Source of the DNA: Acidobacteriaceae bacterium
GTDB lineage: Bacteria > Acidobacteriota > Terriglobia > Terriglobales > Acidobacteriaceae
Length of the DNA: 58,360 nucleotides
Assembly: GCA_003165795.1 (NCBI GenBank)
Contig: PMWW01000152.1
Coordinates: 6,772 to 65,131 of the forward strand
Direction of reading: 5' to 3'
This document shows, piece by piece, positions 1 to 58,360 of this stretch; position 1 is the stretch's first letter, and every line of letters begins with the position of its first letter. The position numbers and the translations under genes were made by a program. The notes below the pieces were generated by a model. It was not told where the DNA came from. It made no database searches and saw nothing but the letters and a program-made list of their open reading frames with translations.

Positions 1-252
1 AAGCAGATGAAGACCGGCAAAATCGAAATCACAGCGCACAATCATAACTTCGCCGTCGATCCCGACTCCCTGAAGCAGAGCGAAGTGGACCTGACGCACA
101 TCGACCTGAATGACAACACGCTGGAGGGCTTGCGGCATCGCTCGCTGCCGCTGTTCAGTGTGCAATATCATCCCGAGGCCGCTCCCGGCCCGCACGATTC
201 ACACTACCTGTTCAAGGATTTTGTGAGCATGATGGAGGAGTGGAAGAAGTGA
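1..252 (+). CDS. carA: Carbamoyl-phosphate synthase small subunit, 3' end only
   Basis: This is the C-terminal 83 residues of the glutaminase subunit of carbamoyl-phosphate synthase, which supplies ammonia to CarB for arginine and pyrimidine synthesis. The class I glutamine amidotransferase end is visible: an HNHNFAVD segment, then [15 protein letters not shown], which carries the His and Glu of the Cys-His-Glu triad (the Cys lies upstream of the window). The reading frame is open from base 1, so the gene is cut only by the window edge. The stop TGA at 250-252 overlaps a GTG start of the next gene as GTGA. The last codons also form the GGAGGA ribosome site (234-239) of that next gene, so the two are translationally linked. 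The normal partner carB follows only after two inserted genes. Confidence 0.95.
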
Positions 253-1268
253 CTTCTCGTGCTGTGGGTCTGAATGGGTGGGCTAAGGCTGTTCATGGAG
301 CCTTTGAGGAGTTCCTTCCCGCGGAGTTAACCCACCTTGACGATCTCCAAACTGCAATTCCTCGGATCGCAAAAGACGAGGAGCTAGTAGCCGCGATCGC
401 CAGGTCTGTTAGGAAGATTCCTACCGGACATAAGGTGTTGCTTGGCGACGCCCGCGAGATGGATCTTCCGGACGATAGTGTCCAGTTGGTCCTCACGTCG
501 CCACCTTATTGGACGTTGAAAGAATATCGGGAGACGACAGGTCAGATGGGCCACATTTCGTCATACGACGAATTCATCGAACAGCTGGATCGAGTCTGGC
601 GGAAATGCTACCGTTCATTAGTTCCAGGGGGAAGACTGATATGCGTGGTCGGCGATGTGTGTCTTTCTCGCAGAAAAAATGACGGCCGACACACCGTCGT
701 TCCTTTGCACGCGTCCATTCAAGAAAGCTGTCGTAAGATCGGATTCGACAACTTGGCGCCGATTATCTGGCACAAGATTGCAAATGCTGCTCACGAAGTG
801 GAAAACGGCGGCGGCGGTTTCTTGGGAAAACCTTACGAACCAAATGCGGTCGTTAAGAACGATATCGAATTCATCCTGATGGAGCGCAAGTCCGGGGGAT
901 ATAGAGCTCCGGAGCCTGCGACACGCATTCTTAGCCTGATTGGGACCGAAGATCACAAGCTTTGGTTTCAACAGATCTGGACAGGAGTCACTGGAGCTTC
1001 GACCCGCTCCCATCCAGCGCCATACCCGCTCGTACTTGCGGATCGACTAGTTCGAATGTTTAGCTTTGTTGGCGACACCGTGCTTGATCCCTTCCTGGGA
1101 ACGGGAACCACGACGGTTGCGGCGGCCTTGGCAGGACGCAACAGTATCGGCATTGAGATTGATCCGCACTACCTCAACGGTGCAGTAAGCCGAATTAGGG
1201 AAGAGACAACGTCCTTGTTTCACCAGGTCAAGATTGAAGTTAATGAGCTCAAGGAAGATGGAGTTTAA
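249..1268 (+). CDS. DNA methyltransferase (beta-class, TSPPY), modification subunit of an XhoI-like system
   Basis: This is an S-adenosylmethionine-dependent amino-methyltransferase of about 339 residues. The catalytic motif IV TSPPY (residues 83-87) precedes the cofactor motif [11 protein letters not shown] (about 278-288). That is the permuted beta-class order, and an S/TPPY motif is most often N4-cytosine but can also be N6-adenine. No separate target-recognition motif can be named by eye. GTG 249 was chosen because GGAGGA at 234-239 sits nine bases before it; GTG 240 is the alternative. The frame overlaps carA by four bases and overlaps the restriction gene that follows. The role is to protect host sites from the adjacent endonuclease. 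Codons look AT-richer than those of carA and carB, which suggests transfer. The target base and site are not visible from the sequence. Confidence 0.9.
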
Positions 1269-1989
1269 CCCAAATCTCGATCAGAGACTTCGTATGGCGA
1301 TCCAAGCGTTTTGGGCGACGCGGGAATCTCAAGCCGGGAAGCAGGGTACGAAGGGTGGAATCCGTGATGCTGGTTTTCGGAGCGCAGTTACGGGTGGAGC
1401 GCAGATGAACGGTTTCATATCCGTAATCCGAGACCTCCTAGAAGAAAGCGGAATTGGGAAACCGGTCATTTTTACCGAGCGTTCAGTGGAGTTGCCCGGC
1501 TGGTTCAGGCCCGAGAAAAAGTGGGATCTCTTGGTTGTAGTCGATAGCTGCTTGATTGCGGCAATTGAATTCAAGTCACAAGTTGGATCGTTTGGAAACA
1601 ACTACAACAATAGAACGGAAGAAGCATTAGGGAGCGCTACGGATATTTGGGCGGCTTACAGGGAAGGTGCTTTCAAGCCGTCGGTCAGACCGTGGTTGGG
1701 ATACCTCATGCTACTGGAGGAAGCGCCAGACTCTACTCGTCCCGTCCGCGCGCAAGAGCCCCATTTCAAAGTTTTCGAGGAGTTTAGAAGCGCTTCCTAT
1801 GCGAAACGGTATGAAATTTTGCTCACGAAGCTCGTTCGCGAACGGCTTTACGATTCAGCGTGCTTTCTGCTGTCAAGTCGTGAAAGCAGCCCTTCCGGTG
1901 AATACCGCGAGCCAGCGCCAGAACTTAGCTTCGAGAATTTCATCACTTCTTTGATGGCAAGGGCCATCGCTTGCAAGAAGAGTTCCTAA
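1258..1989 (+). CDS. Type II restriction endonuclease, XhoI/PaeR7I family
   Basis: The protein is about 243 residues and matches the XhoI/PaeR7I family by the block AAIEFKSQVGSFGNN followed by NNRTEEALG. The catalytic PD-(D/E)xK pattern is D90 in KKWDLLVV and E104-F-K106. Family members cut CTCGAG between C and T, and that specificity is inferred here, not shown. ATG 1258 overlaps the methyltransferase stop (ATGGAGTTTAA). Upstream alternatives are ATG 1243 and TTG 1234, and the family usually starts close to the LRMAIQAFWATRE segment. The stop lies six bases before carB, so the gene is read in the same direction as, and probably together with, the car genes. The length agrees with PaeR7I-like enzymes, and no frameshift or missing active-site residue is seen. 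Confidence 0.9.
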   Translation: MEFNPNLDQRLRMAIQAFWATRESQAGKQGTKGGIRDAGFRSAVTGGAQMNGFISVIRDLLEESGIGKPVIFTERSVELPGWFRPEKKWDLLVVVDSCLIAAIEFKSQVGSFGNNYNNRTEEALGSATDIWAAYREGAFKPSVRPWLGYLMLLEEAPDSTRPVRAQEPHFKVFEEFRSASYAKRYEILLTKLVRERLYDSACFLLSSRESSPSGEYREPAPELSFENFITSLMARAIACKKSS

Positions 1990-1995
1990 GATCAT

Positions 1996-4900
1996 ATGCC
2001 ACGCCGCAACGACATCGCGAAAGTACTTATCATCGGCTCCGGGCCGATCGTCATTGGACAGTCGGCTGAGTTCGACTATTCGGGCGCGCAGGCCTGCAAG
2101 GCCCTGCGCTCAGAAGGCTACGAGGTGGTGTTGGCCAACTCCAATCCGGCCACCATCATGACCGACCCGGAGATGGCCGACCGCACCTATATCGAGCCAC
2201 TCACCCGCACCTACCTGGAAGAGATCATCCGCATTGAAGCCGAGATGCTGAGCGCGAGCGGAAATCCCGGTATCTTTGCGCTGCTGCCAACCGTCGGCGG
2301 ACAGACCGCTCTGAACCTTGCAGTCGAGTTGGCTGACGGCGGCGTGCTGGAGAAGTACGGCGTGCAACTTATCGGCGCGCAGCTCGGCGCCATCAAGAAG
2401 GCTGAAGACCGCCTGCTGTTCAAAGATGCGATGACGGCCATCGGACTGGACGTCCCGAAATCTTCGCTGGTCAACAATCTGAAAGACGGAATTGACTTCA
2501 GCAGCAAGATCGGTTTCCCGGTGATCCTGCGGCCGTCGTTCACCCTCGGGGGCACCGGCGGCGGCATCGCCTACAACCGCGAAGAACTGCTGGAATTGCT
2601 GGCCCGCGGCCTCGATCTCTCGCCCGTCCACGAAGTGCTGCTGGAAGAGTCCGTGCTCGGATGGAAAGAGTACGAGCTGGAGCTGATGCGCGACCTGGCC
2701 GACAACGTCATCGTCATCTGCTCCATCGAAAACTTCGATCCCATGGGCACGCACACCGGCGACTCCATCACCGTGGCGCCGGCGCAGACGCTTACCGATC
2801 GCGAATATCAGGCCATGCGCGACGCCGCCATCGCGGTCATTCGCGAGATCGGGGTCGAGACCGGCGGATCGAACATCCAGTTCGCGGTCGATCCCCACAA
2901 CGGACGCATGGTGGTCATCGAGATGAATCCGCGCGTCTCACGCTCATCGGCGCTGGCGTCGAAGGCAACCGGATTCCCCATCGCCAAGATCGCCGCTAAG
3001 CTGGCGGTCGGCTACACACTCGACGAAATCACCAACGACATCACGCGCAAGACGCCTGCCTGCTTCGAGCCGACGCTGGACTATGTCGTGGTCAAGATTC
3101 CCAAGTGGCAGTTCGAAAAATTTCCCGGCGCGGACGAATCGCTCGGCCCGCAAATGAAATCCGTGGGCGAAGTCATGGCCATCGGTCGCACCTTCAAGCA
3201 GGCGCTGCTGAAAGGTGTGCGTTCACTGGAGACGGGCAGGAAGGCCACCGCCGAGGACATCGAGCCACGCATCCTGACCAAGCGCCTGGTAACGCCGCAT
3301 CCCGAGCGGCTGCAATACATTCGCTACGCGCTTTCTCAGGGAATGACGGTGCGCGAGATCGCGAAAATGACCAACATCGATCCCTGGTTCCTGCATCAGC
3401 TTAAAGAGATCGCAGATGTGCAAGCGAAGCTGGGGACCGAGCCGATCGATGCCGAGCGTTTGCGCGAGATCAAGCGCATGGGCTTCTCCGACGCCCGTCT
3501 TGGCGAGGCTTTGCGGATGAAAGATGGTTGGGCCGCCAGCGAGAAGATCCATCAGTTGCGCAAGGAGCACAACGTCCGCCCGGTGTTCAAGCGAGTCGAC
3601 ACTTGCGCCGCTGAGTTTGAAAGCTACACGCCTTATCTCTACTCCACCTACGAGGAAGAGGACGAAGCGGCGCCGACGGACCGCAAGAAAGTCATCATTC
3701 TGGGCAGCGGGCCCAACCGCATCGGGCAGGGCATCGAATTCGATTATTGCTGCTGCCATGCGGCATTCGCGCTGCGCGATGACGGCTTCGAGACCATCAT
3801 GGTCAACTGCAATCCCGAGACCGTCTCCACCGATTACGACACCAGCGATCGCCTGTACTTTGAACCATTAACCTACGAAGACGTCATGGCGGTGTATGAG
3901 CACGAGGCCCAGGGGGGTGCGGAAATAGGCGTGATCGTGCAGTTTGGCGGGCAGACGCCGTTGAATCTCGCGCTGCCGCTCAAGGCAGCGGGCGTGCCCA
4001 TTATTGGGACATCGCCCGAGTGTATCGATCTCGCCGAAGATCGCCGACGCTTTGGCAAGCTGCTGGAGGAGCTTTCGATTCCGCAGCCGCGTGGAGCAAC
4101 TGCAGCCAACGTTGAGGAAGCCGTGGCCAACGCCAACCGCATCGCTTATCCGGTGCTGGTGCGGCCGTCGTACGTTCTGGGCGGGCGGGCCATGGTTCTC
4201 GCCTACGATGACGAGTCGCTCATCCACTACATGAAGGAAGCGGTGGAATATTCGCAGGAGCGGCCAGTGCTGATCGACCACTTCCTGGAGTCGGCGACCG
4301 AGGTCGACGTGGATGCCCTCTCTGATGGTGAGGACGTTGTGATCGGCGGCATCATGCAACACATCGAGGAGGCCGGGATCCACTCCGGCGACTCGTCGTG
4401 CGTGCTGCCGGCAGTGGACATTCCTAAGCATCTGCTCAATACCATTCGCGAATACACTTTCCAGCTGGCGCGCGCGCTGAAGGTCATCGGCCTGATGAAC
4501 GTGCAGTACGCCATTCAGCGTAATCGGGTTTATGTTATCGAGGTCAACCCGCGCGCCTCGCGCACTGTGCCTTACGTCTCCAAGGCGACGGGCGTACCGT
4601 TGGCGAAGATTGCTGCGCGTCTGATGACTGGCCGCAAGCTGCGCGAGTTTCTGCCCGAGAACATCAAGCGCGGCACCGATCTCGACACCGGCAACTTCTA
4701 TTTCGTGAAGTCACCGGTATTCCCCTGGGGAAAATTTCCCGGCGTCGACACCGTGCTGGGACCGGAAATGAAATCGACCGGCGAAGTCATGGGCGTGGCC
4801 GACAACTTCGGCGAGGCATTCGCGAAGGCGCAAGCCGCGGCCGGACAGATGCTGCCGATTACGGGGACGGTCTTCATGAGCGGCAACGAGCGCGACAAGC

Positions 4901-5277
4901 CGTTCATGCCGGAGTTAGGCAAGCGCTTTGTCGAGCTGGGCTTTAGCATCGTGGCCACGCACGGGACGGCGCGGGTGCTGGAAGAAGCCGGCTTGCGGGT
5001 CGAGCGGGTCTATAAAGTCAAAGAAGGCCGGCCCAACGTTGTGGACCTGATCAAAGGTGAGCGCATTCACCTGATTATCAACACGCCGCACGGAGTCGAG
5101 CCGTGGTTCGACGAAAAGGCGATTCGCCGTGCCGCCGTGACCGCACGCATCCCGACGATTACCACGCTCTCAGCGGCTCGCGCGGCTTGCGAAGGCATTG
5201 CGGCCTTGCAACGGGGAGAAGCCAAGGTCTACGCGCTGCAGCAGTTGCATGTGGAGCGAGAGGCGGCGGCGAAGTGA
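1996..5277 (+). CDS. carB: Carbamoyl-phosphate synthase large subunit
   Basis: This is the full-length (1093 residues) ammonia-dependent synthetase. It makes carbamoyl phosphate from bicarbonate, two ATP and ammonia passed from CarA. Both homologous halves are present, each with a Rossmann-like pre-ATP-grasp start ([11 protein letters not shown] near residue 12 and [12 protein letters not shown] in the middle), an ATP-grasp domain with a Gly-rich loop (GGTGGG in the first half), and [18 protein letters not shown] or its second-half counterpart [18 protein letters not shown]. The C-terminal 150 residues are the MGS-like allosteric domain where UMP and ornithine act in studied enzymes. It starts six bases after the restriction gene stop, so it appears to depend on read-through from the carA side or on a promoter inside the inserted pair. 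No defect is seen. Confidence 0.98.
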
Positions 5278-5302
5278 TCAGCACTGATCGATACCCTTGG
5301 GA

Positions 5303-5336
5303 TTGACCATTATTCTGACTATTGGTTAAAATAATG
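5303..5336 (+). promoter_or_regulatory. Promoter and possible operator of the first VapBC pair
   Basis: TTGACC (5303-5308) and TAAAAT (5327-5332) are spaced 18 bases, a good sigma-70-type pair. CATTATT (5309-5315) and AATAATG (5330-5336) form an inverted repeat that overlaps the -10 box, as expected for an operator bound by an autoregulating antitoxin. AAGGGG (5341-5346) is the ribosome site for ATG 5350. The operator role is inference. Confidence 0.55.
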
Positions 5337-5349
5337 AGCCAAGGGGTTC

Positions 5350-5598
5350 ATGATGCAGGAAGTCGCTATCTCGGAATTTAAGGCCAAATGCCTCTCATTG
5401 CTGCAGCAAGTTTCCAAAACGAAGGAACCAATTCGCGTAACGCGGTTCGGCAAGCCTGTTGCCGACGTTGTCCCGCCGGCAGAGGTTCAAGTCGATCGCA
5501 ACGCTTGGATCGGCTCCGGGCACGCAACCGCCAAAATCCTCGGCGACATCGTTTCTCCAGCCAGCGAGCCGGAGGAGTGGGAGGCGCTGCGCGGTTGA
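5350..5598 (+). CDS. Antitoxin, Phd/YefM family (VapB-type partner)
   Basis: This 82-residue protein has the Phd/YefM N-terminal DNA-binding fold (VAISEFKAKCLSLLQQVSKT, then PIRVTRFGKPVADVVP) and a short acidic tail (EPEEWEALRG) that would wrap around the toxin. ATG 5350 and ATG 5353 are equally possible starts, with the ribosome site AAGGGG just upstream. Its TGA overlaps the TTG start of the PIN-domain toxin, so the two are translationally coupled. The pair sits directly downstream of carB with its own promoter. The antitoxin normally neutralises the toxin and represses the operon. Family assignment is confident; the pairing is supported by the overlap. Confidence 0.88.
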   Translation: MMQEVAISEFKAKCLSLLQQVSKTKEPIRVTRFGKPVADVVPPAEVQVDRNAWIGSGHATAKILGDIVSPASEPEEWEALRG

Positions 5599-5981
5599 GA
5601 CTCTTGCTCGACACGCATATCTGGCTCTGGGCTTACCTGGAGCCGCGGCGTTTACGGCCGCACCTTCTACGCGAGCTGCGCAACCCAGCCAACGAGCTTT
5701 GGCTGTCTCCAATCAGCACATGGGAAGCCCTGACTCTGCACCTCAAGGGCAGAATTCAGCTGCCCAACGACATCGAGGGCTGGTTGCGCGATGCTACTCT
5801 TCCTCTGCGGGAAGCTCGGTTGACCCACGAAATCGCGCTGGCGGCCAGCCGTCTTTCACTGCACCCTGACCCGGCCGATCGATTTCTGGCAGCTACAGCC
5901 CAAGTTCTCGATCTGGTATTGGCTACAGCCGATCAGCGCCTGCTAGGCGTGGCCGAAATTCGCACGCTGGGGAACCGATAA
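5595..5981 (+). CDS. vapC: VapC-type PIN-domain toxin
   Basis: This is a 128-residue PIN-domain ribonuclease. The start LLLDTHIWLW is typical of VapC toxins paired with Phd-type antitoxins. The acidic metal-binding residues are D6, E44 (STWEALTL), D95 (DPADRFLAA) and D113 (ATADQRLL), so the active site is complete. The TTG at 5595 was chosen because it overlaps the antitoxin stop and gives a start just before the first beta strand; TTG 5604 is possible. VapC toxins cut specific RNAs, often tRNA or rRNA; the target here is unknown. No membrane segment or signal peptide is present. Confidence 0.88.
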   Translation: MRLLLDTHIWLWAYLEPRRLRPHLLRELRNPANELWLSPISTWEALTLHLKGRIQLPNDIEGWLRDATLPLREARLTHEIALAASRLSLHPDPADRFLAATAQVLDLVLATADQRLLGVAEIRTLGNR

Positions 5982-6054
5982 GGTCGATGCGGTTGAACGG
6001 AGCAGCCGAGTGGAACCTCAATGAGTGTTATGGCCTGTTATCGCCAACGATGGT

Positions 6055-6243
6055 CTACTTCAGCCCAAACGCAAACCGCATGACCAAATAGAATCCCAGT
6101 AGATATATTGCGACGAAGGCAAATCTTCGCCTTGCCTCAGGAGTTTTCGGCCACCATAACCAAGTAGCTACGAAGCCCAGCAGTACGTGAGGAAAGACGA
6201 CGAGGATTTGCAGCCAGTGCGGCCAATCCGAGTACGGTCTCAT
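6055..6243 (-). CDS. Small two-helix membrane protein, unknown
   Basis: The predicted protein has 62 residues with two hydrophobic stretches (roughly residues 10-30 and 43-60), separated by a charged loop PKTPEARRRF that should face the cytoplasm. It starts at ATG 6243. I do not recognise the family. Codon use looks plausible, and the Trp-rich first helix (FVATWLWWPK) is typical of real short membrane proteins rather than chance frames. It stands alone between the VapBC pair and the aldolase gene, read in the opposite direction. A chance frame cannot be excluded at this length. Confidence 0.5.
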   Translation of the reverse strand: MRPYSDWPHWLQILVVFPHVLLGFVATWLWWPKTPEARRRFAFVAIYLLGFYLVMRFAFGLK

Positions 6244-6391
6244 CAGCTAGAAATCATAGTCGCACAGGCCCTTAGAAGCGAGGGATCAACACAGATGAGA
6301 ATAACTGTCGCAAAATCGCCTTATCGCTAGCGATAGCACCTTCCGTCCGCCTTCATCCTTCACCGTCCTATAATCACATTCGAGGACTTCT

Positions 6392-7474
6392 ATGCTTCTA
6401 CACGGAATTTTTCCTCCCATTACCACGCCGTTTTATCCCGACGGCAGAATTTACTTTCGCAAGCTGGAACAGAATGTTGAGCAATATTCGCGCACGCCTA
6501 TGACGGGCATCGTGGTTCAAGGCTCGACCGGCGAAGCCATCCTGCTGAGCGACGAAGAACGTCGCGAGGTACTGAAGTCGGCGCGCGAAGCCGCGGCCAA
6601 TGAAAAGGTTCTGATCGCAGGAACCGGAATTGAATCAGCTATCGAAACTCTGCGCCTGACCGAGTACGCCGCCGAACTCGGCTATGACATAGCCATGGTG
6701 CGGACGCCGCACTACTACAAAGGGCAGATGTCGAACCCGGCTAACATGCTGGCGTTTTACCGCTTCGTCTCTGATCGTTCGCCGCTACCGATCCTCATCT
6801 ATAACTTCCCGCAGGCCACTGGATACGACATCCCCGCTGAAGTAGTAGTTGAGCTTGCAGAGCACCCGAATCTGATCGGCATCAAAGAGTCGTCCGGCTC
6901 CATCGAGAAGGTGCAGAAGATGGTTGAGGGCACGCGTCACATCAAGAGACGTGCGACAGTGACAGAGACTTTTGCCCCCGTTACCGCGCGCATGGTAACA
7001 GCCGCTATGGCTGCTTCTGCCAGCGCCGAAGGCGGAGCTTTGGTAACCGTCGGGGCTTTAGTAGGAACCGCGGCGCCGAAGCCGTCGTCGGCGGGCGTCG
7101 CGGTTGTAGGCAGATTGAAGACGCGTCAGAAAGAAGTCGGCTTCCAGGTGCTGGTAGGTGCGGCGCAGAAGTTGCATCCTTCACTCGACGCGGGAGCGGT
7201 CGGTGCGATCCTGGCTTTTGCCGATTGCGCGCCGACAGCCTGCTACGAGATTTACGCCGCCTGGAAGGAGGGCGACGCGGCGCTGGCTCGCGAGAAGCAG
7301 GAGCGGATTGCCAAAGCCGCCGAACGGATCGTCGGCGGGCTGAGCATTCCCGGCGTGAAGTATGCGATGGATTACAACGGCTTCTTCGGCGGGACGGCGC
7401 GATTGCCCCTGTTGCCACTCACCGCGGACAAGAAAGCGGAAGTGGAGCAGTTGCTGGAGAACATCAGGAATTAG
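6392..7474 (+). CDS. Dihydrodipicolinate synthase/N-acetylneuraminate lyase family aldolase with an insert
   Basis: This is a class I Schiff-base aldolase or lyase of the DapA/NanA family with a TIM barrel. K165 in GIKESSG is the imine lysine, Y137 in YNFPQATG is the catalytic tyrosine, and QGSTGEA is the substrate loop. The protein has 360 residues, about 60 more than usual. The excess lies at about 183-245 and is an Ala/Val/Gly-rich stretch placed before the KEVGFQVLVGAA strand. The frame is continuous across it, so it is an insert rather than a frameshift. A TATAAT (6369-6374) and a GAGGA ribosome site (6382-6386) precede ATG 6392. The substrate cannot be read from sequence: true DapA activity is possible, but so are sugar-acid aldolase activities. 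Confidence 0.85.
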   Translation: MLLHGIFPPITTPFYPDGRIYFRKLEQNVEQYSRTPMTGIVVQGSTGEAILLSDEERREVLKSAREAAANEKVLIAGTGIESAIETLRLTEYAAELGYDIAMVRTPHYYKGQMSNPANMLAFYRFVSDRSPLPILIYNFPQATGYDIPAEVVVELAEHPNLIGIKESSGSIEKVQKMVEGTRHIKRRATVTETFAPVTARMVTAAMAASASAEGGALVTVGALVGTAAPKPSSAGVAVVGRLKTRQKEVGFQVLVGAAQKLHPSLDAGAVGAILAFADCAPTACYEIYAAWKEGDAALAREKQERIAKAAERIVGGLSIPGVKYAMDYNGFFGGTARLPLLPLTADKKAEVEQLLENIRN

Positions 7475-7570
7475 CGTTTGGGCAAAGCTGGTCTAGGCAT
7501 CGACGGGCGTATTCTGTAGAATGCGCTTTCTTTCTGGGCGGAACTCTTACGCAATCAAGGACGGCGCTTC

Positions 7571-8362
7571 ATGAAAGTCATTCGCTACCCGCTCTTAGCC
7601 GTTACACTTTGTTTGGTACTGGGCAGCTCTTTGCAGGCCAAGGATGCGCTTCCGCCGGTTAGCTGGCCCGCCGATAAGCCCCTGCTGCAATTCACGGTAA
7701 CCAAGGTGAATCACGTTGCCGGTTACGGAGGGCACCAGCAATATGTGCTGGATGTAGCTGTAACGAATTTGTCGGGCAAGAAAGTTCCTCAAGCGACATT
7801 CAGTTTTTATCTTTTCGACAAGAAGCAAATCAGAATCGGCCAAGGCTATCTGGATGTAACTAACGTTGCGCCCAACGAGACTGTGAAGATGCAGGTCACC
7901 GCGCAAACCATGGGTGCGCCGCTGACTTTCAGCGTCAATCCTCAACGCGTGCCGGCCGAATGGTCGAGTTTCGTCACTCTCAAGCCGGTCGCCGTCACCG
8001 TCTATTCCGTGCCTTCAGGCGCGAAGTTGAGCGTGGACAGCAAGGAGGTGGGCATCACGCCGATCGCGGCGCAGCTCACTCCGGGTAGTCACACGCTCAC
8101 ATTTGTGAAAGAGGGCTACAATCCGGGAACGTTTCCGTTGGTCATAGCGGCTGATCAGTTGTCGGGAGGCAGTGTCTCGTTCGAGCTGGGATCCGGAACT
8201 CATGACACTATCGAGTTGCGCGACGGCACAGTAGTGAATGGTGACTTGCAATCCATCGACGCGACCCAGGTAATCGTGACCGTTGGAGGCAATCCGCAGA
8301 AGTTCGATCGGAATCAAGTGAAGAAAATCTTGCTGATCGAACGGGAAGAACCGAAACCGTAG
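7571..8362 (+). CDS. Secreted PEGA-domain protein
   Basis: This 263-residue exported protein has an N-terminal signal peptide (hydrophobic LLAVTLCLVLGSS, cleavage likely after LQA). Residues 40-140 look like a beta-sandwich. A PEGA domain follows (VTVYSVPSGAKLSVDSKEVG, then LTPGSHTLTFVKEGY), a fold usually found in surface proteins. The tail (IELRDGTVVNGDL to NQVKKILLIERE) resembles the short beta-rich module that ends many such acidobacterial proteins. No enzyme motif is seen. It follows the aldolase gene by 96 bases on the same strand, with no obvious shared function. The role is unknown; structural or wall-binding is likely. Confidence 0.8.
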   Translation: MKVIRYPLLAVTLCLVLGSSLQAKDALPPVSWPADKPLLQFTVTKVNHVAGYGGHQQYVLDVAVTNLSGKKVPQATFSFYLFDKKQIRIGQGYLDVTNVAPNETVKMQVTAQTMGAPLTFSVNPQRVPAEWSSFVTLKPVAVTVYSVPSGAKLSVDSKEVGITPIAAQLTPGSHTLTFVKEGYNPGTFPLVIAADQLSGGSVSFELGSGTHDTIELRDGTVVNGDLQSIDATQVIVTVGGNPQKFDRNQVKKILLIEREEPKP

Positions 8363-8455
8363 AAGTTAGAGTGCCATCAAGCGCCAACTTGGCTCTCAAG
8401 AAAGTTTACGGGCGCAGCCGAAGCCGCGCCCTATCTAGCTAGAACTTCAGAACCG

Positions 8456-9346
8456 TTATGAGGCGCGTTTCTTCTTATTCTGGCCATTCGCCTTTCCGGC
8501 ACCCGGTCCGATTCCGCCGCGCTTGGGACTATCCAGCAGTGTCTTGTCGGCGCTGACCAGATTTCCAACGCCTTCGCGATTGCGCTGGCCGGCCATATTA
8601 GGCTGCTGCGGCTGCTTCTCGCCGCCGCCCGGCCGAGGTGTCGCCGGGACGTCGAGTTCGCGGTGATGCGAACTCTTTTGGCGTTTGGCCACATCCCCAG
8701 CGTCCTGAGTATCTGACTTTGACTGCTTCCCGCCGCGTTGCTGGCGCGACTGCTCGTCGTGATGCAGGTCGAGCGGATGGGTCCCCGGATCTTCGCCCTC
8801 GGTCTCACCGGTCCTGGGATCGACAATAAACAGCAGGTCCGACAGATCGCTGGCATGCTCTTCCTCTTCGCTCAGGATGTGCTCGATCATCACTCGCGTG
8901 GTGGGATCGTGGTCGGCGAAGTGGCGAATCATCTTCGAGTAAACCTCGATGACGATGCGTTCGGCAATCAGGTCCTCCTTGATCATGTCGGCCAGTGTCT
9001 TACCCTCGGCGTACTGCGAGGCTGACCGCTGCAGAAGCGAGGCTGGATTGAAGTCGGGTTTTCCACCCAACTGCTGGATGCGCTCGGCGATCTCGTCGGC
9101 GTGCTCGCGCTCGGCATCGGCGTGCTCTTTGAATTCGTCGCGCACGGCCGTTCCGTGAACTCCCGTCGCCATGAAGTAGTGATGCATATAGCGCAGCACG
9201 CATACGATCTCGGTGGCCAGCGCCTCATTCAGAATGGAAATAGTATGTTCGACGTCTCCTTGGTAGGAAGCCGTTACCGCTCCGTCTTCAATCTTCTGGG
9301 CAGCGCGTTTGCGTATTTCTTCCACATCGGTGACAAAACTTGGCAT
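8456..9346 (-). CDS. Ferritin-like di-iron protein with a charged tail
   Basis: Residues 20-175 form a four-helix ferritin-like domain of the bacterioferritin type. The di-iron ligands are all visible: E46, E79 with H82 (ExxH), E129, and E161 with H164 (ExxH). The expected role is iron oxidation/storage or protection from peroxide. The last 110 residues are a low-complexity, hydrophilic tail rich in Gln, Lys, Gly and Pro that ends in NKKKRAS, unusual for a ferritin and possibly DNA- or surface-binding. ATG 9346 was chosen because GGGAGG lies upstream of it; a longer frame reaches back to 9478 but has no typical start region. The gene is followed by nothing on its strand. Confidence 0.88.
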   Translation of the reverse strand: MPSFVTDVEEIRKRAAQKIEDGAVTASYQGDVEHTISILNEALATEIVCVLRYMHHYFMATGVHGTAVRDEFKEHADAEREHADEIAERIQQLGGKPDFNPASLLQRSASQYAEGKTLADMIKEDLIAERIVIEVYSKMIRHFADHDPTTRVMIEHILSEEEEHASDLSDLLFIVDPRTGETEGEDPGTHPLDLHHDEQSRQQRGGKQSKSDTQDAGDVAKRQKSSHHRELDVPATPRPGGGEKQPQQPNMAGQRNREGVGNLVSADKTLLDSPKRGGIGPGAGKANGQNKKKRAS

Positions 9347-9520
9347 CAGAATTTCGACCTCCCACGAAGCTACCGCCCTCGCTGCGAGCACAAGTTCGCG
9401 CCCACCGGAGCGATTGACGGTGCGTGCTGTTGGATTCCAGGTTGCCCCATATGGATGCATCAAAGCGGACCGCAGCAACAGGTAATCCCCAGCAATGGGC
9501 CGTAGGTTCCCGCGCTCGGG

Positions 9521-10180
9521 TTACAGACCCGTTTCGACGGCGACCAGCAGCTCGCCCGACGGTCCTGTCCGGACTCTGACCCCGGTTAGCGAGGGCACAA
9601 TTACATCCGCTTCGAGCAACTGCTCCGGTTGGTACGTCGTGGTCACGCCGATTGCAACCATGCCGGCGGCTTTGGCGGCGGCGATGCCGGAAGGCGCGTC
9701 CTCGAATACCAGGCATTTCTGTGGCTCGCGACCCAACATCTTGGCGCCGGCCAGATAAGGCTCAGGATCAGGCTTGCCGTGGGTCACGTCGTCGGCCGTA
9801 ATCATTCTGGGCGGGACGGGCAGCCCAGCAACTTGCAGCCGCCTGGTGGCCAGTCGGCGAGTACCCGAAGTGACGACGCTGTAGCGATCCGACGCCAAGG
9901 CCAGCAATAGCTCTTTGGCTCCGGGCAGCACGCGCAGGCCTGCCGTGTCGTTGATCTCTTGCTGCTCAATCTTGTCCGTCTCCTTCTGCGCGTCGAGTTG
10001 CGGTGACACCTGGCGGACCGTCTCGATGGCGCGCTGGCCATGCGCCGCCTGGACGACAGCGTCTGGGTCAAGGCCGTGCTCGCGGGCCCAGGCCGCCCAG
10101 ACGCGAGTTACGCAGGGAGTTGAGTCGACCAGGACTCCGTCCAGGTCAAAGAGGATAGCTTCACAAAGAAACGACAGCAT
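9521..10180 (-). CDS. HAD-family sugar-phosphatase-like hydrolase
   Basis: This 219-residue haloacid-dehalogenase-superfamily phosphatase has all four motifs. Motif I is LFDLDGVLVDS (nucleophile D12, acid D14), motif II is SVVTSGT, motif III is the Lys in HGKPDPEPYL, and motif IV is VFEDAPSGIAAAKAAG. The alpha-helical cap between residues 20 and 90 places it with the DOG1/YfbT-type sugar phosphatases and beta-phosphoglucomutase relatives. The HGKPDPEPYL motif and FEDAPSG are characteristic of that group. The likely substrate is a small sugar phosphate, but phosphoglycolate-like compounds cannot be excluded. It is divergent from the MgtE-N/CBS gene that follows. Confidence 0.88.
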   Translation of the reverse strand: MLSFLCEAILFDLDGVLVDSTPCVTRVWAAWAREHGLDPDAVVQAAHGQRAIETVRQVSPQLDAQKETDKIEQQEINDTAGLRVLPGAKELLLALASDRYSVVTSGTRRLATRRLQVAGLPVPPRMITADDVTHGKPDPEPYLAGAKMLGREPQKCLVFEDAPSGIAAAKAAGMVAIGVTTTYQPEQLLEADVIVPSLTGVRVRTGPSGELLVAVETGL

Positions 10181-10313
10181 GATTTAGTTTCGCAGACGTT
10201 GGGGCAGCGGGCAAAAGTTAGGCCTCCCAGAAAGGGCGGCAAGACTCTTCTTAATCCGATATTGCGGTCAATTTCGCTGAAAGATTCGGACTGCATCGAA
10301 TATATTGACTGCA

Positions 10314-11555
10314 ATGCCTTCGCTTGCACTTTCGGAATTGATTGGTGCGGCCGTGATCGACAACACCGGCACGCATGCCGGCAAGGTGCGCGAAGTCACG
10401 CTGGTTCCGCAAGAGAATTCCAGCCTGGTCACCGGCTTTGTGGTGAAGACCCGCCACGGCAATCGCCTGGTGCCGGTTACGTCCATCAGCTTGATTAACG
10501 GGGGATTGCGGATCGCCACCTCGGTGGCAGACTGGGGTCCCTTCGGCGGCGGTGAAGGCATGCTGCTGCTGGAGCGCGACTTGCTCGATCAGCAGATTAT
10601 CGACGTTCACGGGCGCAAGGTGGTGCGGGTCAACGATGTTGATATCCACGAAGAGCGGGGCAACGGCCATATCGTGCTCAAAGTGGGAGCGGTGGATGTG
10701 GGACCGCGTGGGGCCATCCGCCGCTTGCTGAAGGGAGTGGTGCCGGCCGCAGCGCTGCACCTGCTGTTGGAGAGAATTCCTCCGCGGATGATTCCCTGGG
10801 AGTTCGTCGATCTTATCGAGATCGATCCCGCTCGGCGCGTCAAACTGAAGATCTCGCTGGATCGTCTGGCCAAGCTTCACCCCGCCGATATTGCGGACAT
10901 TGTTGAGGACCTTGCTCCGGCTGAGCGCGAGGCCATATTTGAGACGCTCGATGAAGAGGTTGCGGCCGAGACCCTGGAGGAGATCGATCCCAAGCTGCAA
11001 GTGTCGATTTTGAGTTCTCTGGATTCCGACCGCGCTGCCGACATCGTCGAGGAAATGGACCCCGATGCTGCCGCCGACCTGCTGGGCGACATGCATCCCG
11101 ATGCATCCCAAGAGATTCTCACTGAAATGGAGCCTGCGGAACGTGCCGAAGTCGCAGGATTGATGACCTTCGAGGAGGACACGGCGGCCGGACGCATGAC
11201 CACCGACTATATGGCGCTCGGGCCAAGCGCCAAAGTAGAGGACGCCATCGAAATGTTGCGCAACTTTGAAGGCGGGGTCGAGAGCGTTAGCACGATCTTC
11301 GTCATTGGCGAGAGGGAAAAACTCCTGGGCTCGGTCCCGTTGGCGAAAATTGTGCTGGCGCCGCCCGGAACTCCCTTGATGATGCTCAGCACCGGCCATA
11401 TGACGACGGTCCATCCCGGGGCCGACGAGAAGAAAGTGGCGGAACTTTTCGACAAGTACAACCTGCTCACCTTGCCGGTGATCGACGACGAAGGGGTGTT
11501 GACCGGCGTGATTACCGCCGACGACGTTATCAACATGCTAAGGGCGAAACTGTAG
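10314..11555 (+). CDS. Soluble PRC-barrel / MgtE-N / CBS-pair protein, probable Mg2+ sensor
   Basis: The 413-residue protein has, in order, two PRC-barrel-like domains (about 5-75 and 85-165), a MgtE N-terminal superhelix (187-290, beginning LHPADIADIVEDLAPAERE) and a CBS pair (295-412, ending LPVIDDEGVLTGVITADDV). These are the cytoplasmic Mg2+-sensing parts of the MgtE channel, but there is no transmembrane domain, so the protein is soluble. An NRAMP-type transporter lies 850 bases downstream on the same strand, and such soluble MgtE-N/CBS proteins plausibly gate or sense for it. ATG 10314 was chosen over TTG 10305. A TATATT box ends seven bases before the ATG, with no Shine-Dalgarno site, so the mRNA may be leaderless. 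Confidence 0.88.
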   Translation: MPSLALSELIGAAVIDNTGTHAGKVREVTLVPQENSSLVTGFVVKTRHGNRLVPVTSISLINGGLRIATSVADWGPFGGGEGMLLLERDLLDQQIIDVHGRKVVRVNDVDIHEERGNGHIVLKVGAVDVGPRGAIRRLLKGVVPAAALHLLLERIPPRMIPWEFVDLIEIDPARRVKLKISLDRLAKLHPADIADIVEDLAPAEREAIFETLDEEVAAETLEEIDPKLQVSILSSLDSDRAADIVEEMDPDAAADLLGDMHPDASQEILTEMEPAERAEVAGLMTFEEDTAAGRMTTDYMALGPSAKVEDAIEMLRNFEGGVESVSTIFVIGEREKLLGSVPLAKIVLAPPGTPLMMLSTGHMTTVHPGADEKKVAELFDKYNLLTLPVIDDEGVLTGVITADDVINMLRAKL

Positions 11556-11581
11556 CCGGAGGATGGCAAGCGGGACGAAGG

Positions 11582-11587
11582 TATAAT
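11582..11587 (+). promoter_or_regulatory. -10 box six bases before the antitoxin start
   Basis: A perfect TATAAT ends six bases before ATG 11594, so transcription would start at or next to the A of the start codon. No Shine-Dalgarno sequence is present. This predicts a leaderless antitoxin-toxin mRNA. Confidence 0.5.
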
Positions 11588-11593
11588 TTGGCG

Positions 11594-11884
11594 ATGACTC
11601 ACACTGTGATTCACATCTCGGAAGCGGAAGCGGAGAGCGACTTCGCTTCGGTTCTGGCACGGGTGCGCGAAGGTGCGGAAGTGGTGATCGACAAAGAAGC
11701 TGGCGGACCGGCGATCGCTGTGGTGCGGCCGGCGAAGGATCGGCCAAGACGGTTGTTGTCGGAGTCGATCGCCTTGGCGGAAGCACGTGGTTCGACCGTT
11801 ACTCTCGATGAGGGATTTTCACGTGATCTCGAGAGTGCAATCAATAGCCATCGAGAGCCGCTCAACCCACCTTCATGGGAATAG
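11594..11884 (+). CDS. vapB: Antitoxin of the second VapBC pair
   Basis: This 96-residue antitoxin is of the Phd/VapB type. An N-terminal segment (HISEAEAESDFASVLARVREG, given in part) and the central AEVVIDKEAGGPAIAVVRP match the small antitoxins that begin with a strand-helix DNA-binding unit. The C-terminal half (LDEGFSRDLESAINSH) is the toxin-binding part. It overlaps the PIN toxin by ten bases. TATAAT six bases before the start suggests a leaderless transcript. The pair lies between the MgtE-N/CBS protein and the NRAMP-like transporter and may have entered there secondarily. It differs clearly in sequence from the first pair at 5350, so the two are not recent copies of each other. Confidence 0.85.
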   Translation: MTHTVIHISEAEAESDFASVLARVREGAEVVIDKEAGGPAIAVVRPAKDRPRRLLSESIALAEARGSTVTLDEGFSRDLESAINSHREPLNPPSWE

Positions 11885-12288
11885 TCCTGGATTCAAGTGT
11901 TGCTATTGCCTCGGAGCGCCGAGGTGATAACGTCGCCAAGCTCCTCAAGCTGATTTTCGCTGCAACCGGCGATCAGGAAGCCGTGTTGTCCGCCATCGGT
12001 CTGACAGAACTCGTGCATGGCATCTATCGTGCGCAGACGCCCGAGATCCGCGCTCGCCGCGAATTGTTCATCCACGAGCTTCTCGTCAATGTCGAAGTGT
12101 ATGCCTTTACACAAGAAACGGCGCTGTTAGCAGGTAAGATTGACGGCGAACAACAAGCACGTGGGATAACTGTCCCCTTTAGTGATTTGTTAATAGGAGC
12201 GACCGCTCTCCTGCACGGGTACTCGGTACTGACCGTCAATGTCCGCGATTTCCGAAAGATTCCTGGTCTTAGCGTTCTTTCGCTCTAG
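11875..12288 (+). CDS. vapC: VapC-type PIN-domain toxin (second pair)
   Basis: This 137-residue PIN-domain ribonuclease starts MGIVLDSSVAI. The four acidic residues expected for metal binding are D6, E45 (GLTELVHG), D104 (PFSDLLIGATAL) and D125 (VNVRDFRKIPGL). The last segment, NVRDF followed by IPGL, is a hallmark of VapC toxins acting on structured RNA such as tRNA. ATG 11875 overlaps the antitoxin frame, which is the usual coupling. The active site is intact. The target RNA is unknown. Confidence 0.9.
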   Translation: MGIVLDSSVAIASERRGDNVAKLLKLIFAATGDQEAVLSAIGLTELVHGIYRAQTPEIRARRELFIHELLVNVEVYAFTQETALLAGKIDGEQQARGITVPFSDLLIGATALLHGYSVLTVNVRDFRKIPGLSVLSL

Positions 12289-12402
12289 CGCTCTTGGCTG
12301 AAGGACTTAAGCTTCGGGAAAGCATCGCATTCCGATTGGCGCATTTTCCAACATGCGTTTATTCTGGGTGTTCTTCGCATCTCACCGTAAGCCCTCAGTA
12401 CC

Positions 12403-13665
12403 ATGCCCGATTCACGACGCACTAGAGTTTGGCGAATTCGTCTGCTGATGTTCCTGGCCGTCATCGGCCCAGGATTCATCACGGCGAATGTGGACAATGA
12501 CGCGGGCGGCATCTATACGTACTCCGCCGCCGGAGCGCAGTTCGGGTACCTGCTGCTCTGGGTCATGATCCCGATGACCGTCGCGCTGGTCGTGGTGCAG
12601 GAAATGTCGGCGCGCATGGGCGCGGTCACCGGCAAAGGGCTTAGTGACCTCATTCGCGAGGAATACGGCCTGCGGATCACGTTTTTCATGATGCTGGGGC
12701 TGGTGATCACCAACTTCGGCAACGTGGTTTCAGAGTTCGCTGGGGTGGCCAGCAGCCTGGAGCTGTTCCACATTTCGCGCTACATCAGCGTGCCGGCAGC
12801 CGCCCTGATCGTGTGGTTATTGGTGGTGAAGGGCACGTACAAAAGCGTGGAAAAGGTCTTCCTGGTGGCGTCGTTCTTTTACTTTGCCTACATTATTGCC
12901 GGCGTGCTGGCCGGGCCCAGTTGGAGAGAGGCGTTCGTCGCAACGTTCAAGCCGCCGCACAGCGCTGCGTTCCGCGATTCGTCTTACATCTACATGGTGA
13001 TTGCGGTGGTGGGAACCACGATTGCGCCCTGGATGCAGTTCTACCTGCAATCTTCCATCGTGGAAAAAGGGATTACGTCGCGCGAGTACGGGGCTTCGCG
13101 GTGGGATGTGATCCTGGGTTGCTTGTTTACCGACGTCGTGGCGTGGTTCATCGTGGTGGCTTGCGCGGCGACACTCTATGCTCACGGCATCCGCCAGATC
13201 CGCGATGGCGCCGATGCGGCTCAGGCACTGCGTCCTCTGGCGGGGGAATATGCCTACATCCTTTTCGCTGCGGGACTGTTTAATGCTTCCTTGTTCGCTG
13301 CCTCCATCCTGCCGATCTCGACGGCGTACACGGTATGTGAAGGTCTGGGCTTCGAGTCGGGCGTGGGGCGCAAGTTCGGCGAGGCCAAGGTTTTCTACTG
13401 GCTCTACACCCTGCTGCTCATCGCCGGCGGCGGCGTCATCTTGCTACCCAACATTCCGCTGGTGAAAATCATCGTTCTTTCCCAGGTGGTGAACGGAATT
13501 GTTCTGCCCTTTGTGTTGATCTTCATGTTGCTGCTGATCAACAAGAGCGAACTGATGGGCAAATATGTGAACGGGACATGGTTCAACTTTATCGCGTGGG
13601 CAACCACCATCATCATGATTGGATTAACCATTGCCTGGTTTGCGACCGGTCGTGGCGGGAGCTAG
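12403..13665 (+). CDS. NRAMP-related divalent-metal transporter, probably Mg2+-type
   Basis: This 420-residue SLC11/NRAMP-fold membrane protein has about eleven helices. In ordinary NRAMP Mn/Fe transporters helix 1 carries DPGN and helix 6 carries a Met before Pro-His. Here helix 1 reads DNDAGG (residues 31-36, so Asn becomes Gly36) and helix 6 reads GTTIAPWMQ (204-212), so the Met is Ala208 and the His is Trp210. Loss of the Asn and Met ligands is the pattern described for NRAMP-related magnesium transporters, so Mg2+ is the best guess. The substrate is inferred, not shown. The start region MPDSRRTRVWRIRLL is basic, as expected for a cytoplasmic N-terminus. The neighbouring soluble MgtE-N/CBS protein supports a magnesium role. 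Confidence 0.88.
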   Translation: MPDSRRTRVWRIRLLMFLAVIGPGFITANVDNDAGGIYTYSAAGAQFGYLLLWVMIPMTVALVVVQEMSARMGAVTGKGLSDLIREEYGLRITFFMMLGLVITNFGNVVSEFAGVASSLELFHISRYISVPAAALIVWLLVVKGTYKSVEKVFLVASFFYFAYIIAGVLAGPSWREAFVATFKPPHSAAFRDSSYIYMVIAVVGTTIAPWMQFYLQSSIVEKGITSREYGASRWDVILGCLFTDVVAWFIVVACAATLYAHGIRQIRDGADAAQALRPLAGEYAYILFAAGLFNASLFAASILPISTAYTVCEGLGFESGVGRKFGEAKVFYWLYTLLLIAGGGVILLPNIPLVKIIVLSQVVNGIVLPFVLIFMLLLINKSELMGKYVNGTWFNFIAWATTIIMIGLTIAWFATGRGGS

Positions 13666-13783
13666 AGCAGTTTGGCATTCCTCGCGGGCTGAAGCCCGCG
13701 AGAATAACAACTAAAGGGCTTTTGCGGCACAGCTAAAGCTGTGCCCTTTCAAACCGTCGAGAATTCGAAGCTAGAGCAGTTTG
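13661..13783. repeat. Double-hairpin REP-like element flanked by 14-bp direct repeats
   Basis: The 14-mer GCTAGAGCAGTTTG occurs at 13661-13674 and again at 13770-13783. Between them are two hairpins: CTCGCGGGCT/AGCCCGCGAG (13681-13702) and GGCACAGCT/AGCTGTGCC (about 13723-13744). The first 14-mer holds the TAG stop of the transporter, and the second holds the TAG stop of the convergent NUDIX gene. It can serve as a bidirectional terminator. The arrangement looks like an insertion with target duplication. Confidence 0.7.
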
Positions 13784-14166
13784 CCGTCGGCAATCCGCTG
13801 CACCAGCGTGCGATCGGCATCAAGGAAATCAAGGGTGGGCAGTTCGCGCCGGGGCACCCAACGAATCTCGCGGAAGATACGGTTCTGCAGTTCTCCCTCA
13901 TACTGTTCCACGATGAAGAAGTGCAGCTCCACGGCATTGCCATTTTGATAGCGGTGTTGCAGTTGAGCGACTTTGGAACCAATCTGGGCGCGGATTCCAA
14001 GCTCCTCGTCGAGTTCGCGTTGCAGGGCCTGAGGCGGATCTTCTCCCGGCTCAATCTTTCCGCCGGGAAATTCCCACTTCAGCGGTAGCGCCTGATACTC
14101 CGTCCGCTGGCAGCACAGGATTTCTTCGCCTCGCACCATTAGAGCGGCAACCACTTGCTTGATCAT
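13771..14166 (-). CDS. NUDIX hydrolase, MutT-like
   Basis: This 131-residue NUDIX pyrophosphohydrolase has a perfect Nudix box, GGKIEPGEDPPQALQRELDE followed by ELGI (GX5EX7REUXEEXGU), at about residues 35-58. The N-terminal VVAALMVRGEEILCCQR and the core WEFPGGK match the MutT/8-oxo-dGTP diphosphatase branch, which removes oxidised nucleotides before they enter DNA. MutY, which acts on the same lesion in DNA, lies 3 kb away. The gene is directly followed on its strand by a REP-like element. Other NUDIX substrates remain possible. Confidence 0.9.
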   Translation of the reverse strand: MIKQVVAALMVRGEEILCCQRTEYQALPLKWEFPGGKIEPGEDPPQALQRELDEELGIRAQIGSKVAQLQHRYQNGNAVELHFFIVEQYEGELQNRIFREIRWVPRRELPTLDFLDADRTLVQRIADGKLL

Positions 14167-14203
14167 CGGAGCTGCTCCGTCCGACCATCGTCAAGCCCGG
14201 GCG

Positions 14204-14686
14204 TCATGTTGTTTTCTCCAGATAAATGCCGACCAGCCGAGCGCAATGTTCCACTAGCTGACGGTCGTCCGCGGTGAACGCCCCAGGGGTGTGACTGTCA
14301 ACGTCGAGTTCGCCGACAACCTCGCCCTTCACAAATATTGGGACTACGATTTCTGACTTGGTTGCGATCGAACATGCTAGATAACGCGGGTCGGCGTTAA
14401 CGTCATCGACGATAACGGTATGGCCTGACGAGGCGGCAGCGCCACAGATGCCTTGATTCAGCGGTATCCGCGTGTGTGGCGTGATCGCGCCCACATAGGG
14501 TCCAAGAACCAGGACGGGATCTTCGCCGATACCACCTTTTTCGATCATGTAAAAGCCGACCCAATCGAAGTAGAGCATCCGCTCCTTAAGCCGCCCTACC
14601 ATAACGCTCATCAGATCTTCCACACTTGCGGCGGCATTGGCTAGAACCGTGAGTTCCTGGGCAAGCTCTTGTTGACTGGTGGGCAT
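14204..14686 (-). CDS. GAF-domain protein, free methionine-(R)-sulfoxide reductase-like
   Basis: The 160 residues form a single GAF domain. The family marks of free Met-R-sulfoxide reductase are DWVGFYMIEKGG (41-52), LVLGPYVGA, IPLNQGICGAAA with Cys81, YLACS with Cys105, SEIVVPIF and GELDVDSHTPGAF. Two redox cysteines are therefore in the expected places. The usual third one cannot be identified, so activity may be reduced or the protein may only bind a ligand. It is 37 bases upstream of the NUDIX gene on the same strand, so both probably belong to one oxidative-damage operon. No output domain is attached, which speaks against a plain sensor. Confidence 0.82.
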   Translation of the reverse strand: MPTSQQELAQELTVLANAAASVEDLMSVMVGRLKERMLYFDWVGFYMIEKGGIGEDPVLVLGPYVGAITPHTRIPLNQGICGAAASSGHTVIVDDVNADPRYLACSIATKSEIVVPIFVKGEVVGELDVDSHTPGAFTADDRQLVEHCARLVGIYLEKTT

Positions 14687-14718
14687 TGGAGTCCCTTTTT
14701 ATCACAAGCCGGCGGCGT

Positions 14719-15534
14719 TCACCGGACTTGAAGTTGACGGATTCCCGGGGGACGCTGGGACTGTTCCGGATGAAGCGCCCAGGCAATGGCGTCCAACCCG
14801 CCGATCAGGGTGGTCGCCGGGGTGTTCAACAACTGGTCGGTGATGCAAAACAGGCGACCGTTGCGCACCGCCGCAAGCTCAGTCCACCCGCGCTGCTCCA
14901 CAATTTTTTCCAACGGAATGCGATCGCCGGCTCCGCACCAGGCAGCAAGAATTACATCGGGGTGCTGCGCGGCGATGGCTTCCGCGGTCATGGGTTTGCC
15001 GGGCTCGCCGATGAACTCGCCTCCCGCGGCTTGCACCAGTTCTGCAACCCAGAGCTCCGAGGCAATGATGGGGTTTCCCCATTCTTCGCAGAACACCTTA
15101 AGCTTGGGTCCAGCAACGGTTCGTTGTCGAGCCTCTTCGATGCGGTTTCGCATTCCTGCGATGACCATCTCGCCCTTTTCCGGGGCGTTCATGATCCCGG
15201 CAATTGCGGCGATGTCCAGGTAGATGTCGGCCAGCGAGCGAGGGGTGAGGCCGAGAAATCTCACTCCGGCCTTCAGGATTTCTGCGACCGCGCTCGATTG
15301 ATAGGGCACCGAGGCGAGCACCAGATCGGGACGCACTGCGAGAATCTGCTCGGCTTGCGCCGTCCAGGAGTCGGCGACGATCACGCGCGAGCCAGCGGCG
15401 ACTTCCGGACAAACATCCACGCAATACTTGGTGCAGGCCACGAGGCGATCGAGCAGGCCCAAGTCGCGCAGCGCGACGGTGGCGCTCGGCTGCAGAGAGA
15501 CCACGCGTTGAAGAATGTAATTTGTGGGGTCCAT
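14719..15534 (-). CDS. Cobalamin-binding periplasmic-type protein (BtuF-like)
   Basis: This 271-residue type III substrate-binding protein resembles BtuF, the vitamin B12-binding part of ABC importers. RVVSLQPSATVALRDLGLLD starts the first lobe, CVDVCPEV and SAVAEILKAG lie in the middle, and the long connecting helix and second lobe (VAELVQAAGGEFIG) follow. There is no signal peptide with ATG 15534, and no permease or ATPase gene is next to it, so it could act in the cytoplasm as a B12- or corrinoid-binding protein, as in some cobalamin-binding protein relatives. The last part (WALHPEQSQRPPG) is typical. It is divergent from the NifU-like gene, with only 77 bases between starts and no cobalamin riboswitch seen. 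Confidence 0.82.
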   Translation of the reverse strand: MDPTNYILQRVVSLQPSATVALRDLGLLDRLVACTKYCVDVCPEVAAGSRVIVADSWTAQAEQILAVRPDLVLASVPYQSSAVAEILKAGVRFLGLTPRSLADIYLDIAAIAGIMNAPEKGEMVIAGMRNRIEEARQRTVAGPKLKVFCEEWGNPIIASELWVAELVQAAGGEFIGEPGKPMTAEAIAAQHPDVILAAWCGAGDRIPLEKIVEQRGWTELAAVRNGRLFCITDQLLNTPATTLIGGLDAIAWALHPEQSQRPPGIRQLQVR

Positions 15535-15611
15535 GTCTTTTCGATTATACGGAGTGGGGAAGCGGGCGCATCTGGCTGGGTCGCGGTAAGCTATGATGTT
15601 AGTTACCGGCC

Positions 15612-15968
15612 ATGTATTCTCCGGAACTCCTCGACCACTTCGAACATCCTCGCAATTCAGGCGAGCTACCTGGGGCGGACATTCAGGTACAAATCGAGAA
15701 TCCGGCTTGCGGCGATATTCTTGAGCTGACCGCCAGGATTGAAAAAGGCCGAATTGGGGAGATTCGATTTCGCGCCAAGGGCTGCGTGCCCGCCATGGCG
15801 TGCGCTTCGGCGATGACCCAGTTGGCCGAGGGCAAGTCCGTACAAGAGGCCCGCGAGATTGGCAAGGATGACATCGTGCGCGCGGTTGGAAGCCTGCCAC
15901 CTGCCTCGGGACACGCCGCCCAGCTTGCCTGGGACGCGTTGCAGGCGGTTCTCAAGATGGCGGCTTAA
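15612..15968 (+). CDS. NifU/IscU-like Fe-S cluster scaffold lacking the third cysteine
   Basis: The 118-residue protein has the U-type scaffold fold (MYSPELLDHFEHPRNSG, NPACGD). C33 with D35 and C58 in KGCVPAMACAS correspond to the first two cluster cysteines of IscU. The third IscU cysteine, in LPP...HCS, is replaced: here LPPASGHAAQLAWDA has H101 followed by Ala102. An extra cysteine, C64, is present. The protein could therefore build a different cluster or act as a carrier. No SUF or ISC gene lies nearby. A TATGAT box ends 14 bases before ATG 15612. Confidence 0.88.
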   Translation: MYSPELLDHFEHPRNSGELPGADIQVQIENPACGDILELTARIEKGRIGEIRFRAKGCVPAMACASAMTQLAEGKSVQEAREIGKDDIVRAVGSLPPASGHAAQLAWDALQAVLKMAA

Positions 15969-16378
15969 GGCGGATTCGCGAGGTCACAATTCGCCAGAGA
16001 AGCGAAACATCAGAAGTAAGCCAGATCGTGGCTTTGTTCACATCCGAACGGCGCATGGTCATCCGGATCGACTGGAAAATTAATCACACCCATTTGGCAA
16101 GAGGATGCATCCTAAGCAAAGACAGCTTTTGCGCTTGCGTTCCGAGCCAGGAAGCGGGTAGGATAAAAGCGTCCTCCAATCGCCGCACTTCCGTGCAGGC
16201 TTTCCTCGCGCCGATTTTTCTTGGGTGCCAGACGGACGCAACTGATTCGATTACAGCGAAGTATCCAACCGCAGCCACGCCAGATACACTGCTAAGTTCG
16301 CAGACTGCGCGGCCAAAAATAAGCGGTTCACAAATGTGGGATCCTGCAATCTGCGGGTGAACCTGTATAGAGAGAAGC
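15969..16378. other. 410-bp intergenic stretch, no supported gene
   Basis: Open frames exist on both strands here, but neither gives a recognisable or gene-like protein. No tRNA, terminator hairpin with a T-run, or repeat was found. The last 30 bases presumably hold the promoter of the next gene. Confidence 0.4.
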
Positions 16379-17128
16379 ATGAACCAAGGATCGAACCCTC
16401 CTTCCGGAGCTTCCGGAGGGAAAGGACGCAGACGGCGGCGCGGCCGCCGTGGACCCGTCGTGCACGGGGCAGCACCTCAACAATCGGGACAATATCGTCC
16501 CGGGGCGGGCAAGAACCGTCCGCACGGCCGCAAGCCCGGACAACGTTCCGGCGGGCCAAGCGTACTGGGCGGCGGCGTCTACAGCGCCCCCATGGACCAC
16601 AGCTATCGTGCCGCCCAGGGCAACAACAATGGCAACACGCACAAGCCGAGCCGGGGCGGCCGCATCAACCAGCCGCAGGGCAAGGAGTTTGCGCCTCCGG
16701 AACCGGAGCCTTTGCCCGTAGCTTCGGACGCGCCGGCGCGCATCTTTGCATTCGTCGATGACCTGTTCTTTCTGGCCAAGATCCAGGAAACGGCGCGCAA
16801 GATGAACGTGAAAGTGGAGTTCGTCAAGACCCAAAAGGAGCTGCAGGAGAAAATGGGTCAGAACGGCGAAGAAAAGCCGTCGCTCATCATCTTCGATCTG
16901 AACAATGTTGCGGCCAAGCCGTTGAGCATGATTCCGAAGCTGAAAGCGAAACTGAAGAAGGCCACCAACATCATTGCCTTTGTCTCGCACGTTCAGGGTG
17001 AGTTGAAGATGAAGGCGCAAGAAGCCGGGTGCGACATGGTGCTGCCGCGCTCCGCGTTTTCGCAAAACCTGGCGCAACTGCTGCGGCGCCATGGTGCTCC
17101 CGAGCCACCGCCTGATCCCGGTCAGTAG
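16379..17128 (+). CDS. Basic disordered region fused to a degenerate receiver domain
   Basis: Of 249 residues, the first 110 are low-complexity and very basic (KGRRRRRGRRGP, then Gly, Gln, Asn and Pro-rich), like RNA- or DNA-binding disordered regions. Residues 120-240 look like a response-regulator receiver fold: the acidic pair in FVDDLFFL, a possible phospho-Asp in LIIFDLNN, Ser in AFVSHV and the position of the conserved Lys taken by Arg in VLPRSAF. Phosphorylation is therefore doubtful. No output domain is present at the C-terminus. The function is unknown; a nucleic-acid-associated signalling or scaffold protein is a fair guess. The gene stands just upstream of mutY on the same strand. 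Confidence 0.8.
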   Translation: MNQGSNPPSGASGGKGRRRRRGRRGPVVHGAAPQQSGQYRPGAGKNRPHGRKPGQRSGGPSVLGGGVYSAPMDHSYRAAQGNNNGNTHKPSRGGRINQPQGKEFAPPEPEPLPVASDAPARIFAFVDDLFFLAKIQETARKMNVKVEFVKTQKELQEKMGQNGEEKPSLIIFDLNNVAAKPLSMIPKLKAKLKKATNIIAFVSHVQGELKMKAQEAGCDMVLPRSAFSQNLAQLLRRHGAPEPPPDPGQ

Positions 17129-17191
17129 AATCGCCGGAGACGCTGGGCCGCTGGCTGAAGTTGGTTGACGCCCGGTATATGGGCGGCCATT

Positions 17192-17197
17192 TAGAAT
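17192..17197 (+). promoter_or_regulatory. -10 box nine bases before mutY
   Basis: TAGAAT ends nine bases before ATG 17207. There is no Shine-Dalgarno site between them, so the leader would be at most a few bases. TTGACG at 17165-17170 is the best -35 candidate, but its 21-base spacing is too long. Confidence 0.4.
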
Positions 17198-17206
17198 CGC
17201 ATCTGC

Positions 17207-18316
17207 ATGGACAGGCGCGCGCTTCCTCTTAATTCGGCAAACCTCCGCCGCTTCAGAACAGCTTTGCTTAGCTGGTACGACCAGCATGGTCGCGACCTGC
17301 CATGGCGCCGCGACCGCGATCCCTATCGCGTGTGGGTCTCCGAGATCATGCTGCAACAGACGCGAGTGGTTGCCGTGCTCGACCACTATGCCCGCTTCAT
17401 GAACAGATTTCCCACAGTCGAGTCGCTGGCTGCCGCTCGCGAAACATCTGTGTTGGCAATTTGGAGCGGTCTGGGTTATTACCAGCGGGCACGGCGAATG
17501 CATCGAGCGGCGAAGGTGATAGCGCGCGAGCAAGGTGGCAATTTTCCGCGAACCGCGGAGGCGTGGGCCGAACTTGCGGGGATTGGCCGGTACACCGCTG
17601 CTGCGATCGCCAGCATTGCATTTGGCGAGGCGGTTGCCGTGGTGGACGGCAACGTGGCGCGCGTGGTCGAACGCCTGCTTGGCCTGCCAATGGGCAGGGA
17701 AGCCGTCTGGACAAAAGCCGAGGCCCTGCTGGAGCCAGAGCGGCCCGGAGATTTCAATCAGGCCATGATGGAACTGGGCGCGACCGTCTGCACGCCGCGA
17801 GCGCCGCAGTGTCTCTTGTGCCCGGTGCATGGGTTTTGCCAATCTCGGGGCGCGGAGGCGGCACGCCCGCAGTCTCCCCGAAAGCGCAAGCAACTGGGTT
17901 ACGTCCTGGCGCGAAAGAACTCGGCAATACTCTTTGTGCAGCGTCCGGCTGACGCCTCGCTGATGGCGGGCATGTGGGAACTGCCGGCCGTCCTTCCCAG
18001 CCAGGTTAAGGGAGACGGGCCATGGGCGCGGCTGCGGCATTCCATTACCGATACCGATTATCAGGTTTCCGTCTTTGCCGTTTCTCCCGATGAGTTGCAC
18101 ATTTTCGAAACTGACGGTCGATGGTTGACCCGCAGGCAGTGGGAGCGAATGCCGTTGACCGGCCTGACGCGCAAGGTCCTTCGCCGGTCACAGCTGGAGC
18201 CGAAGGCGAACGTTGCAGGACCTAGCAGGTTGCTGAAAAAGTCTGACAAGCAGATTCCTCGGCGGCTGGAGCCACCTCGGAATGGCAAACTAAAGGACCT
18301 ATTACGGCGCGACTGA
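17207..18316 (+). CDS. mutY: A/G-specific adenine glycosylase
   Basis: MutY removes adenine paired with 8-oxoguanine. The helix-hairpin-helix Gly/Pro/Asp core includes E46 in SEIMLQQT, the hairpin LAGIGRYTAAAI and the catalytic D147 in VVDGNVARV. The [4Fe-4S] cysteines C195, C202, C205 and C211 have the expected C-x6-C-x2-C-x5-C spacing. The C-terminal domain that recognises 8-oxoG (NUDIX-like, from about residue 230) is present. The last 30 residues, from about 339, are encoded by an inverted-repeat element (18222-18367) and look like an added tail, not part of the family. It is a complete gene otherwise. A MutT-like gene lies nearby. Confidence 0.93.
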   Translation: MDRRALPLNSANLRRFRTALLSWYDQHGRDLPWRRDRDPYRVWVSEIMLQQTRVVAVLDHYARFMNRFPTVESLAAARETSVLAIWSGLGYYQRARRMHRAAKVIAREQGGNFPRTAEAWAELAGIGRYTAAAIASIAFGEAVAVVDGNVARVVERLLGLPMGREAVWTKAEALLEPERPGDFNQAMMELGATVCTPRAPQCLLCPVHGFCQSRGAEAARPQSPRKRKQLGYVLARKNSAILFVQRPADASLMAGMWELPAVLPSQVKGDGPWARLRHSITDTDYQVSVFAVSPDELHIFETDGRWLTRRQWERMPLTGLTRKVLRRSQLEPKANVAGPSRLLKKSDKQIPRRLEPPRNGKLKDLLRRD

Positions 18317-18367
18317 AGGTGCGCCCCTTCCAATCCCCGAGAAGCCGCCTTTTCAGCAGCCTGCTAG
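18222..18367. repeat. Inverted-repeat element overlapping the mutY 3' end
   Basis: CTAGCAGGTTGCTGAAAAAG (18222-18241) is nearly the reverse complement of CTTTTCAGCAGCCTGCTAG (18349-18367), with about 107 bases between. The left arm recurs, inverted, at 35618-35638. The ends and size look like a small non-coding mobile element. It supplies the stop codon of mutY. Confidence 0.7.
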
Positions 18368-18676
18368 AAAGGGCCGGGGGCGAGAGCCTCCGGGCTGAAG
18401 CGGTATCCCACAATGAGGTATACGAGTCAATCGTTGGCGAATTGTTCCGGATTCATGCGGCCCGGCAGCAGGCGCAAGGTTGTCGATGAGGTTGTAGGGC
18501 GGTCAGAGGTTGCTGTTTCCTCGCCATGCCATCGGCGTTTTACGTGGTTTGGTTTGACCCTCATTGGGGCGGCGTGCGATAGTTACCTGTTTCACACAAT
18601 TGCAACAATCGCTTAATCGTACATTCACATTCCATGGATCTCCCGACAACACAGACTGCCAACGGAGCCGTTGATC

Positions 18677-19294
18677 GTGCGCCTGATCCCGCGTGAGACC
18701 AAGTTCTTCGACATGTTCGCAGAGGTCGCGGACAATGTTATTAAGGGTGCAAAGGTCTTGTCGGACCTGCTGCACGACTACGACTACGAAAAGATGCCGG
18801 CCGCGGTGGAGAAGATCAAACAGATCGAGCACCACGGCGACGACATGACTCACCGCATCCTAATCAAACTGAACCAGACGTTTATAACGCCATTCGATCG
18901 CGAAGACATCCACCTGCTGACGTCGTCGCTGGACGACGTGCTGGATTTCATCAACGGGGCCAGCGACCGCTTGCTCACGTATAAGATCGTGACGCCGTCG
19001 CCGTCGGCCAAGGTGTTGGCAGGTATCGTTCTGAAGCAGACGGAAGAACTGGGCAAAGCGGTGGCGCTGCTTAACAAAGACGGCAAGCTGCTGGAACACT
19101 GTGTGGAAGTAAACCGGCTGGAGAACGAGGCTGATCAGGTGAGCCGGGAGGCGATTGGGCGGTTGTTCGACGGCGATTACGATCCGATCACGCTGATCAA
19201 GCTGAAGGAGCTGTTGGAGATTCTGGAGACCGCCAGCGACAAGGCCGAAGACGTCGCTAACGTACTGGAGACCGTCGTTCTAAAGAACGGTTGA
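18677..19294 (+). CDS. DUF47/PhoU-like phosphate-transport accessory protein
   Basis: This all-helical protein of 205 residues belongs to the DUF47 (TIGR00153) family, a PhoU relative encoded next to PiT transporters. RETKFFDMFAEVADNVIKGA, IEHHGDDMTHRILIKL and FITPFDREDIHLLTSSLDDV are the diagnostic blocks, with acidic metal-binding positions in the ExxxD repeats. GTG 18677 was chosen because GGAG (18664-18667) is nine bases upstream; TTG 18671 is also open. The phosphate transporter gene starts 47 bases after the stop. The likely job is regulating or gating PiT. Confidence 0.9.
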   Translation: MRLIPRETKFFDMFAEVADNVIKGAKVLSDLLHDYDYEKMPAAVEKIKQIEHHGDDMTHRILIKLNQTFITPFDREDIHLLTSSLDDVLDFINGASDRLLTYKIVTPSPSAKVLAGIVLKQTEELGKAVALLNKDGKLLEHCVEVNRLENEADQVSREAIGRLFDGDYDPITLIKLKELLEILETASDKAEDVANVLETVVLKNG

Positions 19295-19341
19295 GGTGCT
19301 ACGGTGCATTCGATCGCCAATCCACCCCAGGATGTGTACTC

Positions 19342-20391
19342 GTGAGCACCGGACTGATCCTGCTCATCATCACGGTTGCGACCGCGCTGGCTTTTGACTT
19401 TCTGAACGGATTTCACGATGCCGCCAACAGTATCGCGACCGTAGTTTCGACGCGCGTTCTGTCGCCGCGATTGGCGGTGGTTTGGGCCGCTGCATTCAAC
19501 TTCCTGGCGGCGTTCATTCTGGGCACGGCGGTGGCCAAGATGATTGGCCAGGGAATGATCCAACTCGATATCGTCACCCAGTACGTGGTGCTGGCGGGAC
19601 TGCTGGGAGCGATCGTCTGGGACCTTGTGACCTGGCTGCTGGGGCTGCCGACGTCGTCCTCGCATGCGCTGATCGGAGGCTATGCCGGAGCGGCGATGGC
19701 CCGCGCCACGATCTTGCACGGTTGGCGCAGCGCGCCGGCAGTCATCATTGCCAGCGGGTGGACCAAGACGCTGATCTTTATTGTGGTGGCGCCGGTGATG
19801 GGTTTCGTTCTGGGCTTCGGCTTCATGGTCGCCATCTCGTGGATCTTCCAGCACAGATCGCCGCGCCAGGTGGACAAGCTATTCCGCAAACTGCAGCTGG
19901 TTTCGGCGGCGTTCTACAGCCTGGGACATGGCGGCAATGACGCGCAAAAGACGATGGGTATTGTGGCGGGCGCGCTGTATACGGCAGGGGTGATGAGTCC
20001 GCGCGATTTTGCCGCCAACTGGGGACGCTGGCACTGGCCAATTATTCTGGCGGCCAACGCCGCAATCGCGCTGGGTACGTATTCTGGCGGGTGGCGCATC
20101 GTGCACACCATGGGATCGAAAATTACCAAGCTGAAGCCGGTAGGCGGATTCTGCGCGGAGGCTGCCGGAGCAATTACGCTGTTCGGCACCGCGTTGGCGG
20201 GGATTCCGGTCAGCACCACCCACACGATCACGGGAGCGATTATCGGTGTAGGTACGACCAACCGGATTTCGGCCGTGCGCTGGGGAGTGGCGCGGCGGAT
20301 CGTATGGGCTTGGGTGGTCACCATTCCGGCATCGGCCGTGGTTGCCATGGTGGCATTCTGGATCATCCGGCTGTTTAATCCCACAGCGTAG
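19342..20391 (+). CDS. Inorganic phosphate transporter, PiT family
   Basis: This 349-residue membrane transporter couples phosphate uptake to H+ or Na+. Both family signature motifs are present: GFHDAANSIATVVSTRVLSP near the N-terminus and GHGGNDAQKTMGI in the second half, each on a re-entrant helix, with about ten transmembrane helices in two inverted repeats. GTG 19342 was preferred because AGGA lies just upstream and the protein then begins directly at the first helix. It forms an operon with the DUF47 gene. No defect is seen. Confidence 0.93.
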   Translation: MSTGLILLIITVATALAFDFLNGFHDAANSIATVVSTRVLSPRLAVVWAAAFNFLAAFILGTAVAKMIGQGMIQLDIVTQYVVLAGLLGAIVWDLVTWLLGLPTSSSHALIGGYAGAAMARATILHGWRSAPAVIIASGWTKTLIFIVVAPVMGFVLGFGFMVAISWIFQHRSPRQVDKLFRKLQLVSAAFYSLGHGGNDAQKTMGIVAGALYTAGVMSPRDFAANWGRWHWPIILAANAAIALGTYSGGWRIVHTMGSKITKLKPVGGFCAEAAGAITLFGTALAGIPVSTTHTITGAIIGVGTTNRISAVRWGVARRIVWAWVVTIPASAVVAMVAFWIIRLFNPTA

Positions 20392-20880
20392 GACATGGCT
20401 ATAGGAGGCTTTTCCGGTGCGCGCAGCCGGCGCCGGATGGAAGGTAATTTTTGCCGGACCAGGTAAGAACTGCGCAGCAGAGGCGTTTCCCTCGAATCCA
20501 GTAGATTGCCGCCAGCGCTTTATTGGGCTGATCCGGCAAAGTTTAGGAAGGCCCTGAAAAAGCGCGGATTCTGCGTTGCCGAGGCTGCACCCGGAATATT
20601 CATGAATGCTCAGACGCCCGGCGCCTGAAGGCCGGACTCTAGCGGAACGTTGCCATATTCAGAGGTTCCTCAGAACTGGTCTGAAACGTGCACACTCACT
20701 TATGGCTTTTTGTCGCGGCGAACTGAGCTGTTTGGATTTCGCCGAGACGGCCATCGGCCCGCTTTACCACGAACTCCCCATCGAGCCTCGAAGTGTTCAT
20801 GCAGTGATTTGCAGTCGGGCCTCGAGGTCTGTCTAGCGCAGCGACTGAGGCCTAGTCATCATCAAAAGGAGATTGCCGGT
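20392..20880. other. 489-bp leader and intergenic stretch before the glycanase
   Basis: No supported gene. The frame of the glycanase stays open upstream to 20650, but the encoded peptide is not signal-like. A short hairpin-prone block is seen near 20610-20640. A cyclic-di-GMP riboswitch was looked for because of the cellulase gene, but no convincing conserved core was found. A ribosome site AAAAGGAG lies just before ATG 20881. Confidence 0.4.
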
Positions 20881-22725
20881 ATGCAGCAAAGCACTTTACG
20901 AAAGTCCTTGTCTTGTGCCGGATGGGTAGTGTTGGCGGTCGTCGTGGGACTGATGACGGGCCCGGCCTATGGGCAGGGAACCGGTTACTGGCACACTAGC
21001 GGAAACCGGATTCTGGATGCGAACGGTCACGTGGTGCGCGTCGCCGGGATCAACTGGTACGGCTTCGAGACCACCGACGAAGTGGTACACGGACTGTGGG
21101 CCCAAGACTATCACTACATCCTGAATGCCATTCAGAGCAACGGGTACAACGTCATCCGTATGCCGCTCTCCAACCAGATGGTGGAGACGCCGATCATTCC
21201 GACCAACATCAGTTATCACAATGCGAGCGGGCCGATCAATACCGATCTGGAGGGGCTGAACTCGCTGCAAATCCTCGACAAGATCGTTGCTTATGCGGGG
21301 CAGATTGGCTTGCGAATTATTCTCGACAATCATCGTTCCGAGGCGGGCAACGGCGCCGAAGGCAACGGTTTGTGGTACACCACGCAGTATCCCGAAAGCG
21401 CGTGGACCAACGATTGGGTCTCGCTGACGCAGCGCTATCTCAACAACTCCACCGTGATTGGTCTCGACTTGCGCAACGAGCCGCACAATGACCAGAGCGG
21501 CGGCTCGTGCTGGGGCTGCGGCCTGATGTCGTATGACTGGCGACTGGCTGCCGAGCGGGGCGGCAATGCGGCGCTCGCCGTGAATCCCAGCCTGCTGATT
21601 TTCGTGGAAGGCACCGACTGCTACAACAACGACTGCGACTGGTGGGGTGGAAATCTGGAAGGCGCGCAGACCTATCCAGTGACGCTCAACGTGGCCAACC
21701 AACTGGTGTACTCCGCCCACGACTACGGGCCGAATCTCTATCAGCAGAGTTGGTTCAACAGCAACACCACCTATCAAAGTCTGGTCGCCGTGTGGACGAA
21801 GTTCTGGGCGTATCTCAGCCTGAATAATGTTGCGCCGGTTTGGGTAGGAGAATTTGGCACCACCAACAATAGCAGCGACATCGAAAGTTCGGTCCCAGGC
21901 TCGCAGGGACAATGGTTTCAGAGCATCGTAACTTTTCTGCAAAATAACACGCAGCTCGACTGGACCTACTGGGCGCTGAACGGCGAAGACAGCTACGCGC
22001 TACTCGACAGCAACTACGATTCGACTCCCGTCAGTTCCCTAAAACAGCAGTTATTGGCGAGCATTCAATTCGGCAGCGGAGGCGGCGGCAATTGCCAGGC
22101 CGCACCGCCCGCGCCCACTGGGCTGGCGGCGACCCCCGTTTCTTCCAGCCAGATCAACTTGAACTGGAACGCGGTGACGGCCCCGCCGGGATGCACCGTG
22201 ACTTACAACCTATATTCCAGCCGGCTGGCGAATTTCCTGCCGTCGCCGGCGACCCGCATTGCCACCGGCGTGGTCGCCGCCAACTATGCCAACACCGGAC
22301 TCCTGGCCTCGACTACCTACTACTACATTGTCAGAGCTGCAGATTCGATTGGCGAATCGGGCAATTCCAACCGGGCCAGCGCCACCACCCAGTCGGGCAG
22401 CGGGGGCAGCGGCTGCCACATCACCTACCTCGATCAGAACGATTGGGGAACGGGCTTCACCGGCGCCATCTCCATCAAGAACACCGGGACCACGCAGATC
22501 AATGGCTGGACGCTGACCTGGACGTGGTCAGGGAACCAGCAGATCATCCAGTCGTGGAACTCGAACTACACGCAGACCGGGCAGAATGTTGCGCTGACCA
22601 ATGCGGTGTGGAACGGGACCATCGGGGCCGGTGACACGCTGACCGGCATCGGCTTCAATGCGAACTACAGCGGAACCAACCACAATCCAACTGTATTTCA
22701 TCTGAACGGGACGCTGTGTCAGTAG
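20881..22725 (+). CDS. Secreted GH5 endoglucanase with FN3 and CBM2 modules
   Basis: The 614-residue exported glycanase has a signal peptide (AGWVVLAVVVGLMTGPAYG), then a glycoside hydrolase family 5 catalytic domain (about 33-400). The acid/base is E200 in LDLRNEPHN and the nucleophile is E324 in WVGEFGTTN. A Gly/Ser linker leads to a fibronectin type III domain (about 405-500), a second linker, and a family 2 carbohydrate-binding module (about 510-614) with several surface tryptophans (INGWTLTWTWSG, VWNGTIGAGDTL). This is the architecture of a cellulase (endo-beta-1,4-glucanase). Mannanase activity is possible in some GH5 subfamilies. ATG 20881 follows a strong AGGAG site. Confidence 0.93.
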   Translation: MQQSTLRKSLSCAGWVVLAVVVGLMTGPAYGQGTGYWHTSGNRILDANGHVVRVAGINWYGFETTDEVVHGLWAQDYHYILNAIQSNGYNVIRMPLSNQMVETPIIPTNISYHNASGPINTDLEGLNSLQILDKIVAYAGQIGLRIILDNHRSEAGNGAEGNGLWYTTQYPESAWTNDWVSLTQRYLNNSTVIGLDLRNEPHNDQSGGSCWGCGLMSYDWRLAAERGGNAALAVNPSLLIFVEGTDCYNNDCDWWGGNLEGAQTYPVTLNVANQLVYSAHDYGPNLYQQSWFNSNTTYQSLVAVWTKFWAYLSLNNVAPVWVGEFGTTNNSSDIESSVPGSQGQWFQSIVTFLQNNTQLDWTYWALNGEDSYALLDSNYDSTPVSSLKQQLLASIQFGSGGGGNCQAAPPAPTGLAATPVSSSQINLNWNAVTAPPGCTVTYNLYSSRLANFLPSPATRIATGVVAANYANTGLLASTTYYYIVRAADSIGESGNSNRASATTQSGSGGSGCHITYLDQNDWGTGFTGAISIKNTGTTQINGWTLTWTWSGNQQIIQSWNSNYTQTGQNVALTNAVWNGTIGAGDTLTGIGFNANYSGTNHNPTVFHLNGTLCQ

Positions 22726-22785
22726 AGTACGGAAGTCTCGCCACCCCCTGTCGCCAGGGCGAGGCGGCAAGGGTGGGGCGCTCGG

Positions 22786-22863
22786 TTACGGTACGATCTC
22801 GAACCCGGTTCCGGAGTCAAAGTCCCCTAACGATGTCGTGCCATAGAGATTGCCGGGCCCGGG
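22786..22863 (-). pseudogene. 3' remnant of a GloVer-repeat protein
   Basis: On the minus strand the frame ending at TAA 22786-22788 reads GNLYGTTSLGDFDSGTGFEI followed by VP, the end of a choice-of-anchor GloVer-type repeat as found in secreted acidobacterial proteins. Nothing recognisable precedes it, and the neighbouring pyrF gene starts right after. It is a relic of about 25 codons. Confidence 0.55.
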
Positions 22864-22901
22864 CTCGGTCGCGGTAGCGACCTCGGGCAGGATGGGAGGG
22901 A

Positions 22902-23615
22902 TCAGTCGGCGGCCGCGGCGCGCTCGATTTCGGCGACGATGGCGGCTGCGGCTTTAGCGGGGTCGGTGGCTTCGAGGATTGGGCGTCCGACGACCAGATG
23001 GGTGGCTCCGGCCGCAATGGCGTCGGTCGGCGTAACGACGCGGGCCTGGTCTCCGGCGGCGGTTCCGGCGGGACGAACTCCGGGGGTGACGATGGCGAAA
23101 CCTTCGCCGAGTTCCCGGCGCAGCTCGCGAGCTTCTTTGGCCGAGGCGACGAGGCCTCCGCAGCCGGCGCTGCGGGCCAGCGCTCCCAGTCGCAGGACCT
23201 GGGTAAGCACGTTGCCGGACACCCCGATTTCCTGCAAGTCCACGTCGGACAGACTGGTCAAGACGGTGACCGCCAGTACCAGCGGAGGATGAGGAGATTG
23301 CGACGCCGCTTCGACGGCAGCGCGCAGCATCTTGCTGCCTCCGGAGGCGTGGACGGTGAGCATGGTGACGCGCAGCTCGGAAGCCGACTTGACGGCGGCG
23401 GCGACGGTGTTGGGAATATCGTGGTATTTGAGGTCGAGAAACACCTTTCGTCCCGAGGCGATCAGGTCACGAACCAGCTGCGGCCCCTCGGCGGTGAAGA
23501 GCTGTTTCCCGACTTTGAAGGTGGTTGCGGCCTCACCGATGGAGTGGACGATGGGGAGAGCTTGGGTGGCGCCCGGAACGTCGAGCGCCACGATCAGCCG
23601 ATCTTTTGCCAGCAT
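22902..23615 (-). CDS. pyrF: Orotidine 5'-phosphate decarboxylase
   Basis: PyrF catalyses the last step of UMP synthesis, the decarboxylation of OMP. The 237-residue protein is a TIM barrel with the catalytic DLKYHDIPNT (D61, K63, D66), which is the KxxD heart of the family, and the phosphate-binding VVGRPILEA near the end. ATG 23615 was chosen because GGAG lies just upstream (three bases, tight); TTG 23624 is an alternative. The protein is soluble and dimeric in known members. It is downstream of rlpA on the same strand with 27 bases between. No oddity is seen. Confidence 0.96.
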   Translation of the reverse strand: MLAKDRLIVALDVPGATQALPIVHSIGEAATTFKVGKQLFTAEGPQLVRDLIASGRKVFLDLKYHDIPNTVAAAVKSASELRVTMLTVHASGGSKMLRAAVEAASQSPHPPLVLAVTVLTSLSDVDLQEIGVSGNVLTQVLRLGALARSAGCGGLVASAKEARELRRELGEGFAIVTPGVRPAGTAAGDQARVVTPTDAIAAGATHLVVGRPILEATDPAKAAAAIVAEIERAAAAD

Positions 23616-23642
23616 CAGCTCCAAGTTTAACCGATTAGAGTA

Positions 23643-24098
23643 TTAATGCGGGCCCAAATTTTCGGCCATCACGGGGGTTTGGAGAACGTCCAGGCGAACG
23701 CGATCAAGACCCTTCATGGCCAACATTTTTGCCGCACCGAAGGACAGGTCGATGATCCGGTTACGGCCAATCGGTCCGCGATCGTTAATGCGGACGACGA
23801 CCGAACGATCAGTAGTTAGATCTGTGACCTTGACCCAGGAACCGAGCGGTAATGACCGGTGCGCAGCGGTAAATTGAAACATGTCGTACGGTTCGCCGCT
23901 AGCAGTCTTCTTATGCTGAAAGATGCGACCGTACCACGAGGCCGTCCCTACTTGAGCTTTCCGAGTGGGGGTAGGCTTAGCTTCCTGAGTCTGTCCTGGG
24001 GTCCCTTGTAGCGATTCCGGTGTGCTATTACCGGGTGCCGCGCCCAACGAAGTGGCGAAAAGCAATGCCGCCGCCATCGGGCTAAGTACTCGTAACAT
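23643..24098 (-). CDS. rlpA: RlpA-like septal lytic transglycosylase
   Basis: This 151-residue exported protein has a signal peptide (VLSPMAAALLFATSLGAAPG), a Pro/Gln/Thr-rich linker, and a double-psi beta-barrel domain (about 63-148). The RlpA blocks VGTASWYGRIFQHKKTASGE, LPLGSWVKVTDL and NDRGPIGRNRIIDLSFGAA are all present. RlpA proteins cut denuded peptidoglycan glycan strands at the septum; no SPOR domain is attached here, so it is a minimal form. ATG 24098 was chosen for its GAGAGG ribosome site. It is not obviously a lipoprotein, as no lipobox Cys is seen. Confidence 0.9.
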   Translation of the reverse strand: MLRVLSPMAAALLFATSLGAAPGNSTPESLQGTPGQTQEAKPTPTRKAQVGTASWYGRIFQHKKTASGEPYDMFQFTAAHRSLPLGSWVKVTDLTTDRSVVVRINDRGPIGRNRIIDLSFGAAKMLAMKGLDRVRLDVLQTPVMAENLGPH

Positions 24099-24362
24099 TA
24101 AACACCTCTCATCGTTTAAGTTGGTCCTCCTGACAGGATGTGTTAAGTCTATTGACCGCAAGAAGTAGGAGTCAACCCCCCAGAGGTGGGACGCATCGCT
24201 AAGTCCTTGCCATTTGAGGCAGATCGTGGTAAACGGCTGAAGTCAAGGCAGCCTTTGGTTACCGGCGCGAATCGGGCTGAACGTTCATAAAGTAATGGAG
24301 GGATGAAGTTCCGGGCGTCAGGAGTTGGAGCCGGCGAAGCCGCTTTGGGTTACAGTCGTTGC

Positions 24363-25214
24363 ATGTCTGTTCCGCCGGTCGTCCTGAGCATTGCGGGCTA
24401 CGATCCCTCGTCGGGAGCGGGGATCACCGCCGATATCAAGACTGCGGCGGCGCAGGGATGCTTCGCCGTAACCTGCATTACGGCGCTGACCGTCCAGTCG
24501 ACACAGGGCGTTTTCGGCGTCCAGCCGGTGGAGGCAGAACTGGTTTCCCGGACGCTGGCGGCCTTGGCCGACGACCTGGAAATTGCCGCCGTTCGGGTTG
24601 GAATGCTGGGTTCGGTGGAAGTTGCGGCTGCAGTTGCCGGTTTTATCGATGCGAGGAAGCTGCCGAATGTGGTGCTGGATCCGGTGATCCGGTCGTCATC
24701 GGGAGCCGCTCTGCTGGACGATGCCGGGTTGGAGTTTCTGCGAAGAGCGATGATGCCGCTGTGCGATGTCATTACCCCAAATGTCGATGAGGCGGCGATT
24801 TTGGTCGGGGCTGAGCCGCTGGCGGCGGAGATCTCGTGGGAGGATGCGCTGCCTCAGCTTCGGGGCTGGGCGTCGAAGCTCCACGACTTGGGGACCAAAG
24901 GCGTTGTGATTACTGGCGGGCATCTGCGGCCAGCCAACGACTACCTTAGTTATGGAAGATCGGGGACTTCGGAAGATGTTGCTGGTTATAGAAAGTTGAG
25001 GAAATTTCAGGAGGAGATCATTCGCGGCGAGCGGTTGGAGTCGGGCTCAACTCACGGAACGGGCTGCGCCTTCGCCACCGCCCTAGCCTGCCAGTTGGCG
25101 CTTGGCCAGGAGTTGCCGCAAGCCGTTCGCGCGGCGAAGGACTACGTCCGCAGAGCAATGCTTGCGGCGTACCCGCTGGGGAAGGGAATTGGACCGCCAA
25201 ACCACATGGTGTGA
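24363..25214 (+). CDS. thiD: Hydroxymethylpyrimidine/phosphomethylpyrimidine kinase
   Basis: ThiD phosphorylates the pyrimidine moiety for thiamine diphosphate synthesis. The 283-residue ribokinase-fold protein has AGYDPSSGAGITADIKT at the start, the QSTQGVF segment and the catalytic anion hole GSTHGTGCAFATA near the C-terminus, where the Asp usual in kinases is replaced by Cys, as in the ThiD family. ATG 24363 is preceded at six bases by a TACAGT box with no Shine-Dalgarno site, suggesting a leaderless mRNA; upstream in-frame codons give no family sequence. No other thi gene and no TPP riboswitch was seen next to it. Complete. Confidence 0.95.
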   Translation: MSVPPVVLSIAGYDPSSGAGITADIKTAAAQGCFAVTCITALTVQSTQGVFGVQPVEAELVSRTLAALADDLEIAAVRVGMLGSVEVAAAVAGFIDARKLPNVVLDPVIRSSSGAALLDDAGLEFLRRAMMPLCDVITPNVDEAAILVGAEPLAAEISWEDALPQLRGWASKLHDLGTKGVVITGGHLRPANDYLSYGRSGTSEDVAGYRKLRKFQEEIIRGERLESGSTHGTGCAFATALACQLALGQELPQAVRAAKDYVRRAMLAAYPLGKGIGPPNHMV

Positions 25215-25319
25215 GTCAAGGCCCGCTTTTCCTATCAGCCAGTCGCTTTGGGCGTTTGCGATTCGGAAGTTCGTCGCTATCCCAAGGGAACTGAGACTGG
25301 GGTGAAAGGCCAAGAGTGA

Positions 25320-25598
25320 ATGGCCGGCGGAACTACTGGTATCAAAGCCGCGGCCAACTTGCAGGCGCATGGCGTGAGCTTCGATTTGGCGAAGACGGTG
25401 TTCAAAGACCCGTTTGCGGTCGAGCGCATCGACGATCGTGAAGACTACGGTGAGCGGCGTTTTGTCATCATCGGTATGGCGGAAGGTGCGGCTGTGCTGT
25501 TTGTAGCCTACACCGAGCGTGAGGAGCGCATTCGCATTGTTCCGGCTCGGAGAGCAACGCAATATGAGCCAGACGACTACTTGCGGCAAAACACCTAG
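25320..25598 (+). CDS. BrnT-like toxin (DUF497), N-terminus altered
   Basis: The 92-residue protein has the BrnT ribonuclease core AAANLQAHGVSFDLAKTVFK, DPFAVERID and the conserved end RIRIVPARRATQYEPDDY. BrnT toxins normally begin with a Trp-Asp-containing strand such as FEWDPAKAAAN, and here that strand is missing and replaced by MAGGTTGIKAAAN. In the next frame the bases encode N-Y-W-Y just before the core, so a small indel may have moved the original start out of frame. Function may be lost. It overlaps the following antitoxin by 35 bases. Confidence 0.78.
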   Translation: MAGGTTGIKAAANLQAHGVSFDLAKTVFKDPFAVERIDDREDYGERRFVIIGMAEGAAVLFVAYTEREERIRIVPARRATQYEPDDYLRQNT

Positions 25599-25900
25599 TC
25601 CTCCCAGGCCGATGACCGCCGAGGCAATTGAGCGGGCCGCGCGTGCGGACCGCGACGCACAACCGCTTACCGAAACCGACCTCAAGCGGATGAAGCGAAC
25701 GCCGCAGGCGAAAATCATTCGCCGGGCTTTGCAACTTGACGCAAGAGGAATTTGCCGCCCGCTATCACATTCCCCTCGGCACGCTGCGTGATTGGGAACA
25801 GGGTCGAGCGGAACCGGACCAGCCTACGCGGGCGTATCTAACCCTCATCGCCCGCGATCCCGATCGTGTGAACCAGACATTGAATCCGAAGGCAAACTGA
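25564..25900 (+). pseudogene. Frameshifted helix-turn-helix antitoxin of the BrnT-type pair
   Basis: The first part, MSQTTTCGKTPSPPRPMTAE to MKRTPQAKIIRRALQL, and the second part, LTQEEFAARYHIPLGTLRDW to NQTLNPKAN, are the two halves of one XRE-type antitoxin, but they are in different frames. One extra T at 25736-25737 (CAACTTGACG instead of CAACTGACG) would account for the shift. As written, the first frame ends in unrelated sequence at 25791. The second half carries the helix-turn-helix. The antitoxin is therefore predicted to be inactive unless ribosomes slip or the base is a sequencing error. The start overlaps the toxin gene. Confidence 0.75.
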
Positions 25901-25978
25901 TCGTCGGTCGAAGGAGTGAGAGCCGAGGACGTCCAGAAGAAATGTGAAGCAGTCGAAGGGAGGAACTGTCCAGCGCTT

Positions 25979-26404
25979 TCAGCCTTCGTTTTTCTTTAGC
26001 AATATTCCCGCCAGCAGCGCCGCCGCGGCCCCCAGCAGCCACTCGATGCGCCACACCTGGATCGCCTGCCACTCTGCCCGCGTATCAGCGCGATAAATGA
26101 AGCCGGTCAATGCAGCCGTCGTCATGCAAGCGATGCCGATGAGAAAAAACACCAGGCAAGGTAGAGAGAGACCGAGGCGCTGACGGAGAATTGCCATATC
26201 CATGAAGTCGGCGAAGCTCATGGGCCTTGGGAGCGTCACGGGGCGGGGATCGCGATCGCTGCCGCAAATGTGGCAGAAGCGGGCGCCCGAGGGATATTCT
26301 TCTCCGCAATGCGAGCAGACGACGTCCATCGAGGTTGGCTGTACCACTCGAACCGCCTCGCGATTAGGCGGACGCCAATACTCCTGCCGAGAGCTCTGAG
26401 CCAT
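25979..26404 (-). CDS. Zinc-ribbon membrane protein, unknown
   Basis: The protein has 141 residues. A zinc ribbon with CSHCGEEYPSGARFCHICGS (two CxxC pairs, near residues 30-50) is followed by a linker and two transmembrane helices (about 82-102 and 120-137), with a short basic tail KKNEG. Zinc-ribbon plus membrane helix proteins of this type occur widely in acidobacteria with no known role. ATG 26404 is the first codon of a clean frame. It stands alone and divergent to the TPR gene, so no context clue is available. Confidence 0.75.
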   Translation of the reverse strand: MAQSSRQEYWRPPNREAVRVVQPTSMDVVCSHCGEEYPSGARFCHICGSDRDPRPVTLPRPMSFADFMDMAILRQRLGLSLPCLVFFLIGIACMTTAALTGFIYRADTRAEWQAIQVWRIEWLLGAAAALLAGILLKKNEG

Positions 26405-26713
26405 GTGCCGTTCTCCAGCCCTCTACGGAGCAAGCAGGCAACCAAAGTAGGAGCTGCGGTAAGTGCGTGCAAACGCGGGAGATGACCGCATCATTGCGAG
26501 GCTGCCGGGAGCCAGCCTGACGAAAAATGTTCGCTGGCCAAGTAAGAGTGGCGGATTGCCCCCGCCGTGTTCCGGGCTACAACTGGAACCAGAACAGGCA
26601 AGTGGACAATCGTCCGCGCGCCGCCGGTAAAGATGTGTTCAGTGTTCTTGCCACCCTCGTACTTGCTGTTGAGGGATTGGGATATCAGGTAAACTTCTCC
26701 TAAACCGGTCGCA
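26405..26713. other. 309-bp intergenic stretch
   Basis: This is the divergent promoter region of the zinc-ribbon and TPR genes. No gene, RNA or strong hairpin was seen. Confidence 0.35.
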
Positions 26714-27943
26714 ATGAAACCTTACCAACGACTGCTGCATGTTGTGTGCCTCTGCTGCCTGCTTGGCCTCGGAACTCCCGGGTGGAGTGCCACGGCCGAT
26801 TCAGGGAGCCCGCCCGTCCCCACCCGTGTGGACAACGACGCCAACACGCGCAAGGGTTTCGACCACTTTTACAATCTGGAGTACGAGAAGTCGGTCCACG
26901 ACTTTGAGCTGGCGCAGCAGGCCCACCCCGACGATCCTTTCGCCGTGAACCACACGCTGGCGGGCGTCATCTTCAAGGAGTTGTTGCGCATTGGAGCGTT
27001 GGATACCGAGGCTTATGCCGCCGACAGCTTTCTGAACAAGCAGGCAGCCGCGCCGATCGATCCCAAGGTACGCGAGCGGGTCAAACAGCTGATCGAACAA
27101 TCGCTGGCGCTGTCGCAGGCGCGGCTCGACAAGAACCCCAATGACGTGGACGCGTTGTATGCCCGCGGCGCCACGCGCGCGTTGCGAGCAACTTATACCG
27201 GTATCGTCGAAAAAGCGTGGTTCGCCGGGCTGCGGGGCGCCGTGGCCGCCCGCCATGACGAGGAACGGGTCCTGGAACTGGATCCCAACTACGTGGATGC
27301 CAAGGTAGTGGTCGGCACCCACTTGTACATCGTAGGCTCGCTGAGTTGGCCGGCGAAGGTGGCGGCTTCGGTGGCAGGCCTCAGCGGCAGCAAGTCGAAG
27401 GGCCTCGACGACTTGCGCCAGGCGGTAGCGGGAGGCCATATGGAAGTCGCCAACGATGCCAAGATCGTGCTGGCGCTGTTTCTGCGGCGCGAGCAAAAGT
27501 ACGCCGAGGCGCTGAAGCTGGTCAACGGAATGCAGACCGACTTCCCGCGCAATTTCCTGGTAGCGGCGGAATACGCTCACCTGATGAACGCCGCCGGACA
27601 TGGGCCGGAAGCGATTGTCGCCTATCGCAAGGTTCTGGCGGGATGCCGTAACAACGCCTACTCACTGTGCCGGATTGAAGTGCCGGCCTATGGACTGGGA
27701 GAAGCGCTGCGCGGCCAGCGAGACTATGCCGGCGCTGCCGAAGCCTACGAACTCGCTGCCGGCAGCGGTCACGACGGTGAACTGCAGCAGAAGTCGACTC
27801 TCGCCGCCGGCGAAATGTATGACCTGCTGCAGAAGCGCGACACCGCGTTGGAGAAATATAAGGCCGTAATTGCCGAGAACTCGGCTACCGGCTCGGCCGA
27901 TCTGGCGCGTCATTATATGAAGCAGGCGTACAAGAGTCCGTAG
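26714..27943 (+). CDS. Secreted tetratricopeptide-repeat protein
   Basis: This 409-residue exported protein has a signal peptide (RLLHVVCLCCLLGLGTPGWS, cleavage near Ala-Thr-Ala). Helical repeats of the TPR type cover most of the rest: KGFDHFYNLEYEKSVHDFEL, ALYARGATRALRA, YAEALKLVNGMQTDFP and DYAGAAEAYELAAG. The central VPAYGLGEALRGQRDYAGAA and an LDPNYVDAKV segment are typical. It is probably a periplasmic scaffold; no enzyme motif is seen. I do not recognise a specific family or partner. The gene ends 75 bases before the convergent TerB-Coq4-like gene. Confidence 0.82.
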   Translation: MKPYQRLLHVVCLCCLLGLGTPGWSATADSGSPPVPTRVDNDANTRKGFDHFYNLEYEKSVHDFELAQQAHPDDPFAVNHTLAGVIFKELLRIGALDTEAYAADSFLNKQAAAPIDPKVRERVKQLIEQSLALSQARLDKNPNDVDALYARGATRALRATYTGIVEKAWFAGLRGAVAARHDEERVLELDPNYVDAKVVVGTHLYIVGSLSWPAKVAASVAGLSGSKSKGLDDLRQAVAGGHMEVANDAKIVLALFLRREQKYAEALKLVNGMQTDFPRNFLVAAEYAHLMNAAGHGPEAIVAYRKVLAGCRNNAYSLCRIEVPAYGLGEALRGQRDYAGAAEAYELAAGSGHDGELQQKSTLAAGEMYDLLQKRDTALEKYKAVIAENSATGSADLARHYMKQAYKSP

Positions 27944-28018
27944 TCTTGCCCGTGGGCTGGCGCTGCCCGATCACGCTAACGCCGACGACGCCACCGGCGA
28001 AGGCGCTGGTTTCGCAGC

Positions 28019-29029
28019 TCATGTCCACGGCCGTACCGGGCCCGGCATTCCGTCCGCAGCGTGGGCCGCATCCAGCTCCGCAATTTGGTAAGTCGAACGG
28101 ATCTGGTCCAGCGGAGTCTCGACCAGTCCCCAAAAATCCCAGTCAGGACCGAAGGTGTCAAGAGTCGCCATACGTCCCCGTTCCCAGGCGCGCCAGAACT
28201 TCTCGCCATCGAAGGCGCCCTTGGCCGATCCCGCCAACGGATTCAGCACAATTCCCATGTGCCAACTGAAGATCACCGGAAGAATGTGGCCAGACATTCC
28301 CTCGCTGTGGTGCATGGCAGCGGTGAAGGTCGACACCAGAAGTTCGCCCTGGACGGTGGTGCTGTATGCGCTGACCACGTGAGCGCTGTCATGCGGCACG
28401 CCAAACAGAATCGAAAGTCCGCCAGGATCGCCGGGGAAAATGTAACCGCTTTGCGTGTAGTGTTGGTAAAACGCGCGGCCGAAGGTTTGGTAAGGAAGTG
28501 CCGCGAGCGCGCGAAAACGCGCTGCCAGAGCGGGATCGGGATTGGTGTCGTAGGGCAGGAATTGTCCGGCAAAGTCCTTGCCCAGATCCATTCCCCGGAT
28601 GCTTTCAGCATTGTTGCGAGACATGTCGGCACGCACCCAGTCGATGTGGCCCTTCGCGGTCTCGGCCAGATCGCGAACATAATCGTCGGATACGCCGAGG
28701 TCGGCGGCATAACCCAGCGCAACCGCCAGTTTCTTTTCATCGACGGTTCCGTCGACGAACGCCATCACGGCGATGAGCTGCAGGATATAGCGACGGTAAT
28801 CGGCCGTGGGAAAGGCCTGGGCAAGCGCCTGGCTGGTGGGCGACTCCAGGTTTGCGAAGTCAAGTCCGGAGCCGGCATAGAGGACATGACGGGCAGCGCC
28901 CTCCAGCGCCTCGCGGTCCGCCGGACGGAGCTGGCCGCCGGCAGTTGCAACCGCCTTCATCGCTCCCAGGGTTAGATTCGCCTGAGTTTTCGAGACCGGA
29001 AGAAATGACACCAGAGCCGTATCGGACAT
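28019..29029 (-). CDS. TerB-like / Coq4-like two-domain protein
   Basis: The 336-residue protein has two parts. Residues about 20-135 look like a TerB-type helical domain (YILQLIAVMAFVDGTVDEKK, then LGVSDDYVRDLAET). Residues about 165-330 resemble Coq4: the signature HDSAH (213-217) with Glu 229 gives HDxxH-x11-E, the metal-binding motif of Coq4, a protein that organises or acts in ubiquinone synthesis. The known two parts are not usually fused. ATG 29029 was preferred over GTG 29065. A role in quinone or lipid-like ligand handling is a guess. No ubi genes are nearby. Confidence 0.78.
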   Translation of the reverse strand: MSDTALVSFLPVSKTQANLTLGAMKAVATAGGQLRPADREALEGAARHVLYAGSGLDFANLESPTSQALAQAFPTADYRRYILQLIAVMAFVDGTVDEKKLAVALGYAADLGVSDDYVRDLAETAKGHIDWVRADMSRNNAESIRGMDLGKDFAGQFLPYDTNPDPALAARFRALAALPYQTFGRAFYQHYTQSGYIFPGDPGGLSILFGVPHDSAHVVSAYSTTVQGELLVSTFTAAMHHSEGMSGHILPVIFSWHMGIVLNPLAGSAKGAFDGEKFWRAWERGRMATLDTFGPDWDFWGLVETPLDQIRSTYQIAELDAAHAADGMPGPVRPWT

Positions 29030-29208
29030 TGTTCTCTCAAATAATGGGTTTTTAGCGGTGTTCACCCGCCATCGATCACAGGCTAGCGATCTTACACGGA
29101 ATTTGCTTCAACGGCCAAGAAGGGACACCACCCAGGCTGGTTCTGGGCGGGTTTGCATCTTGGGGAACCTTTTCTTATCCTGTTCGTATCTGTTAGTGGG
29201 AGGACTGT

Positions 29209-29529
29209 ATGTACTGCAACTATTGCGGAAAGGTCATTCAGGACGACGCCAACCTGTGTCCCTACTGCGGACGCAGAGTAGGTACCGTGGCTGGCCGTCG
29301 CAAGCTGATGCGCTCGCGCGTGAATCGCAAGATTGCCGGGGTCTGCGCCGGCTTCGCCGAATACTTCGATCTGGATGTGACCGTGGTCCGCGTAGTGTGG
29401 CTGATCGTCGCGCTGTTCGGCGGCGGTGGCATACTGGCCTACATCATTGCGTGGATCGTGATGCCCGAGGAGCCGGAAGTTGTTCCGGTCGTACCGGTGA
29501 CGACGCCCCAACCCTATCAAGGCGCTTGA
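29209..29529 (+). CDS. Zinc-ribbon PspC-domain membrane protein
   Basis: This 106-residue protein starts with a short zinc ribbon (CNYCGK at 3-8 and CPYCGR at 17-22), then a PspC domain: RKIAGVCAGFAEYFDLDVTV, followed by a transmembrane helix RVVWLIVALFGGGGILAYII and the ending AWIVMPEEPE. PspC belongs to the phage-shock/envelope-stress response and sits in the inner membrane. The usual partners pspA and pspF are absent here. ATG 29209 has an upstream GGGAGG-like ribosome site. The fusion to a zinc ribbon is common in soil acidobacteria. Confidence 0.88.
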   Translation: MYCNYCGKVIQDDANLCPYCGRRVGTVAGRRKLMRSRVNRKIAGVCAGFAEYFDLDVTVVRVVWLIVALFGGGGILAYIIAWIVMPEEPEVVPVVPVTTPQPYQGA

Positions 29530-29865
29530 GGACCCGGATCGGTGTCGCAAAGAGCGCTCTCCAAGGCCGAGGAAAGAGCGCAGGTAGCGTCGAGGAGAGG
29601 CGCGGAGGAAAGCCACATTGACCGGATGCTGGCCGTGATGACGTCGACCGTCAGCAGCGCTGCCAGAGGAGCAAGTAAGTCTGCCGGTGCTGGCTGGCAC
29701 TTCCGCTAACGACCGGCACACCTCTTTTGTTCGACGGCTGCCGGTGCAGGCTTCCGGCCTCGGCCCTCCTACCTGCACCTTCTCCCGGCAACTGGTGGTC
29801 TTCCTCACTCTCCCACACTTGGCTCCGATCGTTCGAAGCTCTTCAGTAGGTTGCGACCGTCTACT
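29530..29865. other. 336-bp intergenic stretch, no gene seen
   Basis: It lies between convergent genes. No convincing open frame, tRNA or REP hairpin was found. Confidence 0.35.
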
Positions 29866-30501
29866 TCAAAGCCGCAGCTTACGTTTGATCACTAAACCTA
29901 AGCCCATGATTCCGGAGCCGAACAAGACGAACGTACCAGGCTCAGGTGTCGAGCCTTGATTGATTTCGCCAGCGGAAATGTAGCCCTCGGTGGAGGAGCC
30001 TTGATTTTGAGCCACGTAGTCCAAGCTAGGGTTTGAGCCTAAGTAGACGTTGAAGTCCAAAGATACGTTAGACCCGGCGACATAGCCGCCGAGATTAGCG
30101 GCAGTGACATACATGCTGCCAAGCACTCGCGGCGTTTGCGTCCCATCTGTGACACTATCCAAGGTGATGTTCCCATCTAGAAACGACGAACCACTCGACC
30201 AATCGAAAGCCAGCGCAGACCCGTTCATATTGACCGGATAGACGCCTTGGCTCGGGGCGCCAAGAATGGGGGTACCTGTGAGACTAATCTCGTAGTTTCC
30301 CACGGTGGTACCGTAGTATCCGAAACCGCTCAAGCAATTTGACCCGCAAACGTCTCCAGCGAAGGAAATATCTACGGTTCCAGCAGGGTTGCTGAACTGG
30401 ACATTACCGGAACTTTGGCCAAGGACCAGATCGGTCTGGGCTGCGCAGACACCGACCAGGAGGCAAGCAACGAATAGCAACATTGTTACAGTTTTTGGCA
30501 T
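29866..30501 (-). CDS. PEP-CTERM secreted protein
   Basis: This 211-residue exported protein has a signal peptide (VTMLLFVACLLVGVCA). A beta-rich domain follows (GNVQFSNPAGTVDISFAGDV and VYPVNMNGSALAFDWSSG). The PEP-CTERM sorting signal closes it: STPEPGTFVLFGSGIMGLGL followed by VIKRKLRL, meaning the PEP motif, a hydrophobic helix and a basic tail. Such proteins are cut and anchored or exported by an exosortase, which is not in this window. ATG 30501 was preferred over TTG 30507. The precise fold of the middle part is not recognised. An ice-binding protein with a similar signal lies just upstream. Confidence 0.85.
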   Translation of the reverse strand: MPKTVTMLLFVACLLVGVCAAQTDLVLGQSSGNVQFSNPAGTVDISFAGDVCGSNCLSGFGYYGTTVGNYEISLTGTPILGAPSQGVYPVNMNGSALAFDWSSGSSFLDGNITLDSVTDGTQTPRVLGSMYVTAANLGGYVAGSNVSLDFNVYLGSNPSLDYVAQNQGSSTEGYISAGEINQGSTPEPGTFVLFGSGIMGLGLVIKRKLRL

Positions 30502-30688
30502 TTCCAAACCCTCATGAAGTGGCTCGATTTGAGATCATGGAAAATCTTTTCAACTGATTTCCCGAGGGTCCGTTGGCAGGGTGTTTGTCAGACGAGTGGC
30601 ACCCTGAGCCATGGCGGGAACAGCAGCCAACCTTAGACGAAGAGCGAGCGCGGACAGCGAAGCAATCCGCAATTTCAGCGGACGCCGG

Positions 30689-31504
30689 CTATCGCGTCCG
30701 CTTTCGGCAAAATGCGCCGATTGCACCCCATAATCCCAGCAAAGAAAAGTTTGAGGAGTTGGCGCCTGCGGCTATTGCGCCGCCGGTGGCCAGCAGGGCA
30801 ATAGTTCCGGGCTCGGGAGTATTGCCGGTGGTGGTGCTGCTGGCGCAATTGTTGATCGTGTTGTCGTCCATCGTCACCGCGCCATTGAGCGCCAGCGCTC
30901 TGCCGCAGTCAATGGTGGCCCCAGTGTTCAAAGTGATACTCTGGTCGGCGATGATGGTTCCCACAAACGCCGTAGTGGTACCCAGAGTTCCAGAGCTCCC
31001 AAGCGCCCAATAGACATTGTCGTTTTGCCCCATATTGATCCCAATCACCATTGAGGCACTTGCCGTAGTGAGTGTGCTACCAATCTGGAAGATCACGTTC
31101 TGGTTACTTAGTCCCTCAAAATTGACGGTGAGAGTACCGGTCAACTGGGCTGAAGAGTTGTAGGTATAAACCCCCGGAGTAAGCTCCAGGCCGCCAAGAT
31201 TCTGGCCGCTCAAGTTCTCGTTGGAGGACAGGCCTTGGAAGTAATTGAAGGCAGTCAGGGCATCAGCCTGGGCCTGCATGGCGACGGCACCTCCGTCGTA
31301 AATGGTTCCGTTTACGATCCCCGGGGGAAATCCTGTGATCGAAGTGCCGGGATAAACCCCCAAGTCGCCATCGATAACCGTGTTGCCGGTGTTGGTGACC
31401 GCTGATCCACCAAGTACCCCAAAAGATCCTGCAGATCCGAGTTGAGCATAAGCCGTGAGGGTGAAAAGCGGCAAAACGAGAAAACACACGAGTGGAAGTT
31501 TCAT
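30689..31504 (-). CDS. Ice-binding (DUF3494) PEP-CTERM protein
   Basis: This 271-residue exported protein has a signal peptide (CFLVLPLFTLTAYA) and then a DUF3494 ice-binding domain, a beta-solenoid. Typical parts are GSFGVLGGSAVTNTGNTVID, GDLGVYPGTSITGFPPGIV, DALTAFNYFQGL, LTPGVYTYNSSAQLTGTL and TIDCGRALALNGAVT. DUF3494 members bind ice or act as adhesins. The C-terminus carries NTPEPGTIALLATGGAIAAG, and the last residues GAFCRKRTR end it, so it looks like a PEP-CTERM tail with a longer hydrophobic section. ATG 31504 is the start. It is transcribed in the same direction as the next PEP-CTERM gene. Confidence 0.88.
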   Translation of the reverse strand: MKLPLVCFLVLPLFTLTAYAQLGSAGSFGVLGGSAVTNTGNTVIDGDLGVYPGTSITGFPPGIVNGTIYDGGAVAMQAQADALTAFNYFQGLSSNENLSGQNLGGLELTPGVYTYNSSAQLTGTLTVNFEGLSNQNVIFQIGSTLTTASASMVIGINMGQNDNVYWALGSSGTLGTTTAFVGTIIADQSITLNTGATIDCGRALALNGAVTMDDNTINNCASSTTTGNTPEPGTIALLATGGAIAAGANSSNFSLLGLWGAIGAFCRKRTR

Positions 31505-31740
31505 AACATAGCTCCGCCTCGTTCCAATCCGAAAAACCTCGACTCCGCCGATGGAAGGAGTGGCACAAGGGCGGCGGGGCCACAAGCAAGGGAGCGACTG
31601 CCTGATAATCGGACATGTGCAATTGTGTTACCGCGCTAACTCTTTGTTAAAGCAGCAGTACCTATTTGTCCGAGTGCACATTTCTGCACTAAAGTTCCAG
31701 TCGGATCCCCACTTGAGCCTAGGAGCCATTGCACTTTCAT

Positions 31741-31784
31741 GGTAACCATGCCGAAAATGCAGCGTAACCATGCCGAAAATGCAG
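31741..31784. repeat. Tandem duplication of a 22-bp unit
   Basis: The unit GTAACCATGCCGAAAATGCA plus GC occurs twice in direct succession, about 70 bases upstream of the alpha/beta hydrolase start. The copies look identical, so the duplication is probably recent. Confidence 0.75.
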
Positions 31785-31837
31785 CTTTCGGAAGCATTGA
31801 ACCAAAAGCACACACTTTGACTTGCCAAGAAAGCCTC

Positions 31838-31843
31838 TACAAT
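31838..31843 (+). promoter_or_regulatory. -10 box nine bases before the hydrolase start
   Basis: TACAAT ends nine bases before ATG 31853, with TTGACT (31817-31822) upstream at a 15-base spacing. There is no Shine-Dalgarno site, so a very short or absent leader is predicted. Confidence 0.4.
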
Positions 31844-31852
31844 TGCCTGGTC

Positions 31853-32650
31853 ATGCCCACCCTGCGCAGCGCTGATGCCCAACTCTTCTACCAAGTCACC
31901 GGCAACGGTCCGGACGTCGTGCTGTTGCATCCGTTCCCGTTGAACCATTCGTTCTGGACGCCGGTCGCCGAGATACTCAGCACCGGTTACCGGCTCATCC
32001 TTCCCGACTTGCGGGCGCACGGCGAATCCGAACTGGGCGACGGTCCGGCGACCATGCAGAAGCTGGCGGACGACCTGGCGCTTCTGTGCCGCGAGGAGCG
32101 AATTCAGCGTGCGTTCTTCGTGGGGGTTTCGATCGGCGGCTATCTTCTATTCGAGTTCTGGCGGCGGCACCGCGAGCACGTGGCGGCGCTGGTCTTGTCT
32201 AACACCCGCGCCGGCGCTGAAACTGCCGAGAGCAAAGCCAATCGTTTGGCCATCGCCGAGAAAGTGCTAGGTGAAGGCACTGCGGGATTCATCGAAGAGA
32301 TGCTGCCTAAGCTGCTGTCACCAGCCACGCGAACCCATCGGCCTGACATGGTGGACGCTGCTCGCCGGATGATGCAGAAGATGTCGGCCGACGACATCGC
32401 CGGCGTACAACGTGGCATGGCCGAGCGTCCGGATTCGGTTGCGACCTTGCAGACCATCAACGTGCCGACACTGGTGATTGCAGGCGGGGACGACAGCGTA
32501 CCTCTGGCCGAAGCGGAGCTCATGCGCCAGAACATCCTCGCCAGCCGACTGCAGGTGATCGCCAATGCCGGACACTATGCGGCGCTGGAGAAGCCTGCGC
32601 AGTTTGCTGCCTTGCTGCGGGATTTCTTTGACGGCTTGCCTCGGCCGTAG
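31853..32650 (+). CDS. Alpha/beta hydrolase
   Basis: This 265-residue soluble alpha/beta-hydrolase has VVLLHPFPLNHSFW (oxyanion-hole region), the nucleophile elbow GVSIGG, the acid in AGGDDSVPLAEA and the base in NAGHYAALEKP. The family includes esterases, 3-oxoadipate enol-lactonases (PcaD-like) and others; the lid insert (EKVLGEGTAGFIEEMLPKL) recalls the PcaD/EstB group, but substrate choice is not visible. It begins at ATG 31853 with no Shine-Dalgarno site. Upstream in-frame codons reach to 31739, but that segment is the tandem duplication and not a protein. Confidence 0.88.
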   Translation: MPTLRSADAQLFYQVTGNGPDVVLLHPFPLNHSFWTPVAEILSTGYRLILPDLRAHGESELGDGPATMQKLADDLALLCREERIQRAFFVGVSIGGYLLFEFWRRHREHVAALVLSNTRAGAETAESKANRLAIAEKVLGEGTAGFIEEMLPKLLSPATRTHRPDMVDAARRMMQKMSADDIAGVQRGMAERPDSVATLQTINVPTLVIAGGDDSVPLAEAELMRQNILASRLQVIANAGHYAALEKPAQFAALLRDFFDGLPRP

Positions 32651-32742
32651 ACGTCAGGGTATAACGGGCTTTCACGCCAGCGTCCAGTCGTTCTACCCGA
32701 TCCATTGTGACCCTCATCACCGGCCCGGCCTGGCCGCTTCGA

Positions 32743-32748
32743 TAGAAT
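32743..32748 (+). promoter_or_regulatory. -10 box nine bases before the next start
   Basis: TAGAAT ends nine bases before ATG 32758, with no ribosome site, repeating the leaderless pattern seen before mutY and the hydrolase. Confidence 0.35.
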
Positions 32749-32757
32749 AGTCTCGCC

Positions 32758-33162
32758 ATGCTGGACGCACTTCTTCTACCTGCCAACACCGTAGTCACCG
32801 CCAAGGGTGACAGCGAACCGCTCGATGTCAGTACAGCCTCCAACCCCGTATTCTTGCTGACGCTGTCCGTCACTTCTGTCGTGGAACAGGAAGCGATCGA
32901 CATCAGCCTTTACACCTCCGCGGATAGCGCCACGTGGGAGACCAAGCCGGTGACGTCGTTGCCGCAGAAGTTCTACGTGGGTGAGTATCCCTTGTTGCTG
33001 GATTTATCCGCAGTGCCGAATGCCAAGTATGTGCGCGCGCATTGGGAGGTCAGCCGCTGGGGCCGGGGTCCGACCACTCCTAAGTTTGAGATTGGTCTTC
33101 GCCTGCGCGAGGTGCCGCCGCAGGCCTTGCAGGCCGAGGCGGAAGCGCAAACCCGCCGCTAG
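32758..33162 (+). CDS. Conserved hypothetical beta-rich protein
   Basis: The 134-residue protein has no signal peptide or membrane helix. Alternating hydrophobic segments (VFLLTLSVTSVVEQEAIDIS, YPLLLDLSAVPNAKYVRAHW) suggest a beta-sandwich. The C-terminal tail is charged (QAEAEAQTRR). I do not recognise the family by name. Codon use and the clear start support a real gene. It is transcribed after the hydrolase but from its own -10 box. No functional guess is justified. Confidence 0.7.
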   Translation: MLDALLLPANTVVTAKGDSEPLDVSTASNPVFLLTLSVTSVVEQEAIDISLYTSADSATWETKPVTSLPQKFYVGEYPLLLDLSAVPNAKYVRAHWEVSRWGRGPTTPKFEIGLRLREVPPQALQAEAEAQTRR

Positions 33163-33245
33163 ATTACTTCCGAAACAGCAAGTAGGGAGTCGCGAGCTGC
33201 TTGCCCGGGCTCCCCGCCCAATGCTATCGCCGCTTCCCACACGAA

Positions 33246-35507
33246 TCACTTCCTCAGGGCGCGTTGCATCTGCGGGCCGGGCGCCGACGCAATGATCACT
33301 CCCGGTCTGACATGGGCAAATCCTAGCGGGACGGTGGCAGTGCTGGGGTTCGCGCCGCTGAAGGAATCGGCCTCGATATCCACCGCGTAGTAGTTTCCGT
33401 TTTGCAGCAGTCCGGGCGGAAGGGTGACGCTGTTCGAGGTCGTGACCAAGGTCGTGCAGCAATTTGCGTTGTTGTTGGTGTTGTAGCCGAGGATGATATC
33501 GCCCACCTGTATGGTTTGAAGGGTGGTGCTCAGAGAAAAGATGCTGACCACGTACCGATCCGGGGCACCCAAGCTGGGAGCCTTCCAGCTGATGGTTGGG
33601 GTCAAGCTGGCGGTTACGGTTCCACTCGAGAAGGATTGCCCATCTACCGTCGGCGAAAGCACCGGGCCAATGATAGGTTCCACGGCATCGCCGGCGCCGG
33701 TTCCGGGCGTGGTGATGACGTCGGCCTCGCCGCCCAACTTGGTAACGATGCCGCCAAGAACCGACCACAAGCCGTTCAAGCTGCTGGGGGTTGAAGAGGT
33801 AATGGTGGTGGTGTTGGTGGTCGTGTGGACTCCACCGCTCGGCACCGTGACCGTCGGATACGTTAGCGCCGGCCCCGCCACGTCGTAGCTGTAACGCAAG
33901 ACGGGGGCGAAGTTGTCCGCCGGAAAGGGGTCGCTGTAGTTGAGGTTGCCCTGGTCGCTATCGGTGGTGATGCCGTTAGCGTCTGCATAGGCGGCCAGCA
34001 TTGCCCACGCGCCGGTATAAGTCGCAAGGCTTCCCAAGGACAGGTCCGCATCCCAGGAGTTCGCCAGACTGCTGATGGTGGGCGCGGCGTAAGGTTGCGC
34101 CACTACGTTCAAAATCGAATCCCTCCCTTGGATCCCGTTCCCAGCGAACTGCGCGTCGAGGGCCGAGAACTGCGATCCCTTAACGTTCAGCCGCACCGTG
34201 GCGTTGGTCGGAACATTGGTCATGGAACCGGTGACGTTGGTCGTCCCACCGGCAGCTTCCGTGATCGAGGTGCTGTTCCACGACTCGGTGATCACCACCG
34301 CCGAGCCGTTGCCGACCGGAGTGGTTTGCTGGTGGTTGAGGAATACCCGGTCGCCTTTCGAGGCATCCAGCAGCGGACCGGTGAGGGAGTTGTTCTGGAA
34401 GAAAGGTGAGCCCCCAGCGTCCTCCGGATACAAGACGTTCGCCGGAGCATCGGCGCTGTACCAGGCAATGCCATCCCCACCTCCATCTTGTGGAGGATGG
34501 TTCAAGATGACGTTGAATTTCAAAGTCTGTTGGCCGCTGACGGTGTCGGGACGGCCGATCTGGGCGCCGGTCAACACCGGATCGCTCTGGCTGGTCCAGT
34601 TGTAGTAATAGGCGCCGACCGCCAGCCAATAGTTACCGGCGGGCACGCCGGCGATGGTGAAGGTCCCATCGCTGTTGCCGGTTCCGGCGATCTTGCTGAA
34701 TCCTCCGCTGCCGTTGGGAACATAGGCGGTAACGCTTCCGGCGGCGCTGAGATCAAATCCGACGGTGGTGGTTCCGCTGCGATCGTAAAAGGCGGTATTC
34801 ACCAATCCGTCGATGTTGCCGGCCGGAGTTATGCTGAAGCTTTGGGTGGTGCTGGCAGCTTCAGTCGTGTTGGCGGTTATGGTGAAGGAATTCGCCGCCC
34901 GCGACTGCTCGTGGGTCGGGGTCCACGACAAGGTACTGCCAGAGATGGAAGCGTTGGCCGGCCCCGCGGCAAGAGTGAAGCTGACCGTTCCGCCTGAGGG
35001 ATCGCTGGCGGCCAGTTGGTAGCTGTAAGGCTCGGCCTCGAAGGCAGTGGTGGGCGCCACGCTGCTGAACTGGGGCGGCGCGCCGACGGTGGCCGTTACG
35101 GCTGCGGTGGCGCTCTTGGTCGCGTCCGCCTGGCTGGTCGCAATCACGTGAAAGACGCCTGCCGCAACTGCAGCATAATTGCCCGTGCTATCTACCGTGC
35201 CTCCCGCCGCACCCTCCTTCACTGACCAGCGGACCGCCGTGTTCGAGGTATGGGTCACAGTGGCGGTGAAGTGCTTTGGCTCTCCCACTACGACATTGGC
35301 TGTAGTGGGAGAAACAACGACGACCACAGACGATGCAGGTTGCGGTTGCGGTTTGGTCGCCGGGTTGCCGCCACAACCGGTGAGCCAAAAGCACAGGTTC
35401 CACGCCAGGAAGAAGAAAATTCGGCGCAGGATGGCGGAAGAAAAGCCCAGCCGGAAAGGTAAGCTCCGGTTGCCACAGCCTTTGTTAGCAGAGGTCGAAA
35501 GAAACAT
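33246..35507 (-). CDS. Large secreted lipoprotein with Ig-like and beta-rich repeats
   Basis: The predicted protein has 753 residues. The export region ends FFFLAWNLCFWLTGCGG, a lipobox-like LTGC, so it is likely anchored by a lipid at the new N-terminal Cys. Next comes a Big-2-like Ig domain (VVVVSPTTANVVVGEPKHFT, VRWSVKEGAAGGTVDSTGNY), a cadherin/Ig segment with SVAPTTAFEAEPYSYQLAAS, a carboxypeptidase-regulatory-like part (DGTFTIAGVPAGNYWLAV) and a long Thr/Ser-rich remainder. ATG 35507 was chosen; no clear ribosome site supports it. It is probably a surface protein. No catalytic motif is seen. The promoter region overlaps the repeat at 35618-35638. Confidence 0.8.
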   Translation of the reverse strand: MFLSTSANKGCGNRSLPFRLGFSSAILRRIFFFLAWNLCFWLTGCGGNPATKPQPQPASSVVVVVSPTTANVVVGEPKHFTATVTHTSNTAVRWSVKEGAAGGTVDSTGNYAAVAAGVFHVIATSQADATKSATAAVTATVGAPPQFSSVAPTTAFEAEPYSYQLAASDPSGGTVSFTLAAGPANASISGSTLSWTPTHEQSRAANSFTITANTTEAASTTQSFSITPAGNIDGLVNTAFYDRSGTTTVGFDLSAAGSVTAYVPNGSGGFSKIAGTGNSDGTFTIAGVPAGNYWLAVGAYYYNWTSQSDPVLTGAQIGRPDTVSGQQTLKFNVILNHPPQDGGGDGIAWYSADAPANVLYPEDAGGSPFFQNNSLTGPLLDASKGDRVFLNHQQTTPVGNGSAVVITESWNSTSITEAAGGTTNVTGSMTNVPTNATVRLNVKGSQFSALDAQFAGNGIQGRDSILNVVAQPYAAPTISSLANSWDADLSLGSLATYTGAWAMLAAYADANGITTDSDQGNLNYSDPFPADNFAPVLRYSYDVAGPALTYPTVTVPSGGVHTTTNTTTITSSTPSSLNGLWSVLGGIVTKLGGEADVITTPGTGAGDAVEPIIGPVLSPTVDGQSFSSGTVTASLTPTISWKAPSLGAPDRYVVSIFSLSTTLQTIQVGDIILGYNTNNNANCCTTLVTTSNSVTLPPGLLQNGNYYAVDIEADSFSGANPSTATVPLGFAHVRPGVIIASAPGPQMQRALRK

Positions 35508-35617
35508 GGAAGGGACTCCGAGCGAAGCGAATTCGTACTCACTCGAATTCCATCGGCAATTATCCGGCGCTTCTGCAGACCGCCTGCCCGCGACGCCCAA
35601 AAGAAAGGCAACGCTCC

Positions 35618-35638
35618 GACTTTTTCAGCAACCTGCTA
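35618..35638. repeat. Second copy of the mutY-end repeat
   Basis: GACTTTTTCAGCAACCTGCT followed by A is the reverse complement of the left arm of the inverted repeat at 18222-18241. It lies between the divergent lipoprotein and TPR genes. It marks an interspersed repeat family; only one arm is recognised here. Confidence 0.65.
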
Positions 35639-35693
35639 AAGGCGCGCTCCGGCAATGTGCCAATGCACGCTCCCTCAAGGAGTACGCAACGGC

Positions 35694-35699
35694 TATAAT
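35694..35699 (+). promoter_or_regulatory. -10 box nine bases before the TPR-protein start
   Basis: A perfect TATAAT ends nine bases before TTG 35709. It supports the choice of 35709 over the upstream ATG 35655. Confidence 0.4.
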
Positions 35700-35708
35700 C
35701 GAGTTGCT

Positions 35709-37358
35709 TTGCAATCCCCTCGTTTCCGATTTTGCCACGCGCTTCTTCCGCTCCTGGCGGCACTTTGCCTTCTCTGCCTGGGCCAGCCAGCGGCGGGGCA
35801 GACGCTTCCCGGCACGCAAACGCTTCTGGTCATGCCATTCGAGAACCAGTCGAGCCTTCCCGGCCTGGAGTGGATTGGCGAAGCCTTCGCGGAAGTTCTC
35901 TCCGACCGCATGGCGTCGCCGCGGCTTTACGTCATCAGCCGCGACGATCGCAGCTACGCCTTCGACCACTCCGGCATTCCGTTGAACCTGCTGCCGTCGC
36001 GGGCGACCATTTATCGCGTGGCCGAGCAGATGGGCGCCGACTACGTGGTGCTGGGCAGCTATACCTATGACGGCACTACCTTCAGTGCGATCGCCCAGTT
36101 GCTCGACATGAAGAAGCTGCATCTGTACCCGCCAGTCAATAGCAGCGGACCGCTGACCAACCTGATCGATCTGCAGACGATGTTGGCGTGGCAGTTGATG
36201 CAGCAAATGCCGGTTCCTCCGCCGATGACGCGCGAGCAATTCCTGAAAGCTTCGCCGCCGATCCGCCTGGACGCGTTCGAGAACTACATCCGCGGAGTTC
36301 TGGCGACCGGCCATCTGCAAAAGGTCCACTATTTCCACGATGCGGTGAAGCTGAATCCCAGCTACACCCTCGCCATGCTGCAGCTGGGTAAGACCTACTA
36401 CGACAACCACGAATATGAGTCGGCGGCAGTGTGGTTCAGCCGCGTGCCCAAGACTGATCCGGCTGCGGGTGAGGCCAATTTCCTGCTCGGGATGTCAGAG
36501 TTCTATCGCGGTAACTTCGACAAGGCGTTTGCCGCCTTCAGCTACTTGTCCACGCGATTGCCGCTGACCGAGGTGTACAACAACCTGGGCGTGATGGAAG
36601 CGCGGCGCGGGCGGAGGGCTTCGGCGGTGGAGTACTTCTCCAAGGCCAGCAATGCCGATCCCAACGACGGCGACTACCGCTTTAACCTGGCAGTCGCACT
36701 GTTCAAGAATGGTGACAGCGCCGGAGCGGCCCGACAGCTGCGTGACGAATTGCAGCAGCGTTCTACCGACGGAGAAGCCAAATCGCTGCTGGACATGATC
36801 AATCGCGGCGTGCTGCCGCCGCCACCGTCGTTGCCGAATGCGGCGCCGCCGGGCAATGCCTTACTGGCCGCGAACCAGGCGCACATTCCGATGGAACGTA
36901 TCAAGCGCAACTACGACGAGACTTCGTATCGCCAACTGGAGATGGAGATCAACAATTTCGATGAGGCACGCCTGGCCAAGACGGACGGGCGCACCCGCGG
37001 GGCGTATTACCTTGGTCGGGGCAAGGAACTGCTGGCCCAGAACCGGGCAGATCAGGCGGAGGGACAATTCCGCAGCGCGATCGGCGCCGACTATGGCAAC
37101 GCCGCCGCCCACGCGCAACTGGCGATGCTTCTGGAGAAGAAGGGCGAGGTGACGGGGGCCCGCGCCGAGGCGCAAACTTCGGTGCGGCTGAAGCCCAATG
37201 TCGATGGACTGCTAGTGCTGGCGCGGCTCGACCTGAAGCAGAACCAGATGCCGTCGGCGGCCAGCGAGGTTGATCGCGCCTTGGCCTTAGACCCGGCGAA
37301 CCCGGCGGCGGTGGCGCTAAAACACGATATCGCCGCCCAGCAAAAAGGTCCACAATAG
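35709..37358 (+). CDS. Secreted TPR-repeat protein with a FlgO/CsgG-like N-terminal domain
   Basis: This protein is about 549 residues. A signal peptide (ALLPLLAALCLLCLGQPAAG) precedes a domain beginning TLLVMPFENQSSLPGLEWIG, the LPFxN pattern of FlgO/CsgG-like and adenylate-cyclase-associated TPR proteins. At least six helical TPR repeats follow (YTLAMLQLGKTYYDNHEYES, TEVYNNLGVMEARRGRRASA, AGAARQLRDELQQ, NAAAHAQLAMLLEKKGEVTG). It is probably an outer-membrane-side or periplasmic scaffold. The start is uncertain: ATG 35655 is also open, but TATAAT at 35694-35699 favours TTG 35709. It is 30 bases upstream of nfeD, on the same strand. Confidence 0.8.
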   Translation: MQSPRFRFCHALLPLLAALCLLCLGQPAAGQTLPGTQTLLVMPFENQSSLPGLEWIGEAFAEVLSDRMASPRLYVISRDDRSYAFDHSGIPLNLLPSRATIYRVAEQMGADYVVLGSYTYDGTTFSAIAQLLDMKKLHLYPPVNSSGPLTNLIDLQTMLAWQLMQQMPVPPPMTREQFLKASPPIRLDAFENYIRGVLATGHLQKVHYFHDAVKLNPSYTLAMLQLGKTYYDNHEYESAAVWFSRVPKTDPAAGEANFLLGMSEFYRGNFDKAFAAFSYLSTRLPLTEVYNNLGVMEARRGRRASAVEYFSKASNADPNDGDYRFNLAVALFKNGDSAGAARQLRDELQQRSTDGEAKSLLDMINRGVLPPPPSLPNAAPPGNALLAANQAHIPMERIKRNYDETSYRQLEMEINNFDEARLAKTDGRTRGAYYLGRGKELLAQNRADQAEGQFRSAIGADYGNAAAHAQLAMLLEKKGEVTGARAEAQTSVRLKPNVDGLLVLARLDLKQNQMPSAASEVDRALALDPANPAAVALKHDIAAQQKGPQ

Positions 37359-37388
37359 TTGCGGAAGATCCCTCCGGAAGGAGGCCAC

Positions 37389-38681
37389 ATGACTGGCACT
37401 CGAATCGCGCTCTGCGGCTTCATCCTGGCGCTGCTGGCAACCGGCAACGCCTTTGCCAACAGCGTGGTCAAGATCAAAGTAGACGACACCATCCAGCCCA
37501 TCAGCGCGGAGTATGTAGATCGCGCCATCGAGCGCGCCCGCCAGACCAATGCGGACGCGGTGTTGATTGAACTGCGCACGCCGGGCGGACTGGTCGACTC
37601 GACCCGCGAAATCATCCAGAAGATTCTTGCTTCGCCGGTGCCGGTGATTGTCTACGTGGCGCCCAGCGGAGCCAACGCGGCCTCGGCCGGCTTCTTTATT
37701 CTGGAGTCGGCAGACATTGCGGCCATGGCGCCCGGCACCAACACCGGCGCGGCCCATCCGGTAATCCTGGGCGGCGAGAAGATGGACGACGTGATGAAGG
37801 CGAAGATGGAGAACGACTCCGCCGCTTTCATGCGGTCGTTCGTGGGACCGCGTGGCCGTAACCTGCAACTGGCGGAGAGCGCGGTGCGCGAGTCGAAATC
37901 GTGGACCGACCAGGAGGCGTTGCAGCAGCACCTGATCGACGTGGTCGCGCGCGACCAGGACGACCTGTTCCGCCAACTCGAAGGCAGGATGGTGAAGCGC
38001 TTCGACGGCAAGCAGGAGAAGCTGCATCTGGTGGGCGACTCGGTAGACGAGATGGCGATGACGCTGCGGCAGCGGATCCTGGATTTCCTGCTCGACCCCA
38101 ACATCGCTTTCCTGGTGCTGGCGGTGGGCGCACTCGCGCTCTACGCCGAGTTCAATCATCCGGGAGCAGTGGTGCCGGGCGTGGTGGGAGTCATCTTCAT
38201 CCTGCTGGCGCTGTTTGCCCTGAATCTGCTACCCACGCGCTACGCCTCGTTCACGCTCATCATCGCGGCCTTCGTGTTGTTTGTCTTGGAGGCGAAATTT
38301 GCTACCCACGGAGTGCTCGGCCTGGGCGGGATTGTGTTGCTGACACTGGGGGGCTTGCTGCTGGTGGATGGGCCGATTCCGCAGATGCGGGTGAATCTGT
38401 GGACCGCGATGGGGGTTAGCGTACCCTTTGGCGCGATTACCGTTTTTCTCATGAGCATCGCCATTCGCGCCCGACGCAACAAAGTCGTCACCGGTCCGCA
38501 AGGGATGATTGGCGCGGTCGGCCAGGCGCGCACCGACATCGATCCGGAAGGCAAGGTATTTGTGCAAGGCGAGCTGTGGAACGCGCACGCCCCGTCGCGG
38601 GTCGGGATCGGGGAGCAAGTGGTAGTTCGCAAAGTGGAGGGACTGGAACTGGAAGTGGAGAAGGCAGGAATTAGCAACTAG
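37389..38681 (+). CDS. nfeD: NfeD family membrane serine protease-like protein
   Basis: This full-length NfeD protein has 430 residues: a signal peptide (GFILALLATGNAFA), a ClpP-type protease domain (about 25-220) with the probable nucleophile S99 in SGANAASAGFF, four hydrophobic helices (about 232-345), and the C-terminal OB-fold NfeD domain (GMIGAVGQARTDIDPEGKVF, VVVRKVEGLELEVEK). NfeD usually cleaves or regulates stomatin/flotillin-type SPFH proteins, whose gene is normally next to it, but none is seen here. AGGAGG (37378-37383) precedes ATG 37389. The stop codon lies within a 7-bp tandem repeat (TAGCAAC). Confidence 0.92.
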   Translation: MTGTRIALCGFILALLATGNAFANSVVKIKVDDTIQPISAEYVDRAIERARQTNADAVLIELRTPGGLVDSTREIIQKILASPVPVIVYVAPSGANAASAGFFILESADIAAMAPGTNTGAAHPVILGGEKMDDVMKAKMENDSAAFMRSFVGPRGRNLQLAESAVRESKSWTDQEALQQHLIDVVARDQDDLFRQLEGRMVKRFDGKQEKLHLVGDSVDEMAMTLRQRILDFLLDPNIAFLVLAVGALALYAEFNHPGAVVPGVVGVIFILLALFALNLLPTRYASFTLIIAAFVLFVLEAKFATHGVLGLGGIVLLTLGGLLLVDGPIPQMRVNLWTAMGVSVPFGAITVFLMSIAIRARRNKVVTGPQGMIGAVGQARTDIDPEGKVFVQGELWNAHAPSRVGIGEQVVVRKVEGLELEVEKAGISN

Positions 38682-38697
38682 CAACTAGCAACTAGCA
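38672..38697. repeat. Heptamer tandem repeat TAGCAAC
   Basis: Three full copies and one partial copy of TAGCAAC run through and past the nfeD stop. It is related in period and sequence to the ACTGACA-type repeats at 43541, 50242, 50707 and 54065. Confidence 0.8.
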
Positions 38698-38938
38698 TCA
38701 TGTCCCCCAAGTTCGTGGCAAAATTCAACCGTTGCGTTTGAAAGGGCAGCCGCTGATAGCGCCAACTGACGCCACAATCTCTTTGCAATGTCAGTTTGCC
38801 CAACGAGCCGGTTGACCCGCGTACTCGCAAGACCACCTGTCCTCCAGGGGTTTTCTCTCTCGCCCTTTGGGAGAACTCTGCGAAAAATCTGAAACTTATT
38901 CAGCCGCGGGACCGTATACAATCCCGCAGGAGGTTGAC

Positions 38939-39346
38939 ATGCATGACACAAAGGAGCGGTTGTCTCAATTGTGGCTCTTCGCGTTACTCAACTACCTGTA
39001 TGCGGACGTGCTTGCCCTGTTCGATATTGTTGGCTCGCAAGATCCAGCCCCACATCTCCCACCATGGGCTCTGCTGGGGGCAGCGGTCTTGATGGAAATA
39101 CCCATCGCCATGATTCTGGCGTCTCGACTGCTTCCGTTTAGGGCGAACCGGCTGGCGAATATCATCGCGGGTGCCATTGAGACGTTAGCCGTCATTTCGA
39201 TGCAATTCGTTTACCCTTTAGCCAGCGGTGCCTGGCACGAGCATATGTTTGCATCGTACATTTTCTTCGGGACGATCGAAACTGTATGCACCTCGGTCAT
39301 CATCTGGCAGGCGTGGACCTGGTCAGGAGTTGAAGCCAGCAGTTAG
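38939..39346 (+). CDS. DUF6326-family membrane protein
   Basis: This 135-residue inner-membrane protein has four helices: LWLFALLNYLYADVLALFDI, ALLGAAVLMEIPIAMILASR, ANIIAGAIETLAVISMQFVY and FASYIFFGTIETVCTSVIIW. The pattern EIPIAMILASR with RANRLANIIAG and the closing IWQAWTW is that of DUF6326. The function of the family is unknown. A strong AGGAGG (38928-38933) precedes ATG 38939, so this start is secure although the frame stays open further upstream. Similar small membrane proteins follow on the same strand. Confidence 0.82.
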   Translation: MHDTKERLSQLWLFALLNYLYADVLALFDIVGSQDPAPHLPPWALLGAAVLMEIPIAMILASRLLPFRANRLANIIAGAIETLAVISMQFVYPLASGAWHEHMFASYIFFGTIETVCTSVIIWQAWTWSGVEASS

Positions 39347-39498
39347 TTCGGAGGGGGTTATCGACAATCCGAAATTAGGCTGCCTGGTGAGTATTGGCGT
39401 AACCTCCCATATCACAAGTGACCCATTCGGGCCGGATCGGTTACGATAACGCTGTTAGCAACAATCATTATGTAAGCTTTGTGATTTCAGCGTAAAGT

Positions 39499-40194
39499 GT
39501 GCCCGTGATAGCCGCCTTCATCATCATCTTCGCCGTGATAGCGTTGTCCGTGGCGTCGTTGTGGATTGCGGTTCGTGACCGGAAAAGAACCGGCAAGGCA
39601 GCCGGTAGCATCAACTGGGGCCTGTGCCTGTGCGGAGTTGTAGGCATGATAATCGTAGACCTGTTACTCATGGTCTACAGCGCCTACGCTATTTTCCTGT
39701 TCCTGTTCTTTGTTCTCCCAGCGATTTGCATATTGTGTGTTCTATGGCTCTTGGTGGCCTTTCTCCGTAAGCGACGCAGCCATTCAGTGCAGTTATTCGG
39801 GACGGCTTTTGCGTCGGTAGCTCTCTCATTCGTTGTCTTTCTTTTCCTCGGCGGGAACGTCATCCGTCCTGCTCTGCGATGGCTGATTTGGTCGCGGCAG
39901 TTCAAAGCTGAGTTATTGGCGCAGCCCGCCCCAAGCAACGGTGAACTCAGGCACATGGAATGGGAGGCGACGGGATGGGCTGGCGTCGCGAACGTCACTG
40001 TCTACATCGCTTTCGACCCCTCAGATGCTCTATCGAATGCGATTTTGCCCGGCAAAGTTGCCGGGATACCCTGCACAGTTTTACGAGCATTTAGGCTGGA
40101 GCCTCGCTGGTACTCCGTTTGGTTTTACACTGATGAAACATGGTCAGAATGCCCGTGGAGCAGCAAAGCGGCGGCTGAGTTGAAGAATAACTGA
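39499..40194 (+). CDS. Polytopic membrane protein with a C-terminal soluble part, unknown
   Basis: The 231-residue protein has four hydrophobic helices in the first 120 residues (AAFIIIFAVIALSVASLWIA, CGVVGMIIVDLLLMVYSAYA, FLFLFFVLPAICILCVLWLL, VALSFVVFLFLGGNV). A soluble C-terminal region of about 100 residues then has several Trp and Tyr (WEATGWAGVANVTVYIAF, EPRWYSVWFYTDETW). No family recognised. The start is a GTG at 39499 (or 39505). The gene is flanked on both sides by about 20-bp direct repeats with the core CGGATCGGTTTACGATAACG (39433 and 40231), so it may have moved as a unit. Confidence 0.65.
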   Translation: MPVIAAFIIIFAVIALSVASLWIAVRDRKRTGKAAGSINWGLCLCGVVGMIIVDLLLMVYSAYAIFLFLFFVLPAICILCVLWLLVAFLRKRRSHSVQLFGTAFASVALSFVVFLFLGGNVIRPALRWLIWSRQFKAELLAQPAPSNGELRHMEWEATGWAGVANVTVYIAFDPSDALSNAILPGKVAGIPCTVLRAFRLEPRWYSVWFYTDETWSECPWSSKAAAELKNN

Positions 40195-40618
40195 CGTAAA
40201 ATCGCCATTTCGTAAGTGATCGGCCCGGCTCGGATCGGTTTACGATAACGCCTGATCACGACAGTTTGACTGTGGTTTGAGTATCTCCACGCGGATGGAT
40301 CAGCGGGTGCCCCGGGTTTCGCGGTGTTCGAAACCCGGGGGAGTACGATATGCACGTGTGAAAACGGCTTCGGCTGACAAGCTCCATGACAATCCCAGGT
40401 CTCGAAAATCGCGAGACCTGAGGCACCCCGCATTCCTGTCCTGCGTGCTAGTTTGTGAATCCTCTGCGTGAGCCGCTGCCGCGCTCGCAACAGAATTCGC
40501 TCAAATGAGGTCAATGTGAAAAGAGAACTCCTGACACAGATCGTCCTGGTGATCGTGGGGCTGTGCGTCATGTGCCTCACTGAGAGGCACACACAAATCT
40601 AACAACGGAGAATATCCA
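40195..40618. other. 424-bp intergenic stretch with hairpin element
   Basis: It holds no supported gene. It contains the copy of the direct repeat (40231-40251) and the nested palindrome listed next. Shorter open frames across it are translations of repeat DNA. Confidence 0.45.
40302..40433. repeat. Nested palindromic element
   Basis: Two hairpins, CGGGTTTCG/CGAAACCCG (40313-40321 and 40329-40337) and CAGGTCTCG/CGAGACCTG (40396-40404 and 40412-40420), lie inside outer inverted copies of GCGGGTGCC/GGCACCCCGC. The pattern resembles an acidobacterial REP-like unit. Confidence 0.6.
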
Positions 40619-40999
40619 ATGAAAGAAAACATGATGTTAACCATCGCGTCTCTGCTCTCGATCCTCTTGCTGACGCTTCACATTACGGACGACATCGTCC
40701 GTGGGATATCGAAGGCCGAGCCCTCAAACATTGCGTTGGCCGTTCTCGTGGTGTTGCTGTACGGGACGCTGGTGCTCGCCGAACGAAGATCGGGGTACGC
40801 CATCATGCTGCTCGTCGGGTTGTTCGCGGCAGCCACGCCCGTCATGCACATGAGGGGGGCACATTATGGCGAGATCGCCAAGTCCACCGGCGGCTTCTTC
40901 TTCGTCTGGACACTCTGGGCGCTCGGCGGGCTCGGGGGCCTCACCTTCATCCTCTCGGCGCGCGGACTGTGGAGTCTGCGACGGGGCCAGCCACGGTAG
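40619..40999 (+). CDS. Small membrane protein, unknown
   Basis: This 126-residue protein has four hydrophobic segments (LTIASLLSILLLTLHITDDI, NIALAVLVVLLYGTLVLAER, YAIMLLVGLFAAATPVMHM, GFFFVWTLWALGGLGGLTF). The first helix carries the pair HITDD and the third a Met-His (VMHMRGAHY), which could bind a metal, but that is speculation. I do not recognise a named family. The start ATG 40619 has GGAG upstream (in AACGGAGAA). It overlaps the following DUF6632-like frame and may be co-transcribed with it. Confidence 0.72.
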   Translation: MKENMMLTIASLLSILLLTLHITDDIVRGISKAEPSNIALAVLVVLLYGTLVLAERRSGYAIMLLVGLFAAATPVMHMRGAHYGEIAKSTGGFFFVWTLWALGGLGGLTFILSARGLWSLRRGQPR

Positions 41000-41430
41000 T
41001 CCTACACCCCGAACATGGAAAGGCCGATTTGGAGGTTCTCTGCCGCCTGCGGCCGGATGACGGGCAAACCGGCAGTTGTGGGGCTGTTGAATCTGCCCCA
41101 ATTTATTTTCTATATTTGGATCTGTGGCATTCCAGCTGGCTTTTGGAGCGGAAGAACGAGTGCGGACTGATGTTCCTGAGCTTTTTTATTCCGGTCGGGG
41201 TCTTTCTACTCATGGCCGCAAGGAGACCTTCTGAGCATCGCTCGATGATTGCTCTAGCAGCTTGGTGGAACATCTCCCATGGCGTGGTGATGGCTATTCA
41301 AACCGTGGAAGCGTGGATTCACAGCGTCCACCGGAACTTTACTGATGTGATCGTATTCCTTGTGATCGGAGTTGTCATGTTAGCGCTTCTGCCGGCAAAA
41401 CCAGAGGCAGTCGCGCCGGGAGTTGCGTGA
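40969..41430 (+). CDS. DUF6632-like membrane protein, probably damaged at its 5' end
   Basis: The last 100 residues (MFLSFFIPVGVFLLMAARRP, SEHRSMIALAAWWNISHGVV, MAIQTVEAWIHSVH, DVIVFLVIGVVMLALLP) match the DUF6632 membrane family. The usual first helix is missing in this frame. A different frame starting at ATG 41014 reads MERPIW to KPAVVGLLNL, similar to the expected beginning, so a frameshift near 41085-41105 may have separated the two parts. As it stands the frame overlaps the upstream gene by 31 bases, and ATG 41170 could be the working start. Real function is uncertain. Confidence 0.55.
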   Translation: MESATGPATVVLHPEHGKADLEVLCRLRPDDGQTGSCGAVESAPIYFLYLDLWHSSWLLERKNECGLMFLSFFIPVGVFLLMAARRPSEHRSMIALAAWWNISHGVVMAIQTVEAWIHSVHRNFTDVIVFLVIGVVMLALLPAKPEAVAPGVA

Positions 41431-42036
41431 ACGAGCGCAGAAAACCCCACACTCTACGCGGATAACCGTTTCTTCTCGTCTTCGTTTCACGGTTTTTTCC
41501 CCTCTAAGACATCTGCCAGACTGGTTTTGACCGTTCTGCCCACTCTGTATCAAACTATCAAGCGCCGGTTGGAGGATGTGTATCAGGCCCGGCGAAGTAC
41601 AAAGCCATCGTCGAACGTCACATGATAATGTAAGTGGGCGAAAAGAGGATTACTGCGCTAACAGCTTGCCACGGCACAGGTGCTCTACCTGCCCACGTAC
41701 TGTCGCATAGAACAAGACCTACAATCAATTTTCCCGGGAACAGAGATAGACGCGGAAATCAAGAAACTCCGTTGACAGGGCAGCGGCTGAAGCCGTGCCC
41801 TGTCCCACCCGGGTTATGAGATAGCTTCTAGCAATCAACAACTACCTTGACTAGGAATTGATTGCTAATTATTGCTAATATTTATCATCCCGACCGGCGC
41901 GGTGGGATATGCGGTCTGATTTGCTGCAGGAGGGCGTTAATTGATCACCGCTGTGACGAACCGCTGAAAGGCTTGACGAACTGCAGTCCGCAAGCGGCTG
42001 ATCTGCGATAGGATGAAAATGGAACAGGAGATTGCG
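41431..42036. other. 606-bp intergenic stretch with a long hairpin
   Basis: No gene is supported. A perfect-looking hairpin of the REP kind spans 41774-41804: GACAGGGCA and TGCCCTGTC frame CGGCTGAAGCCG. An AT-rich block follows at 41820-41885. Confidence 0.45.
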
Positions 42037-42594
42037 ATGGCAGACCTGCGATATCCGATCGGCAGATTTAGCTGGGTCGCGCCCGAAAATGAAGAGCAAA
42101 GCGCGCAGGACCGCGTGCGCTACATCAACGTAATTTCCAAACTGGCGGCCAACATGCGCGCCGCGGTCCAAGATCTGGACGTGAAGCAACTTGACACGCC
42201 GTATCGCCCAGAAGGCTGGACGGTGCGGCAAGTGGTGCATCATGTGCCCGAGAGCCACATGAACGCTTACATCCGATTCAAGCTGGCGATTACGGAAGAC
42301 CAGCCGCAGATCAAGCCCTATAACGAAGCTGCGTGGGCGAAGCTGCCCGACAACAATGTGACCCCGATAGAGACTTCTCTCCAACTACTGACCGCGTTGC
42401 ACTCTCGCTGGGTCGATACCTTGCGCAGTATGCAGCCGTCCGATTTCGGACGCACACTGTACCATCCTGAACACGGCGTGGTTACTCTTGACCGCATGCT
42501 AGCGATGTATTCATGGCATTCCGACCACCATGTTGCGCACATCAAGTCGTTGCGCGAGCGCATGGGATGGAATACTCAGGTAGCAGCGCAGTAA
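42037..42594 (+). CDS. DinB/YfiT-type putative metal-dependent transferase
   Basis: This 185-residue four-helix-bundle protein belongs to the DinB_2/YfiT family. RYPIGRFSWVAPENEEQSAQ at the start and the metal-binding His clusters (VVHHVPESHMNAY, and YSWHSDHHVAHIKSLRERMG near the end) identify it. In Firmicutes YfiT-type proteins are bacillithiol transferases; in other bacteria a thiol-dependent transferase or hydrolase is possible. ATG 42037 was chosen because AGGAG stands eight bases before it; ATG 42013 and 42019 are open upstream but have no ribosome site. It stands alone. Confidence 0.88.
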   Translation: MADLRYPIGRFSWVAPENEEQSAQDRVRYINVISKLAANMRAAVQDLDVKQLDTPYRPEGWTVRQVVHHVPESHMNAYIRFKLAITEDQPQIKPYNEAAWAKLPDNNVTPIETSLQLLTALHSRWVDTLRSMQPSDFGRTLYHPEHGVVTLDRMLAMYSWHSDHHVAHIKSLRERMGWNTQVAAQ

Positions 42595-43146
42595 TCAAAC
42601 AAATTCACAACTGATTCATGGGATGGACGCTTTCTACGTGCGGTATTCGCGTAACATTTGAATGCGAAGTGAATGGTTGTGGATGGAACTAAGGACGTTC
42701 TGATCAAGTCATGGCGAAGTCCCTCAGCGGCTAAAGCCGCAATGATTGTGCGGCCCTTACGACGGCTTTCAAGGCCGTCCCCTTCAAATAGCAGACTTAA
42801 GCAGAGTCTCCCTAAGCTACGCTCACATCAATCCCCATGGTTCGTCCAAACTTACGACGCGAAAAGTTTCGCAGGTTGTGAACCTTTGCAGCGCGTCGAA
42901 CGTATAAGTGTGAAGAGGTCGGAGAGGAGTGCGTTGGTACTCCGAGTGCAGTAGAAACCATTAGGGGTCAAACAGAATGTTTCGCCAGCGGTTTGGCGGC
43001 CCAGGCGAGACAATCTGAGGGAGGCTTGAGAGTCCCCTGTCGCTGTTTGACCCCGGTGAAACATTCTATGCGAGGCGGAGGGAAATGCAAGTGGTTCCCG
43101 TTCGCCGTGGGCCGCCGGAGCGACGTCAAATGAAGGAGATTGAAAA
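42595..43146. other. 552-bp intergenic stretch containing a REP-type repeat
   Basis: No supported gene. It contains the repeat 42700-42785 and, further on, the inverted pair GGGGTCAAACAG/CTGTTTGACCCC (about 42964-43054). Confidence 0.45.
42700..42785. repeat. Copy of an interspersed repeat, inverted relative to 50297-50383
   Basis: Read on the minus strand, GAAGGGGACGGCCTTGAAAG through GCGGCTTTAGCCGCTGAGGG to ACTTGATCAG matches 50297-50383 with only scattered changes by eye. It carries hairpin-forming GGCCTTGAAAGCC and GCGGCTTTAGCCGC. Confidence 0.75.
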
Positions 43147-43521
43147 ATGACTCGTAACCTGGTCCGTGCCGCCCTGTTTATCTTCGCCTTAACCATGTCC
43201 CTTAGCGCTTTTGCCGCCACCAAGTCGGAAACTGTCACCCTCTATCACGATGCGCAACTGAACGGGAAAACCCTCCCGGCGGGCGAATATACCGTGAAGT
43301 GCGACACTACCGGCTCGACCGCCCAAGTTAAATTCTTGAAGGGCGGCAAAGAAATGGCATCGGCCAATGGACAAGTGAAGCAACTTAGTAGCGTACCCGA
43401 CCACAACCAGGTAGTGACCCAGGACGGTAACGGCGGTGCCACTATCAGCGAAATCGATTTTGGCCATAGCAATACAGGCGTCAGCTTCGGTTCCGCAAAC
43501 ATGGCGACCGGCGGACAGTGA
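43147..43521 (+). CDS. Small exported protein, unknown
   Basis: This 124-residue protein has a signal peptide (LFIFALTMSLSAFA) and a beta-rich mature part (TVTLYHDAQLNGKTLPAGEY, AQVKFLKGGKEMAS, ISEIDFGHSNTGVSFG). AAGGAG precedes ATG 43147, so the start is secure. I do not recognise a named family, but such short exported proteins with KTLPAGEY are common in acidobacteria. The function is not known. The repeat-rich insertion zone of the REP-associated transposase begins about 120 bases after its stop. Confidence 0.78.
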   Translation: MTRNLVRAALFIFALTMSLSAFAATKSETVTLYHDAQLNGKTLPAGEYTVKCDTTGSTAQVKFLKGGKEMASANGQVKQLSSVPDHNQVVTQDGNGGATISEIDFGHSNTGVSFGSANMATGGQ

Positions 43522-43637
43522 AGGACAGTTGTCCGCTGCTAGTTGTCAGTTGTCAGAACGAGCGCCAGCCCCACCTGAACTTGATGTTTGGGTGGGGATT
43601 TTTGTGGCGGGCGCAGGCAAGGTTTAGCCTTGATGGT

Positions 43638-44328
43638 GGCGATGCGTCCGTCCCGCATCGCGGGACAGCTCAGTTCAGCCCAGGACGAAGTCCTGAGAGA
43701 TAGTGGAATGTGAGAGAGAGTCCCGGCAGGGACGGCACACAGCGCGGTGTCGGGCGTCACGGATGCGTTGGCAATTTATCGAGTAGGGTTGAGATATGTC
43801 TCACACCCACGCCTCCGTGCTGGTGCATTGCGTCTTCAGCACCAAGCAACGCATAAACATGATTCCGGACCCCGAGGCGCTGTGGCGTTATCTGGCGGTT
43901 GTGGCTCGGGACAACAACATCACCATGCTTGCGGCCGGCGGCACGAAGAATCACGCGCATCTCTTGCTTCTCGTACCGCCGATTGTTCCTTTAGCGAAGG
44001 CGATGAAGGAATTGAAGGGAAGCAGTTCGAGATGGCTGCACGAGCATGGGCACAAGTTCGTCTGGCAGGAGGGATACGGCGCATTCAGCGTCAGCCAAGC
44101 ACAGCGACAGACGGTAATCGATTACATTTCTAATCAGCAAGAGCATCATCGAAAATGGAGTTTTGAGCAAGAGTTCATGACGCTCTTGCGCAAGTCCGGA
44201 ATGGAATACGATCCGCGATTTGTGTTCGGGTAATGTCCCTGCCGGGACTAGGGGTCCTGGGGGTCGGCATACCCAGGACTTCGTCCTGGGCTAAACTGAG
44301 TCGTCCCGCTGCGCAGGACGGGTGCATC
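43638..44328. mobile_element. REP-associated transposase unit (REPtron-like)
   Basis: Inverted copies of about 58 bases lie at 43638-43696 and 44271-44328 (by eye well over three quarters identical). They surround one gene (43796-44233). Each copy carries the hairpin CAGGACGAAGTCCTG, and a further short hairpin GTCCCGGCAGGGAC (43720-43733) faces GTCCCTGCCGGGAC (44235-44248). A free copy of the CAGGACGAAGTCCTG unit is at 50907-50927. This is the layout of a REP-tyrosine-transposase locus. Confidence 0.75.
43796..44233 (+). CDS. REP-associated tyrosine transposase (IS200/IS605-type Y1, HUH)
   Basis: The 145-residue protein has the Y1 transposase fold. HCVFSTKQR starts it, KNHAHLLLLVPP contains the HxH metal motif (H53, H55), FVWQEGYGAFSVS follows, and the catalytic tyrosine is Y110 in VIDYISNQQEHH. 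These features match IS200-like and REP-associated transposases, which cut single-stranded REP hairpins. No tnpB-like gene is present. Inverted REP hairpins flank the gene on both sides, so it is more likely a domesticated REP-associated form than a free IS200. The catalytic residues are intact. Confidence 0.85.
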   Translation: MSHTHASVLVHCVFSTKQRINMIPDPEALWRYLAVVARDNNITMLAAGGTKNHAHLLLLVPPIVPLAKAMKELKGSSSRWLHEHGHKFVWQEGYGAFSVSQAQRQTVIDYISNQQEHHRKWSFEQEFMTLLRKSGMEYDPRFVFG

Positions 44329-44333
44329 GCAAC

Positions 44334-44726
44334 TCAACCAGGCAACGGACCAAAGATAATGAACAATAGCCCGATCACCACAAGGATCAGTAAGATCGCA
44401 GACATCCAAAGAAAGACAATGAGGACAGCATATTCGGGAGCCACCCTGAGGCCCAGTTGGTCGCGAAGGCTGAACACATCTTGGCGGGAGTACTTCGCCT
44501 GCTGCGCTCCATAGAGAAAAAAGACCGAGAGCCCAAGACTCATTAGAGATGGGAATAGGAGCGAGTACTTCATCCAGGGGACGTTAGGCTTTGAGAAGTA
44601 AAACGAAATGAATGCACCAGTTGCTACGTAATAGAAGGCATTCATCTTCAGTGCGAGATTGAGATACTCCTTGTAGAGCCCAATGTGTAGCTCGTACTGT
44701 TGCCAGAGCAACTCTTTATCCGCCAC
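44334..44726 (-). CDS. Membrane protein, unknown, next to smc
   Basis: The 130-residue protein starts at GTG 44726. Three to four hydrophobic segments are seen (MNAFYYVATGAFISFYF, YSLLFPSLMSLGLSVFFLYG, YAVLIVFLWMSAILLILVVI). The N-terminus (MADKELLWQQYELHIGLYKE) is charged and helical. No family recognised. It follows smc by 12 bases on the same strand, so it may be read from the same transcript. Its stop at 44334 lies six bases from the end of the REP-transposase unit. Existence is likely from the membrane pattern and codon use. Confidence 0.65.
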   Translation of the reverse strand: MADKELLWQQYELHIGLYKEYLNLALKMNAFYYVATGAFISFYFSKPNVPWMKYSLLFPSLMSLGLSVFFLYGAQQAKYSRQDVFSLRDQLGLRVAPEYAVLIVFLWMSAILLILVVIGLLFIIFGPLPG

Positions 44727-44738
44727 GTTCCCCTCGCT

Positions 44739-47700
44739 TTACGCCGTGGCACCTACCAGCCTCGATGCTTCTTCGTGGAAGCGCACTGACACCAGCTTCG
44801 AGACGCCGGGCTCTTGCATAGTTACGCCGTAGAGTATCGGCGCCATGCCCATGGTTTTCTTGCTGTGGGTGATGATGATGAACTGGGTCTGCACGCTCAT
44901 CTCGCGCACCAGTTCGGTGAAGCGGCCGACGTTGGCTTCGTCGAGCGGGGCGTCCACCTCGTCGAGAATGCAGAACGGGCTGGGCTGATACTGGAAGATG
45001 CCAACCAGCAAGGCCAGCGCGGTGAGTGCCTTCTCGCCGCCGGAGAGTAGCAGCACATTTTGCAGCTTCTTGCCGGGCGGCGAGGCGACTACGTCGATGC
45101 CGCTCTCCATGGAGTTTTCCAGGTCGGTGAGCCGCATGAAGCCCTGGCCGCCGCCGAAAAGCTTGCTAAAGGTGCGGCCAAAGTTTTCGTTGATGATGTT
45201 GAACGCCTCTTCAAACTTCTGCCGCGAGATGGTGTCGATCTCCTTGATGGTGTTCTGGGTGTTCTCGATGGATTGAAGAAGGTCCTGCCGCTGGGTTTCC
45301 AGGAATTCGTGGCGCTGAGCAGTCTCCTTATATTCCTCCAACGCCATCATATTCACCGGACCCATGTTCTCCAGGCGGGTACGCATGTCGCGATAGGCGT
45401 TATCTTGGTTGACGAGTTCTTCGCCGGCGACCCGGGGCAGGGAACCGTCGGCCATCAGCTCTTCGCGTTGCAGACCTAGTTCCTGCACGCAAGTCTCTGA
45501 CATGTGCTGAACGTCGGACTGCACGCGGGCCTGCGCAGCGGACAATTCGCCACGGCGATCGCGGGCAGCGTCGAGGGCTTCGCGCGCGGACTTCAACGCT
45601 TCTTCCAACTCAACAATTCGCACGCGAACGGTCTGCAGTTCGTCTTGCAGCTCCCGATCGCGAGTCTGCGCAACTTCGCGCTCGGCAGTCCATTCCACGA
45701 CTTGTTCCGCCAGACGAACATTCTCCGCTTCGCGCTGCTGTTTCTCGGCGGCGGCGGATTCGAGCTGCGCCTTCAGTTTGGCAAGGTGCGCTGACACTTC
45801 CGACAGCATGGCTTCGATGCGCTGCACGGCGAGCATGGCGCCGCGGCGGCGCTCTTCGAGGGTGGCGACGTTGGCGCGAACCTCGCTGGCGAGGTGTGCC
45901 GCTTCGTCACGACGCTGGCGTAGCGACTCCAGGCTGCTCTGCGCCTCCTGCATTTCGGCTTCGAGCGAGCGCTGCTGCTCTTCGTAGTGAAACAGTTCGG
46001 CGAGCTGCGAGGTGATGAAACTTTCACGCTCGCTGCGTTCTTCGGCGACACGCCGCAGTTCCTGCTCATAGGTGGAGAGCCTTTGGCGCACCCGTGTCAT
46101 CTCGCTTTCGAGCTGACGCAGGGTGTGCTCGGAGGTCATGGCCTGCCGCTCGGATTCGCGCTTCTCGTCTTCGAGGCGCTGCAACAGCCCGGTCAGTTCG
46201 GCGATCTCGCGAGCCAGCGCGGCGATGCCAATTTCTTTTTCGCCGATGGCGCGTTCGAGTTCGCCCATCTGCAACAGGACGTCGCGCAGCTCGCGCTTCA
46301 TGGAGAACGGTCCCTGGCAGCGCTGCTTGCCGCCGGTGACGGTCACGTTGTGGAAGCACTCGCCCGATTGCGAGAGGAAGAAGGCGTCGGGATTTTCCAG
46401 CGCCAGGCCGCGGCCGACTTCGGGATCGGGAACAATGTAGCCGTTGCCAAGCTTAGGCAAAATCACTTCCAGCGACTTGCCGAATCCGTCGAGGACACGA
46501 ATGCAGTTCTTGAGCGGAACCACGGTATCGCCGTGAGTGACGTGATGCATCGACTCGTTGAAGTCGAAGGAAAACTTTGCCTGCGAATCTTCGGGATGAA
46601 CGAGGAATGTGGCGCGGCCATCGACGTCGGTGCGCAGCAGGCGCAGACCTTCGTCGGCAGCATCCCACGACTTCACCACGATATAGTTCAACTCGTCGCG
46701 CAGGAAATCATCGACCACATGTTCGTAGCGATCGTCGACTTCAAGAAAGTCGGCCAGCACGCCGGCGGGAGCACGGCCACCTTGCAGGGCGCCCGAGGTG
46801 AAGAGTTTGCGCACTGACTCGGTAGCGTAGCCGTGCTCGGTGATGACGGCGTCGAGCGAACCACGCTTGCCCATGAGGCTGGCATATTCGCCACGCAGGG
46901 AGTCGAGATGACGCTTGGATTCAGTTTCGGCGGCGCGCTTCTGGTCAAGCTTTTGACGCGTGTCGGCGATCTGCGAGGTCAGAGCATTGACACGCTGCGA
47001 CGCGGTTTCAAACTCCAAACCAAGTTGACCGCGCTGTCCGCCGAAGCTTTCCAGTTGTTGCTGAGCGGCGGAGGTGTCGTCGCGCAGACGCTGCGATTCG
47101 CGATCAAGCGCAACGATGCGCTCCTCGGCCTGGGTGATGCGGTTGCGCACGGCGGAGGCTGCGGACACGGTTTGAAGAATGGTGTCACGACGCTGTTCCT
47201 GCCGGCGCTCGACTTCGATGAGCGACGCCGCAGTGGCTGCCGCTTCCTGTTGGCGCTGCTGCAATTCCTGCTGCGCGTTGGCCACATCAGCATTGGCCGT
47301 CTCGAGCGTGGCACGGTCGGTCTCCAGCTCCTGCTGAAGACGAGTTGCCTGCTCCTGAGTGTTGGCGATCTCAGCCTGCGCTCCGGCGGAGCGGGCGTCG
47401 AGTTCGGCGCAGCGCTCTTGGTTGGTGCGACGGCGAGCGGCGGCGCGATCCAAGTCTAAGGCGAGAGTGTTGAGCTTCTCGCGATTCTCCTGGCCTTCGC
47501 GCTCGATGGCATAGCCGCGCTGGGTGCGATCGCCGTGCTCGGCTTCCATCTGCTGCACGGCATCGCTCTGGTCGTGGATCTCGCCGGCTACGTCGGTGAG
47601 TTGCCGATCGAGCGACGACGCTTCGGCATCGAATTGCGCGAACTTGCTGGCCAGCACGATGCGCAGCTTCTCGCGCATCTCGTCGCGGAGCTTGGCATAG

Positions 47701-48644
47701 CGCTCGGCCTTCGACGCCTGGCGCTTCAGCGAATTCATCTGGCGGGTAACTTCGTCGAAGATGTCGTTGATGCGGGCCAGGTTGAGCTTGGCGTCTTCCA
47801 ACCGCGCCTCGGCCAGCCGCTTGCGCGATTTGTATTTGGTGATGCCGGCGGCCTCTTCAATGATGGCGCGGCGGTCGGTCGGCTTGCTGCTGAGGATCTG
47901 GCCGATGCGCCCCTGCTCGATGATGGCGTAGGACTCGGGACCGAGGCCGGTGCCCATGAAGATGTCTTGAATGTCGCGCAGACGGCAGAGCTTGCCGTTC
48001 AGCAGATATTCGCTTTCGCCGGAACGGAAAAGGCGACGCGTGATCTGGATCTCTCCGGCCTTGAAGGTACGCTTGAATTTGCGGCGGCGAATCTTGAGGA
48101 CGACCTGCAGCGGAGCAGTTTGTGCAGCGGCGTCAGGGGATGATTCGGTCGCCGTCGAGTCGGCTGTGTCGGTCGAAGGTATGGTCGCAGTCGCATCGGC
48201 GGCGTTAGTGGAAGCGATGGTTGCCGGAGCGTCGTCGTCGGTCTGGCCGGGACGGACTTGCTCGGAGTAGCGTTCGGCATTGTCGGCATTGGCAGCGCGG
48301 AGCGCGGACTCGTCCCAGTCGTCGGACATTTCGTCTTGGATGTCGATCTCGGGTTCGGCAACGTCGCCATAAACTTCGGGATCGACGAGGGTGAGCGACA
48401 CCTCGGCCATGCCGGTGGGTTTGCGATCGCGCGTGCCGGCGAAGATGACGTCCTGCATGTTGACGCCGCGCAACAGTCGCGCCGATTGCTCGCCCAGCAC
48501 CCAAGAGATGGCGTCGGAAATGTTGGACTTGCCACAGCCGTTGGGACCGACGATCGCAGCGATGCCTTCGCCCTGAAAGCGGAGGTCGGTGCGGTCACAA
48601 AACGACTTGAAGCCGAGGATTTGTAGCTTCTTCAGTTTGAGCAA
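44739..48644 (-). CDS. smc: Chromosome segregation protein SMC with an insert in the head
   Basis: This 1301-residue SMC ATPase is longer than the usual 1150-1190. The N-terminal head has Walker A GPNGCGKSNISDAISWVLGE (residues 33-52). Residues about 93-180 are an extra acidic, Ala/Thr/Ser-rich stretch with short imperfect repeats (TIASTNAADATATIPSTDTA), absent from standard SMC. Long coiled coils flank a hinge (GVLADFLEVDDRYEHVVDDF to VDGRATFLVH). The C-terminal head has the signature motif LLSGGEKALTALALL and Walker B CILDEVDAPLDEANV. The protein compacts and separates chromosomes together with ScpA/ScpB, which are not seen here. The frame is continuous, so the insert is real if the assembly is correct. 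Confidence 0.95.
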   Translation of the reverse strand: MLKLKKLQILGFKSFCDRTDLRFQGEGIAAIVGPNGCGKSNISDAISWVLGEQSARLLRGVNMQDVIFAGTRDRKPTGMAEVSLTLVDPEVYGDVAEPEIDIQDEMSDDWDESALRAANADNAERYSEQVRPGQTDDDAPATIASTNAADATATIPSTDTADSTATESSPDAAAQTAPLQVVLKIRRRKFKRTFKAGEIQITRRLFRSGESEYLLNGKLCRLRDIQDIFMGTGLGPESYAIIEQGRIGQILSSKPTDRRAIIEEAAGITKYKSRKRLAEARLEDAKLNLARINDIFDEVTRQMNSLKRQASKAERYAKLRDEMREKLRIVLASKFAQFDAEASSLDRQLTDVAGEIHDQSDAVQQMEAEHGDRTQRGYAIEREGQENREKLNTLALDLDRAAARRRTNQERCAELDARSAGAQAEIANTQEQATRLQQELETDRATLETANADVANAQQELQQRQQEAAATAASLIEVERRQEQRRDTILQTVSAASAVRNRITQAEERIVALDRESQRLRDDTSAAQQQLESFGGQRGQLGLEFETASQRVNALTSQIADTRQKLDQKRAAETESKRHLDSLRGEYASLMGKRGSLDAVITEHGYATESVRKLFTSGALQGGRAPAGVLADFLEVDDRYEHVVDDFLRDELNYIVVKSWDAADEGLRLLRTDVDGRATFLVHPEDSQAKFSFDFNESMHHVTHGDTVVPLKNCIRVLDGFGKSLEVILPKLGNGYIVPDPEVGRGLALENPDAFFLSQSGECFHNVTVTGGKQRCQGPFSMKRELRDVLLQMGELERAIGEKEIGIAALAREIAELTGLLQRLEDEKRESERQAMTSEHTLRQLESEMTRVRQRLSTYEQELRRVAEERSERESFITSQLAELFHYEEQQRSLEAEMQEAQSSLESLRQRRDEAAHLASEVRANVATLEERRRGAMLAVQRIEAMLSEVSAHLAKLKAQLESAAAEKQQREAENVRLAEQVVEWTAEREVAQTRDRELQDELQTVRVRIVELEEALKSAREALDAARDRRGELSAAQARVQSDVQHMSETCVQELGLQREELMADGSLPRVAGEELVNQDNAYRDMRTRLENMGPVNMMALEEYKETAQRHEFLETQRQDLLQSIENTQNTIKEIDTISRQKFEEAFNIINENFGRTFSKLFGGGQGFMRLTDLENSMESGIDVVASPPGKKLQNVLLLSGGEKALTALALLVGIFQYQPSPFCILDEVDAPLDEANVGRFTELVREMSVQTQFIIITHSKKTMGMAPILYGVTMQEPGVSKLVSVRFHEEASRLVGATA

Positions 48645-49064
48645 GACTTTACTCCTTCAACGCGCCAGCCCGGGGATGCGTTAGCGAAGTCCAAGGCATT
48701 TAGATATGGAGAATGCCCTCGTGGCGTTTCAATCCAAAATTAGACCTGACAAGCCTGGTTTACCGTCCAGACCTAGCCAACTTTACGTCTGAAACGCAAG
48801 AGGGGTCAAGATGTAAAACACTATATTTGGGACCCCATCTGTGGAAACCACATTATATTGCACCAGGCTTACAGCAGATAGTCCCGAAATGGGAATTCTA
48901 AAGTTGAGAGGAGGGGGTCAGCAGCCATACCACCAGAGCAACTACAAGTTTAGAGTTTCGCTCTATCTGATTCAACAGCAAACCCTTGGGGGTATCCGCG
49001 CGGTTATCCCACGCTCCTCCCGTCGTCCGCCCGCCACGGCCTCGCCCAGCCTCGCATCCCGTCC
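48645..49064. other. 420-bp intergenic stretch
   Basis: It lies upstream of smc. No convincing gene, tRNA or terminator was found. A short open frame at 48713-48901 on the plus strand gives no recognisable protein. Confidence 0.35.
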
Positions 49065-50234
49065 TCATCCTGCCGTCCGCCCCACCCACTTCGGCACCGA
49101 CCGCACCAGGCTCGCATTCAGCAATATCGATAGCAGCGACGCCGCCAGAGTCGCGTAATAAAACTCGTCGGGCACCAGCCCATTAGCGTGCGCCACCTGC
49201 ACCAGCACAAACGAGAACTCCCCAATCTGCGTCAGCCCCGTGCCCACCAGCACCGCCGTCTTCAGCCGATACCCAAACAGTTTCACCACCGCCGTCCACA
49301 CCACAAACTTGCCCACCACCACCATCGCCAAAATCGCCAACAGCATTCCCGGGTTACTCAGCACCGCTCGCGGATTAATCAGCGTCCCCACCGTCACGAA
49401 GAACAGCGCCACGAACGCGTCGCGCAGCGTCATTATTTGTTCCAACGCGCGATGCGCATACTCCGACGCGCTGACAATCAGCCCAGCCGCGAACCCGCCC
49501 AGTGCCAGCGACAGTCCAACCGCTTCGGTTAGCGCCGCCGTGCCCAGACAAATCGCCAGGATGACCAGCAGAAACAGCTCTTGATTCTGCGACCGCGCCA
49601 CCACCTTCAGCCCGCGCGGCACCAGGTACACCGCCAGAAATCCAACGGGGACGAGAATCAGCGCCGCCTTGCCCAGCGCCATCCCCACGCCCAGCAGATG
49701 ATGCGGCGTCAAGCTCACCAGCACCGGCATCAGGATGGTCAGCACCACCACCACCAGGTCCTCCACCAGCGTGATGCCGATCATGATCTTGCCATGCGTC
49801 GACTGCAGTTGCCCGCTGTCGATCAGCAGGCGCGACAGCACCATCGTACTGGCGACAGAAATAATCATGCCCGCCACCAGCCCGCACATCGCGCCCCATC
49901 CCAGCAGCGCGCCTACGCCCGCGCCCATCAGTGACAGCAGCACCACCCCCAGCGGCGCGCCCAGCAGCGACATCCATTTCACCTCCATCAGTTCGCTGAT
50001 GGAGAACTCCAGCCCAATCGAGAACATCAGGAATACGACGCCGACCTCCGCGACAATCTGAAAGGTGTGCGCCTCGCGCACCGCCGGCCCCGGCGTAAAC
50101 GGACTGATGGCGATGCCCGCCAGCACGTATCCCAGAATGAGCGGTTGCCGCAGCCGCCACGCCAGCGCCCCGCCGAAAATGGCGGCGATGAACACATACG
50201 ACAGTTCTTTGAAGATGACAGAATGTTCAGCCAT
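49065..50234 (-). CDS. CPA2 cation:proton antiporter, no NAD-binding tail
   Basis: This 389-residue membrane protein is of the KefB/CPA2 type. Twelve hydrophobic helices are predicted, with MFSIGLEFSISELME, IISVASTMVLSRLLIDSGQL and a conserved Asp pair in LVEDLVVVVLTIL, the ion-binding core. Most KefB-like proteins carry a TrkA-N NAD-binding domain at the C-terminus. Here the protein ends after the last helix (RSVPKWVGRTAG), so it is a truncated-type antiporter without that regulator. The third codon positions are strongly C/G-biased. Substrate (K+ or Na+ for H+) cannot be told. Confidence 0.88.
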   Translation of the reverse strand: MAEHSVIFKELSYVFIAAIFGGALAWRLRQPLILGYVLAGIAISPFTPGPAVREAHTFQIVAEVGVVFLMFSIGLEFSISELMEVKWMSLLGAPLGVVLLSLMGAGVGALLGWGAMCGLVAGMIISVASTMVLSRLLIDSGQLQSTHGKIMIGITLVEDLVVVVLTILMPVLVSLTPHHLLGVGMALGKAALILVPVGFLAVYLVPRGLKVVARSQNQELFLLVILAICLGTAALTEAVGLSLALGGFAAGLIVSASEYAHRALEQIMTLRDAFVALFFVTVGTLINPRAVLSNPGMLLAILAMVVVGKFVVWTAVVKLFGYRLKTAVLVGTGLTQIGEFSFVLVQVAHANGLVPDEFYYATLAASLLSILLNASLVRSVPKWVGRTAG

Positions 50235-51070
50235 GTGAAATCAGTTGTCAGTTGCCGGTTGTCACTTATGGAAGCTCTGATTAAGCCCGGCTTCTCGAAG
50301 GGGACGGCCTTGAAGGCCGTCCGTAATCGCCGCAAAGTCAATTCGGCTTTAGCCGCTGAGGGACCTCGCCGTGACTTGATCAGATTTTCCTTATCAGTTG
50401 TAAGTCGAGCCCACCTGATGATTTGAAAGGGCGCAGCTTTAGCGGCGCCGTCCAAGTCCCTTACTTTGTCATCCCGAGACGGCTTCTCGCCGCCGAGGGA
50501 TAGGCCCTTCCATTTTCTTGAACAGTGGGCAGCCGATCTCAGCATCGTAGCCGAAATTCTACTCTGGCGTGACGAGTAACTAAGTAGAGCGGCGCTTCAG
50601 CGCCGCGTTACTACGGGAGTAAGTTAGAGCGGGGCTTGAGCCCCGCGTCCGCACCCCCTTATGACTTGTCAGCACGAGCGCAGCGAGGGATCTGCTCTTT
50701 CTGACCACTGACAACCGCCAACCGACCACTGCCTCTTGTCATCCTGAGCGAGGACGCGCCGAACAGAGCGCGTCCGAGTCGAAGGATCTGCGGTTACCGG
50801 CCACTGACAACTGGTTCATGTCGCGGCGCACCGGAGCCCATCCTCACCAGCGCAGCATCCCTAGATAACCACAAGGACAGAGCCCGTCAGGGCGGAGTCG
50901 AAGTTAGCCCAGGACGAAGTCCTGGGTAAGCCCAGAATAGAAACCCCGAGCCGGCTTCAGCCGGCGACACTATGGTGTCTCACCCGATTCGTCACGTCTG
51001 CTCTCCGTCCGCTACTTGCGGAGCCCACACTCCTCTGTAACAATCGCTCTTCAACCGCGGCCCGTCACTC
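50235..51070. repeat. 836-bp cluster of at least eight interspersed REP-type and palindromic repeats
   Basis: Recognisable units are a copy of the 42700 repeat at 50297-50383; GCGGCGCTTCAGCGCCGC at 50589-50606; GCGGGGCTTGAGCCCCGC at 50629-50646; CATCCCGAG-type and GTCATCCTGAGCG-type units at 50468-50510 and 50738-50793; the REP of the transposase family at 50907-50927; a GCCGGCTTCAGCCGGC hairpin near 50951-50966; and degenerate ACTGACN heptamers at 50242-50265 and 50707-50731. No gene is supported in it. Confidence 0.8.
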
Positions 51071-53653
51071 ATGCCACTGTCCCTGCCGGAATTCGTTGAA
51101 CGCTGGAAATCCAGTTCGCTATCGGAACGCTCTGGCGCACAAACTCACTTCAACGATCTGTGCGAGGTCCTTGGCCATCCTCATCCTGCAACCGCCGATC
51201 TTACCGGCGAGAGTTTCACTTTCGAGAAGCACGTCTCCCGCACTCGTGGCGGCAAGGGTTTCGCCGACGTTTGGAAGCGCAATTATTTCGGGTGGGAATA
51301 TAAGGGCAAGCACAAGGACCTGCGCGAGGCCTATCTCCAGCTTCAAGACTACCGTGACGATCTGGAAAGCCCCCCGCTTCTCGTAGTCTGCGATTTCGAG
51401 AATTTCGAGGTTCACACCAACTTCACCGGCTCGCGCCCGCAGGTATACCGGTTTTCGCTCGACGACCTGCTCTCGGAGGCGCCGCTCGCGAATTCCGCGC
51501 TGCGCGCATTGGAAGTTTTGCGCGCCGTGTTCGACGACCCCGAGCAACTCCGCCCCGACGCATCCTCCGCGCGGGTCACCGAAAAGGCCGCCGCCGAGTT
51601 TGCCAAGCTGGCAGTCAATCTGGAGGTTCGCAAGACAGCGCCCGAGAAGGCGGCCCACTTCCTCATGCGCCTGCTGTTCTGCCTCTTCGCTGACAGCATC
51701 GACTTGCTGCCCGATCACCTCTTTCGCAAGATGTTGGAGATCGACAAAGGCCGCCCCGCCAACTTCAATCGCAAGCTGCGTCAATTGTTCGCGGCCATGG
51801 CCAAGGGAGATATCTTCGGCGTCTACGACGTTAGCTGGTTTAATGGCGGTCTCTTCGCTGATGACGATATCATCGAACTCTCGGCTTCCGACCTGACCAT
51901 TCTCGGCGCGACGGCAACGCTCGACTGGTCCTACGTGGAACCGGCCATCTTCGGCACGCTGTTTGAGCGCAGCTTCGATCCCAGCAAGCGCTCGCAACTG
52001 GGCGCGCACTACACCAGCAAGCACGACATACTCCTCATCATCGAACCCGTGTTGATGGAGCCGCTGAAGAATCGCTGGGCTGAGGTGAAAGCCGAGGTTA
52101 CGGCGATGGATGAGGCCGCCCAGAAACAGACGAAGGGCCCGGCCTATAACAAGCTGCGAAATCAGATGCAGGAGAAGCTGATCGCCTGGGTCGAAGAACT
52201 GTCGAAAGTGCGGGTTTTAGACGCGGCCTGTGGCAGTGGAAATTTTTTATACCTTGCCCTCAAGCGCATGCTCGACCTGTGGAAGGAAGCGCAGGTTTTC
52301 AGCGCGCAGCACGGCCTGCCCACTTTTCTTCCGCAGCAGGTGAACCCCTCACAGCTCTATGGAATCGAAATCAACGCCTATGCCCATGAGCTCGCTTCGG
52401 TGGTGGTGTGGATCGGCTACTTGCAATGGCTCAAGGAAAACGGCATGGGCATGCCCACCGAGCCCATTCTGAGGCACCTGACTAACATTCAACACCGCGA
52501 CGCCATACTTGAGTTCGACAACAAGGGAAAGCCGGTCGAACCGGGATGGCCAGAGGCCGACTTCATCATCGGCAATCCGCCCTACGTAGGCGGAAACAAA
52601 ATTCGACAAGAACTCGGAGACTCTTATGTCGATGATCTGATGAGGTTATATTCAGGGCGCCTTTCTGGTTTTTCCGATCTCGTGTGCTACTGGTTCGAGA
52701 AAGCACGGAAGATGCTGGAAAACGGAAGCGCAAAAAGGGTCGGCCTTCTTGCCACACAGGGAATCAGGGGCGGCGTCAATAGAAGGGTCTTAGAGAAGAT
52801 AAAGGAAACCGGCGACATTTTCATGGCTTGGAGTGACCACGACTGGGTATTGGACGGTGCCAACGTACATGTATCGATCGTTGGATTTGATAACGGTTCG
52901 GACCTTCATCGTATGCTTGATGACAAGCCTGTTCCGAGCATTAACTCTGACCTAACGAGTGATATGGATGCGACTACCGCGCTGCCCCTTTTGGAAAATC
53001 GAAAGATGTGGGCATACGGGTCACAACAAAAGGGCGAGTTCGATGTGACCCATGAAGTGGCGCAGGAGCTCCTGAGTGCCCCCAATCCGTTCGGCAAACC
53101 GTCCCATAATGTCGTGAAACGAAGCATCAACGGCAAGCAGCTTCTGCAGCACGACAGAGTCTCGTGGGTTATCGATTTTGGGGAGAACATGAGCGCTGCG
53201 GAAGCTGCACTTTATGAAGCTCCGTTTGAGTACGTGAGGGAGGTAGTCTATCCAAAACGTGAGCATCACAGAGAAAAGATTCAGCGTGAGAAGTGGTGGC
53301 TTCACGCACGTCCGTCACCTAAATACAGAAAAATTCTGGCGACGCAAGATCGGTATCTTGCGACACCCGTAGTGTCGAAGCACCGCGTCTTTGTCTGGCT
53401 GGATCGCAACGTACTTGTCGACCATGCAATCGTTGTTTTTGCATTCGCGACGACTATTACCTGGGAGTACTGCAGTCCTCAACCCACGAAGTTTGGACGC
53501 GACGGCTCGCAACGCAGGTTCGTGATTCCGAGAGCGGCTGCCGGTATACGCCCCAGAGTACCTTCGAGACGTTCCCCTTCCCGTGGCCACCGGGCAAGCA
53601 GCCTGTCAACGACCCACGCGTGCAGGCCATCGCGGCGGCGGCAAAAGAGTTAG
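51071..53653 (+). CDS. MmeI-like type IIL restriction-modification enzyme, 3' end frameshifted
   Basis: The protein combines nuclease, methyltransferase and target recognition in one chain. Residues 50-120 hold the nuclease, with D66 in FADVWKR and E76-Y-K78 in WEYKGKHKDL. The methyltransferase has motif I VLDAACGSGNFLYLAL (about 383) and motif IV NPPYVGG (502-505), with a likely N6-adenine target. MmeI relatives are about 920 residues. Here the frame leaves the family sequence near base 53450 and reads an unrelated Arg/Ser-rich tail to 53653. The true continuation is in another frame up to 53874. As written, target recognition is probably incomplete, so restriction may be lost. The nuclease and methylase cores are intact. 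Confidence 0.85.
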   Translation: MPLSLPEFVERWKSSSLSERSGAQTHFNDLCEVLGHPHPATADLTGESFTFEKHVSRTRGGKGFADVWKRNYFGWEYKGKHKDLREAYLQLQDYRDDLESPPLLVVCDFENFEVHTNFTGSRPQVYRFSLDDLLSEAPLANSALRALEVLRAVFDDPEQLRPDASSARVTEKAAAEFAKLAVNLEVRKTAPEKAAHFLMRLLFCLFADSIDLLPDHLFRKMLEIDKGRPANFNRKLRQLFAAMAKGDIFGVYDVSWFNGGLFADDDIIELSASDLTILGATATLDWSYVEPAIFGTLFERSFDPSKRSQLGAHYTSKHDILLIIEPVLMEPLKNRWAEVKAEVTAMDEAAQKQTKGPAYNKLRNQMQEKLIAWVEELSKVRVLDAACGSGNFLYLALKRMLDLWKEAQVFSAQHGLPTFLPQQVNPSQLYGIEINAYAHELASVVVWIGYLQWLKENGMGMPTEPILRHLTNIQHRDAILEFDNKGKPVEPGWPEADFIIGNPPYVGGNKIRQELGDSYVDDLMRLYSGRLSGFSDLVCYWFEKARKMLENGSAKRVGLLATQGIRGGVNRRVLEKIKETGDIFMAWSDHDWVLDGANVHVSIVGFDNGSDLHRMLDDKPVPSINSDLTSDMDATTALPLLENRKMWAYGSQQKGEFDVTHEVAQELLSAPNPFGKPSHNVVKRSINGKQLLQHDRVSWVIDFGENMSAAEAALYEAPFEYVREVVYPKREHHREKIQREKWWLHARPSPKYRKILATQDRYLATPVVSKHRVFVWLDRNVLVDHAIVVFAFATTITWEYCSPQPTKFGRDGSQRRFVIPRAAAGIRPRVPSRRSPSRGHRASSLSTTHACRPSRRRQKS

Positions 53654-53874
53654 TCGAGAAGCGCGACGCCTGGCTGAATCCGCCCGGCGCGTCCCAAAAG
53701 GAACTCGTCGACCGCACGCTTACCAAGCTCTACAACGCTCGGCCCGCATGGCTAGCCGATGCCCATCGCAAACTCGACGAAGCCGTCGCGGCCGCCTATG
53801 GGTGGCCCGCGACCTTGACCGATTCGGAAATCCTGCAGCGCCTCCTGGCCTTGAATCACGAGCGAGCCACATAA
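53450..53874 (+). pseudogene. Out-of-frame 3' part of the MmeI-like gene
   Basis: In this frame the sequence resumes the family: DDYYLGVLQSSTHEVW, then a cluster with YTPQSTFETFPFPWPPGKQP and the end LTKLYNARPAWLADAHRKLD to GWPATLTDSEILQRLLALNH. A loss of four bases (two GC units) in the TTCGCGACGAC segment near 53450 would explain the shift. A GC slippage site could alternatively make the gene phase-variable, but that is inference. The stop is TAA at 53872-53874. Confidence 0.75.
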
Positions 53875-53958
53875 ATCCCAGCCTTGGTGTCCCAGAGCCT
53901 GCCCTGAGCTTGTCGAAGGGTTCGCCCCTCCTTTGGGCTAACCTGGGTGACTGTCGCG

Positions 53959-54028
53959 CGGTCTGAAGTGATGGGTCAGACCGAACTCTCCCCTGCCCCG
54001 GTTAGCGTCCAAAAGACGGACGCTAACC
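53959..54028. terminator. Two hairpins after the R-M gene
   Basis: CGGTCTGA (53959-53966) pairs with TCAGACCG (53976-53983). GGTTAGCGTCC (54000-54010) pairs with GGACGCTAACC (54018-54028) around a 7-base loop. No T-run follows, so they are only terminator-like. Confidence 0.4.
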
Positions 54029-54064
54029 GAAGCACCCAACGAGTCCAATCCAAGCTAGGTATAG

Positions 54065-54104
54065 ACTGACAACGCACCACTGACCACCGACTACTGACTA
54101 CTGG
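54065..54104. repeat. Degenerate 7-bp tandem repeat before the EEP gene
   Basis: Five consecutive 7-base units that vary around ACTGACA/ACTGACC, plus a partial sixth, end six bases before ATG 54111. The same family appears at several intergenic sites in the window. Confidence 0.7.
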
Positions 54105-54110
54105 TTTTCT

Positions 54111-54920
54111 ATGCCTCGCTTCCTCTTCTGGAATCTGAACAAGCGCGAGATTCCCGGCTTCGTCCACAACCTCGCCCGTCAGGAGGATGCCGACGTCCTC
54201 ATCCTCGCCGAGTGCCGTATCCCGCCGGCGCAACTGCTGGAACAGCTCAACGCCGACTCCTCCGACTACCACTACGCGCCCGGCAACTGCGGCCACCTCG
54301 TCTTCTTCACCCGTTTCAACGCGCGCTTCCTCACCCCGCTGTTCGAGAGCCATCGCATCTCCATTCGCCGCCTCCAACTGCCCGCGCGCCAGCCCATCCT
54401 GGTCGCCGCCGCCCATCTGCCCAGCAAACTAAACTATTCCGACGCCGACCAGGTCTTCGAGTCGGTGCACCTGGCCGCCATGATCGACGAAGTCGAGCGG
54501 CGCGAGGGCCATCAGCGCACCATACTGCTGGGCGATCTCAACATGAATCCTTTCGAGAGCGGCATGGTCGCTGCCCGCGGAGGTCTGCACGCCGTCATGG
54601 ACCGCCGCGTCGCCGCCCGCCTCACCCGCACCGTGCAAAAGCAGAAATACAAGTTCTTCTACAATCCTATGTGGAGTCATCTGGGCGATAGCGGCAACAG
54701 CGGCGGAACTTTCTACTTCGAAAATGGCGAGCCGGTTTGTTATTTTTGGAACATCTTTGACCAGGTGCTGCTGCGCCCCGATCTGCTGGACGGCTTTGCC
54801 CATGAGCACGTCCGCATCCTTACTGAGGTGCACGGTTATTCGCTGCTCGAAGACGACGGCCGGCCCGACAAGACGATGGCCTCTGACCATCTGCCGGTGC
54901 TGCTGGAACTGAATTTCTGA
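54111..54920 (+). CDS. EEP-family (endonuclease/exonuclease/phosphatase) protein
   Basis: This 269-residue protein has the exonuclease III/DNase I-like metal phosphodiesterase fold. Catalytic positions are visible: N8 in FWNLNKR, E34 in LAECR, H102 in AAAHLPS, D142 and N144 in LLGDLNMNPFES, and S258-D259-H260 in MASDHLPVLLEL. There is no signal peptide, so it acts in the cytoplasm. It could cut DNA or RNA or remove phosphates. It stands between the type IIL restriction gene and a small protein, in the same direction; this suggests a defence-related job, which is inference. ATG 54111 is directly preceded by a 7-bp repeat block rather than a ribosome site. Confidence 0.85.
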   Translation: MPRFLFWNLNKREIPGFVHNLARQEDADVLILAECRIPPAQLLEQLNADSSDYHYAPGNCGHLVFFTRFNARFLTPLFESHRISIRRLQLPARQPILVAAAHLPSKLNYSDADQVFESVHLAAMIDEVERREGHQRTILLGDLNMNPFESGMVAARGGLHAVMDRRVAARLTRTVQKQKYKFFYNPMWSHLGDSGNSGGTFYFENGEPVCYFWNIFDQVLLRPDLLDGFAHEHVRILTEVHGYSLLEDDGRPDKTMASDHLPVLLELNF

Positions 54921-54940
54921 TGGTCGGACTAATTTGTTTT

Positions 54941-54981
54941 GTCATCCCGAGCGGAGCGCAGCGGAGTCGAGGGACCTGCGG
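54941..54981. repeat. Interspersed repeat GTCATCCCGAG to GAGGGACCTG
   Basis: This unit resembles the GTCATCCTGAGCG-type unit at 50738-50793. It lies between the EEP gene and its small neighbour, so the two genes are separated by a repeat rather than by an operon-like gap. Confidence 0.6.
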
Positions 54982-55016
54982 CTCCCCAGTGCAAGAGAAG
55001 AATTTCTGGAGGCTTC

Positions 55017-55391
55017 ATGTCCAACCCTGACGATCTTTGGCCCGAGAACATCGCCGACGCCAACCTAATTACGCCGGTTACCATCCTTAAAGAACAAGCG
55101 GCACTGTTGGGCGAAAAGACTAAGCAGCTGGTAACCGGCGAGGTCGTCACTCAGACTTCCGGAAGCCTGTTCGTCCATTATTTCTATATTGTTGCTCCTA
55201 CGCTCAACTATACCTTCGAACTCTTCCAGGTTTCCCACGGCATCAACTTCTATCCACTCATCCTCAGGCATCTGAACACTACCACGCAGCTGACCTCCGA
55301 GAGCGAATTCAAAGACAAGCTCAAAGAAATCCTCTCCTCGCAGCACACTCTCAACGTCGTCCACTCCATCCTCGCTCAGGTGCGCTCCTGA
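55017..55391 (+). CDS. Small protein of unknown family, partner of the EEP gene
   Basis: The protein has 124 residues, no signal peptide and no membrane helix. The first half is LWPENIADANLITPVTILKE, QAALLGEKTKQLVTGEV. The middle is beta-rich (GSLFVHYFYIVAPTLNYTFE, LFQVSHGINFYPLILRHL). The end is helical (FKDKLKEILSSQHTLNVVHS). I do not recognise a family. ATG 55017 was chosen with GGAGG just upstream (TCTGGAGGC), and the longer frame to 54939 is repeat DNA. Its position suggests it is an immunity, sensor or accessory protein to the nuclease, but this is speculative. Confidence 0.72.
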   Translation: MSNPDDLWPENIADANLITPVTILKEQAALLGEKTKQLVTGEVVTQTSGSLFVHYFYIVAPTLNYTFELFQVSHGINFYPLILRHLNTTTQLTSESEFKDKLKEILSSQHTLNVVHSILAQVRS

Positions 55392-55448
55392 GGCTGGCGG
55401 CGCCTGGCAACCTTATAGTCTTGTTCCACGACGGTTTCTCTCGCCACT

Positions 55449-56984
55449 TCAATTTGTGACCGGTTGGAAACCAGCCTCGCCGCATTGGCCCGAGTAGAGG
55501 TAGTTGAACTTAAACAATGCCCGGCGGCCGGTGTTGACGAATATAGTGGGTTTGTTCTCCCACTTGACGTAGGTTGGGGTCGGTCCCGTGGGCTGTTCCG
55601 GGGGCTGCACCGCCTTAAAACCGTAACTCATTACTGGTGGCTGACCCGGTAAGCCAGCCTGAATATTCATCCGGACTTTATCGGGGACGAGGTGCTGCGA
55701 GCCGTCGGCCAGCGGGGGCCATTCGTCAGATGGTGCGTCGATATACATCTGATCTATGCCCACGTCGAGCAGCAGATTTCCGCAAAATTGCGGACTGCCT
55801 GGAAGCTTCGGGAACCCGTAACAACCGGGGATGGCATTCCAATCGCCGGGAACGCCATCGCTATTGGTGTCGAGCTGAAGCAAGTTGAAGCCGCTCGAAT
55901 TGGCTGCCGTTATACCCAGCGTCACGCCCACGGTGGACAGAATGTATCCCTGATTGATGTAAGTGACGTTTGGCGGATCGGTGAGCTGTAGGAAGGCATT
56001 TTCCGAGGGTGAATCGAACAGGTCGTCGGTTGTCGTACTGTTGCGATCGAAGCCCACGCCAAGGTAGTGAAGGTCGGCGTGGGTTGGTTTCTTACATTGC
56101 GTGTACGAAATGTCGCAATGCACGCCATCGATTGCCAGCACCAGAATAGGATTGGTCTGCACGTAAGTACCATCGCTTAGTTCCACGCTGACTGGCGCCA
56201 GGTAGTAATTACCGGTGAAAATGTAGCCGCTGCTGTCATAGAACTTCTGTCCCGCGGCCCCGGGACCATGGACGTTGGGACCTATCACCAGACTCTGCTT
56301 GGTCACCAGCACTCCCAGCGATCCGGTATCGATGGTAAAAATCTTGAAGTCCCCACCCTGGGGATTGTCCGCGCCCACTACTGCTTTCACCCTTATCGCG
56401 TCAGGTACGGTGGAGACCATGGCCAGATCGAAGTTGTTGGATCCGGTACACGCCGGCCGGTTCTGCTGTACAAATAAGGTTGTTCCCAGCGCTGCTCCCA
56501 CCGAGGGCTCGTTGATCCAGGAGGCAACTTCCATGTTGTTGGGAAAATACCCTCCGTTGTAAGTGAATTGCACCGCTGTCCCCGAGGTAAGTTCAGTTTC
56601 GACCGGGGTAATCACGCCCTTGGGTGCGCCATAGACGTTGACGTGCAGCGGATTGGCCGTTGTCGGTGGCAATACGTTGCCGTTGGAATCATAGGCGGTC
56701 AGGTTGACGGTGAACGTAGTGGGTGCGCCGGGCGCGCCCGGGTTGGCTGGATTATTCAGCATCACCGCGCTGGGTGAAAACACGATGACGCTCGGCGTCC
56801 CCGTGCCGCTTGGCGGCATAGATGCATTTAGGCCCGCCCCCGCTGTCGGCGTTAACCTAGCGCCTAGCGCCGTAGGCAGTAGAAGAACAAGCAACAGGGA
56901 GATGACCCTTCTCTGCGGCCGCCAGGTCTTGACTTGGAGTTGAGCATAAGCGTCAAACTGTTTTCCACCCGCGAAGTTGATCAC
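55449..56984 (-). CDS. Secreted protein with a pepsin-like DTGS motif
   Basis: This 511-residue exported protein starts at GTG 56984, preceded by a good GGGAG site. A signal-like helix (RVISLLLVLLLPTALGA) is followed by a beta-sandwich segment (SVIVFSPSAVMLNNPANPGA). The main domain then begins with FTIDTGSLGVLVTKQSLV. The DTGS motif and the later LLLDVGIDQMYID (an Asp-Val-Gly in the place of the second Asp-Thr-Gly) recall pepsin-like aspartic proteases or the related DUF3443 folds. Since the second motif is altered, activity is uncertain. The C-terminal part (KPTIFVNTGRRALFKFNYLY) is beta-rich. The function is unknown. Confidence 0.75.
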   Translation of the reverse strand: MINFAGGKQFDAYAQLQVKTWRPQRRVISLLLVLLLPTALGARLTPTAGAGLNASMPPSGTGTPSVIVFSPSAVMLNNPANPGAPGAPTTFTVNLTAYDSNGNVLPPTTANPLHVNVYGAPKGVITPVETELTSGTAVQFTYNGGYFPNNMEVASWINEPSVGAALGTTLFVQQNRPACTGSNNFDLAMVSTVPDAIRVKAVVGADNPQGGDFKIFTIDTGSLGVLVTKQSLVIGPNVHGPGAAGQKFYDSSGYIFTGNYYLAPVSVELSDGTYVQTNPILVLAIDGVHCDISYTQCKKPTHADLHYLGVGFDRNSTTTDDLFDSPSENAFLQLTDPPNVTYINQGYILSTVGVTLGITAANSSGFNLLQLDTNSDGVPGDWNAIPGCYGFPKLPGSPQFCGNLLLDVGIDQMYIDAPSDEWPPLADGSQHLVPDKVRMNIQAGLPGQPPVMSYGFKAVQPPEQPTGPTPTYVKWENKPTIFVNTGRRALFKFNYLYSGQCGEAGFQPVTN

Positions 56985-57208
56985 AATACGATCTCCCGTC
57001 TGCGGACGGGACCGCGCTCCCCTGCAATCTACTAGCGGGTCCCCATCCCCACACAACACTTGCTATGTTAGCGGACTTTAGCACAGGCGGCGCACCGCTT
57101 ATTACACAACCTTGCGAGAGCTTGCAGAATCGCGTCGCGATCTTGTAAGGCTGTCTGAATGTCCACAGTTTCCCCGTTCTTGACGACGAACCGCCATGCT
57201 CTAATAAC

Positions 57209-57241
57209 AAAAAAGGCCGACATCAAGGCAGCATGTCGGCC
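57209..57241 (-). terminator. Intrinsic terminator, minus strand
   Basis: GGCCGACAT (57215-57223) and ATGTCGGCC (57233-57241) form a nine-base-pair stem. On the minus strand it is followed by six T (57209-57214). It directly follows the GloVer remnant stop and is typical in strength. Confidence 0.85.
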
Positions 57242-57259
57242 CTGCGGAATGTCGGCAAT

Positions 57260-57400
57260 TTAGTTGGGTGTTATCTCGAAGACAACACCGCAGCCGGCGG
57301 CGGGACAATTTCCGCCAGTATTGCCACCGGCCGATGCCGTTCCGTAAAGATTCCCGTTAGCGTCGAATACCAATGGGCCATTCGGATATGCCCCATCGCT
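57260..57400 (-). pseudogene. 3' end of a GloVer-repeat protein
   Basis: The frame that ends at TAA 57260-57262 gives PNGPLVFDANGNLYGTASAG, then GNTGGNCPAAGCGVVFEITP and N. This is one full GloVer-type repeat at the C-terminal end of a secreted acidobacterial protein. Upstream of about 57400 the frame becomes unrelated, so the rest of the gene is missing. The intrinsic terminator of the original gene is still present. Confidence 0.65.
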
Positions 57401-57405
57401 GCCGC

Positions 57406-58029
57406 AATGCCGCGGGTCTGTTCGACCTAATCGCGCGCATGGGCGCGGAGGTGCGGCAGGACCTCGGCGTCGAGTCGGCGACCGCCGCCGAACTGGCGAA
57501 GGGAAAATCTTCCATGACCTCCGATCTAACCGCGTTGCGGCTCTACGCGGAGGGCATCGACAAGTTGCACAACTTCGACGCCCTGGGAGCGCGCGACCTG
57601 CTGGAGCAGGCGGTGAAAGCCGATCCGCAATTCGCCTTGGCGCATTCCGCTCTGGCCGAGGCATGGCTCACGCTGGGTTACGACGAGCGGGCTGAGCAGG
57701 AGGCCAAGACATCGTATGAATTGTCGGGGAAGCTGGGCCGTGAACAGCGGCTGCTGATCGAAGGGCGGTATCACCAAGCCGCGCGCCAATGGAAAGAAGC
57801 GATCACCGCGTACAGCGCACTGTTCGTCTTCTTTCCCGACAACCTTGAGTACGGGCTGAGGCTAGCGCGAGCCCAGCGCGAGGCCACGCAATTCCGCGAC
57901 GCCTTGGACACCGCGCAGACCCTCAAGCGTCTACCGGCTCCGGCTTCGCAAGATCCGCGCATCGATCTGGGCTTTAACCTGATTGCCCGAGAAGCCTCCT
58001 GGCGATCTCTTGCAAGAGGGGGCGAATAG
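57406..58029 (+). pseudogene. Internal fragment of a TPR signalling-type protein
   Basis: The frame reads AAGLFDLIARMGAEVRQDLG, then TSDLTALRLYAEGIDKLHNF, TPR-like helices (DLLEQAVKADPQFALAHSAL, AEAWLTLGYDERAEQEAKTS) and RLPAPASQDPRIDL. This matches the middle of the long TPR region of kinase- or cyclase-linked proteins of acidobacteria. The start and the end are missing: nothing of the family precedes 57406, and after about 57970 the frame reads unrelated sequence to a stop at 58029. It is probably a dead fragment. It abuts the GloVer remnant on the other strand. Confidence 0.65.
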
Positions 58030-58103
58030 GAACTCATACCCAATGCGGCCAGGCACCGGCCTCTTACTCTTCGGCTGGAAGATTGGATTGATGACTACGT
58101 TTT

Positions 58104-58220
58104 TCACTTTGCCAAGATAGATTTGCGCTCCGCATCAGCCGCCAGCTCGGTGGTCTTCTGCAGATAACGAATGCCCTGCCAGCAGTCTCCCCGGCTCCAT
58201 CCGGGAACAATCTCAACCAT
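58104..58220 (-). pseudogene. Short open frame, possible gene remnant
   Basis: On the minus strand ATG 58220 to TGA 58104 encodes 38 residues (MVEIVPGWSRGDCWQGIRYL, QKTTELAADAERKSILAK), which read like the tail of a longer protein. An in-phase predecessor is not visible, because the neighbouring frame with LFEDCYWSLNVTH stops just before. It may be a broken gene or chance. Confidence 0.3.
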
Positions 58221-58319
58221 ACCCGTGATGGGTCACATTGAGGGACCAGTAGCAGTCTTCAAACAGATACGCCGCGGAACAAAACACAACGATAAGGCAG
58301 TAAACAACACTAAGTTAGG

Positions 58320-58360
58320 TGGTGCCGAGAGGGGGACTCGAACCCCCACAACCCTTTCGG
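58320..58360 (-). tRNA. tRNA-Leu-like gene, 3' part only
   Basis: Read on the minus strand, the last 41 bases give a long variable-arm piece (CCGAAAGGG), a TTCGAGT T-loop with GGGGG/CCCCC stem, the acceptor strand TCTCGGC, discriminator A and an encoded CCA (58320-58322). The long variable arm and this acceptor sequence fit tRNA-Leu best; tRNA-Ser is less likely. The 5' half and anticodon are beyond the window. Confidence 0.8.

Follow-up and report, generated by a model that had tools for sequence, protein, structure and literature searches.

A magnesium-type NRAMP-related transporter of Acidobacteriota and its MgtE-like partner, a putative detached regulator with a predicted tandem PRC-barrel front end

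Introduction

The NRAMP-related magnesium transporter of Eggerthella lenta, EleNRMT, has a widened NRAMP site in which Mg2+ is bound in largely hydrated form, and its import of the ion is not coupled to protons; it carries Mn2+ as well, and the replacement of the alpha-6b proton-site histidines is a feature of NRMTs (PMC8806188). The words “operon” and “Acidobacteri*” are absent from the main text of that paper, and its mentions of MgtE concern other matters. The presence of an MgtE-like gene beside nrmT, together with the idea of a feedback regulator, was already put forward by Shin et al. in 2014 (PMC4072509). According to the main text of that work, in which the words “PRC” and “barrel” do not occur, NrmT of Acidobacterium capsulatum fully rescued a Mn2+-uptake mutant, whereas its rescue of a Mg2+ mutant required Mg2+ in the low millimolar range. 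Adding the partner did not improve the Mg2+ rescue, a readout that records improvement only and in which inhibition would not show, and both A. capsulatum and clostridial NrmT transported in Bacillus subtilis without the partner. That work left open what the MgtE-like gene does, and its test in a single acidobacterium was negative. In MgtE, the Mg2+ ligands are designated Mg4 (D91/D247), Mg5 (D226/D250), Mg6 (D95) and Mg7 (E59) (PMC5882242). Here we describe a related gene pair found in a window of 58,360 nucleotides of an Acidobacteriaceae genome, and provide a residue map showing which sites and which member of the family to examine.

Results and discussion

The transporter gene (12403–13662, + strand; 420 aa) matches the Pfam Nramp family with 325.8 bits and is far closer to EleNRMT (PDB 7qia; 375 bits, E 4e-111) than to the best MntH chain (98 bits, E 7e-27). 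Its site motifs read V30-D-N-D33-A-G-G36 and T205-T-I-A208-P-W210. In the alignment with the MntH chains, which we take to be those of Deinococcus, the site Asp is kept as D33, Gly36 takes the position of the site Asn and Ala208 that of the site Met, and 7qia has the same Gly and Ala. The first-pass annotation had noted these two replacements as typical of NRAMP-related Mg transporters, and the alignments bear it out. The proton-site histidines of alpha-6b are replaced too, W210 standing for the first and Q216 being aligned with the second. The exact strings VDNDAGGI and IAPWMQ recur in 32 of the 59 loci whose sensor has Asp91 and Asp247 (MgtE numbering); the other transporters listed at these loci differ mostly at positions 34–35, 37 and 207, and two have Thr at 208. 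The protein is hence an NRMT/NrmT, and its EleNRMT-like site residues and, indirectly, the gene content described below suggest that it transports Mg2+.

The partner gene (10314–11552, + strand) codes for a soluble, sensor-like protein of 413 aa for which Pfam and NCBIfam models, PDB matches and an AF2 model (pLDDT 86.7, pTM 0.57) give the order PRC, PRC-like domain, MgtE_N superhelix and CBS pair. Pfam recognizes PRC at residues 4–67, MgtE_N at 188–289 (E 5e-27) and CBS (E 5e-14), and the cytosolic structures of MgtE are the top PDB matches by both sequence and fold. The NCBIfam MgtE model aligns, with a score below its cut-off, at model positions 26–252 of 450 only, so that the channel part is absent; the MgtE transmembrane domain (PF01769) was detected neither in this protein, by Pfam and NCBIfam, nor elsewhere in the genome. 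The protein has no membrane part and its C-terminus lies at the point where the plug helix of MgtE would start. Both genes, and the description of the first as MgtE N-terminal and CBS domains without a channel, thus stand as initially annotated. Chance or misannotation was rejected given these domain and PDB matches and the detection of both genes in 53 of the 61 genomes searched, this one included. No fusion of sensor and transporter was seen: the largest sensor open frame among 56 sensor genomes, 781 aa, is too short to hold both proteins. The sensor frame of genome G202 measures 877 aa, yet its NRMT has its own frame of 422 aa.

The PRC-barrel front end of this protein had not been named in the initial annotation. 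It spans residues 1–182 (10314–10859, + strand) and is predicted to form a tandem PRC barrel (AF2 model with pLDDT 89.1 and pTM 0.84), with the archaeal proteins CdpB1/CdpB2 (8qzo) as best Foldseek match (E 6e-6 to 1e-5 over 136–143 columns). Pfam matched PRC in 29 of 32 aligned members and did not detect the second barrel of our sensor; this barrel contains the invariant residues D89, D92, Q94, D97, V104, R105 and D108, and 11 of the 13 invariant columns brought as evidence for the front end lie at residues 86–182. Counted by region along the sensor, there are 18 invariant columns in residues 86–182, 20 in residues 183–290 and 9 in the CBS part. The idea that conservation is higher in the second barrel than in MgtE_N was dropped, the two being about equal.

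The sensor lies upstream of the transporter, as first annotated, but not immediately so: the 850-base gap holds two open reading frames on the + strand that had been overlooked. They form a toxin-antitoxin-like pair made of a weak Phd-like antitoxin (11588–11881; Pfam E 0.028, TIGR01552 E 0.0086, neither reaching its cut-off) and a PIN-domain, VapC-like toxin (11875–12285; Pfam PIN 47.9 bits, VapC models E 1.7e-14, under cut-off). Among 153 loci, both were matched only at the locus of this genome. Rfam models, including the M-box Mg2+ riboswitch, gave no match up to E 1 within positions 9000–14500, and riboswitch control of the module was discarded for this region.

The two genes are associated well beyond this genome. 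In 29 of the 53 genomes having both they lie on one strand, sensor first, less than 2.5 kb apart, and the sensor is found upstream on the same strand at 46 of the 72 named loci with enough DNA. This neighbourhood is conserved in most groups, with the exception of one family (f2), in which none of the 11 genomes with both genes has them linked, the genes being on different contigs throughout; the two neighbours inspected at each of two of these unlinked sensors (L059 and L060) include no common gene. Co-occurrence is stricter than linkage. Across 149 Acidobacteriota genomes, NRMT occurs in 36, the PRC front end in the same 36, and neither in the other 113, even though 10 of the 36 genomes do not have the two genes within 8 kb of each other (nine have them on different contigs or strands, where contig breaks may account for some cases, and the tenth has 200 kb between them). 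The separate contigs of family f2 would suit a partner that regulates something else, such as another transporter or gene expression, and that travels with NRMT via a shared role in Mg2+ homeostasis. We consider this very improbable, as the front end was not found in any of the 113 genomes that lack NRMT, although CorA or MgtE is present in 108 of them.

The distribution of other Mg2+ transporters bears on which ion is imported. In this sample NRMT and MgtE mostly take each other's place, MgtE being present in 5 of the 36 NRMT genomes versus 82 of the 113 others. The same does not hold for CorA (19 of 36 versus 75 of 113, p 0.17), and NRMT as a CorA substitute is unsupported. Among the 20 genomes that lack both CorA and MgtE, 15 possess NRMT. 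In the genome studied here we found no CorA and no MgtE channel, and its MgtA-type gene is spread over two reading frames; NRMT and the sensor may be its only intact classical Mg2+ import route. It also codes for another NRAMP with the canonical motif, for Mn/Fe. These observations argue against the transporter being a physiological Mn2+ importer with a partner that answers to Mn2+ and not to Mg2+, the proposal made for A. capsulatum in 2014. The rescue of the Mn2+ mutant by A. capsulatum NrmT, the transport of Mn2+ by EleNRMT and the lack of an M-box match around the genes would agree with that alternative, which we nevertheless regard as unlikely, also because the 2014 test may not apply to our pair, as the sensor residues suggest.

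Several MgtE ligands are missing in the partner, which makes the initial statement that it has Mg2+-sensing domains only partly true: the MgtE_N and CBS domains are there, not the full set of sites. Our sensor keeps the Mg4, Mg6 and Mg7 residues (D251, D404, D255 and E219) and has N383 and N407 in place of those of Mg5. Among 118 sensors, Asp95 is kept in 116, Asp91 and Asp247 in 85 each, and position 59 is acidic in 99. By contrast, Mg5 position 226 is Asn in 117 (a gap in the remaining one), position 250 is acidic in a single sensor, plug-side position 253 is Arg in 108, and the chain stops short of residues 258 and 259, which are ligands of Mg2 and Mg3 in MgtE. The seven acidobacterial MgtE controls all have Asp at 250, 247 and 91, as do four at 226 and three at 95 (acidic in five). 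Arg187 is Arg in 5 of the 7 controls versus 0 of 118 sensors (one gap). The change of Phe227 to Leu in the ATP site is not specific to the sensors, as Leu occurs in 7 of 7 controls too.

Asp91 and Asp247 are both Asp in 83 of the 116 sensors that have both residues, neither is in 31 and only one is in 2. On the tree this amounts to 2–4 changes only, and we rejected the idea that this covariation proves a shared site statistically. The pair has been lost in sensors of the Acidobacterium/Edaphobacter/Granulicella branch; it is not a mark of all NCBI-named Acidobacteriaceae, since some so-named records, e.g. L067, keep it. The species tested in 2014 probably belongs within this branch and its sensor, judging from those of relatives (Acidobacterium sp. 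S8, Edaphobacter and Granulicella), would lack Asp91/Asp247 too, in which case that test may not speak for the two genes described here. If the branch changed its ligand, the negative result of 2014 would be explained.

The same residue losses would fit a partner that is obligatory for assembly or activation of the transporter, or that serves as a PRC-based scaffold, instead of a Mg2+-responsive inhibitor. An essential partner would be expected to co-occur in 36 of 36 genomes whether linked or not, the second barrel is as conserved as MgtE_N and more so than CBS, and the closest structural match is to two archaeal PRC proteins that form a heterodimer. The persistence of Asp95 and other N-domain acids, together with the partner-free transport by A. 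capsulatum and clostridial NrmT in B. subtilis (PMC4072509, main text), makes this explanation improbable in our opinion.

A strict partnership is indicated by the exact co-occurrence, by the way NRMT replaces MgtE and by the residue map. We favor, with a probability of roughly 0.6, an NRMT that imports Mg2+ and has a detached regulatory subunit. In this mechanism, NRMT would work in the manner of EleNRMT, with a widened site for largely hydrated Mg2+ and proton-independent import, as its EleNRMT-like residues suggest, and the soluble protein would be its dedicated regulatory subunit. The tandem PRC barrels would dock on another protein, most likely on the cytoplasmic face of NRMT. By analogy with MgtE, the MgtE_N-CBS part would compact at high cytosolic Mg2+ and lower import, through the acids retained in the N-domain and CBS, Asp95 in nearly every member and the Asp91/Asp247 pair in most. 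Gating as in MgtE is impossible, since the sensor has no plug helix of its own. The points that we counted against an Mg2+ importer with a regulator are the Mn2+ preference of A. capsulatum NrmT and the lack of benefit from its partner, the lost Mg5 ligands, the Arg at 253 and the early end of the sensor chain, family f2, the overlap with CorA and the lack of a riboswitch match. More speculatively, and on balance rather doubtfully, the PRC-PRC-MgtE_N-CBS protein could be an obligate subunit of NRMT in which the PRC barrels replace the covalent link and the plug helix, the branch without Mg4 being maybe ligand-switched. If true, the MgtE sensor would have become a transferable module that has fewer Mg2+ sites and controls a carrier whose fold is unrelated.

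Conclusions

The first-pass proposal of a two-gene magnesium uptake module with a detached regulator holds in that the Mg-type transporter and its MgtE-like partner are real, but both the pairing and the idea date from 2014. What is new is the sensor's predicted tandem PRC front end, its loss of the Mg5 and plug-side acids alongside the retention of Asp95 in the N-domain, the loss of the Mg4 pair in the Acidobacterium/Edaphobacter/Granulicella branch, the exact co-occurrence of NRMT and front end in spite of 10 genomes without close linkage, and the MgtE replacement pattern, together with a genome devoid of detectable CorA and MgtE channel.

Compared with described systems, the transporter shares with EleNRMT the subfamily, the Gly and Ala at the positions of the site Asn and Met, the Thr before the alpha-6 break and a Trp at the position of the first alpha-6b His, but the residues leading up to and including the site Asp are A-G-N-D in EleNRMT and V-D-N-D in ours. 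The pairs of NrmT and MgtE-like proteins in PMC4072509 (main text), including Acp2976/Acp2977 of A. capsulatum, are the closest known: same genes, order and phylum, a partner homologous, like our sensor, to the cytoplasmic domain of MgtE only, and the same proposal of an MgtE-like fragment acting as cytoplasmic feedback. Our locus differs by the Phd/PIN pair between the genes and by a sensor that keeps Asp91/Asp247, which the sequenced relatives of A. capsulatum lack. CdpB1/CdpB2 of Archaeoglobus fulgidus resemble the first 182 residues of the sensor in fold, but at 12–14% identity and with matched chains of 150–168 residues that leave no room for MgtE and CBS parts. The MgtE cytosolic domain of Thermus thermophilus (2yvy, 2zy9) has the same superhelix and CBS pair and the acids at 59, 91, 95 and 247 that our sensor retains; the sensor differs in lacking channel and plug helix, in the change of Asp226 to Asn, the loss of Asp250 and the Arg at plug-side position 253, and in its added PRC barrels, which, if they couple this borrowed sensor to an NRAMP-fold carrier, would make it an example of regulation passing from one transporter to another, unrelated one.

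Module organization and transporter identity

The two genes studied here, encoding a soluble PRC-MgtE_N-CBS protein (the sensor; 10314-11552, forward strand) and an NRAMP-related transporter (NRMT; 12403-13662, forward strand), most likely form a Mg2+ import system whose regulatory subunit is a separate protein. The best solved relative of the 420-residue Nramp protein is EleNRMT, the Mg2+ transporter of Eggerthella lenta (7qia; E 4e-111, 375 bits, against 98 bits for the best chain of MntH, the Mn/Fe-type NRAMP). Alignments place Gly36 at the site Asn, Ala208 at the site Met and Trp210 at the first alpha-6b His, with Asp33 retained, the site positions being those of MntH. An extra Asp, Asp31, lies two residues before the site Asp (V-D-N-D; 12487-12501, NRMT residues 29-33); it is invariant in 14 aligned sequences, and EleNRMT has Gly there. 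The first-pass annotation had singled out Gly36 and Ala208, rightly so according to the alignments to MntH chains and to the EleNRMT paper, where Gly for Asn, Ala for Met, Trp for His and an extra Thr are described as making the site wide enough for hydrated Mg2+, and uncoupled transport is reported (PMC8806188). Mg2+ would thus be the substrate here as well.

The sensor has 413 residues and matches PRC, MgtE_N and CBS domains. The NCBIfam MgtE model aligns with it over model positions 26-252 of 450 only, so that the membrane channel is absent, which bears out the earlier description of an MgtE-N and CBS protein lacking a channel. The same annotation had placed this gene just upstream of the transporter gene; it does lie upstream, but the two do not adjoin, since two ORFs unmentioned there intervene (11588-12285), one a weak match to Phd-like antitoxins and the other VapC-like with a PIN domain. 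This VapBC-like pair looks like an insertion. Among 153 loci its proteins have matches only in own-genome loci, and what the window has in common with five intergenic stretches from its genus is mainly the 32-51 bases adjoining the NRMT start. Close to the module, the reverse strand encodes a ferritin-like protein whose C-terminal tail is long and charged (8456-9478).

Linkage and co-occurrence

Both genes have matches in 53 of 61 genomes, own genome included, some NRMT matches being fragments or containing a stop (e.g., G024, G042, G033 and G047). The neighbourhood conservation that had been proposed as a check holds in most groups: the sensor lies upstream of NRMT, on the same strand and within 2.5 kb, in 29 of the 53, but in family f2 the genes are on different contigs in 11/11 genomes. 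In the remaining 24, they are about 3.7 kb apart (two), on opposite strands of one contig (two) or on different contigs (20, three of them in the window's own genus; in G001, of that genus, both genes sit at contig ends). Among 80 named GTDB loci, NRMT follows the sensor on the same strand in 46 (41 within 2 kb and five at 2.9-4.2 kb, counting L110, where only a 56-residue NRMT end is visible); 26 lack this arrangement despite at least 2 kb of DNA, and eight have too little DNA.

Across 149 Acidobacteriota genomes sampled from the whole phylum, each at least 90% complete, NRMT (E <= 1e-80; weakest match 6e-114) and the PRC front end of the sensor, residues 1-182 (E <= 1e-15; weakest 1e-20), each occur in 36, and the two sets are identical. 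As shared ancestry inflates any p-value, we judged this co-occurrence by its pattern. The starts are less than 8 kb apart, in the same order, in 26/36; of the other ten genomes, nine carry them on separate contigs or strands, which in some cases may reflect a contig break, and one has 200 kb between them. In genus g79 (family f29), both genes are missing from G182, which has three MgtE matches; its congeners G093, G150, G158, G190 and G198 all carry the two genes, never on the same strand of one contig, with a weaker MgtE match as well in G190 and G198.

MgtE replacement and Mg2+ importer content

MgtE occurs in 5/36 NRMT genomes versus 82/113 others (Fisher 5e-10, ancestry not corrected for), whereas CorA is not excluded by NRMT (19/36 versus 75/113). 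Twenty of the 149 genomes have neither CorA nor MgtE: 15 have NRMT and five none of the three. In the 61-genome set, CorA, MgtE and over-cut-off MgtA are all absent from 36 of 54 NRMT genomes. This count leaves out short over-cut-off CorA matches (G054, G023) and sub-cut-off matches to CorA (G058) and MgtE (G049); G054, G023 and G058 are excluded anyway by another transporter, counting G049 would give 35, and in other genomes a P-type ATPase below the cut-off did not count as MgtA. The near-complete class members without NRMT (G052, G057 and G060) all have MgtE.

In the window's genome (4.95 Mb, 208 contigs, 99% complete), which its named relatives place in the Acidobacteriota, we found neither CorA nor an MgtE channel. 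Its MgtA-type Mg2+ ATPase gene is split over two frames (contig C203:3993-6543, L154), reflecting either decay or an assembly error; matches of nearly full length occur in G002, G005 and G008 of the same genus. Besides NRMT, this genome encodes one NRAMP-family protein whose site is canonical (MDPGNW, MP) and one whose site is of the DPSG type. The latter, a third family member (L003/L157, contig C122), carries a DDDPSG/ISPY site, neither canonical nor NRMT.

Sensor architecture and Mg2+ sites

In the AlphaFold model of the whole sensor, the domains are confident (pLDDT 86.7) and their arrangement uncertain (pTM 0.57); its ten best fold matches are all to MgtE or to the soluble portion of a Mg2+ transporter. 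Residues 1-182 are modelled as two barrels (pLDDT 89.1, pTM 0.84), for which the tandem PRC pair CdpB1/CdpB2, with four chains, is alone in the PDB in matching at E <= 0.001. The reaction-centre H subunit, which carries a PRC barrel, appears near E 0.01. Of 49 columns invariant in 24 sensors, two fall in residues 1-85, 18 in 86-182, 20 in 183-290 and nine in 291-413. The PRC barrels may serve as the docking part of the sensor. We found no paper joining PRC-barrel, MgtE and CBS in the open-licence literature.

Site positions follow Thermus thermophilus MgtE numbering, recovered with an offset of 23, at which all named residues of the two source papers fit the T. thermophilus letters (E59, D91, D95, D226, D247 and D250 in PMC5882242; Y170, R187, D188, N203, V207 and F227 in PMC5529423). 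Removing 12 duplicates from 130 sensors left a sample of 118 distinct, related sequences. Of these, 116 have Asp at position 95 (Mg6), position 59 (Mg7) is acidic in 99, and positions 91 and 247 (Mg4) are Asp in 85 each. At Mg5, position 226 is Asn in 117, with a gap in one, and 250 is acidic in one. Positions 214, 216, 253 and 255 are presumed functional acids, in part from the alignment; the first two carry an acid in 23 and 15 sensors, respectively, and Arg occupies 253 in 108. With its C terminus near position 256, the window's sensor stops short of ligands 258 and 259, which belong to Mg2 and Mg3. Seven acidobacterial MgtE controls all have Asp at 250, 247 and 91, and are weaker controls at 226 and 95, where only 4/7 and 3/7 have it.

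Among 116 sensors, 83 have Asp at both 91 and 247 and 31 at neither. The latter state, seen in the sensors from Acidobacterium sp. S8 and from records named Edaphobacter, Granulicella and Occallatibacter, represents few evolutionary changes. In the Acidobacterium/Edaphobacter/Granulicella branch (L115, L116, L118, L119, L123, L134 and L142), GVITADD has become, e.g., GVVQADH or GVIHAEQ and Asp91/Asp247 are lost, sequence changes hinting at a changed ligand. As the lineage record places A. capsulatum in the genus Acidobacterium, its sensor probably lacks the pair too, to judge from its relatives.

Comparison with characterized systems

The sensor-NRMT pairing was already published in 2014 by Shin et al., who reported that most nrmT genes examined stand next to a gene for a homologue of MgtE's cytoplasmic domain (PMC4072509); a search of open-licence papers combining acidobacterial magnesium transporters with NRAMP and MgtE found nothing beyond it. 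There, the A. capsulatum transporter rescued a Mg2+-transport mutant at low millimolar Mg2+ only, not improved further by co-expressing the MgtE-like gene, and fully rescued a Mn2+ mutant; the authors speculated on cytoplasmic feedback or, in A. capsulatum, Mn2+ sensing, and left the role open (PMC4072509). The Mn2+ result is the strongest counter-evidence to a Mg2+ importer, but it probably comes from the divergent sensor branch, and the reported rescue could not reveal inhibition by the MgtE-like partner. Such Mg2+-dependent inhibition is what we would expect of the sensor. MgtE channels carrying D91A/D247A, D95A or D226N/D250A do not close (PMC5882242); given the behaviour of the last of these, the sensor, by analogy, naturally resembles an Mg5 mutant of MgtE, as would fit a protein without a plug helix.
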